A stretch of DNA of 33,839 nucleotides from an uncultured Ruminococcus sp. (lineage in GTDB: Bacteria; Bacillota; Clostridia; Oscillospirales; Acutalibacteraceae): assembly GCA_902774325.1 (NCBI GenBank), contig CACYIC010000044.1, positions 1 to 33,839 of the forward strand. The letters are read 5' to 3'. How positions within the stretch are numbered: position 1 is the stretch's first letter; each line of letters begins with the position of its first letter. Below the pieces are notes generated by a model that was given only the letters and a program-made list of their open reading frames with translations, searched no databases and was not told the DNA's origin. Below, in pieces: positions 1 to 33,839 of this stretch. Made by a program: the position numbers and the translations under genes.

Positions 1-149
1 TGTACTCACTGTAATTCCTTGAGCTTCTTCACTCAAAGTCATTACGGGTTTCTTTCTTTCCTTATTGTTCAATTTTCAAGGTTCTATGCACCTTTTGGGC
101 AACTTTTCGTATGAATTTTACGAGGTCGTTTCTCAATAGTGCGTTTGCT

Positions 150-178
150 ATTATACATCATTCAAGCCGTTTTGTCAA
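150..178 (-). promoter_or_regulatory. consensus sigma-A promoter of a leftward operon, probably rRNA
   Basis: On the minus strand TTGACA (173-178) and TATAAT (150-155) are separated by exactly 17 bases, a perfect consensus. Transcription would start near 143 and leave the window at position 1. The leader contains a segment at about 65-85 that reads ACCTTGAAAATTGAACAA on the minus strand. This resembles the leader found ahead of Firmicutes 16S rRNA genes, so I infer an rRNA operon just off the left edge. No rRNA sequence lies inside the window. Confidence 0.7.
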
Positions 179-347
179 GAGTTTTTTCAAAATTTTTCAA
201 AAAAACTTTTTGGGCTCAAATTCCGCACCGCAAGCGCCGACGCCGCTTTTCGCTGTCGTTTCGCGCTCACACTAATTGAGTATTATACTCCCCTGACGTC
301 GATTTGTCAATACCCGAATTTCGAAATTTAAAAATTTTAAATAACGG

Positions 348-376
348 TTGACTTTTTCGGGTTTTCTCTATATAAT
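348..376 (+). promoter_or_regulatory. sigma-A promoter of the leuA T-box transcript
   Basis: TTGACT (348-353) and TATAAT (371-376) have a 17-base spacer. The expected start near 383 is about 25 bases before the T-box fold and 310 bases before leuA. Confidence 0.8.
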
Positions 377-405
377 AGATAATACAAATTAAAACCCCTT
401 AAAAA

Positions 406-666
406 ACTGTGACGGGAACAAGATACGGTTTGTCTCGGCAAAGAGAGCCGGCGGCTGGTGTAAGTCGGCGCGAGAGGCTGTATGTATAGCTCATCCCCGA
501 GTTTTCCGTGTGAAGAAATGTAATGCGGAACGCAGGACTGCGTTATCGGTCAGGACCTTGCTGGAGGTCTGTGAGGAGCGGGCGGCGACGCGCGCTTGAA
601 TTTGGGTGGTACCACGATTTTTTCGTCCCTTAATGTAACTGCGGTTACTTTTAAGGGGCTTTTTTT
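406..666 (+). ncRNA. T-box leader (leucine-specific) controlling leuA
   Basis: The T-box signature GGGTGGTACCACG ends at 616. It is followed by a competing terminator hairpin (626-660) and a T-run. Upstream, the stem I landmarks AGAGAGCCGG and ATCCCCGAG are present. The triplet directly before ATCCCCGAG is CTC at 490-492, a leucine codon at the usual specifier position. The T before ACC in the T-box bulge would pair with the A discriminator base of tRNA-Leu. Uncharged tRNA-Leu should therefore stabilise the antiterminator and switch on leuA. The specifier reading is by alignment to known T-boxes, not by folding. Confidence 0.93.
626..666 (+). terminator. regulated terminator of the T-box leader
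   Basis: CCCTTAA pairs with TTAAGGG around an inner GTAAC/GTTAC stem, followed by seven T. Its left arm lies just after the T-box bulge sequence, as expected for the antiterminator/terminator switch. Confidence 0.85.
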
Positions 667-692
667 GAGTAAAGATTATGGAGGAAACAAAG

Positions 693-2381
693 ATGAAACC
701 GAGTTTTGAAAAGTACATTCCTTTTCAGCAAATCAACCTGCCCGACCGAACCTGGCCGGACAAGACCATCACAAAGGCGCCGATCTGGTGCAGCGTCGAT
801 CTGCGCGACGGCAACCAGTCGCTCGTCGATCCGATGACCCTCAAGGAGAAGCTGGAGTTTTTCCACGCGCTCGTTGACATGGGCTTCAAGGAGATCGAGA
901 TCGGCTTTCCGAGCGCCTCGGAAACCGAGTATGAGATCTGCCGCGAGCTGATCGAGAACAACCATATCCCCGACGACGTCACCATCCAGGTGCTGGTGCA
1001 GGCGCGCGAGCACCTCATCCACAAGACCTTTGAGGCGATCAGGGGCGCGAAGAACGTAATTGTCCACTTCTACAACTCGACCTCTACCTTACAGCGCAAG
1101 GTCGTATTTAAAACAGATATGCAGGGCGTTATCGACATAGCCGTTGAGGGCGCGCGCCTCATAAAGAAGCTCACCGACGAATACAACGGCGACACCAATA
1201 TCCGCTTTGAGTATTCTCCCGAGAGCTTCAGCGGCACCGAGCCGGACAACGCGGTGGCGATCTGCGACAGAGTGATGGAGGAGCTCGGCTCCACCAAGGA
1301 AAACCCCGTTATCCTCAACCTTCCAAACACTGTTGAGATGTGCACGCCCAACACCTACGCCGACCAGATCGAGTATTTTATCCGCCATCTCAAAAACCGC
1401 GAGGCGGCGATCATCAGCATCCATCCTCACAACGACCGCGGCTGCGGAGTGGCTGCCGGCGAGCTTGCACTGCTGGCGGGAGCCGAGCGCGTCGAGGGCA
1501 CGCTCTTCGGAAACGGCGAGCGCACGGGCAACATGGATATCGTCACCATGGGACTCAACATGTTCACTCAGGGCGTTGATCCCAAGCTCGATTTCTCCAA
1601 TCTCCCCAAGCTCCGCGATATTTACGAGCGCTGCACCGGAATGAAGATCGACCCGCGTCAGCCCTACATCGGCGAGCTGGTATTCACGGCTTTTTCGGGC
1701 TCGCACCAGGACGCCATCAACAAGGGTCATCAGTACATGAAGGAGAGCGGAACCGAATACTGGGAGATCCCCTATCTCCCGATCGACCCCGCCGACGTCG
1801 GCAGAGAGTACGAGCCGATCATCAGGATCAACTCGCAGTCCGGCAAGGGCGGCGCCGCCTTTGTCATGAGCAACAACTTCGGCTATGATCTTCCCAAGCG
1901 GATGCACCCCGAATTCTCCAAGCTCGTCCAGGCGAAATGCGAGGAGCTCGAGAGAGAGCTGATCCCCAAGGAGCTCTTCGAGGTATTCGAGAAGAATTAT
2001 CTGCGCCATCCGATGAAGTACACCCTGCTCAGCCGCAAGATCTATGAGGAGAGCGACGAATACGGCAGGGACTACGTCCACTTCAAGGGCAGAATGAGGA
2101 TCGACGGCAGCTCCGAGGTCAAGCTCAAGGGCACCGGAAACGGCCCGATAGACGCCTTTTTCAACGCTTTGAAATCGGTAGGCATTGACAGCTACAAATT
2201 CATCTCATACAGCCAGCACGCTATCGGCGAGGGCTCTGACGCCAAGGCGGTTTCGTATATCGAGCTGAAAAAGCCGGACGGCAAAAACATTTTCGGCATA
2301 GGAATAGACTCAAACGTAAATATAGCCTCCGTCCTCGGCGTTCTCAACGCCATCAACAGAGCGGAAGCGAAAAACAACTGA
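693..2381 (+). CDS. leuA: 2-isopropylmalate synthase (long LeuA type)
   Basis: Catalyses condensation of acetyl-CoA with 2-oxoisovalerate, the committed step of leucine synthesis, in the cytoplasm. The N-terminal half is a HMGL-like TIM barrel with the SVDLRDGNQ motif (about residues 34-42) and the metal-binding HPHNDRG motif (about 242-248). The C-terminal 130 residues form the LeuA allosteric domain, where leucine feedback inhibition acts in this family. At 562 residues it matches the longer actinobacterial/clostridial LeuA form rather than the shorter E. coli form. An in-frame ATG at 678 exists, but the ribosome site GGAGGAA (680-686) fits the ATG at 693 with normal spacing, so 693 is the start. 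It is a single-gene transcript between the leucine T-box and a strong terminator. Confidence 0.96.
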   Translation: MKPSFEKYIPFQQINLPDRTWPDKTITKAPIWCSVDLRDGNQSLVDPMTLKEKLEFFHALVDMGFKEIEIGFPSASETEYEICRELIENNHIPDDVTIQVLVQAREHLIHKTFEAIRGAKNVIVHFYNSTSTLQRKVVFKTDMQGVIDIAVEGARLIKKLTDEYNGDTNIRFEYSPESFSGTEPDNAVAICDRVMEELGSTKENPVILNLPNTVEMCTPNTYADQIEYFIRHLKNREAAIISIHPHNDRGCGVAAGELALLAGAERVEGTLFGNGERTGNMDIVTMGLNMFTQGVDPKLDFSNLPKLRDIYERCTGMKIDPRQPYIGELVFTAFSGSHQDAINKGHQYMKESGTEYWEIPYLPIDPADVGREYEPIIRINSQSGKGGAAFVMSNNFGYDLPKRMHPEFSKLVQAKCEELERELIPKELFEVFEKNYLRHPMKYTLLSRKIYEESDEYGRDYVHFKGRMRIDGSSEVKLKGTGNGPIDAFFNALKSVGIDSYKFISYSQHAIGEGSDAKAVSYIELKKPDGKNIFGIGIDSNVNIASVLGVLNAINRAEAKNN

Positions 2382-2403
2382 TTTTTGAATAGAGAATAAC
2401 CGC

Positions 2404-2454
2404 GGTCGGGCGGAAGGGTTCGTTTATGATGAACCTTTCCGCCCGACCTTTTTT
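2404..2454 (+). terminator. terminator of leuA
   Basis: An 18-base inverted repeat (2404-2421 with 2431-2448, one mismatch) is followed by six T. The arm sequence GGTCGGGC recurs in a palindrome at 33743-33788. Confidence 0.92.
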
Positions 2455-2499
2455 ACAGATCAGATTTTGGATTTTAGATTTGAGAGTTGAGAGCCGAAG

Positions 2500-5400
2500 C
2501 TATTGCGCCTTTACGTCCGCTCTGGAGACGTATTTGCCGTTGTCGAGCAGGTACCAAACGCTGCCGTAGCCGTTCTTGACGGTTGCGACGGCGGTCACGC
2601 TCGTCCATCTCTTGTAGGTCGCGGTCAGAGCGCACTTGGTATATGGACCGCTGTAGGCGTAAACCGTATCGTTCGCGATGCGCAGGGGGATCGTTTCCTC
2701 AGACAGGATCTCTACGCTGTCGGGGTCGTAGTTTCCGCAGCCGTATTTGCACATGAAGTTCGTACCGAAATCATGCTCGCACATTTCGATCGCGACCTCC
2801 TCGGTCTTTCCGCAGATCTTGCACTTGCGGGTTCCCGCGCCCTCTTCCATGCAGGTCGCGGGCTTGGTTATCTCGGTATCCGCCCATTCGTGAGTCTTGT
2901 GAACCACGACGTCGGCGTTTGAGACATAGCTTCCGTTATCGAGTTTGTACCAGGTGCTGCCGTAGCCGTTCTTGACGGAGGATACGGCGGTCAGCATCTT
3001 TCCTTTTTTGTAGGCAGCCTTCTCAGCGCACTTTGTATAAGGTCCGCTGTAGGCTTTTATGCTGCTCTTCTCGACATAGAGCGAGATCTTTTCGGCGGAA
3101 ACCTCAGTCACGCTGTCGGGATCAAAGGTTCCGCAGCCGTAGGCGCAAAGATGGTTTGAACCGAACTTGTGAGCCAGCTTGGGTATCTTTCTGACCTCGG
3201 TCTTTCCGCAGATCTGACAGGTGCAGGTCTTTGAGCCTTCCGCCGTGCAGGTCGCGGATCTTGTGACGCTTCCGCTGTCCCACTTGTGCTCGTTGTGGAT
3301 CACAACGTCGGCGCTCGCTATGAAATTACCGCCGCTCAGCTTGTACCAAACGCTCTTGAAGCCGTTCTTCACGGTTGAAACGGAGGTGATCTCCTTTCCG
3401 GCGCTGTACGTCGCCTTCCTTGCGCATGAGGTGTACGGTCCGCTGTAGGCTGCCGCGCCGTCCGTGATAACATAAAGCTTGTTCTGCTCGCCCGAGATCG
3501 CCGTCACGCTGTCGGGATCGTAGTTTCCGCAGCCGTAGACGCACATGAAGCCCGAGCCGTACTTGTGGGATACCTTGCCGAGAGTCCTTGTCTCGCTGTG
3601 TCCGCAAAGCGTGCAGGTGAATACCTTTTTGCCCTCCTTCATGCAGGTCGGGGAAACGGTCACCGTGCCGCCGTTCCAGGTGTGGGTGTTGTGGACCGCG
3701 ACGTTTGAATTGACGATATAGTTGCCGTTGTCGAGCTTGTACCAAATGCTGCCGTAGCCGTTTTTCACCGTTGAAACGGCGTTGAGCATGGCGCCCTTTT
3801 TGTAGCCTATGACCTCTCTGCACTTGGTATAGGGTCCGCTGTAGGCGATCGAGTTGGCGCTTGTGACATACAGCTTGTTGGCGGCGCTCGAAACCGTCTT
3901 CACGCTCGAGGGATTATAGTTTCCGCAGCCGTACTTGCACATGAAGTCGCTGCCGTAGGAGTGCCCTGTTTTGGGAAGAACCTCTGTTCTGGTCTTGCCG
4001 CAGACTGTGCAGGTGTAGGTCTTTATTCCTGTCTTTTGGCAGGTCGGAGCCTCCGTCACCTTTCCGGTGTTCCACTTCTCGGAGTTGTGGACGACCACGT
4101 TCTCCTCATAAATGTAGTTGCCGTCGCTGAGCTTGTACCATACGTTCTTATAAGCGTTCTTCAGGGTCTGAACCGAGGTGAGTATCTTGTTCTTGTTCTG
4201 CTTGGAAACCACCGCGCAGGTATCGTAGGGTCCCTTGCGGATGGGAGCGCCGTTCTTGACTACGCAGAGGGTGTTCTTAGCGCTAGAGGTAACGCTGACG
4301 CTCTTGGGGTCGAAGTTTCCGCAGCCGAACTTGCACATATGATCGCTGCCGTACTGATGACCGACCTTCGCGACGACCTCCGTCCTGGTCTTTCCGCAGA
4401 TCGTGCAGGTGAAGGTCTTTACGCCTGTCTTTTGGCAGGTCGGGGCGGTCGTGATCTTTCCGCTGTCCCATTTATCGGAATTGTGGATAGCGACATTTCC
4501 CGAATAAATATAATTTCCGTCGCTGAGCTTGTACCAGACGTTGTTGTGCGCGTTCTTCAAGGTCTGAACCGAGGTGAGCATCTTGCCCTTGTTCTGCTTG
4601 GAAACCACCGCGCAGGTATCGTAGGGTCCCTTGCGGATGGGAGCGCCGCTTTCGACTACGCAGAGGGTGTTCTTAGCGTTAGAGGTAACGCTGACGCTCT
4701 TGGGATCAAATGCGCCGCAGCCGAACTTGCACATATGATTGCTGCCGTACTGATGACCGACCTTCGCGACGACCTCCGTCCTGGTCTTTCCGCAGACCGT
4801 GCAGGTGAAGGTCTTTACGCCTGTCTTTTGGCAGGTCGGGGCGGTCGTGATCTTTCCGCTGTCCCATTTCTCCGTATTGTGTACCGTTACGTTGTTGGCG
4901 AAGATATAGGTGCCGTTGCTTAGCTTGTACCAATAATTTTCGTAACCGTTCTGAAGCTTTTGAACGCTGTTGAGAACAGTGCCGTTTCTGACTGTTGACT
5001 TTATGCTGCACTTGTCGTAAGGGCCGCTGCGCAAAGGCGCGGAGTCCTTGATAACGCACAGCTTGGCGTTGTAATTCTGAATATTTTTCAGGCTGTTGGG
5101 GTTGAAAGTGCCGCAGCCGAACTTGCACATATAGTCCGAGGAGTATTTGTGTCCGCAGGCGGGAATAGTCTCGTATGTGCTGTATCCGCAGACGGTGCAG
5201 GTGTATTTCTTCTGACCCGCGGAGTAGCAGGTCGCCCCCTTCGTGACGGTTCCGCTGTTATAGTTATGGTAGTTATGGGGAGTAACGTAATCGTCGAATA
5301 TATAATTGCCGTTACTCAGCCTGTACCATGTGTTTTTATATCCGTTCTTGACCGTCGCGTTATAGCTCAATCTTGTGCCTTTTGAGTATTGCGCTGTCGT

Positions 5401-6120
5401 CGGGCAATCCCCGTAGGGGCCGGAATGAGCGGGGCCGGCCTTTATCACCACGAGATCACCGCCCGAGTACGACGTAAAGGTGACGCCCGTATAATTTCCG
5501 CAGCCGTAGGTGCAGAAGTAATTGCTGCCCCAGCAATGTCCAACGGTGCCGAGGGTTTCCTTTACGGTGTAGCCGCAGACGCACTTACCGGTTTTTTCAC
5601 CGGATACTCTGCACGTCGCGTTCCTTGTCACGGAATAGCTGAATTTATGATTCGTATGCGGTTTGGCGTGACCCTCATAAAGATAGCCTCCGCTTGTCTT
5701 GTACCACCAATTGCCCTTTAAGTTTTTGATCTTGTCGCTCGCATATACGATCTCGCCCTTTTTTAAGGTCTTGATGATCTTGTCTTTATTTGTATAACCC
5801 ATGCGGACGTAAGCTTCGTTGTCCAAAATATCCAGATATCCGCTGTAGCCGACCTCCTCCTGACCGAGCTTCGCCGCCTGCGCGTCTTTTCCGAGCGCTT
5901 CGGAGATTTTCCCGGAACCATTATCGGCGCCGACGTCATCGGCATCAGTTCCCGCAGGCGCGGTGCTTTCCGTGGCGGCGGGAGCGGAGGTCTCCGCCGT
6001 CGAAGCCGAGTCGGGCGTCGCGGCGTCCTGCGGCGTTCCCGAGCAGCCGCTCAGCGCAAGGCTTGCCGACATCATACAGGCGATCAACACCGCCGTTATC
6101 CTCGTGCGCAGCTTATTCAT
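2500..6120 (-). CDS. large lipoprotein with nine SH3-like/Cys-rich repeat units
   Basis: A surface lipoprotein of 1206 residues. Residues 1-26 form a lipoprotein signal ending LALSGC (Cys26), followed by an Ala/Thr/Ser-rich spacer of about 50 residues. The rest is a divergent first unit and then repeats of about 130 residues. Each repeat has an SH3-like half (GPYxxC, then WYKLxxGxYI) and a Cys-rich half (PTCxxxG, TCTxCGKT, GHxYGS, MCKFGCG) that looks like a zinc ribbon. There are nine SH3-like halves, the last ending the protein, and eight Cys-rich halves. Repeats 3 and 4 are almost identical at DNA level, suggesting recent unit duplication. I chose the ATG at 6120 because AAGGAG sits nine bases upstream; in-frame starts further upstream would lie at or above the promoter. 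The function is unknown; wall or ligand binding is an inference from the SH3-like units. Confidence 0.88.
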   Translation of the reverse strand: MNKLRTRITAVLIACMMSASLALSGCSGTPQDAATPDSASTAETSAPAATESTAPAGTDADDVGADNGSGKISEALGKDAQAAKLGQEEVGYSGYLDILDNEAYVRMGYTNKDKIIKTLKKGEIVYASDKIKNLKGNWWYKTSGGYLYEGHAKPHTNHKFSYSVTRNATCRVSGEKTGKCVCGYTVKETLGTVGHCWGSNYFCTYGCGNYTGVTFTSYSGGDLVVIKAGPAHSGPYGDCPTTAQYSKGTRLSYNATVKNGYKNTWYRLSNGNYIFDDYVTPHNYHNYNSGTVTKGATCYSAGQKKYTCTVCGYSTYETIPACGHKYSSDYMCKFGCGTFNPNSLKNIQNYNAKLCVIKDSAPLRSGPYDKCSIKSTVRNGTVLNSVQKLQNGYENYWYKLSNGTYIFANNVTVHNTEKWDSGKITTAPTCQKTGVKTFTCTVCGKTRTEVVAKVGHQYGSNHMCKFGCGAFDPKSVSVTSNAKNTLCVVESGAPIRKGPYDTCAVVSKQNKGKMLTSVQTLKNAHNNVWYKLSDGNYIYSGNVAIHNSDKWDSGKITTAPTCQKTGVKTFTCTICGKTRTEVVAKVGHQYGSDHMCKFGCGNFDPKSVSVTSSAKNTLCVVKNGAPIRKGPYDTCAVVSKQNKNKILTSVQTLKNAYKNVWYKLSDGNYIYEENVVVHNSEKWNTGKVTEAPTCQKTGIKTYTCTVCGKTRTEVLPKTGHSYGSDFMCKYGCGNYNPSSVKTVSSAANKLYVTSANSIAYSGPYTKCREVIGYKKGAMLNAVSTVKNGYGSIWYKLDNGNYIVNSNVAVHNTHTWNGGTVTVSPTCMKEGKKVFTCTLCGHSETRTLGKVSHKYGSGFMCVYGCGNYDPDSVTAISGEQNKLYVITDGAAAYSGPYTSCARKATYSAGKEITSVSTVKNGFKSVWYKLSGGNFIASADVVIHNEHKWDSGSVTRSATCTAEGSKTCTCQICGKTEVRKIPKLAHKFGSNHLCAYGCGTFDPDSVTEVSAEKISLYVEKSSIKAYSGPYTKCAEKAAYKKGKMLTAVSSVKNGYGSTWYKLDNGSYVSNADVVVHKTHEWADTEITKPATCMEEGAGTRKCKICGKTEEVAIEMCEHDFGTNFMCKYGCGNYDPDSVEILSEETIPLRIANDTVYAYSGPYTKCALTATYKRWTSVTAVATVKNGYGSVWYLLDNGKYVSRADVKAQ

Positions 6121-6233
6121 AAAATGCATCTCCTTCTCAATCGCTTTTCCGATTTTCCCGAAAACCCGGGCGCGCTCTTTGCCCCGGCAGATCAGTCTTT
6201 TCGGTCTGTAAAGATCTGGTATTCGTATGACAT

Positions 6234-6262
6234 ATAATATCATATTTTTTTGACTTTTTCAA
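6234..6262 (-). promoter_or_regulatory. sigma-A promoter of the large repeat lipoprotein
   Basis: On the minus strand TTGAAA (6257-6262) and TATTAT (6234-6239) have a 17-base spacer. Transcription would start near 6227, about 107 bases before the ATG at 6120. Confidence 0.65.
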
Positions 6263-6285
6263 TGTTTTTTGGGCAATAGGATAAA

Positions 6286-6322
6286 AAGCCGCCCTTTCCG
6301 ACAGAAATATCGGAAAGGGCTG
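6286..6322 (-). terminator. terminator of the 6335-7954 gene
   Basis: GCCCTTTCCGA (6291-6301) and its exact complement (6310-6320) form an 11-bp stem. On the minus strand it is followed by GGCTTTTTA. It separates the two paralogous repeat genes. Confidence 0.88.
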
Positions 6323-6334
6323 TCTGAAAAAGGA

Positions 6335-7954
6335 TTATTTTTGTACAACGTCCGCTCTGGAGACGTATTTGCCGTTGTCGAGCTTGTACCAAACGCTGCC
6401 GTAGCCGTTCCTGACGGCGGCGACGGCGGTCACGCTCGTCCATCTCTTGTAGGTCGCTGCGACCTTGCAGCCGGTATATGGACCGCTGTAGGCGTAAACC
6501 GTATCGTTCGCGATGCGCAGCTCGACCCTCGCGGTCGAAACCGTCGTTACGCTCTTGGGGTCGAAGCTCTTGCAGCCGTAGACGCACAGGTGGCTGCTCG
6601 CGTTGTATTTGTGGGCGCATTTCGGGATCGTCTCGGTTGTGGTCGTGCCGCAGACCGCGCACTTGCGCACCCTTGTTCCCGTCGAGTGACAGGTCGGGGA
6701 TTTTGTCACCGTACCGCCGTCCCACTTGTGGGAATTATGCAGAGCGACGTCCGAGTTGGGGACGTAGCTTCCGTTCTCGAGCTTGTACCAGGTGCTGCCG
6801 TAGCCGTTTTTGACCGTCAGAACAGAGGTCACGTTCGTGCCCTTCTTGTAGGTCGCGATCACCTTGCAGCCGGAATAAGGGCCGCCGTAAGCGGGAACGG
6901 TATCCTTTTGGATCCTCAGAGTATTGCGGGAGGTCGAAGTCGTCGTAACGCTCGAGGGGTCGCAGGTCTTGCAGCCTCGGGTGCACAAGTAGTTGGAGCC
7001 GAAATTGTGACCCCTGGCGGCGATCGTCTTGCTCTGCTTGCCTCCGCAGCGCGAACAGGCTCTTGTCTGAGTGCCCGACGCGGTGCAGGTCGCGGACTTC
7101 GTCACCGTCCATGAGCCGTAGCTGTGACCCGGCGCCGCTATGGTCTGGCTCTGCTTGCAGCCGCAGCGCGAGCAGGTCTTGGTCTTGGTTCCCGAGGTCG
7201 TGCAGGTCGCCTTTGTCGTCACCGTCCACGAGCCGTAGCTGTGACCGAGGGCTGAGATCGCCTCGTCATAATACGCGCTGCAGATCAGGCAGTAATGCCT
7301 TCTTTTTCCCGCGGAGGTGCACGTCGGCGAAACGAGTATCTGACCGTCGTTCCAAACGTGCTCGGTATGGATATCTCCGGAGCCGCTGACGGTGAAGGTC
7401 TTTCTGATCGACTCCGCGGCGCTTGTCAAAACGCTGTATTCGCTCTGGTAGCGCCTGTCGAGATCGTCGGAAGGACCCGAGGTGTGACCGGGTCTTAACC
7501 ATCTTACGTCCGTGGGACCCTCCCAGAAGAAATAATAGGACGAGCTCTCGCCGAGATATCCTCCCCTGTTTTCATAACCGTTGCTTTTGGTGATCCCCGG
7601 CTTGCTCTTTGATATCGCGTAGATCCACATCACCTGACCGCAGCGGTTCGGGTAATTGTCGTCGAGCTCCCTGTGACAGAAAACCACCGTTCCGCGGCGG
7701 TCGGAGCCCTCGACGTCCGAAAACTCCTTTACCTTTCCGTAAAGCAGCCAATTGTCGGACAAGGTCACGCTCCAGCCGAATCTTGTATTCTGATATCTTT
7801 GCGTGCCGAGCTCAACGCCGCCCGGGGCGCCGAGGCTCTCCGCCGTCCCGCCTCCCGCTTCCGCTGCCGAGACTGCCGAGGGCACGGCTGCGGCGATCGA
7901 GGCGATCATTACGAACATGAGCGCGGCAAGCGCCTTTCTGATTATTTTGGTCAT
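6335..7954 (-). CDS. exported protein with N-terminal domain plus SH3-like/Cys-rich repeats
   Basis: A 539-residue paralogue of the gene to its left. Residues 1-31 are a signal peptide ending SAVSA/AEA. Residues about 45-190 form a separate domain (QRYQNTRFGWSVTLSDNW onwards) that I do not recognise. Then come two short Cys-rich units, each starting GHSYGSWTVT, and after them SH3-like units of the GPYxxC...WYKL type alternating with Cys-rich halves. The last about 60 residues are nearly the same as the end of the neighbouring protein. The TTG at 7963 is too close to GGAGG (7966-7970); the ATG at 7954 is placed correctly. No enzyme motif was seen; a cell-surface role is inferred from the signal peptide and repeats. 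Confidence 0.85.
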   Translation of the reverse strand: MTKIIRKALAALMFVMIASIAAAVPSAVSAAEAGGGTAESLGAPGGVELGTQRYQNTRFGWSVTLSDNWLLYGKVKEFSDVEGSDRRGTVVFCHRELDDNYPNRCGQVMWIYAISKSKPGITKSNGYENRGGYLGESSSYYFFWEGPTDVRWLRPGHTSGPSDDLDRRYQSEYSVLTSAAESIRKTFTVSGSGDIHTEHVWNDGQILVSPTCTSAGKRRHYCLICSAYYDEAISALGHSYGSWTVTTKATCTTSGTKTKTCSRCGCKQSQTIAAPGHSYGSWTVTKSATCTASGTQTRACSRCGGKQSKTIAARGHNFGSNYLCTRGCKTCDPSSVTTTSTSRNTLRIQKDTVPAYGGPYSGCKVIATYKKGTNVTSVLTVKNGYGSTWYKLENGSYVPNSDVALHNSHKWDGGTVTKSPTCHSTGTRVRKCAVCGTTTTETIPKCAHKYNASSHLCVYGCKSFDPKSVTTVSTARVELRIANDTVYAYSGPYTGCKVAATYKRWTSVTAVAAVRNGYGSVWYKLDNGKYVSRADVVQK

Positions 7955-7997
7955 ACTCTTCAAAGCCTCCTTTTATCAAATAATATCTGCCGCTTTT

Positions 7998-8026
7998 ATT
8001 TTACAATATATTCCGCGATATTTCAA
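7998..8026 (-). promoter_or_regulatory. sigma-A promoter of the 6335-7954 gene
   Basis: TTGAAA (8021-8026) and TAAAAT (7998-8003) on the minus strand, 17-base spacer, about 45 bases before the start codon. Confidence 0.7.
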
Positions 8027-8110
8027 TACTTTGACAGGCTTTATTGTACTCCGAGGCTGAAATATTGAGCCTTGGCAAGCTTACGCCCGAGCTTCGCCCA
8101 TAAGCCGAAC

Positions 8111-8170
8111 GCGCAAAGCGATTTCCGCGGTATGACGCTCGACTTTTGCTTAGAGGAAATCGCTTTGCGC
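8111..8170. repeat. perfect 16-bp inverted repeat with 28-base loop
   Basis: GCGCAAAGCGATTTCC at 8111-8126 is exactly complementary to 8155-8170. It lies just after the end of the membrane-protein gene on the minus strand but has no T-run on either side, so a simple terminator role is uncertain. Confidence 0.85.
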
Positions 8171-8203
8171 GTGAGATATTCTTGCAGCTTTAGATCAAGG
8201 GTA

Positions 8204-8950
8204 TCAGCCGATACCGAAGAAACTAAGGATATTGAAGCCCGTGGGCAGCGGAATGGTGCACATATAGATCGTAGCGAGAACGTCGCCGACGACCGCGACG
8301 ATAAGCACGACCGCGCGGTTAGGCAGGCTCTTGAAGATCCCTACGATACCGAGCAGGAACAGCACTACGGAAAAGATGACGTTGACCAGATTATAGGCGT
8401 CGCCGTGGGCGTTGTCCGCCTTGCCCTCCTCGAGCAGATTCTGCGACTCTTCGATAAGCTCGTTGGAGTGGGTAAAATATTTTTCGACCGTGCCCTCGAC
8501 CTGGAAGGGCGAAACCATATCACTGTCCATTTTGCTGATCGCTTCCGTCATGATTTCGCTGCTGTTCTGATTGATGTACGTCTCCATCTTATTCCGGTAG
8601 ATCTCAGCCTCTTCCGTACTTCCCTTCATTTCGGCGACCTCGGCGTCGATCGAATAGTCGATAGCGGTGTTCCACGCCATCAGATCGGAAAGATAAAGCT
8701 GCATTGCCGCGTTGTATTCCGCATTGCCCTCGGCGGCGAGGTTGTTGCTCTTTGTATAGTTCGTCGCCTGATTTCCGCCGTGAAGCGAGCCTATCCATGT
8801 AGCCCAGGCGGTGAGCAGGGCGGTGATGCCCAGGAATACCGCGCAAATAACCTCGATGCGGTTTGATGTGAAAAACTTCTTCTTTCCGGGAGCCTCATAT
8901 TTGGCGGCTTCCGCCTCGGCTGCCTCGAGCTCTTTGATTTCTTCTGACAT
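8204..8950 (-). CDS. membrane protein of unknown function, three predicted TM segments
   Basis: A 248-residue protein. The N-terminus is acidic and Ala/Glu-rich (residues 1-25), followed by a first membrane helix (about 32-53). A long soluble, probably helical, region of about 130 residues rich in Glu, Asn and Tyr comes next, then two hydrophobic segments near the C-terminus (about 187-206 and 211-232). No catalytic motif is visible. The soluble part has the look of a coiled or four-helix domain between membrane anchors. GAGGAA lies 5-10 bases before the ATG. It has its own promoter and no obvious operon partner. I do not recognise a family with confidence. Confidence 0.85.
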   Translation of the reverse strand: MSEEIKELEAAEAEAAKYEAPGKKKFFTSNRIEVICAVFLGITALLTAWATWIGSLHGGNQATNYTKSNNLAAEGNAEYNAAMQLYLSDLMAWNTAIDYSIDAEVAEMKGSTEEAEIYRNKMETYINQNSSEIMTEAISKMDSDMVSPFQVEGTVEKYFTHSNELIEESQNLLEEGKADNAHGDAYNLVNVIFSVVLFLLGIVGIFKSLPNRAVVLIVAVVGDVLATIYMCTIPLPTGFNILSFFGIG

Positions 8951-8977
8951 ATTGTTCCTCCGTCCTTTTGTGTATCT

Positions 8978-9027
8978 ATTGCGTAAAAACGCAATAACAT
9001 TATAGCATATTGCGGAGCCGATAACAA
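8978..9027 (-). promoter_or_regulatory. promoter plus operator-like palindrome of the membrane-protein gene
   Basis: TTGTTA (9022-9027) and TATAAT (8999-9004) on the minus strand have a 17-base spacer. A 7-bp palindrome, ATTGCGT with ACGCAAT around AAAA (8978-8995), lies immediately downstream in the leader, where a repressor could bind. The operator role is inference. Confidence 0.6.
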
Positions 9028-9072
9028 ATGATTTTTTTTGCGGGCGGCAAGATTTAGATAATCTGACGTCTG

Positions 9073-9397
9073 AACGCCAAAAAGCAGGCTGCCGCTTGTG
9101 GAAAATCCCGACAGATCCGCGAAGCGCTTCCCTTTGAAGAAAACTTCGTGCATGAAAGCTTTGTACCCGCTATCATTTCCAAAGAGAAACGGGAAAAGAA
9201 TCCGTTTAGTCACTATACAAATTTCGAAATACAACTTATAATATTGGTGTAGTTTTTTCATTAAACCGAACAGCATCGTCATTTCCGAGCATGACAAAAA
9301 GCTGCAAATCAAAATAAACCTCAACGCCAAATTTGAACGGCATAAGGATTGTTATGATGAGGACGGCAACTTAACAGAAAGCGTATTTATAGCATAA
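9073..9397 (+). pseudogene. possible decayed coding remnants (two short open segments)
   Basis: Between the membrane-protein promoter and the tRNA remnants no intact gene is visible. Two plus-strand open segments have coding-like composition. One (about 9073-9252) contains REALPFEENFVHESFVPAII. The other (about 9236-9397) contains SEHDKKLQIKINLNAKFE, then DCYDEDGNLTESVFIA and a stop. Neither has a start codon with a ribosome site. The second ends 23 bases before the first tRNA-end-like repeat, where an integrase gene would be expected. I could not assign a family, and this may be chance. Confidence 0.3.
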
Positions 9398-9419
9398 TAA
9401 AACGGCAGGCGTACCAATA

Positions 9420-9554
9420 TGGTGCGTCTGCCAAATTGTTATTTGATTAAAAAAACGTTACATCAATTTGATGCGTCTGCCATGCTTTTCAGCAATATGA
9501 AAAGCCCAAAAAGTCAGTGTTTATCAGGCTTTTTGGGCTTTGGTGCGTCCGACA
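9420..9554 (-). repeat. three degenerate copies of a tRNA 3' end
   Basis: On the minus strand, 14-base segments ending in CCA or TCA occur at 9420-9433, 9468-9481 and 9541-9554. They match the last 14 bases of the tRNA-Leu fragment at 9741 (TGTCAGGCGCACCA) at 12, 11 and 12 positions. Hairpins lie directly downstream of two of them (9404-9432 and 9503-9539). They look like scars left beside a tRNA integration site. Confidence 0.5.
9503..9539. terminator. strong hairpin, probable terminator
   Basis: AGCCCAAAAAG (9503-9513) pairs perfectly with 9529-9539. On the minus strand it directly follows one of the tRNA-end-like copies, the position a tRNA terminator would take. Confidence 0.6.
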
Positions 9555-9701
9555 TACGTTTATGATTGTTATACGTTTGTTTTTCGTTTGCTGCGGTGTG
9601 TGCATCGCCATAATGAAGCGTAACTCTCTCGCGGAAAACAGTCCACCGGACTGTTTTCTTTTCGCTCGCCTTCGAGTCCTGTCAGCCGCTTGCTTGTACA
9701 A

Positions 9702-9740
9702 ATATAATTGAGGGCGGTCAAATGACCACCCTCAATTATA
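9702..9740 (-). terminator. terminator after the tRNA-Leu 3' fragment
   Basis: TATAATTGAGGG and its complement form a long stem around TCATTTGA, one base after the CCA end of the tRNA fragment on the minus strand. Confidence 0.75.
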
Positions 9741-9790
9741 TGGTGCGCCTGACAGGACTTGAACCTGCACCCCGAAGGACCGGAACCTAA
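9741..9790 (-). pseudogene. 3' half of a tRNA-Leu, probable att site
   Basis: Read on the minus strand, this contains the 3' part of an anticodon loop and stem (TTAGGTTCCGG), a long variable arm (TCCTTCGGGG), a complete T arm (GCAGGTTCAAGTCCTGT), an acceptor strand CAGGCGC, A and CCA. The long variable arm makes it class II, and it aligns with the intact tRNA-Leu at 11335. The 5' half is missing: the sequence diverges exactly in the anticodon loop. This is where many integrases leave an attachment site. Nineteen bases (9752-9770) are identical to the intact tRNA-Leu (11346-11364). Confidence 0.8.
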
Positions 9791-9953
9791 TGGTAATGTC
9801 ATCTCGGTAAAAGAAAAAGTCGAGGCTTCCCATCAAAAAATCGACCGTATCTGTCTGTATCACCCAAGTAATACTTAATGACGCATACTTTTTGTTGATT
9901 GCTCCATATTATAAGGTTAGAATTTCGAAGGCTTTTTTATCTTTACTGTTAAC

Positions 9954-10781
9954 TTATATGTTTTTGTTTGCAAAGTCGCGTGCTTCGTTAAGGTCTATGC
10001 CGAGCGCATCCGCTGTGTTGATGGTTATCTTGCAGCCGTCTTTCACCTTCTGCATGATCAGCTTCATGATAGCTTCATTTACCGCAACGCAGCCGCCTGT
10101 GTAGGGCTTGACAAGACTCATGCAGTGAAAGAAGAAGCAGGAGCCCTCTCCGTGTACACATTCGCTGTTGTAGCCCATGTTCAGACAGTAGGTGTACTCG
10201 TAGGTGTAGTCAATGAGGTGTTCGCTTTCCTCGGTATCGAGATCGGGAACATCCTTAATGTTAACAAACTCATTGAAGTGCATGCCCTCACGCTCATCTC
10301 CCGACCAGTAATCATCCTCGGTTACCTTGGTATATTCCATCTGACAGCCGGGGTCGTCCGCAATACCGAAAGCCTTATCAATGGTGAAGGTGCCGATCGG
10401 TGTGACCGCGTGATAGCTGTCTGCTTTGCCCATACCCTCAAGTCCGATATATCCGGGCGTCTGAAGTATCATTTTCCAGTTGCCGTCGGCGTCCTTTTCG
10501 TGCATGCTGACATAGCAGGTGGTTTCTCCGACGCCGGCTACGACGATCAGCTGATCGCAGTCCTTTGCCGCATCGAGCTTTGTGAACCATTTGGGAGAAT
10601 CAACGACCTTTTGGCTTTGAATATGCAGGCTGGCTTCACTTGTTGTGCCGCTTGCGGCTGTATTACTCTCGGAAGGAGTACTGCCGCAGGCGGTCAGTAC
10701 TGCTGCTGCCATCAGAACAGCTAAGATGACACAGAGAAGCCTTCTTGCAAGTCTATTGGTTTTATTCGTTCTTTTCATCAT
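9954..10781 (-). CDS. L,D-transpeptidase-like (YkuD-type) lipoprotein
   Basis: A 275-residue exported protein. The lipoprotein signal ends VLTAC (Cys32), followed by a Ser/Thr-rich spacer. The domain contains TPIGTF (about 127-132), typical of the YkuD fold. Near the C-terminus is FFHCMSLVKPYTGGCVAV, with His219 and Cys231 in the place of the catalytic HxnTGGC motif. Enzymes of this family cross-link or trim peptidoglycan outside the membrane. Usual members have S/T-x-GC-V/I-R; here the Arg after Cys is replaced (GCVAV), so activity is not certain. The open frame runs upstream to 10919 into a toxin-gene remnant. I place the start at 10781, next to AAAGGA and before the signal sequence. Confidence 0.8.
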   Translation of the reverse strand: MMKRTNKTNRLARRLLCVILAVLMAAAVLTACGSTPSESNTAASGTTSEASLHIQSQKVVDSPKWFTKLDAAKDCDQLIVVAGVGETTCYVSMHEKDADGNWKMILQTPGYIGLEGMGKADSYHAVTPIGTFTIDKAFGIADDPGCQMEYTKVTEDDYWSGDEREGMHFNEFVNIKDVPDLDTEESEHLIDYTYEYTYCLNMGYNSECVHGEGSCFFFHCMSLVKPYTGGCVAVNEAIMKLIMQKVKDGCKITINTADALGIDLNEARDFANKNI

Positions 10782-10826
10782 AGTATTGATCCTTTCCGTT
10801 TTGATTATGGGATTGATTAGTATGAT

Positions 10827-10962
10827 ACCTTCATAGTCGTGAACAAGTCTATGCCGCAAACCGGAGACAACGCTCCACGGTATATCCGGGTGTGATTGTT
10901 TAAATTCAGGACTGAGCATATAAACCTGTTGATGATCTTTTTCAGGCGTTCTTTATCGAAAT
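10827..10962 (-). pseudogene. broken HepT-like HEPN toxin gene
   Basis: Directly after the MntA-like gene, one frame reads EDFDKERLKKII, like the start of HepT/DUF86 proteins. After about 30 bases another frame reads FKQSHPDIPW and then RHRLVHDYEG, the conserved C-terminal part with the RX4H ribonuclease motif. About 60 codons of the middle are missing with a frame change, and the extreme C-terminus is lost into the following lipoprotein leader. It cannot encode a working toxin. Confidence 0.75.
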
Positions 10963-10964
10963 CT

Positions 10965-11255
10965 TCACGCGATCTTCACTCCTTCTTTCATCAGGTTGTC
11001 ATAAAATGGAGTGTCGCGGTTGACTTCACTGATTTCAAATACATCTGCGTTTTTTCCCAGCGCTTCTCTAAGATCCTCGGCGAAAGCAAAAATATTGGAT
11101 TTCTTAATATCCTTGCCGCCGAAAACAACTACGTCGATATCGGAATCAGGAGTTTCCTCGCCTCTGGCGTAGGAGCCGAACAACAGCGCGTATTCCGCGT
11201 TGTAGCGAACAAGCAAGCTCTTTATTGTATTTTCAATATCAATCCTTGTTGGCAT
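10965..11255 (-). CDS. MntA-like nucleotidyltransferase antitoxin
   Basis: A 96-residue minimal nucleotidyltransferase with LFGSYARG and DSDIDVVV (about residues 25-44), the metal- and nucleotide-binding motif of MNT proteins. In intact HepT/MntA systems this enzyme adds AMP to the HEPN toxin and silences it. Here the partner directly downstream is deleted, so it is an orphan antitoxin. The start at 11255 follows AAAGGAGCTGATGGT; the longer frame to 11378 runs through the tRNA-Leu and is not real. Confidence 0.85.
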   Translation of the reverse strand: MPTRIDIENTIKSLLVRYNAEYALLFGSYARGEETPDSDIDVVVFGGKDIKKSNIFAFAEDLREALGKNADVFEISEVNRDTPFYDNLMKEGVKIA

Positions 11256-11296
11256 ACCATCAGCTCCTTTGGATAGTGTTTGTGAAAGAAACGCAA

Positions 11297-11327
11297 AAAT
11301 CCGATTCATAAGAAGAATCGGATTTTT
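11297..11327 (-). terminator. terminator of tRNA-Leu
   Basis: AAAAATCCGATTC and GAATCGGATTTTT form a perfect stem eight bases after the tRNA 3' end on the minus strand. Confidence 0.85.
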
Positions 11328-11334
11328 ACGAATT

Positions 11335-11419
11335 TGGTGCGGGTAACAGGACTTGAACCTGCACGGAGTACTCCGCAAGAACCTAAATCTTGTGCGTCTG
11401 CCAGTTCCGCCATACCCGC
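11335..11419 (-). tRNA. tRNA-Leu (anticodon UAG)
   Basis: Eighty-five bases including an encoded CCA. The acceptor stem is GCGGGTA/TACCCGC. The anticodon stem CAAGA/TCTTG encloses TTTAGGT, giving anticodon TAG, which reads CUA. A long variable arm (CGGAGTACTCCG) and D-arm GGCAGACGCA are typical of leucine class II tRNAs. The T arm is GCAGG/CCTGT. A terminator follows. A perfect consensus promoter in the same direction lies about 680 bases upstream, with another gene between. Confidence 0.95.
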
Positions 11420-11467
11420 AAATCTATAAAATCAGGTCGCAAAACCCGAAATTTATCTCATATTTAA

Positions 11468-12058
11468 TTGTTACACCGAGGTGACGTTACCTAAATCCGG
11501 CGCGGTGTGTCCCGCTTGAAATATAGTCGTACCGCGTCGCGCTGTTAAGCGCTTCCTTGTACTCCTTATTTCAAACCTCGCTTTTGCTCGCGGCGCTTAT
11601 TCAATTGAAAGTTGAAAATGGAAAATGGAAAATTATACTTTGCCCGACTTTATTATCGAGGTAAGGATTTTCTCAATCTCAACACAATCTGCTAATATTG
11701 TTTTAATCTCAACGTCGGATAAATAATCAGTTGAGTAGAGTAATCTCAGCCAATACTTGGTTTCGGTTGTTTCTTTCAATGCAATAGAGATTTTGGAAAC
11801 GAAATCCGCTTTGCTCTGTGCCTGCTGTGCTTCGGCAATATTTGCGCCAATGCTTGTTCCCGAACGAAGAAGCTGTTTTGAAAGAACAAACTCTTTCTTT
11901 TTCTCACAAAGATACCTATAGAGTCTTACAATTCTAATTGCAAAATCAAAACTCTTTTTTTCGATGATGATTTCCATAAGAAAAATATAAATCGGAGCGA
12001 AGCGACCCTAAATTTTCAACTTTCAATTTTCAATTTTTCATTGTACCACCGAGGTGCT
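11468..12058. mobile_element. possible S23/IVP-carrying insertion with flanking repeats
   Basis: A four-helix-bundle gene is flanked by a perfect 17-bp inverted repeat, AATTGAAAGTTGAAAAT (11603-11619) and its complement (12012-12028), extended by A/T-rich iterations. Outside these, the element CACCGAGGTG with TTGT before it occurs in direct orientation at about 11468-11483 and 12042-12057. Together they look like the ends of an inserted unit placed between a tRNA promoter and its tRNA. No transposase is present, so mobility is inferred. Confidence 0.45.
11633..11977 (-). CDS. four-helix bundle protein (S23 rRNA intervening-sequence family)
   Basis: A 114-residue all-helical protein with the family signature LRSGTSIGANIAEAQQAQSK (residues about 37-56), followed by a segment with KETTETKYWLRLL (about 67-80). 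The family is named after open frames in intervening sequences of 23S rRNA, is also common free in genomes, and shares its fold with the Avd protein of diversity-generating retroelements. The molecular role of free copies is not established. Here it lies in an A/T-rich unit with inverted repeats, the stop codon touching one repeat. No reverse transcriptase or variable repeat is nearby, so it is not part of a retroelement. Confidence 0.88.
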   Translation of the reverse strand: MEIIIEKKSFDFAIRIVRLYRYLCEKKKEFVLSKQLLRSGTSIGANIAEAQQAQSKADFVSKISIALKETTETKYWLRLLYSTDYLSDVEIKTILADCVEIEKILTSIIKSGKV

Positions 12059-12097
12059 TTTTAGCTTAAAAGCTTCGCGGAAAAACCGACTACGAAA

Positions 12098-12126
12098 ATT
12101 ATACATAAAAACGCGCCGCTTGTCAA
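12098..12126 (-). promoter_or_regulatory. perfect consensus sigma-A promoter reading toward S23 gene and tRNA-Leu
   Basis: TTGACA (12121-12126) and TATAAT (12098-12103) on the minus strand, 17-base spacer. Such exact promoters usually serve stable RNAs; the next stable RNA downstream is tRNA-Leu. The rest of 11978-12281 holds only the A/T-rich repeat and this promoter. Confidence 0.75.
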
Positions 12127-12244
12127 CCGAGAAATGTTTTTCGCGCGCGACGTCGGCTTTATGCGCGGCGTCGGCTTTGGGAGCGGGGACGGCTTTTTGA
12201 GGGATCGTTTCCGCAGCGTCCGGGATCGGGCTTAGGCGCTCAAA

Positions 12245-12270
12245 ACGCCGCGCCGAAAACGACGCGGCGT
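12245..12270 (-). terminator. terminator of the DUF4428 gene
   Basis: ACGCCGCG (12245-12252) pairs with 12263-12270, followed by TTTTGAG on the minus strand. It is 11 bases past the stop codon. Confidence 0.75.
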
Positions 12271-12281
12271 GATTTATTTTC

Positions 12282-13271
12282 TTACTGCTTCGGAGAGCCG
12301 CAGCCCTCACAGAAATTGCCCGAGTTCACTGCTCCGCAGTTGGGGCAGGTCCACTGCATCGGCTGAGCGAAATTGCCCTGCTGCTGGAAATTGCCTTGCT
12401 GCTGGAAATTGCCCTGCTGCGGGAAGCCCTGCTGAGGATAACCCTGCTGCTGCGGGAAGCCCTGCTGGGGATAACCCTGCTGCTGCGGGAAGCCCTGCTG
12501 GGGATAGCCCTGCTGCTGCGGGAAGCCCTGTTGGGGATAACCCTGCTGCTGCGGGAAGCCCTGTTGGGGATAGCCCTGCTGCGGGAAGCCCTGCTGAGGA
12601 TAACCCTGCTGCGGAAAACCCTGAGCGGCATAGCCCATGCCCATTCCCTGCTGCTGGAAGCCCATATTCTGCTGACCGAATCCGCCTCCGGTGAGAGCCG
12701 AAACTATCTCGTTAGCCTCCTGCTCATAGCGGCGGAACTCGTCGGTATAGCGGTTGTCGGGGCGGTGATCCGTAAGCTCAAACTCGATATCGGAGAAGTA
12801 GGGCGAATTGACGGTGAGATACACGGTGATCTCGTAGCTGTAGTCGTAGCGCGGGGGATTGTAGGATACGCTCTTGCCCTCGCTGTCCTTTCTGTAGACC
12901 TCGGAGCGGTGCTCCTCAACCTCATAGCGGGCGTTGGCTACCTGAGAAAAATCGATCAGGTCGGCGTTCTCGGAGCGGTAGTCGCTCTTCCTGCTGACGA
13001 CAAATTTTCTCTGTGCGTCGTCGATATATATCTTCGTTCTGCTGCCGTAAATGCGGTTGGGGCTGAAGCTGTTGAGGTTCTGCCTGTTCTGCTCCCTGTA
13101 AGCGAGCTGCTGCTTGATGTCCTCGATAGTCGATTTTTTTCTGCCCGTGAAGAAGGGCGAAAGCTTGCCGGCGCACTTGCTGCAGACGTTGCCGTCCTCT
13201 ACCTTGCGGTTGCCGAGCAGACCGATCTTTTCGCCGCAGATATCGCAGTATTTTTTGTCAAAAAGTCCCAT
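12282..13271 (-). CDS. DUF4428-type zinc ribbon protein with Gln/Pro repeats
   Basis: A 329-residue protein with three parts. The N-terminus is a zinc-binding CDIC...CSKC module (residues about 9-34) of DUF4428 type. The middle (about 70-195) is a charged domain predicted to be mostly strand, with [12 protein letters not shown] and [11 protein letters not shown]. Residues about 215-300 are a low-complexity tract of GFPQQ and GYPQQ units, encoded by 33-base DNA repeats. The C-terminus is a second zinc ribbon, CPNC...CEGC. No signal peptide is present. It begins MGLFDKK, as its upstream neighbour begins MGLFDSI, and the two share one promoter. Function unknown. The tract length is likely to vary between strains. 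Confidence 0.87.
12400..12625. repeat. 33-base tandem repeats encoding [10 protein letters not shown] units
   Basis: The unit GGGAAGCCCTGCTG plus GGATAACCCTGCTGCTGC recurs at least six times with small changes, inside the coding frame of the Gln-rich tract. Confidence 0.9.
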
Positions 13272-13325
13272 TTTTATTCTCCTTTTATATGATATGTTTT
13301 TTGCTTCTAATGCTCTTGCCGCCGA

Positions 13326-13931
13326 TCACGCCCAGGGGTTTTCGCTTTCGGGCTTGCGGATATCCGCGAGGATGTACTGCTCCCACAGATACCACTTGCC
13401 GTCCTTAGCCTTGCGAAGCTGGATACCGCGCGGGCTGTCCGCGCCTCCGGAGTGAACGTAGAGCATGGCGTAATTCTCGGTTTGATAGGAATAGGGATTT
13501 TCGCTGACGTTGACCGTATAAGGCGTCTGCGGGGTATAGTCGTTGGCGGGAACAGAGCCCTTGAAATACGAGCGCGGGACGTAGTCCTTATCCCTGAAGC
13601 GGTCGCGGATGAACTGCATATCTCCGCCGCTGAGGGGACGGGGACCGCGCAGCTCGTTGAGCATCGAGAGCGAAAGCTCGGGGTTCTGCGGATAGAAGCA
13701 GAACGCGAGCACGGTCATCGCCGCGGTGTCGAAGGGATTTGATAGAGCCGCCTGAGGAAGTCTTTTGAAATCCTCAAGGGTGTTGGGCAGCCGATCGAAA
13801 ACAACGTTAACGGATTTGTTGCCCGCCGCCTGCCTGACGGTGTTTGCCGCCTGGTTCATGAAGCCGCTCGCCTGGTTGGCGATATTGCCCGCCTGACCCG
13901 CGCCGCGAAAGATGCTGTCAAAAAGTCCCAT
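13326..13931 (-). CDS. DUF6935-like protein
   Basis: A 201-residue cytoplasmic protein. After a Gly/Ala/Gln-rich start (residues 1-40) it has the conserved stretch LPNTLEDFKRLPQAAL, then FDTAAMTVLAF, PRPLSGGDMQFIRDRF and a C-terminus with GKWYLWEQ and ILADIRKPES. I recognise this from memory as the pattern of a family (DUF6935) of unknown function found in gut Clostridia. It lies 54 bases upstream of the DUF4428 gene in the same direction, so they are probably one operon. GGAGG lies before the ATG. Confidence 0.82.
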   Translation of the reverse strand: MGLFDSIFRGAGQAGNIANQASGFMNQAANTVRQAAGNKSVNVVFDRLPNTLEDFKRLPQAALSNPFDTAAMTVLAFCFYPQNPELSLSMLNELRGPRPLSGGDMQFIRDRFRDKDYVPRSYFKGSVPANDYTPQTPYTVNVSENPYSYQTENYAMLYVHSGGADSPRGIQLRKAKDGKWYLWEQYILADIRKPESENPWA

Positions 13932-14018
13932 TTCGTTTGCCTCCTGTTCAAATCGGCGTATTGGAAGGATGATACAGTTTTTTCATCCCGCCGCCGCATT
14001 TTATATATACTTTTTCAT

Positions 14019-14047
14019 ATTATATCATTATTATCTCTTGCTGTCAA
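14019..14047 (-). promoter_or_regulatory. sigma-A promoter of the DUF6935/DUF4428 operon
   Basis: TTGACA (14042-14047) and TATAAT (14019-14024) on the minus strand, 17-base spacer. Confidence 0.78.
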
Positions 14048-14126
14048 TCTGTAGAAAAACAAAATGTTTCGCCGCCGCGCCGACTCCATCCTTTGAGTAA
14101 GCGCCGATCAAGCAAGCTGTTAACGG

Positions 14127-14927
14127 TCACTTAGCGTAGACCTGAAGCAGAACGTCGATCTCTGCCGTAAGGCTCTCAAGCGCCTCGAGCCTCGCCATCC
14201 CCCGGCTCGGAGTATGGTAATAATACGGAGTCATGCGAAACAGCGAAAGGATATCGTCGCGGTCGCCGAAAGTCAGCGTTCGCTCGACCCTGACCTCCTC
14301 CAAAAGCCTGAGCCCGTCCGTTTCGGGCGGCTTCTCGTCGTTGAGGTACGGAGAATCATAAAGGACCTTCTTTAACCCGTAGAGGTGACGAGCGCCGGGA
14401 ACCGCGGTTATTATCACCCCGTCGCCGGAGATGATCCTCGAAAACTCGTCCGCGCGGAAGGGCGCGAAAAGGTGGAACGCCGCCCTGACGCTGCCGCTTC
14501 TGACGGGAACGGAGGAAATATTCGCCACAAAGAACCTCGCCGGGCATTTCCTCTTTGCCGCGAGCCTGACCATGCTCTTTGAGAGGTCAAAGCCGAAGAA
14601 ATCACGGTTCAGCCTTTTTGTGAGGAAGTCGGTGTAATAGCCCTCGCCGCAGCAGATATCCAGCACGCTGTCGCCCTCGTCGGAGTATTTTTCGACAAGC
14701 GAACAGACAGCCCCGGCGATCGGGGCATAAAAGCCCTTGTTGAGAAAATCCCTGCGGGAGCGCGCCATCTCCTTGTTGTCGCCCGTCTTATCCCCCGCCC
14801 TGCTGCCCGAAAGCAGGTTTACGTAGCCCTCCTTGGCGATATCGAAGCAGTGGTTTCCCCCGCACCTCAGCGCACGGTTTTCGACTGTCAATCCAAGCCC
14901 GCAGACGGGGCATTTTAATATGCTCAT
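14127..14927 (-). CDS. rlmA: 23S rRNA (guanine-N1)-methyltransferase RlmA family
   Basis: Methylates N1 of a guanine in helix 35 of 23S rRNA (G745 or G748 by family branch). The N-terminal zinc ribbon has Cys6, Cys9, Cys22 and His26, followed by FDIAKEGYVNLL, nearly the same as in E. coli RlmA. The SAM-binding site is VLDICCGEGYYT (about residues 88-99). Length (266) fits the family. GGAG lies about ten bases before the ATG, and a promoter TTGCGC-17-TAGAAT is directly upstream. In Gram-positives the G748 branch can affect tylosin response; the branch cannot be told here. Confidence 0.92.
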   Translation of the reverse strand: MSILKCPVCGLGLTVENRALRCGGNHCFDIAKEGYVNLLSGSRAGDKTGDNKEMARSRRDFLNKGFYAPIAGAVCSLVEKYSDEGDSVLDICCGEGYYTDFLTKRLNRDFFGFDLSKSMVRLAAKRKCPARFFVANISSVPVRSGSVRAAFHLFAPFRADEFSRIISGDGVIITAVPGARHLYGLKKVLYDSPYLNDEKPPETDGLRLLEEVRVERTLTFGDRDDILSLFRMTPYYYHTPSRGMARLEALESLTAEIDVLLQVYAK

Positions 14928-15108
14928 AAGCTTTCACTCCAATCCTGATGAGTCTATTCTATCACAAAAGCGCCGACAGCGCAATAAGCCGAATGAAGGG
15001 CGCCTGCGAAAGATCCTCTCATTTTTCCGGCGGGCAGATCGGCTGTTTCCCGATCCAAGGGCAAAAACGCTTCCTGACAAACAAAAATGCTCCCTGAAAA
15101 ATCCGTCT

Positions 15109-15137
15109 TGCATGAACGCGGTATTTGTGTTACAATG
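15109..15137 (+). promoter_or_regulatory. sigma-A promoter of the broken cohesin-like/dockerin gene
   Basis: TTGCAT and TACAAT with a 17-base spacer. The promoter is intact although the gene is damaged. Confidence 0.7.
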
Positions 15138-15168
15138 AGAGAGAAATAATAATTTGGGAGTAGAGGAA

Positions 15169-16017
15169 ATAAAAAAGAATACCGGAACGATCCTGTCCGT
15201 AATAATGGCCGCCCTTCTCTGTTGTCAGCTTGTTTTTGCCGCGCCCGTTTCCTCCTTCGGCGCGGAGCGGCTCACCGTTTCAGCCGTATCGAATATTTTT
15301 GACAGCTTTTTCGCGAGCTTTGACGCCGCGACAGAGAGGATCACCGTCACCTACTTTGTACAGAGCAGCGAATGGAAGATACTCAACGCCCAGTGGACGC
15401 TCACCTACGACCCGGAATATCTCGAGCTTGACGACGCCGAGGATGTGAACTACACGATCGACGACGACGTTGCCATCGGTTACATGATGCCGTTCGCGGG
15501 CGATGACGGCGTTTATAATATCGACGATCCCGGAGCTGTTGTCGCCAACACCTCAAAGCTCAACGGTTACAGAATAAAGGAAAAGGACGGCAGCAAGGTC
15601 GGCTTTGTTTCCGCGACCTTCAAGCCGCTCAAGGCTGGCAGCACCGTGGTCTCGCTCGACGCCGAGGTCGTGACCCTCAAGAAAGGCGGAACCGAGATCA
15701 AGGTGGTCGACGGCTCAAGAATCACCGACGAAACCATAAGCTTCATCCCCGAAAAGACCTAAAGCTCCGTTTACGAGGGCTATTACGATTCGGACGTCGA
15801 GAACCCCGAGTCCGCTGTCACCGTCGGAGACGTGAACGGGGACGGCTTGATAAACATCGACGACGTGACCATGATCCAGCGTTATCTGGTCAAGAGCGTC
15901 GACCTTGATACGAACGTGCTTGCCGCTGCCGACACGAACCGCGACGGCAGGATCGACATCCGCGACGCTACGCGCATACAGAAATACATCGCGCAGCTCA
16001 TCACCGAGTTTTATTAA
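15169..16017 (+). pseudogene. exported cohesin-like/dockerin protein, broken by in-frame TAA and ATA start
   Basis: One open frame from a signal peptide (KKNTGTILSVIMAALLCC) through a cohesin-like beta-sandwich (QWTLTYDPEYLEL, MMPFAGDDGVYN, VVANTS, SATFKPLKAG) is stopped by TAA at 15760-15762. The same frame then continues with a linker and a complete two-repeat dockerin (VGDVNGDGLINIDDVTMIQR ... DTNRDGRIDIRDATRIQKYI) to a stop at 16015-16017. By alignment with the next gene, the start codon should be at 15169, where the sequence is ATA after GGGAG at normal spacing. The only other candidate is TTG at 15154, upstream of that ribosome site. So there are two lesions in an otherwise well-kept frame. 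Confidence 0.82.
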
Positions 16018-16193
16018 ACCCGAATCCGCTTCGGCGCGAGCCTTTTGCCCGCGCCGGTTTTCTTTTTTCCGTTTGTGCAATTCAGACAAATTGCGCGGCT
16101 GATTTTTGTATCGTGACAGAGCGCAAAACCGATTGTAACAAAGCGCAAAATATGATATGATATTTGTGTATAACCTTCAAGGAGGTAAAAAAC

Positions 16194-16988
16194 ATGAAAA
16201 AGAGCTTCAAATCAACTTTTTCCGTAATTCTGGCGCTTGTCCTGTGCTGCCAGCTTCTCGCCGCGGCTCTGCCCGTCGGCGCGGCGGAGGCGGGAACGGA
16301 AACCGGCGCCTCGGAGATTTTGACAGTAACGGCAAAATCCAACGCATTTGATGAAACGGCAGGAGAGTTTTATCCGTCCGTCGAAAAAATCACCGTGACC
16401 TACTATATTCAATGCTCATACAAGCTGCTCAATACGCAGTGGATACTGAACTACGACCCGGAATATCTTGAGCTGATCGACGAGGATGAGATCAACTACT
16501 ATATCGACGACGGCGATATAGAGGGCTATATGATGCCCTTCGCGGGCGACGACGGAGTTTATAATCTGAGCTACAGAGGAAAGGTGGTCGCCAACACCTC
16601 AAGCACCAACGGATATAATATCTCGGCAAGGTGCGGCTATGTCAGCGCGACCTTCAAGCCTCTCAAGGCAGGCAAAACAGAGGTATATCTGGATACCCAG
16701 GTTTTCACTCTCAAGAGCAGCGAACCGCTGAGCTTCTCGTGCAGCTACGGCATGAAGGTCGAAACCGTCGAGTCAGGCGAATACCGGCTCGCGCGGATCA
16801 GGAATATCCCCTCCGCCTTGCTCGGGACCTCCTTCACGCTGTCGGTCGGCTCGACAGGCTCAATCGCCTACAGCCCGATGAACTACTGCAAGAAGGTTCT
16901 CAGCGGCGGCTCCGACGACGAGGCTCTGCAAAACACCGTTAAGGCGCTTTACTTCTATTACGAGGCGGCAAACTCCTATTTCGGCTGA
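16194..16988 (+). CDS. exported cohesin-like protein without dockerin
   Basis: A 264-residue paralogue of the preceding broken gene. The signal peptide is residues 1-30. The beta-sandwich domain (about 40-190) shares WILNYDPEYLEL, MMPFAGDDGVYN, VVANTSSTNGYN and SATFKPLKAG with it. The C-terminal 75 residues differ: in place of a dockerin there is a region with YRLARIRNIPSALLGTSF and the end ALYFYYEAANSYFG, a pattern I have seen at ends of other ruminococcal surface proteins. GGAGG precedes the ATG at 16194. The role could be scaffold, carbohydrate or cell-surface binding; the cohesin relationship is by pattern, not by search. Confidence 0.82.
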   Translation: MKKSFKSTFSVILALVLCCQLLAAALPVGAAEAGTETGASEILTVTAKSNAFDETAGEFYPSVEKITVTYYIQCSYKLLNTQWILNYDPEYLELIDEDEINYYIDDGDIEGYMMPFAGDDGVYNLSYRGKVVANTSSTNGYNISARCGYVSATFKPLKAGKTEVYLDTQVFTLKSSEPLSFSCSYGMKVETVESGEYRLARIRNIPSALLGTSFTLSVGSTGSIAYSPMNYCKKVLSGGSDDEALQNTVKALYFYYEAANSYFG

Positions 16989-17010
16989 TCCGCCCTTGAC
17001 AGAACGACAA

Positions 17011-17052
17011 CAGCCCATACCTTCCGTACAGGTCGGTATGGGCTGATTTTTG
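17011..17052 (+). terminator. terminator of the cohesin-like gene
   Basis: CAGCCCATACC (17011-17021) pairs perfectly with 17035-17045, followed by ATTTTTGTTG. Confidence 0.9.
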
Positions 17053-17150
17053 TTGTTAGTTATTTCGCGTCACGGCGCGATACGCCGCAGCAGCCGCGCG
17101 AGTCCGCGATAGGCTGTCCGCGATACGCGCAAAGCCTCTAAAATCAAAAA

Positions 17151-18938
17151 TTATTCAAGAGGCTCAAAATCAGCGACGCCGTGCTTGCAGAGCGGGCAGA
17201 TAAAGTCATCCGGGAGCACGTCGCCCTCGTAGATATATCCGCACACCTTGCAGACGAAGCCCTTCTTGCCCTCGGGCTGAGGCTTGGGCTTGACGTTGTT
17301 CTGGTAGTAGGTGTAGGTCATTGTCTCCTTGTCGGAGGTCACTCTCGCCTCGGTGACGGCGCAGATAAACATCCCGTGGGTGTCGAGGTCGATATACTGC
17401 TCAACTCTAAGCGACATGAAGGAATTGATATACTTGGGCAGGAAGGCGAGTCCGTTGTCGGAGCGGAGAAGCTCCCATTCCGCGAACTTGTCGACTTCCC
17501 TGCCGCTTTGGAAGCCGAAATGCTCAAACACCTTGAAGGGCGCTTCGACCGAGAGGCAGTTGACGTTGAGCTTGCCGGTATTCTTGATCACGTCGTGAGA
17601 ATAGTTCTGCTTGTTGATGGTCACGGCGATACGGTTGGGCGTATTTGTGACCTGGGTGACGGTGTTGACGATCAGACCGTTGTCCGTTTTGCCGTCGTTG
17701 GAGGTGACGACATAAAGACCGTATCCGATATTGAAGAGCGCGGTGAGGTCGTTCTTGTCGGCGGTCTCGTCGTGCTGGGCAAGATAATCCATGCACATCT
17801 CGGCGGCGAGCTTATCGAGCTGGAGCTTGTTGTCCTCGCTCATCGCCGACTTGATGGTAACGGTGTCGAGGAAGGTGAGGTTCTTGGAGTCCGCGAGCAT
17901 ATTCTTCATGACCTTGGCGGCGAGGGGCGCCCATGAGCCGTTTTCGATGAGGGCGATAGTCTTGTTGCGGAAATTGCGCTCGGTGAGGTGGTTGATGAAC
18001 TCGCGCATGAAGGGGAAGATCTCAGCGTTGTAGGTGGTGGTGGCGAGCACGATCCTGCCGTAGCGGAAGGCGTCCTCAACGCACTCCGCCATATCCTCGC
18101 GGGCGAGATCGTTGACAACGACCTTGGGGCAGCCGTTGATCCTGAACTGCTCGGCAAGATACTCCACCGCCGCCTTGGTATGACCGTAAACCGAGGTGTA
18201 GGCGATCATGATGCCGTCGGTTTCAACGCTGTAGGACGACCAGGTGTTGTAGAGGTCGAGGTAATAGCCGAGGTTCTCGGTCAGCACGGGACCGTGCAGC
18301 GGGCAAATGATCTGAATATCGAGCTTAGCAGCCTTTTTGAGCACAGCCTGCACCTGAGCGCCGTACTTGCCGACGATCCCGATATAATATCTTCTCGCCT
18401 CGCACGCCCAATCCTCATCAACGTCAAGCGCGCCGAATTTTCCGAAGCCGTCAGCCGAGAAAAGCACCTTGTCTGTGCTGTCGTAGGTCATTATGACCTC
18501 GGGCCAGTGAACCATGGGAGCGGCTACAAAGCTGAGGGTGTGAGCTCCGAGCTCAAGGGTGTCGCCCTCGGAGACCACGATCCTCCTGTCGGCGAAATCG
18601 GTGCCGAAGAAGTTCTTCATCATGGCGAACGCCTTTGCCGAGGAAACGACAAGCGCCTCGGGGTATTTCTCGGTAAAATTCTTGATATTCGCGCTGTGGT
18701 CGGGCTCCATGTGCTGAACCACGAGGTAGTCGGGCAGCCTTCCGCCGAGCGCCTTGTCGAGATTCGAGAACCACTCGTCGGTAAAGTTTTGGTCAACGGT
18801 GTCCATAACGGTCACGAGCTTGTCCATGATGAGGTAGGAGTTGTAAGCCATGCCGTTGGGCACGTCGTACTGTCCCTCAAAAAGGTCGATCTTATGGTCG
18901 TTCACGCCGATGTAGATGATATCCTTTGTAATATTCAT
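17151..18938 (-). CDS. flavodiiron protein with flavin-reductase and rubredoxin domains
   Basis: Reduces oxygen to water (or NO to N2O) in the cytoplasm and so protects an anaerobe. It has 595 residues in four modules. The metallo-beta-lactamase-like diiron domain has ligands His76, Glu78, Asp80, His81, His144, Asp163 and His215. A flavodoxin domain (about 245-385, TSVYGHTKAAVEYL) binds FMN. A flavin-reductase-like domain (about 410-550) follows. The C-terminal rubredoxin has CKVCGYIYEG ... CPLCKHG. With rubredoxin and flavin reductase in one chain, electrons from NAD(P)H may be delivered without separate partners. The start at 18938 has GGAGG eight bases upstream; the frame to 19025 overlaps the promoter and is rejected. 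Monocistronic. Confidence 0.95.
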   Translation of the reverse strand: MNITKDIIYIGVNDHKIDLFEGQYDVPNGMAYNSYLIMDKLVTVMDTVDQNFTDEWFSNLDKALGGRLPDYLVVQHMEPDHSANIKNFTEKYPEALVVSSAKAFAMMKNFFGTDFADRRIVVSEGDTLELGAHTLSFVAAPMVHWPEVIMTYDSTDKVLFSADGFGKFGALDVDEDWACEARRYYIGIVGKYGAQVQAVLKKAAKLDIQIICPLHGPVLTENLGYYLDLYNTWSSYSVETDGIMIAYTSVYGHTKAAVEYLAEQFRINGCPKVVVNDLAREDMAECVEDAFRYGRIVLATTTYNAEIFPFMREFINHLTERNFRNKTIALIENGSWAPLAAKVMKNMLADSKNLTFLDTVTIKSAMSEDNKLQLDKLAAEMCMDYLAQHDETADKNDLTALFNIGYGLYVVTSNDGKTDNGLIVNTVTQVTNTPNRIAVTINKQNYSHDVIKNTGKLNVNCLSVEAPFKVFEHFGFQSGREVDKFAEWELLRSDNGLAFLPKYINSFMSLRVEQYIDLDTHGMFICAVTEARVTSDKETMTYTYYQNNVKPKPQPEGKKGFVCKVCGYIYEGDVLPDDFICPLCKHGVADFEPLE

Positions 18939-19009
18939 AATCCAGCCTCCTGTAAGATTGATGCCGATCTCCGTTTTTTCGGTTATCGGTATTGGTTTTT
19001 CTTTCATAT

Positions 19010-19038
19010 ATTTTACAATTTTCATGAGGATATGTCAA
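19010..19038 (-). promoter_or_regulatory. sigma-A promoter of the flavodiiron gene
   Basis: TTGACA (19033-19038) and TAAAAT (19010-19015) on the minus strand, 17-base spacer. Confidence 0.78.
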
Positions 19039-19078
19039 CAGTTTTTCAGCATATTCTACCGCTGCCGTGAAAAATGCC

Positions 19079-19107
19079 TTGATAAAACTACAATAATATG
19101 GTATAAT
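19079..19107 (+). promoter_or_regulatory. sigma-A promoter of the zinc-ribbon/TPM/radical SAM operon
   Basis: TTGATA (19079-19084) and TATAAT (19102-19107), 17-base spacer, 37 bases before the first start codon. Confidence 0.78.
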
Positions 19108-19143
19108 CATTGAGTCAATTTATTATCGCAAGGAGTGATATCC

Positions 19144-20778
19144 ATGGTACAATGTCCAACCTGCGGCGCGGGTCTGCGATTTGATATCGCCTCGCAGCTC
19201 GCTGTCTGCGACCATTGCCAAAACAGGTTCGACCCAAAGGAGATAAGAGATAATTTCGGGGATGAGGCAAAAACCGAAAAAGCCTTTGACAGCTTTGTTT
19301 TCGTATGCCCCTCCTGCGGCGCCGAGCTCGACACCACCGACAAAAACGACGCCGTGGGCTTCTGCCCCTACTGCGGCGGCGCGTCGATGATATTCGACAA
19401 GATCCGCAGGGACTGGATCCCCGAGAAGGTGGTTCCCTTTCAGATCACCAAGGAGCAGTGCAAGGAAAAATATATCGCGGAGGTCAAAAAATTCCCCTTT
19501 GTTTCCCGCAAGTTCCGCGATCCGAAGTTAATAGAGAGCTTCCGCGGCATCTATATGCCCTACTGCGACTTCGAGGGCGCTGTAGACGGAAAAGTAACGC
19601 TTCAGGCTTTGGGAGCGGAAAAGGACGTCGGAAACTATTACTACGAAACAAACCTCTATGAGATCACCGGAAACGCCAAATATATCATAAACGGCGGCTC
19701 CTCGCACGACGCCTCGATCGCCTTTGACGACCATATCAGCGAAAGAGTCGCGCCCTTTGACCCGAAAAAAGAGCAGGATTTCCGTCCCGCTTATCTGAGC
19801 GGCTTCTACGCCGAGACCGGAAATATCGACATGAACGAATACGGCCCCGTGCTGCTTGACAAGATGATTCCCACCGTGACAAAGCAGATGGCGTCCGACT
19901 CTCTGATCAAAAACTCGGTCCCCGGCGACAATATTTCCGTAAACACCTCGCATTCCGAAAACCGGATCCCCATGAAGATATCTCCGGTCCATCGGAAGCT
20001 CTTCCCCGTTTGGTTCATGAGCTACCGCGTCGGAGATAAGATAACCTACGCCGCCGTAAACGGAGAAAGCGGCAAGGTCGTCGCGGATCTGCCGCTCAGT
20101 CCGCTCAGGATCCTCATCGCGGCGCTTATCTGCTCCGCCGCGATCTTCGGTCTGCTCTTCCTGCTCATGAGCTTCCTTCCCACGCTTCCCGCCGCGACGA
20201 CCCTCGCCGTCTGCACCATGCTGGGCTTCACCGGGATGTACGTTCTGCAGCATTCCTATATAAATACCGTTGGCGGCGCGCTCAATCAGGACGAGCTCAA
20301 AAAGAAAATGCCGATCTCGTTCATCGTGTTCTCGGTGCTCGCGACGGTCGGACTCATACTCATCACCACCGACGGCACCTATGAGCAAATGCGATGGCTG
20401 ATCGGAATGGTCATGGCGGGCTTTTCGATGTTGAGCCTCGTGACCCGTTTTTACATCAAGCAGGCGACGCTCACCTCCAAGATCAAAAAAATAGAGCTGA
20501 AGGGTCAGTCCATGCAGACAAACGGAATCCTGATCGAAGCAAAGAGATTCAACGTCATCAATAACATCGTCAGAATCATCACCTTCATCACCCTCGGACT
20601 CTTCCTTCCGATCATTCTTGACGGAACCTGGGGCAGCGGGGGCTTCTACGCCCTTTCGGGCGTCGCCGCCGCCGAGCTCTTCGTTCTCGCGCTGATGCAC
20701 ATCCGCTTCCAATCCAGGGTAGCCCTGCGCAGGCTTCCGCAGTTCAACAAGAAGGGAGCGGCTTACGATGAAAAATAA
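19144..20778 (+). CDS. membrane protein with two N-terminal zinc ribbons
   Basis: A 544-residue protein. The N-terminus holds two zinc ribbons, CPTC...CDHC (about residues 4-24) and CPSC...CPYC (about 54-77). A soluble domain of about 230 residues follows, and then a membrane part from about residue 315 with six or so hydrophobic segments (for example ILIAALICSAAIFGLLFLLM). This is the TFIIB-type zinc-ribbon membrane protein often found beside TPM-domain proteins in Clostridia; neither function is established. Its end overlaps the start of the TPM gene by 11 bases, so translation is coupled. AAGGAG precedes the ATG at 19144. Confidence 0.87.
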   Translation: MVQCPTCGAGLRFDIASQLAVCDHCQNRFDPKEIRDNFGDEAKTEKAFDSFVFVCPSCGAELDTTDKNDAVGFCPYCGGASMIFDKIRRDWIPEKVVPFQITKEQCKEKYIAEVKKFPFVSRKFRDPKLIESFRGIYMPYCDFEGAVDGKVTLQALGAEKDVGNYYYETNLYEITGNAKYIINGGSSHDASIAFDDHISERVAPFDPKKEQDFRPAYLSGFYAETGNIDMNEYGPVLLDKMIPTVTKQMASDSLIKNSVPGDNISVNTSHSENRIPMKISPVHRKLFPVWFMSYRVGDKITYAAVNGESGKVVADLPLSPLRILIAALICSAAIFGLLFLLMSFLPTLPAATTLAVCTMLGFTGMYVLQHSYINTVGGALNQDELKKKMPISFIVFSVLATVGLILITTDGTYEQMRWLIGMVMAGFSMLSLVTRFYIKQATLTSKIKKIELKGQSMQTNGILIEAKRFNVINNIVRIITFITLGLFLPIILDGTWGSGGFYALSGVAAAELFVLALMHIRFQSRVALRRLPQFNKKGAAYDEK

Positions 20779-21592
20779 GGCAATAAAAGCGGCGTTCTGC
20801 CTCGCCCTCGCGCTTATCCTCGCGCTTAGCTCCGTTGTTATCGCGGGCGCGTCGGATGAGCCGAAATACGTCGATCCCGATACCGACTACAAGGTTATTA
20901 TCATGGACGACGACGACCTTCTCACAAGCTCGGAGGAGGCAAAGCTCGTCGAGGATATGATGCCTCTGACAAAATTCGGAAACATCGCCTTCTGGACAAC
21001 GAGCGAAGACGCCTCCAATGAGATCGAGCAGGCGCGCCTCAAGCGCAAGGAGCTCTTCGGCGCCGACAGCGCGGGTATATTCGTGATAAATATGAACATC
21101 CGCAAGCTCACGATCCAGTCCTACGGCGCAATCAACGACTTTGTCAACGATTCCTACGCCCGCTCGATCACCAACAACGTCAGCCACTACGCGACCTCAA
21201 AGGATTACTACCGCTGCGCGCAGGAGGCGTTCTCTCAGATGCTCGACGTCTGCAACCAAAAGCATATCAGCGAGCCTCTTAAGGTCAGCGGCTACATCGT
21301 GATCTCGATCATGCTCGGACTCATAATCGCGCTGGGAGTCGCCTTCTCCAAGCGCAATAACCCGCTGCTTCAATACGACGTCGGAGAATACGGAAACGAC
21401 TTCAAGGCAAGCGGCTCCTTTACGGCTCCCGTCGCCGCTCGCTGCACGGGAAAGAACACGGCTCACCGCCCGCCCGCTCCCAAGTCGTCAGGCTCGTCGG
21501 GCTCGAGCTGCTCCTCGTGCTCAAGCTGCTCTTCGTGCTCCAGCTGCTCCTCGTGCTCAAGCTGCGGAAGCGGCGGAAGCTCCTCCTTCTAA
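20768..21592 (+). CDS. TPM-domain membrane protein with seven-Cys Ser-Ser-Cys tail
   Basis: A 274-residue protein. The signal peptide is residues 1-29. A TPM domain (about 42-165; IIMDDDDLLTSSEE, FGADSAGIFVINMN) would lie outside the membrane. One membrane helix (174-194) is followed by KR, so the remainder is cytoplasmic. The tail (about 240-274) has Cys at 248, 251, 254, 257, 260, 263 and 266, each pair separated by two Ser, then GSGGSSSF. Relatives I know end in Ser/Gly-rich tails such as SSGGGGG; an ordered Cys tail is different. The next gene, three bases on, is a radical SAM/SPASM enzyme, which suggests that this tail is its substrate. That link is inference from position and composition. 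Confidence 0.88.
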   Translation: MKNKAIKAAFCLALALILALSSVVIAGASDEPKYVDPDTDYKVIIMDDDDLLTSSEEAKLVEDMMPLTKFGNIAFWTTSEDASNEIEQARLKRKELFGADSAGIFVINMNIRKLTIQSYGAINDFVNDSYARSITNNVSHYATSKDYYRCAQEAFSQMLDVCNQKHISEPLKVSGYIVISIMLGLIIALGVAFSKRNNPLLQYDVGEYGNDFKASGSFTAPVAARCTGKNTAHRPPAPKSSGSSGSSCSSCSSCSSCSSCSSCSSCGSGGSSSF

Positions 21593-21595
21593 GGC

Positions 21596-22579
21596 ATGGA
21601 AGGCTTCGGCTATAAGGATTTCACCCTGCAGTGGCATATCACCCACCGCTGCAATCTTCGCTGCAGGCATTGCTATCAGGACGATTACAGCGCCTTCGAC
21701 AGCCTTGACGACCTCCTTCCCGTGCTCGATCAGTTCAGCGCCCTGCTAAAGGAATACGGCTGCGTCGGGCGGCTCAATCTCACGGGCGGCGAGCCGCTGA
21801 CCCACCCCGACCTGTTCAGGCTGCTGACCCTCGCCCGCGAGCGCGGGATACGCACGGGAGTGCTCACGAACGGCACCCTGCTGGGGGAATGGGAGGCGCG
21901 CAGGCTCAGGGCTTGCGGCGTGGATTACGTCCAGGTCAGTCTTGACGGCTGCAAAAGCGTCCATGACTCGATACGCGGCAAGGGCAGCTTTGACCGCGCC
22001 GTAAGCGGGATAATCGCGCTCAGGGCGCAGAATATCTTCACAAGCGTGTCCTTTACCGCTCAGAGCCAAAACCTGCGCGAGCTTCCCAAGCTCGCCCGAT
22101 ACTGCGACGCGCTCGGAGTTGACAAGCTCTGGTTCGACAGGGTAGTTATTCCCGACGCCGAGGACAAGGACAGGCTAACCCTTTCCGCCTCTGATTTCCG
22201 CAGGCTCACAAACAAGGCGGCGGCTCTCAACCGCCGGGGAAAGGTGTTCTGCGGCAGATCGCTCCAGTTCATCCCATGTAAGAAAAAGCTGTTTTACCGC
22301 TGCGCGGCGGGCGACAACCTGCTGATCGTCCTCGCAAACGGCGACGTGATGCCCTGCCGCAGACTCCCGATCGTGATCGGAAACGTCCGCGACAGCGACC
22401 TGCTGACCCTTCACCGCGAAAGCCCCGTTATGAGGGAGCTGCGCGGGCTGGGGATCCCCGATGGCTGCAGGGACTGCAAATACGCCGAGATGTGCCGCGG
22501 CGGTTCAAAATGCGTCGCCTACGCCAAAACGGGAAGGTACGACGTCCCCGACCCCGATTGCCGGCTGGCGCTCTCATGA
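21596..22579 (+). CDS. radical SAM/SPASM protein, candidate maturase of the TPM Cys tail
   Basis: A 327-residue cytoplasmic enzyme. The 4Fe-4S/SAM motif is CNLRCRHC (Cys19, Cys23, Cys26), followed by LTGGEPL (about 63-69). The C-terminal SPASM region has Cys at VMPCRRLP, a following GNVRDSDLLTLH and a cluster CRDCKYAEMCRGGSKC, which normally binds one or two further clusters. SPASM enzymes are mostly peptide or protein modifiers: thioether cross-links, carbon-carbon cross-links, sulfatase activation. The gene starts three bases after the TPM stop, and its only weak ribosome site is AAGG, so it depends on translational coupling. No separate leader-binding domain was seen. The alternative of a heme- or cofactor-type SPASM enzyme is less supported by context. 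Confidence 0.9.
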   Translation: MEGFGYKDFTLQWHITHRCNLRCRHCYQDDYSAFDSLDDLLPVLDQFSALLKEYGCVGRLNLTGGEPLTHPDLFRLLTLARERGIRTGVLTNGTLLGEWEARRLRACGVDYVQVSLDGCKSVHDSIRGKGSFDRAVSGIIALRAQNIFTSVSFTAQSQNLRELPKLARYCDALGVDKLWFDRVVIPDAEDKDRLTLSASDFRRLTNKAAALNRRGKVFCGRSLQFIPCKKKLFYRCAAGDNLLIVLANGDVMPCRRLPIVIGNVRDSDLLTLHRESPVMRELRGLGIPDGCRDCKYAEMCRGGSKCVAYAKTGRYDVPDPDCRLALS

Positions 22580-22690
22580 GGACTAAGCCCCTTTGCCGCT
22601 GATCTTATCCTCTCTGCACCGGTTTCATTCATCGCGGCATGGGATTTATTATAAAACCCGTGGATCATGCGGTATTTCCTTAATAAAGTC

Positions 22691-22723
22691 AAAACCCGAG
22701 GTTTCAAACACCTCGGGTTTTTT
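22691..22723. terminator. bidirectional terminator between the radical SAM operon and nrdG
   Basis: AAAACCCGAGGT and ACCTCGGGTTTTTT form a perfect stem with T-runs on both strands. It ends the rightward operon and the leftward nrdDG transcript. Confidence 0.9.
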
Positions 22724-22756
22724 GATGGAGACAATATCAAATTATGGTGGAATGAT

Positions 22757-23293
22757 CTAGATTTTTCCGCTTGCGGGAGTATAAAGCATGACCTCTCCGC
22801 TTTTGAGCGACTTCTTCACGTCGATTATCCTCTGGTTGGAGCTTCCCCTGAATTGCAGGCGGATATCATGCAGAGCCTCGACGTACTCGCCGTCTACGAG
22901 GATATCAATATACGAAAGCATTTCGTCGGTAAACTCGCAGCGGGCGCGGCTCTCCGAAAGCAGCTCCCTGTCAAAAAGATAGCCGGTATAGCACCAGATG
23001 TTTTTCTCGGGGAACCTCTCTCTCACCTTTCGCAGGAAAGGCAGCAGCGCCGCTTGATTCTCCGGCTCAAACGGCTCGCCGCCAAGGAGTGACAGACCGT
23101 CGATATAACCGGGAGAAAGCTCCCTGAGAAGCAGCTCCTCGGTTTCGGCGGTAAAAGGTTTTCCGTAGTCAAAGGACCAGGTTTCCCTGTTGAAGCAGTT
23201 TTTGCAGTGATGGGTGCACCCGGACACGAACAGCGAAACTCTCACGCCCTCGCCGTTCGCTATATCAAAATTCTTGATCTCGCCGTAATTCAT
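22757..23293 (-). CDS. nrdG: anaerobic ribonucleotide reductase activating protein
   Basis: A radical SAM enzyme of 178 residues that installs the glycyl radical on NrdD. The cluster motif is CTHHCKNC (about residues 26-33), followed by SLLGGEPF (about 68-75). Its ATG shares one base with the nrdD stop (TGATG at 23291-23295), so the two are translationally coupled and made together. Length is normal for the family. Confidence 0.95.
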   Translation of the reverse strand: MNYGEIKNFDIANGEGVRVSLFVSGCTHHCKNCFNRETWSFDYGKPFTAETEELLLRELSPGYIDGLSLLGGEPFEPENQAALLPFLRKVRERFPEKNIWCYTGYLFDRELLSESRARCEFTDEMLSYIDILVDGEYVEALHDIRLQFRGSSNQRIIDVKKSLKSGEVMLYTPASGKI

Positions 23294-25374
23294 CAGAGGT
23301 GAAGCACCCTCTCGCGGATCTCCTGGGTCCTGCCCTGGTTCCAGAACTGAGTGCCGATATAACCGCAGGTCCTTCTGGCGACGTTCATCTTATCCTGATC
23401 GCGGTTGTGGCAGTGCGGGCACTCCCAGAGGAGCTTGCCGTCCTCGGGGATATTGTCCTGCATATTGGGGACCTCAACGTAGCTGATCGCGCCGCCGGGA
23501 GAAAGCGCCTGGAACTCGGATTCGAGCTTGAGCTTGTCAAAGGCGCTGATATCCTCCGTGACGTGGACATGATAGCTGTTTGTGATATAGTTGCGGTCGG
23601 TCACGCCCTTGATGATGCCGAAGCGCTTTTGCAGGCATTTGGCGAATTTGTAGGTCGTGCTCTCAAGGGGAGTTCCGTAGATGCTGTAATCAATATTTTC
23701 CGCAGCCTTCCATTTCGCGCAGGCGGCGTTGAGGCGGCGCATGATCTCAAGACCGAGCTCCTTGCCCTCCTCCTCGGTGAGCTTCTTTCCGATAAGGCTG
23801 TAAACGCATTCCCAGAGTCCCGCGTAGCCGAGGGAGATCGTGGAATAGCCGCCGTAGAGAAGCTTGTCGATGGTCTCGCCCTTTTGGAGTCTGGCGAGGG
23901 CGCCGTACTGCCAGAGGATCGGGGCGGCGTCCGAAAGCGTGCCCTTGAGCCTTTCGTGGCGGGTGCGCAGCGCTCTGTGGCAAAGCTCCATCCTCTCGTC
24001 AAAGATCTCCCAGAATTTCTTCATGTCGCGGTTGGCGCTCAGACCGATATCGACGAGGTTCACGGTGACGACGCCCTGATTGAAGCGTCCGTAATACTTG
24101 TGCTGACCCTCGACATAATTGCCCGCGTTGGCGATATTGCCCACTCCCGCGTCGGTAAAGCGGTCGGGAGTGAGGAAGCTGCGGCAGCCCATGCAGGTGT
24201 AAACGTCGCCCTTGAGCTCAAGCATGACCTTCTCGGAGATGTAGTCGGGAACCATGCGCTTCGCGGTGCACTTCGCGGCAAGCTCGGTGAGATACCAGTA
24301 CTTGCTGCCGGCGGTCACGTTGTCCTCCTCAAGAACATAAATGAGCTTGGGGAACGCGGGGGTGATCCAGACTCCCGCCTCGTTCTTTACGCCCTGATAG
24401 CGCTGCTTGAGGGTCTCCTCGATTATCATGGCGAGATCAGCCTTCTGCTGCTCGTTTTCAGCCTCGTTGAGGTACATATAAACGGTGACGAAGGGCGCCT
24501 GACCGTTGGTGGTCAGCAGGGTCACTACCTGATACTGGATAGTCTGTACGCCGCGGTTGACCTCCTTGCGAAGGCGCTGCTCAACGATCTCATCTATCTT
24601 GTCCTCGCTGACCTCAACGCCGAGCTCCTCGATCTCCGCGAGGGTCTCCCTGCGGATCTTCTCTCTCGAGATCTGGACGAAGGGCGCGAGATGGGTGAGG
24701 CTGATGCTCTGTCCGCCGTACTGATTGCTGGCTACCTGCGCGATGATCTGGGTAGCGATGTTGCAGGCGGTGGAAAAGCTGTGGGGCTTTTCTATGAGGG
24801 TGTCGCTGATGACCGTGCCGTTCTGGAGCATATCCTCGAGGTTGACGAGGTCGCAGTTGTGCATGTGCTGCGCGAAATAATCGGAGTCGTGGAAATGGAT
24901 AAGACCCTGCTTGTCAGCCTCGACGATGTCGGGCGGGAGCAGCATCCTGCGGGTGAGGTCGCGGCTGACCTCGCCTGCCATATAATCCCTCTGGACGCTG
25001 TTGACGGTCGGGTTCTTGTTGGAGTTCTCCTGCTTGACCTCCTCGTTGTTGCACTCGATCAGCGAAAGGATGCGGTTATCGGTGGTGTTCGCCTTGCGGA
25101 CAAGCGAACGGTTGTAGCGGTAGCGGACATATCGGCGGGCAAGCTCAAAGGCGCCCTTTGCCATGAGCTGATCCTCTACCATGTCCTGGATCTCCTCGAC
25201 GGAGACCGCGCGGTTCATCTTGTTGCACTTGTATTCAACATAGTCGGCGATGTCTGTGATCTGCTCCTCCGTCAAAAACGGGCTGTCGGCTGAATTGTTC
25301 GCCTTTCTGACAGCGTTGATGATTTTCTCTATATTGAAAACCTCTTCGGAGCCGTTTCTCTTGATGATTTTCAT
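23293..25374 (-). CDS. nrdD: anaerobic ribonucleoside-triphosphate reductase
   Basis: Reduces NTPs to dNTPs without oxygen, using a glycyl radical. It has 693 residues. The N-terminal ATP-cone domain (KIIKRNGSEEVFNIEKI onward, about residues 2-90) senses ATP/dATP. The catalytic body contains GGQSISLTHLAPF and a run of conserved residues through the middle. The C-terminus has CPHC near 650, the RRTCGYIG radical site (Gly at about 671) and the end ERVLHL. I chose the ATG at 25374, preceded by GAGGGAAG; the TTG at 25404 has no ribosome site. Control by NrdR is indicated by boxes at 25583-25630. Confidence 0.96.
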   Translation of the reverse strand: MKIIKRNGSEEVFNIEKIINAVRKANNSADSPFLTEEQITDIADYVEYKCNKMNRAVSVEEIQDMVEDQLMAKGAFELARRYVRYRYNRSLVRKANTTDNRILSLIECNNEEVKQENSNKNPTVNSVQRDYMAGEVSRDLTRRMLLPPDIVEADKQGLIHFHDSDYFAQHMHNCDLVNLEDMLQNGTVISDTLIEKPHSFSTACNIATQIIAQVASNQYGGQSISLTHLAPFVQISREKIRRETLAEIEELGVEVSEDKIDEIVEQRLRKEVNRGVQTIQYQVVTLLTTNGQAPFVTVYMYLNEAENEQQKADLAMIIEETLKQRYQGVKNEAGVWITPAFPKLIYVLEEDNVTAGSKYWYLTELAAKCTAKRMVPDYISEKVMLELKGDVYTCMGCRSFLTPDRFTDAGVGNIANAGNYVEGQHKYYGRFNQGVVTVNLVDIGLSANRDMKKFWEIFDERMELCHRALRTRHERLKGTLSDAAPILWQYGALARLQKGETIDKLLYGGYSTISLGYAGLWECVYSLIGKKLTEEEGKELGLEIMRRLNAACAKWKAAENIDYSIYGTPLESTTYKFAKCLQKRFGIIKGVTDRNYITNSYHVHVTEDISAFDKLKLESEFQALSPGGAISYVEVPNMQDNIPEDGKLLWECPHCHNRDQDKMNVARRTCGYIGTQFWNQGRTQEIRERVLHL

Positions 25375-25582
25375 ATTCTTCCCTCTTTCTTCGCGTTTTT
25401 TCAAAATCTAATTCCGTTCTCCGGCGAAAAGCTCAGGCTTCCGTCCGGAGAAAAACCGCCGGCGCGTTTCCGGTCGCGCCCGCGGACCCGATAAAGCCGA
25501 AAAATCGCTCTCGGGTTTTCTTACGTGCGAGATTAATTATACATCAAGATTTTCGAAAAATCAAGTGTCAGTTTCGCCAAAA

Positions 25583-25638
25583 ACACAATATGTTGTATTC
25601 TAAAAAAGAATTATACACTGCATATTGAAAAATTGTAA
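25583..25638 (-). promoter_or_regulatory. nrdDG promoter with two NrdR boxes
   Basis: On the minus strand TTACAA (25633-25638) and TATAAT (25610-25615) have a 17-base spacer. ACACAATATGTTGTAT (25583-25598) and the weaker ACACTGCATATTGAAA (25615-25630) fit the NrdR box and start 32 bases apart, about three helical turns, as in known NrdR promoters. One box overlaps the promoter and the other lies just past the start site, so NrdR should repress. Confidence 0.78.
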
Positions 25639-25701
25639 CCGTCGTTAAATACTTAACAAAGCCCGGAAACGGCTTGCCTACGCGGTTTTTGAATCCGCGA
25701 T

Positions 25702-25751
25702 AATAAAAAAAACGCTTGTAAAAGCGCATACATTACAACTCTTTTACAAGC
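25702..25751 (-). terminator. terminator of the cyclase-HAD-queH operon
   Basis: GCTTGTAAAAG (25714-25724) pairs with 25741-25751. On the minus strand the stem is followed by GTTTTTTTT. It lies between queH and the nrdDG promoter. Confidence 0.85.
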
Positions 25752-25801
25752 ATGACATTATTGGAATATTTTGTGTAATTTTTGAACAATTTTGTTTTCA
25801 G

Positions 25802-25817
25802 CCACTATATATAGTGT
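25802..25817. promoter_or_regulatory. near-perfect stand-alone NrdR-like box
   Basis: CCACTATATATAGTGT contains a perfect 14-base palindrome and fits the NrdR consensus better than the boxes at nrdDG. It lies 37 bases past the queH stop and upstream of that operon's terminator. A possible promoter overlaps it on either strand, but the target is not clear. Confidence 0.6.
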
Positions 25818-25853
25818 CTGCGGGCGTTTTGCGAACAAAATCGGCGGGGATAT

Positions 25854-26474
25854 TTATTCATTTTCACGACTCCGGGAGAAAACGCAGCCGCAGTAGCTCT
25901 GGCGGTAGAGGTCGAATTCGCGGGAAAGCTCGATAGAGCGCTTGTAGCCCTCTCGCTTCTTGAAGTCGCTGCACAGCCAGCTGACGCCGTGCTTCTCTCC
26001 CATCCTCATGCCGATCTCGTTGAGCAGGTCGGCGTTCTTGAGCGGGCTTATCGTGAGCGTCGTGGTAAAATAGTCGAAGCCGAGCTCCACGGCTTTTTTC
26101 GCGCTCTCCTCAAGCCGCAGCTCAAAGCAGACCCTGCAGCGCTCTCCGCCCTCCGGCTCGCGCTCAAGCCCCTTTACCGCCTCAAAAAACAACTCGGGCT
26201 CGTACTCGCTCTCCGCTATGCGGACAGGCCGCGGGAACCTCTTCTCGCGCAAAAATCTCTTTTCCTCGCTCAGCCTGAAGGCGTATTCACTCGGCAGCGT
26301 TATATTCGGATTGTAGTAAAAAACCGTGATATCAAAATAGTTCGATAGATATTCAAGGCAGTAGCTCGAGCAGGGCGCGCAGCAGACGTGCAGCAGCAGA
26401 GAGGGATATTCGTCTCTTTGACGGTGTCCCTCGATTATTTTGTCGAGCAGCTTCTGATAGTTTTGCTTGTTCAT
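25854..26474 (-). CDS. queH: epoxyqueuosine reductase QueH
   Basis: Last step of queuosine synthesis in tRNA: reduces epoxyqueuosine to queuosine, the non-cobalamin alternative to QueG. It has 206 residues with the family's Cys pattern: HVCCAPCS (Cys31, Cys32, Cys35), ERCRVCFELRLE (middle) and SYCGCVFS near the end, which hold an iron-sulfur cluster and a second metal. FTTTLTISPLKN is also conserved. The start at 26474 overlaps the preceding gene's stop as ATGA. The longer frame (to 26567) is inside the HAD gene and is rejected. Confidence 0.94.
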   Translation of the reverse strand: MNKQNYQKLLDKIIEGHRQRDEYPSLLLHVCCAPCSSYCLEYLSNYFDITVFYYNPNITLPSEYAFRLSEEKRFLREKRFPRPVRIAESEYEPELFFEAVKGLEREPEGGERCRVCFELRLEESAKKAVELGFDYFTTTLTISPLKNADLLNEIGMRMGEKHGVSWLCSDFKKREGYKRSIELSREFDLYRQSYCGCVFSRSRENE

Positions 26475-27127
26475 AGCGATAAGATATACTCCTCCAGCTC
26501 GCGGGCGGTATCGGCGACAAAGGGCGCGCCCGCCCCGGTCAGCTCGGCTTTTCCGCGAAAGCCCCACGAAACGCCCGCCATCTTCACCCCGGCGTTTCGG
26601 GCGGTGAAAACGTCAACGTCGCTGTCGCCTATATATACGCATTCCTCATGCCTAACGCCGTGCAGCGCCAGCATCGCGTCCAGCGCCTGACGGTCGGGCT
26701 TGGTGCGGTATTCGGGCTTCTGTCCCCAGGCTTCGGTGAAGCTGTGCCCGGGATAAAGCCTCCCGAGGAGCTGAGGAACGAACTCGTCGGGCTTATTGGA
26801 GAGCACGGCGGTCATTATCCCGCGCGAGGCAAGATGCTCGAGCAGCAGGTCGCAGCCCTCGTAGGCGTCGGTATTATCGTTGCAGTGGAGCTTGTAGCTG
26901 CGGTCAAATTCCCGGAGGACGACCGAATAAAGCGCGTCGTCGCCGCTTTTGCCGCCCATTGCGCGTCGGATCAGTCTTTCTCTGCCGTTGCCGACGAATT
27001 TATTGTATTTTTCCAGCGGCTGCTCCGGAAGTCCCGCCGCGCGCAGCCCCCTGTTTACGCAGAGACCCAGATCCGTGAGCGAGTTCACAAGAGTGCCGTC
27101 AAGGTCAAAAACCGCCATTTTTATCAT
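26471..27127 (-). CDS. HAD-family phosphatase, phosphoglycolate phosphatase-like
   Basis: A 218-residue hydrolase. Motif I FDLDGTLVNS has nucleophile Asp8 and acid Asp10; motif II is AVLSNKP; the conserved Lys is in KPD; motif IV is YIGDSDVDVFTARNAG. The cap domain between motifs I and II is of the Gph/PpaX size. The substrate cannot be read from sequence: phosphoglycolate, pyrophosphate or nucleotide are all possible. GGAG lies seven bases before the ATG at 27127; the frame to 27295 is not supported. Overlaps queH by four bases. Confidence 0.88.
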   Translation of the reverse strand: MIKMAVFDLDGTLVNSLTDLGLCVNRGLRAAGLPEQPLEKYNKFVGNGRERLIRRAMGGKSGDDALYSVVLREFDRSYKLHCNDNTDAYEGCDLLLEHLASRGIMTAVLSNKPDEFVPQLLGRLYPGHSFTEAWGQKPEYRTKPDRQALDAMLALHGVRHEECVYIGDSDVDVFTARNAGVKMAGVSWGFRGKAELTGAGAPFVADTARELEEYILSL

Positions 27128-27197
27128 ATCATTACTCCGTTTCGCGATTTGCTCATTGTGCATTATTCGTGGCGCAGTTCGTGCTTCCTTTGAGGCG

Positions 27198-27797
27198 CTA
27201 TCTCCTGTTGAGCCCCTTTTCCATCTCCAGCAGGATCGCGCGGCAGGGCGCCGCCTCAAGCCCCGAGAGCTTGATCGGAAAGGCGCAGATGTCATATTCT
27301 CCGTCCCTGATGCCTTCGAGGTTCAAATTTTCAAGTATGGCGATCCCCGCGCGCGCAAGGGTGCGGTGGGTTTTCGCCTCGTCAAAGGGCGGCGCGATCG
27401 AATCGGCGTCGGTGCCGACCATCACGACCTTGCTCTCGGCAAGCACGATTGCCGCCGAATAAGAGAGAAAGGTCTTGCCGCCGCCGTGAAAGATCACTCT
27501 TCGCTTGCAGTAGGGCAAAAGGCGTTCCATATCGCTGCCCGTGAGGATGCCTTCAACGGAGATGACCGTGCACTTGCCGTAGAAGGTGCTCAGCCTGAGC
27601 TGGTCTATCGACTTGCCGTCGTCGCTGAAATGAAGCGGCGCGTCGATATGGGTGCCGCTGTGCGTCGTCATGCTTATCAGGCTCAGATTGTACTCCTCGT
27701 CCTCTTCCATGCTTTTGAGCCATTCCGACTTGGGCTCCGGGTCGCCCTCGTATACGGGCGTCGTCAGCGCGTCCCTCGAAATATCGTAAAGAATCAT
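27198..27797 (-). CDS. cyclase family protein (kynurenine formamidase-like)
   Basis: A 199-residue metal-dependent hydrolase fold. THSGTHIDAPLHF (about residues 45-57) gives the HxGTHxDxPxH metal-binding motif (His46, His50, Asp52, His56). The family includes bacterial KynB (arylformamidase) and isatin hydrolases, but most members have no known substrate, and no tryptophan-breakdown gene is nearby. It is the first gene of the operon with the HAD and queH genes (70-base gap), driven by TTGCAA-17-TAAAAT at about 27830-27860. Confidence 0.88.
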   Translation of the reverse strand: MILYDISRDALTTPVYEGDPEPKSEWLKSMEEDEEYNLSLISMTTHSGTHIDAPLHFSDDGKSIDQLRLSTFYGKCTVISVEGILTGSDMERLLPYCKRRVIFHGGGKTFLSYSAAIVLAESKVVMVGTDADSIAPPFDEAKTHRTLARAGIAILENLNLEGIRDGEYDICAFPIKLSGLEAAPCRAILLEMEKGLNRR

Positions 27798-27882
27798 TCC
27801 TTTCCCTCACTTTCCCCATGATATCTTTATATTTTACCACAGGGAAGCTCTTTTTGCAACACAAAAATGCGCGGACACTAAG

Positions 27883-27912
27883 ACGGCGCGGAGCCCGAAA
27901 ACTCCGCGCCGT
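27883..27912. terminator. hairpin after the dockerin/cysteine-desulfurase-like gene
   Basis: ACGGCGCGGAG (27883-27893) pairs perfectly with 27902-27912, 16 bases after the stop codon. There is no clear T-run on the minus strand, so termination may be weak. Confidence 0.65.
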
Positions 27913-27928
27913 ATATTTTATGTCGGGA

Positions 27929-29668
27929 TCAATAATAAATCCTCACGTTGCCGTAATTCTTCAGATAGTCGGGGGTCGTAACCTTCGCAAGAGCCTCGGG
28001 AAGAACCCTCAGGAACTCGTCCACCTCTTCCTCGGTATTATAGATACCGAAGCTCACTCGGATCATGCCGGGAGTGTTCATCGCGCCGCAGGAATCGAAC
28101 TGATCGAGAGTGTCGTCCGGGATATGCATCAGTCGCCATACGTAAGGATGCGCGCAGAAGGCGCCCTGTCTTGTGGCTATTCCGCCCATCTTTGAAAGCT
28201 CCTGAGCAAGCAGGTACGAGTTGGCGTTCTTAAAGTTGAAGGTAACAACGCCGACCTTGTCGCTGATATCATCAGGGTCGCCGTAAACCACAACATTGTC
28301 GCCGCCGAGCTCCCTGAGGCCGTCGATAAGCCTGCGGTTGAGCGCGTACTCATGCTGCTGGATATCCTCAAAGCCCACGTCGCTGAGAACGTCGATCGCC
28401 TTGCCCAGACCGATCACGCCGGGGTAGTTGGGCGAGCCCGCCTCATAGCTTGCGGGAGCGTCCTTATAGGTGACGCTGTAATCGCCGACGATCTTCACCG
28501 TGCCGCCGCCGTAGAATTCGGGCATGTGCTTCTCGAGCAGATCTGTTTTGCCTACAACAGCTCCGCCGCCGTAGGGTGAATACATCTTGTGGGCGGAGAA
28601 TACGAAGAAGTCGATATCACTGTAGGAAGTGCCGCCGGTCATTCTGAATTCGCGGTGAGCGACGATCTGAGCTCCGTCAACTATGATCTTGGCTCCGTAT
28701 CTGTGGGCGAGTCTCGCGATCCGGTGAACATCGTTCACAAAGCCGGTAACATTTGAAGCGGCGGTGACCGCAACGTATTTTACACGGTACTCCTTGAGAA
28801 GTCTTTCCATGTCGTCGTAATCGACGCGTCCCTTTTCGTCCACCTCGGAATATACCACGCGGCAGCGCTCGCGCCACGAAAGGTCGTTCGCGTGATGCTC
28901 CATGCGGGTGGTGAGCACGATATCGCTCTCATTCTCGATAAGAGCGGAAGCGAGCTTGTTCAGACCGTCGGTGGTGTTATTCACATAGAAGCAGGTATAT
29001 TTGCTATCGGAAGCGCCGACAAAGTCAAGCACCTTCTGTCTGACGATATTGTAAAGATCGGTGCTGTGGTTGGATTTCTGGGAAAAGCCTCTGCCGATAG
29101 AGCCGTACATCAGCAGCTCCTGGTTCACCGCGTCCATAACAGACGTAAAGGCGGGAGTGGTGGCGGCGTTGTCAAAATTGATGAGCGGTCTCTCGGTACC
29201 GTCCTCAAGCTCAACAGGCGTATCCAGACCCACGATATAGTCGCGGATATTGTCGATAGTATAGGTTCCGTCCGGCTCGGTATGTCCCCAGATATCCGCC
29301 GGAGTTTCAGGGTCGACCTCACCGGGATCGTACGGATCTTCGTAGTCATAGCCCGCGATACTCTTCTGGATCGCGGTAACGTCGTTGATATCCACCTTGT
29401 CGTCGCTGTTGAAATCGGCGGCGAACATAATATGATCGTCGTTTTCAAACAGCTCAACGACCTCGGGGTATTTTGCCAGATATTTCTGGAGCAGGGTCAC
29501 GTCGTCAATATCGACCTCGCCGTCCTTGTTGACGTCGCCAAACGCGATATTGCCCACTGCCTGCTGCTTCTGCGCGGCAAAGGCGCTCACCGAACAGGCG
29601 GAAAGCATGGTGACCGCTGCAAGCGCGGCAGCGATGATTTTTCCGTAAAGCTTTTTCAAAAGCTTCAT
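27929..29668 (-). CDS. exported dockerin fused to SufS-like cysteine desulfurase
   Basis: A 579-residue protein. Residues 1-31 are a signal peptide (ending SVSAFA; LSAC could also be a lipobox). Residues 43-107 are a dockerin with two calcium-loop repeats (GDVNKDGEVDIDDVTLLQKY and ADFNSDDKVDINDVTAIQKS). Residues about 160-575 are a class V aminotransferase fold: INFDNAATTP at the start, MEHHAND (His258-259), DGAQ (331-334), SAHK with the PLP lysine Lys361, and RQGAFCAHP with Cys505 in the place of the SufS catalytic Cys. All key residues are kept, so an active PLP enzyme outside the cell is possible. A promoter (-10 at 29690-29695) excludes a start at 29689. The ATG at 29668 touches AAGGAG; the TTG at 29659 has better spacing and may be the true start. 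Confidence 0.9.
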   Translation of the reverse strand: MKLLKKLYGKIIAAALAAVTMLSACSVSAFAAQKQQAVGNIAFGDVNKDGEVDIDDVTLLQKYLAKYPEVVELFENDDHIMFAADFNSDDKVDINDVTAIQKSIAGYDYEDPYDPGEVDPETPADIWGHTEPDGTYTIDNIRDYIVGLDTPVELEDGTERPLINFDNAATTPAFTSVMDAVNQELLMYGSIGRGFSQKSNHSTDLYNIVRQKVLDFVGASDSKYTCFYVNNTTDGLNKLASALIENESDIVLTTRMEHHANDLSWRERCRVVYSEVDEKGRVDYDDMERLLKEYRVKYVAVTAASNVTGFVNDVHRIARLAHRYGAKIIVDGAQIVAHREFRMTGGTSYSDIDFFVFSAHKMYSPYGGGAVVGKTDLLEKHMPEFYGGGTVKIVGDYSVTYKDAPASYEAGSPNYPGVIGLGKAIDVLSDVGFEDIQQHEYALNRRLIDGLRELGGDNVVVYGDPDDISDKVGVVTFNFKNANSYLLAQELSKMGGIATRQGAFCAHPYVWRLMHIPDDTLDQFDSCGAMNTPGMIRVSFGIYNTEEEVDEFLRVLPEALAKVTTPDYLKNYGNVRIYY

Positions 29669-29689
29669 CTCCTTTCTGTATTGCCACAT

Positions 29690-29718
29690 AGTATATCACG
29701 TTTTTTGGGACAATTCAA
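29690..29718 (-). promoter_or_regulatory. sigma-A promoter of the dockerin/cysteine-desulfurase-like gene
   Basis: TTGAAT (29713-29718) and TATACT (29690-29695) on the minus strand, 17-base spacer. The leader is only about 15 bases. Confidence 0.7.
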
Positions 29719-29745
29719 TAACCGATTTGAATTTTTTACAAAATA

Positions 29746-29768
29746 ACGCGCCGCGAAAAGCGGCGCGT
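29746..29768 (-). terminator. terminator of the starch-binding-like dockerin gene
   Basis: ACGCGCCGC (29746-29754) pairs perfectly with 29760-29768, followed by TATTTTGT on the minus strand. Confidence 0.82.
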
Positions 29769-29799
29769 CAAAAGCTTATTTAACTGTCAGCCGGTCTGA

Positions 29800-31890
29800 T
29801 CAGACAGGAGCGGGTTCGTACTCGAACTCCTCGCCTGCCTTAAAGTAACCGTCGGTGTACTTTGCGACGTACTTCTGAACAGCGGTAGCGTCGAGGATCG
29901 AGATCCTGCCGTCGCCGTTTACATCCGCTGCCTGGAGATAAGCGCCCTCAAGAGCGATGAGGTCAACGCCTGCCTTCTGGATCAAAGTAGCGTCGTCGAT
30001 GTTGATCTTCTTGTCGCCGTTCACGTCGCCGTAGATGAATTTCTCCTTCTCGGGAGCGGTAACGGTGATGGTGTACTTCGCGCCCTTCTTGGTAGCGAAA
30101 TCGAACTCTCTGAGGTCGAGCTGAGCCTTAACGGTGGAGCCGTCCTCCTCAACGTTTACAACGATGTTGCCGCCGTCATAAACAGCGTCGACAGTCTCGT
30201 TCATGGGTGAGGGAGCGGGGATCTCTTCGCCTGTTTCGGGATCGGTAGTGGGCTTCGCGTTGCCCCAGTTGGAGGTCCAGTTGCCGTTAGCGGCGAACTT
30301 GATCTGCCAGTTGTCAAACGCGGGGATATCCGTGAAGGTGATCTCATAGACCTTGTCGATGACCTCGGTCATGACATTGTCCTCGCTTTCAAAGGCGTCG
30401 CCCCAGGCAAGGCCGTTGAGCCATGTGCCTTCGCCGTTACCTACAGCGTACATCTTATCAACTACAAGCTCGGTCTCGAAGTATACGGTATCGCCTGTTG
30501 CGGTGATTTCCTTGGTTTCGGGATCGAAGGTAACTGTTACGTCGCCAACTCCGTTGGTGTTGAAAACAAAGTTGCCTTCGCCGTCGCCGTAGGAGGGATT
30601 AGCCCAATCGTGGTTTGTAATTACCTTGAACTGGATGTTCTTGAGCTCGGGAACAGCCTCGAGAACGATGCTGTACTTGCCGTCCTCACCCTTGGTCATG
30701 TCGGTAGCCTCATTGTCGGCTTTCCACTCCGCTCCGCCGAATACGCTTGCGGGAGAGCCCGCGAGGCTGTAAACATCATCAGCAACAACGGGATCGGTTG
30801 TCTCGGGAACGGTTGTTACGGGAACGGTTGTAGGAGCTACGGTTGTAGGAGCTACGGTTGTAGGAGCTACGGTTGTAGGAGCTACGGTTGTGGGAGCTAC
30901 GGTTGTGGGAGCTACGGTTGTGGGCTCGGGAGCTGTTGTGGGATTAATGTCCGCCTCAGTCAGTCCGAGAACCTCCATGACGTACTCGGGAGCGGGGATC
31001 ATGGTCATTACAGGCTCGCCGTTTTCAAACTCGAGATTGCCGTCCGCGTCTTTCTTCTGAGCCTCGACAGCCTTAAACTGATAAACCTCCTTGCCGGAAG
31101 CGACCTCGTTGATCTTCGCGGTGCCGCGTGCGAGGAAGTCGGCGTTGTCGTTCATGTACTGGTTGTAAACCTCAAGGGGAGTAACCTCAAGACCCTGGCA
31201 CAACTTCATGTTGTGCGAGTAGTCAAAATAAGGAACATTGATGGGGTTGAAGAGGTAAGTCTTGAGAGCGTTGGAGAGCTGCTGAGCTCTGGGCTGGTAC
31301 TTGGGCCATACGCCGGGCATGAGCTCGCCGAGAGAGGAGATGTTGGCCTTTACGCCGTACTCTGTCTCGTCCTTGTTCTGCCACTTGGCATAGTCGTCCA
31401 TCTTCTTGGAGTCGGAAGCGTTCTGTCTGCTGCCCTCGATAACAACGATGGTATCGCCGATGCACTCTGAGCTCATGGTGATATCTGTTGTCTGGTAGCC
31501 GGTTCCGTTCTGGGTGGAGAAGATGATACCGTAGTCGGCATTGTCATCAATGTGACCGTATACGGAAACGTCGAAAGAGAAGATCTTGTAGCCGTCTACC
31601 TCTCCCTCATACTTACACTGAGTAGATCTTGCCTGCCAGGAAGCAGCCTTGTAGGGAGTGGTATTGCCGTAGATCGAGTAGCAATAGCAATAAACGTTCG
31701 CCAGGCCGCTCTTCTTGTTTACCTTTACTCCGTTGGGGTCGCCCCATTTGGGTGACTTGGGGTACTGAAAGTAAACCTTCTGACCTTCACCGTCAGCCGC
31801 GGATGAAGAAATAACGGCAAAGGCAGTGAAGCAGGAAACCGTCATCAGAACAGCCAACAGCAAACTGATGAATTTTGTTGATTTTTTCAT
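29800..31890 (-). CDS. exported dockerin protein with starch-binding-like modules (Sas20-like layout)
   Basis: A 696-residue exported protein. The signal peptide is residues 1-32. The N-terminal module (about 38-150; VYFQYPKSPKWG, VYCYCYSIYG, ADYGIIFSTQNGTG) resembles CBM26-type starch-binding sandwiches. A helical stretch follows to about 320. A Pro/Thr linker of TTVAP units (about 325-372) leads to a module starting YSLAGSPASVFGG, like the X25 module of pullulanases, then a related third sandwich. The C-terminus (about 619-690) is a dockerin (GDVNGDKKINIDDATLIQKA, AADVNGDGRISILDATAVQK). No catalytic domain is seen. The layout recalls the starch-binding Sas20 protein of the Ruminococcus bromii amylosome. 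Starch as ligand is inferred from module appearance only. Confidence 0.85.
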   Translation of the reverse strand: MKKSTKFISLLLAVLMTVSCFTAFAVISSSAADGEGQKVYFQYPKSPKWGDPNGVKVNKKSGLANVYCYCYSIYGNTTPYKAASWQARSTQCKYEGEVDGYKIFSFDVSVYGHIDDNADYGIIFSTQNGTGYQTTDITMSSECIGDTIVVIEGSRQNASDSKKMDDYAKWQNKDETEYGVKANISSLGELMPGVWPKYQPRAQQLSNALKTYLFNPINVPYFDYSHNMKLCQGLEVTPLEVYNQYMNDNADFLARGTAKINEVASGKEVYQFKAVEAQKKDADGNLEFENGEPVMTMIPAPEYVMEVLGLTEADINPTTAPEPTTVAPTTVAPTTVAPTTVAPTTVAPTTVAPTTVPVTTVPETTDPVVADDVYSLAGSPASVFGGAEWKADNEATDMTKGEDGKYSIVLEAVPELKNIQFKVITNHDWANPSYGDGEGNFVFNTNGVGDVTVTFDPETKEITATGDTVYFETELVVDKMYAVGNGEGTWLNGLAWGDAFESEDNVMTEVIDKVYEITFTDIPAFDNWQIKFAANGNWTSNWGNAKPTTDPETGEEIPAPSPMNETVDAVYDGGNIVVNVEEDGSTVKAQLDLREFDFATKKGAKYTITVTAPEKEKFIYGDVNGDKKINIDDATLIQKAGVDLIALEGAYLQAADVNGDGRISILDATAVQKYVAKYTDGYFKAGEEFEYEPAPV
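30832..30920. repeat. 15-base repeats encoding TTVAP linker units
   Basis: GGAGCTACGGTTGTA recurs about six times in frame, coding for the flexible Pro/Thr linker. Confidence 0.9.
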
Positions 31891-31935
31891 TTGGATATGT
31901 CCTCCTTTTCATAGTGACTCATTTTGAGTAATTAT

Positions 31936-31964
31936 ATTATATATTAAATCAATTTATTTTACAA
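31936..31964 (-). promoter_or_regulatory. sigma-A promoter of the starch-binding-like dockerin gene
   Basis: TTGTAA (31959-31964) and TATAAT (31936-31941) on the minus strand, 17-base spacer. Confidence 0.7.
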
Positions 31965-32036
31965 GTCCTTTTTTAGAAATTATGCAACTAATTTTGCCGA
32001 ATTTCATTACAATCTCAACAAAAAGCTCATCTCTGC

Positions 32037-32065
32037 TTGACAATCCGTGATTTTGATTGTAAAAT
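32037..32065 (+). promoter_or_regulatory. sigma-A promoter of glyS
   Basis: TTGACA (32037-32042) and TAAAAT (32060-32065), 17-base spacer. The 47 bases between are too short for a T-box, unlike many aminoacyl-tRNA synthetase genes in Firmicutes. Confidence 0.82.
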
Positions 32066-32111
32066 TTTCCTTGGCGACATTTATTTTTTTAATGAAAGAT
32101 GAGGTAATATT

Positions 32112-33488
32112 ATGGACAATTCAAAAAAATCCATGGACAAGCTGGTGGCTCTCTGCAAGGGCAGAGGCTTTGTCTATCCCGGCTCCGAGATCTACGGAGG
32201 CCTTGCGAACACCTGGGACTACGGCCCGCTGGGAGTTTCGCTCAAGAACAATATCAAGCAGGCGTGGCTCAAGAAGTTCGTTCAGGAGAACAAATACAAC
32301 GTCGGTCTTGACGCCGCCATTCTAATGAATCCCCAGACCTGGGTCGCTTCGGGTCACGTCGGGGGCTTCTCCGATCCCAAGATGGACTGCAAGGAATGCA
32401 AGACCCGCCACCGCGCCGACGATCTTATCGAGGACTTTGACGGCACCAACGTAGCGGGCTGGACGAACGAGCAGATGACCGATTACATCAACGAGAAGCA
32501 GATCCCCTGCCCCAACTGCGGCGCTCACAATTTCACCGATATCCGCCAGTTCAATCTGATGTTCAAGACCTTTCAGGGCGTTACCGAGGACAGCAAGAAC
32601 GAGCTTTATCTGCGTCCCGAAACCGCCCAGGGCATTTTTGTAAACTTCGCCAATATCGCCCGCACCACCAGAAAGAAGCTTCCCTTCGGCGTCGCTCAGG
32701 TAGGAAAATCCTTCAGAAACGAGATCACCCCCGGAAACTTCATCTTCCGCGTGCGCGAGTTTGAGCAGATGGAGCTCGAGTTCTTCTGCAAGCCCGGCAC
32801 CGACCTCGAATGGTTCGACTACTGGCGCGCCTACTGCCGCGACTTCCTCTATTCCCTCGGTATCAAGGAGGAAAATCTCAGGCTGCGCGACCACGATCCC
32901 GCCGAGCTCGCCTTCTATTCAAAGGCTACCACCGACTTCGAGTACCTCTTCCCCTTCGGCTGGGGCGAGCTTTGGGGCATTGCCGACAGAACCGACTACG
33001 ACCTCACTCAGCACATCAACGAGAGCGGTCAGTCGCTCGACTACTTCGACCAGACCGACAACACCAGATACGTCCCATACGTCATCGAGCCCTCCCTCGG
33101 CGTCGAGAGACTCTTCCTCGCCGTCCTCACCGAGGCTTATGACGAGGAGCAGCTCGACGAAAAGGACAGCCGCGTAGTGCTGCACTTCCATCCGGCTCTC
33201 GCGCCCTTCAAGGCGGCGGTGCTCCCGCTCTCAAAGAAGCTCAGCGAAAAGGCGGGCGAGGTTTACGATCAGCTTTGCGCCGATTTCATGACAGACTTTG
33301 ACGACGCCGGCTCGATCGGCAAGCGTTACCGCCGTCAGGACGAGATCGGCACGCCCTTCTGCATCACCTACGACTTCGATTCCGTCGAGGACGGCTGCGT
33401 AACGGTCCGCGACCGCGACACAATGAAGCAGGAGAGAGTGAGCATCTCCGAGCTCAACGCCTACATCTCCGAAAAAATCAAGCTTTAA
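32112..33488 (+). CDS. glyS: glycine-tRNA ligase (dimeric type)
   Basis: Charges tRNA-Gly. It has 458 residues, normal for the alpha-2 class II enzyme found in Gram-positives (also called glyQS), not the alpha2-beta2 form. Seen are [20 protein letters not shown] (about residues 17-36), a zinc-binding insertion CKECKTRH ... CPNCGAHNF (about 93-140), class II motif 2 around [20 protein letters not shown] (about 204-223), motif 3 around [12 protein letters not shown] (about 329-340), and the anticodon-binding domain after about residue 350. GAGGTAATATT precedes the ATG. Monocistronic. Confidence 0.96.
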
Positions 33489-33508
33489 TATTTTTTAACG
33501 CATTTAAG

Positions 33509-33545
33509 GGCGCCCGGTTCATCGAATCGGACGCCAGTTTTTTTA
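33509..33545 (+). terminator. terminator of glyS
   Basis: GGCGCCCGGTTC and GAATCGGACGCC pair with G-U contacts around ATC, followed by eight T. Confidence 0.88.
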
Positions 33546-33547
33546 AA

Positions 33548-33622
33548 AAGAATAATGAATAATGAATAACGAATAATGAATAACGAATAGCGAATAATGA
33601 ATAATTTCGGGTCGCTTCGCTC
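33548..33622. repeat. iterated GAATAATGAATAAC repeat plus GC-rich block
   Basis: Seven or more copies of GAATAA(T/C) are followed by GGGTCGCTTCGCTCC. The same GC-rich block, reversed, sits beside the A/T-rich repeats of the S23 unit at 11993-12009. Confidence 0.8.
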
Positions 33623-33685
33623 CGGATTTGTAATGCTGCGCGTTTGGTCGAAAACGACATCTCCTGTATCAAAGGCTTTGTTTCA

Positions 33686-33788
33686 CCCGACCGAAATCAA
33701 GGAAGCCCGCTGCGTTTTTCAAATCCGCAGCAATAAAAATTCGGTCGGGCACGAAAGGTTCATCATCAGCAAACCCGTCTGCCCGACC
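33686..33788. repeat. overlapping palindromes with GGTCGGGC arms
   Basis: CCCGACCGAA (33686-33695) can pair with TTCGGTCGGG (33740-33749). That same arm can instead pair with GCCCGACC (33781-33788). The arm matches the leuA terminator. The window ends with AGGAG, so a rightward gene may start just outside. Confidence 0.6.
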
Positions 33789-33839
33789 AAAATTTTCCAT
33801 TTTCATTTTTTCATTTTCAATTTAAAAACAGGAGAAGCC

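What the first reader, a model, noticed from the sequence alone, without database searches (positions are those of the whole stretch)
19144..22579. TPM protein with a seven-Cys Ser-Ser-Cys tail encoded directly before a radical SAM/SPASM enzyme
Seen: three coupled genes (11-base overlap, then a three-base gap). The middle protein has one membrane helix followed by a cytoplasmic tail with Cys exactly every third residue, seven times. The last gene has CX3CX2C and SPASM cysteines. Known: SPASM enzymes often make thioether or other cross-links in Cys-rich substrates, and TPM proteins usually end in plain Ser/Gly tails. Inferred: the radical SAM enzyme modifies the tail of a full-length membrane protein, not a small peptide. 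The zinc-ribbon membrane protein would be the third part of the system.
Basis: partly seen in the sequence, partly recalled or inferred. Interest (0 to 1): 0.87.

Follow-up and report, generated by a model that had tools for sequence, protein, structure and literature searches.

The report
Radical-SAM enzyme paired with cysteine tails
Some Clostridia-type bacteria carry a small operon in which a radical-SAM enzyme very probably modifies the cysteine-rich tail of a full-size membrane protein, and relatives of this enzyme sit beside different membrane proteins that carry the same kind of tail.

Summary
The three genes, the 11-base overlap, the 3-base gap and the (Ser-Ser-Cys)7 tail are all present as described. 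Sixteen enzymes of the window's radical SAM/SPASM clade were found: 15 lie directly behind a gene whose product ends in a Cys/Gly/Ser tail; in the sixteenth (isolate P7) the Cys-tailed TPM protein is encoded elsewhere in the genome. Of 91 TPM proteins without a clade enzyme in the stretch read, none has Cys in its last 50 residues; the window genome's second TPM is one of them. Best reading: a new SPASM subfamily modifies low-complexity Cys tails of full-length membrane proteins, perhaps by thioether cross-links. The pairing is shown by comparison; that the tail is modified, how, and to what end is inferred. Against it: the 12 TPM cases are one clade, and the next-nearest enzymes have PqqD, not Cys-tailed, neighbours. 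The zinc-ribbon gene goes with TPM genes in general. New variant of a known kind.

The parts
19079..19107 (+). sigma-70-like promoter (TTGATA-17-TATAAT, TG before second hexamer)
   Evidence: 11 of 12 matches; 6 promoter-like sites in region against a mean of 2.3 in shuffles
19144..20778 (+). zinc-ribbon membrane protein, 544 aa: double zinc ribbon at the N terminus, soluble part, about 5 C-terminal hydrophobic segments
   Evidence: DZR and DUF7575 below cut-off; eight zinc-ribbon Cys invariant in 8 of 8; model of pLDDT 68
20768..21592 (+). TPM-domain protein, 274 aa: N-terminal hydrophobic segment, TPM domain (residues 45-159), hydrophobic helix 175-193, tail predicted cytoplasmic
21479..21589 (+). 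Ser/Gly/Cys tail, 37 residues, seven Cys spaced by 3 (nt 21509-21565), ending GSGGSSSF
21596..22579 (+). radical SAM/SPASM enzyme, 327 aa; CX3CX2C at residues 19-26, SPASM Cys 236, 254, 291, 294, 300, 306, 322
   Evidence: (these Cys invariant in 12 of 12)
22691..22721 (.). hairpin with T-run, possibly a terminator shared with the convergent nrdG/nrdD genes
   Evidence: scored on the minus strand only, 12 pairs

Best explanation
The rSAM/SPASM enzyme is a protein-tail maturase. The TPM protein is inserted in the membrane with its TPM domain outside and its low-complexity (SSC)n tail in the cytoplasm, where the enzyme, made from the same operon, meets it. The [4Fe-4S] cluster bound by CX3CX2C cleaves SAM; the 5'-deoxyadenosyl radical takes hydrogen from Ser or Gly carbons beside the cysteines, and the SPASM auxiliary clusters take up the electron. 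Cys sulphurs are thereby bonded to carbon (thioethers, minus 2 Da each), repeat by repeat, turning a floppy tail into a chain of small rings, perhaps a metal-binding or scaffold element. Shown by comparison: the pairing of enzyme clade and Cys tail in all 16 genomes where the clade was found (one of them, G961, reached through its tailed protein). Inferred: that the tail is the substrate (the confidence given, whatever the bond), that the bond is a thioether (about even), and what the modified tail does (open).
For: Of 16 clade enzymes, 15 directly follow (overlap to 50 bases) a gene for a Cys/Gly/Ser-tailed protein and 1 has it in trans. Of 91 TPM proteins without a clade enzyme in the stretch read, 0 have Cys in the last 50 residues. 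Partners include non-TPM membrane proteins: an unnamed family (three tandem copies in L036, one in L037) and TIGR04222 (L056: 128 bits, cut-off 43; L097). In G314 the Cys tails are on those operon partners while its TPM has none (L128). Tail Cys spacings: 69 of 82 over 18 tails are 3 or 6 (tail ends set by a script rule). The 16 enzymes group together in a 26-row tree, 86/94. In a control set the two best hits after the window are ACGX enzymes beside Cys-repeat peptides. Fold nearest to PqqE, SkfB, SuiB, BlsE and anSME. Chemistry precedent: streptosactin S-Calpha bonds Cys-Ser and Cys-Gly; QhpD acts on a large protein (PMC8172795 passages).
Against: No modification has been seen. The 12 TPM cases are one clade, so not 12 independent events, and the clade was drawn after seeing the tails. 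By score, the nearest enzymes outside it (L053 and L054, 243 and 232 bits, against 260 for the TIGR04222-linked one of G888) have PqqD neighbours and no Cys-tailed neighbour among ORFs of 70 aa or more. The enzyme has no recognition domain of its own and no PqqD gene lies in the window operon. Streptosactin rings join residue i to i+3, but in (SSC)n position i+3 is again Cys. One tail has only two Cys (L013). In P7 the genes are unlinked.
Confidence: 0.76

Rival explanations
1. The enzyme does modify the tail, but not by thioether bonds: for example Ser/Cys oxidation to formylglycine (anSME-like), dehydro-residues, epimerised residues or a heterocycle. (This share lies inside the 0.76 given to tail modification as such.)
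For: The fold search ranks anSME structures among the nearest, TM-score (query) 0.71-0.74. The top-scoring NCBIfam model, below cut-off, is SbtM, named a thio(seleno)oxazole maturase. Tails of very different Gly/Ser/Cys make-up share the enzyme.
Against: Cys is the one feature that separates paired from unpaired tails; Ser and Gly are abundant in both. The anSME target motif (recalled: C/S-X-P-X-R) is not in the tail.
Confidence: 0.3
2. The tail is not a substrate. The Cys tail binds metal or an Fe-S cluster as it is, and the SPASM enzyme acts on something else in the same pathway.
For: Unpaired tails often carry His, so a metal role would fit a His-to-Cys exchange; the TPM neighbour has zinc ribbons.
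Against: Different membrane proteins carry the tail beside the same enzyme clade. Related ACGX enzymes lie beside Cys-repeat peptides.
Confidence: 0.14
3. Chance or hitch-hiking: an ordinary three-gene cassette that spread in these bacteria, with no functional link between tail and enzyme.
For: The TPM-type cassette is rare: the enzyme is in 2 of 200 family genomes, and the 12 cases are one clade.
Against: The same pairing recurs with other membrane proteins in other families of the phylum, one genome has three tandem tailed genes, and in P7 both are kept although unlinked. Of eight weaker SPASM enzymes none has a Gly/Ser/Cys-tailed neighbour, though one (L157, window genome) follows a small protein with a zinc-ribbon-like end.
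Confidence: 0.04

Closest known systems
TIGR04222 membrane proteins with MNIO (DUF692) enzymes (PMC12452194; abstract and passages seen)
   Same: Integral membrane protein of ordinary size with a disordered Ser/Gly tail dotted with Cys, proposed to be modified by a RiPP-type iron enzyme encoded beside it; two TIGR04222 proteins here pair with the clade enzyme instead.
   Different: Enzyme unrelated (MNIO against radical SAM). That paper predicts its tails to be periplasmic; the TPM tail is predicted cytoplasmic here. The paper names radical SAM only in two reference titles.
ACGX system (NCBIfam TIGR04340 enzyme, TIGR04341 peptide)
   Same: Related SPASM enzyme next to a Cys repeat; L149 and L150 pass both models.
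   Different: Substrate is a small peptide with A-C-G-X repeats; the window enzyme scores 147 bits against a cut-off of 400.
SbtM (TIGR04082) thio(seleno)oxazole maturase family
   Same: Best-scoring NCBIfam model for the window enzyme, 148 bits.
   Different: Cut-off is 350; the SbtM model is 516 long and the match covers its positions 199-500.
Streptosactin/GggB and QhpD (PMC8172795, passages)
   Same: SPASM enzyme that joins Cys to Ser or Gly (GggB); radical SAM enzyme that acts on a large protein subunit (QhpD).
   Different: No membrane-protein tail and no Cys-every-third repeat in what was read.
Heterocycloanthracin/sonorensin (TIGR03601)
   Same: The model touches the (GGC)n tails at E 3 to 8, so not significant; CX2 repeats are recalled.
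   Different: Small peptide; recalled as a substrate of a YcaO-type enzyme, which was not sought here.

Membership tests
Radical SAM with SPASM domain | CX3CX2C plus Pfam Radical_SAM and SPASM above cut-off | tested here: met
   CX3CX2C invariant in 12 of 12
Radical SAM with SPASM domain | seven SPASM cysteines (motif CX9-15GX4C, CX2CX5CX3C, C recalled) | tested here: met
   C236, C254, C291, C294, C300, C306, C322 invariant in 12 of 12, with CX5C in place of the recalled CX3C
ACGX system | enzyme above TIGR04340 cut-off (400) | tested here: not met
   147 bits
ACGX system | ACGX-repeat peptide (TIGR04341) | tested here: not met
   TPM protein scanned against NCBIfam at E up to 0.1: no such match
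SbtM family | enzyme above TIGR04082 cut-off (350) | tested here: not met
   148 bits
TPM proteins | PF04536 above gathering score | tested here: met
   34.3 against 22.1 bits
TIGR04222/MNIO system | TIGR04222 domain in the window's tailed protein | tested here: not met
   no match; met for the tailed protein of L056
TIGR04222/MNIO system | MNIO enzyme gene beside it | not tested
   MNIO/DUF692 was not sought as a family in any call
Sactipeptide / ranthipeptide | thioether between Cys and a backbone or side-chain carbon | not testable with these tools
   needs mass spectrometry or NMR
Classical RiPP cluster | small precursor with leader, peptidase or exporter in the cluster | tested here: not met
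   274-aa membrane protein; three-gene unit with flanking genes on the other strand

The most novel reading that the evidence does not exclude
A distinct SPASM subfamily of 'tail maturases' rewrites Cys/Gly/Ser tails of full-length membrane proteins: the same tail idea has been put on several membrane proteins (TPM, the unnamed family of L036/L037, TIGR04222), and TIGR04222 tails are served by two unrelated enzymes, radical SAM here and MNIO elsewhere. Cross-linked or otherwise hardened tails would be a new kind of membrane-protein modification, with the unmodified Gly/Ser/His tail of ordinary TPM proteins as its plain counterpart.
Probability: 0.55. Interest if true: 0.86.

Novelty: new variant of a known kind. 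Interest (0 to 1): 0.74.

Why it matters
Most known peptide-modifying SPASM systems work on small precursors (general knowledge). A subfamily whose targets are the tails of ordinary-sized membrane proteins would extend this chemistry to membrane biology, give TPM and TIGR04222 proteins with odd low-complexity tails a testable function, and offer a self-contained substrate/enzyme gene pair with a predicted mass shift that can be checked directly.

Tried and rejected
The zinc-ribbon protein as a specific third part: rejected, since 11 of 11 TPM loci without the enzyme also have a zinc-ribbon neighbour. Common origin of the unnamed tailed family and TIGR04222: suggestive only (hhalign probability 2.5%; one of three members touches TIGR04222 at E 0.06), so 'three unrelated protein families' is not claimed. 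Mobile relatives: one remote plasmid hit for the enzyme (radical SAM and PqqD genes next to TIR and SIR2 genes), no plasmid hit for the TIGR04222 body, one weak viral-contig hit that was not read further. TIGR04222 in 249 phylum genomes: none (no control genome rang, so weak evidence); in G888's family 2 of 9. The unnamed family: 1 of 245 order genomes, G314, which has the enzyme. PqqD as partner: P7's enzyme gene lies beside a divergent PqqD gene, and the window genome has a 55% identical PqqD elsewhere; no CX3CX2C protein lies in the 3.2 kb read around that one, so unproven. The model of the zinc-ribbon protein (pLDDT 68) was judged too poor for a fold search. Papers: searches for this pairing returned 0 papers, ACGX with radical SAM also 0; TIGR04222 gave 2 papers, of which one was looked into; two searches listed papers that were off topic or incidental; of the 15 papers listed, three were searched for passages.
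Full report
WHAT IS THERE. The window holds a compact three-gene operon on the + strand. A sigma-70-like promoter lies at 19079-19107 and a hairpin at 22691-22721, scored on the minus strand only. Genes: a zinc-ribbon membrane protein (19144-20778), a TPM-domain protein (20768-21592) and a radical SAM/SPASM enzyme (21596-22579). The overlap of 11 bases and gap of 3 are as reported. The TPM protein ends in seven Ser-Ser-Cys units written with mixed codons. Hydropathy gives an N-terminal hydrophobic segment and one helix at residues 175-193 followed by a basic stretch (FSKR), which suggests the TPM domain outside and the tail in the cytoplasm (a simple script, not a trained predictor). The flanking genes on the other strand are a flavodiiron-type protein and anaerobic ribonucleotide reductase genes; nothing ties them to the operon.

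THE ENZYME. It passes Pfam Radical_SAM and SPASM but none of the NCBIfam models shown (the best 25 of 87): best are SbtM (148 bits, cut-off 350) and ACGX (147, cut-off 400). Its AlphaFold2 model (pLDDT 86, 12 sequences) is nearest in the PDB to PqqE, SkfB, SuiB, BlsE and anSME, mostly peptide-modifying SPASM enzymes. It starts with the radical SAM core and has no N-terminal recognition domain.

RELATIVES OF THE ENZYME. One scan of the genome collection gave 11 loci, titled Ruminococcaceae, Ruminococcus, Clostridiales, Clostridia or Oscillospiraceae. In 9 of the 11 an intact TPM gene with a Cys/Gly/Ser tail directly precedes the enzyme, from overlap to a 50-base gap (the enzyme's start is unclear in L011 and L014). 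In L006 the zinc-ribbon/TPM part is broken or misassembled, but the Cys tail (3 Cys) directly before the enzyme is intact. In L010 (isolate P7) the enzyme stands alone, yet the genome has the zinc-ribbon/TPM pair with a 5-Cys tail on another contig. In the genome search the enzyme was found in 2 of 200 family genomes at E up to 1e-40 and 4 of 394 order genomes at E up to 1e-60, of which G314 and G491 are new. A phylum search at E up to 1e-50 rang in 5 of 398: the window genome, G888 (260 bits), two radical SAM/PqqD loci (L053/L057 and L054/L058; 243 and 232 bits) and a mycofactocin-type enzyme (L055/L059; 184 bits; TIGR03962 400 bits over cut-off 265). The two radical SAM/PqqD loci have no Cys-tailed neighbour among ORFs of 70 aa or more; a smaller peptide could have been missed.

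DIFFERENT BODIES, SAME TAIL. In G314 (L036) three tandem genes for an unnamed membrane protein (ORFs of 392 to 512 aa) precede the enzyme, each ending in GGC or SGC/SSC repeats; in G491 (L037) one such gene does. These proteins have no Pfam match (two of the four tested) and no NCBIfam match at E up to 0.01 (all four). In G888 (L056) and its relative G961 (L097) the enzyme gene overlaps or nearly touches that of a TIGR04222 protein (L056: 128 bits over cut-off 43) with a Cys-dotted Gly tail. G961 was reached through its TIGR04222 protein, so it is not an independent draw on the enzyme side. In all, 15 of 16 clade enzymes directly follow a Cys-tailed membrane-protein gene and 1 of 16 has it elsewhere; without G961, 14 of 15 and 1 of 15. 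Over 18 tails, 51 of 82 Cys-Cys spacings are exactly 3 and 18 are 6 (tail ends set by a script rule). Whether the unnamed family and TIGR04222 share a distant origin is open.

THE CONTROL. TPM proteins were sought independently of the enzyme. A profile of the cassette TPM bodies rang strongly only in the two family genomes that have the enzyme; 11 weaker matches, including the window genome's own second TPM, sit beside a zinc-ribbon gene without the enzyme. A broader profile gave 85 matches in 75 of 197 order genomes. Leaving out the window's own cassette, the others come to 81 proteins (80 loci plus the own second TPM; three match rows were second domains of the same protein); with ten further family loci that makes 91, one TPM frame read per locus. 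None has a Cys in its last 50 residues; tails are Ser/Gly/His/Arg/Lys, often ending HGGGGGKF. One of the 91 loci (L088) has a weakly similar SPASM gene (50.8 bits), and its TPM also lacks Cys. G314 is telling: it has a clade enzyme, its Cys tails are on the operon's own partners, and its TPM has none (L128). Caveats: the stretches read reach about 1.3 to 2.5 kb on each side (up to about 5 kb for the family loci), less where a contig ends. That the enzyme is absent from those genomes rests, in whose draws the handle numbers place them. The 12 TPM cases are one clade, so 12 against 91 does not count independent events. The recurrence in other membrane proteins is the stronger argument.

TREE AND OUTGROUPS. 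In a 26-row tree the 16 tail-linked enzymes group together (86/94), with sub-groups that follow the partner: TPM 12 (96/89), unnamed family 2 (100/100), TIGR04222 2 (100/100). Several outgroup rows are long-branched, so their placing is unsure. In a control set of order genomes (59 genomes, E up to 1e-20) the two best hits after the window are ACGX enzymes over their cut-off with ACGX-repeat peptides next to them (L149, L150). Eight weaker SPASM enzymes (L151-L158) have no Gly/Ser/Cys-tailed neighbour; one of them, L157 in the window genome, follows a small protein with a zinc-ribbon-like end.

MECHANISM. The simplest account is that the enzyme modifies the tail. Precedents: streptosactin's GggB makes S-Calpha bonds from Cys to Ser and to Gly, and QhpD acts on a large protein subunit (PMC8172795, passages). 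In TIGR04222 systems elsewhere the Cys/Ser/Gly tail is already proposed as the target of MNIO enzymes (PMC12452194, abstract and passages); that paper names radical SAM only in two reference titles. Shown: the pairing. Inferred: modification (likely), thioether chemistry (about even), a structural or metal-binding role (open). The geometry is a real question, because in (SSC)n the residue at i+3 is again Cys.

NOVELTY. Known pieces: SPASM maturases of Cys repeats; low-complexity Cys tails of membrane proteins as putative RiPP-enzyme targets. New here: a SPASM subfamily below the cut-off of every NCBIfam model shown, whose partners are tails of full-length membrane proteins, TPM among them, with a clean contrast to enzyme-free relatives. 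Paper searches for the pairing found nothing, in a library that lacks most subscription journals.

Noticed in passing
L058:4336-9572 and 9678-11000; L064:3048-10344: Radical SAM plus PqqD-type cassettes lie beside defence genes: in L058 next to a bSEFIR-like protein and BREX genes (BrxL, PglZ), in the Indioceanicola plasmid (L064) next to TIR-like ThsB and SIR2-type ThsA genes. Possible link between peptide maturases and defence loci.
   Followed up: partly
L036:2223-6422: Three tandem paralogous membrane-protein genes, all with GGC-type tails, before one enzyme; the search reported three in-frame TAA codons within the match of the first copy.
   Followed up: partly
L010:5530-5790 (-) and L161:1492-1752 (-): Stand-alone PqqD proteins, 55% identical; in P7 one lies divergently beside the enzyme, in the window genome it is an orphan. 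Candidate recognition partner.
   Followed up: partly
the 91 TPM tails: Many ordinary TPM tails in this order share a conserved ending, roughly STHxSSSGRSHGGGGGKF, with His and mostly a final Phe, itself unexplained.
   Followed up: no
L056:10672-11001: CRISPR-like array: six repeat copies at a spacing of 61 bases in the G888 genome.
   Followed up: partly
L149:1459-2946 and L150:1426-2909: Two ACGX systems, each with an oppositely transcribed small regulator-like gene (HxlR-like, name recalled) beside the peptide gene.
   Followed up: no
window 17151-19025 (-) and 22757-25404 (-): Flanking genes are a flavodiiron/rubredoxin-type protein and anaerobic ribonucleotide reductase with a radical SAM activase-like gene; they were not systematically compared with the flanks in relatives.
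   Followed up: no
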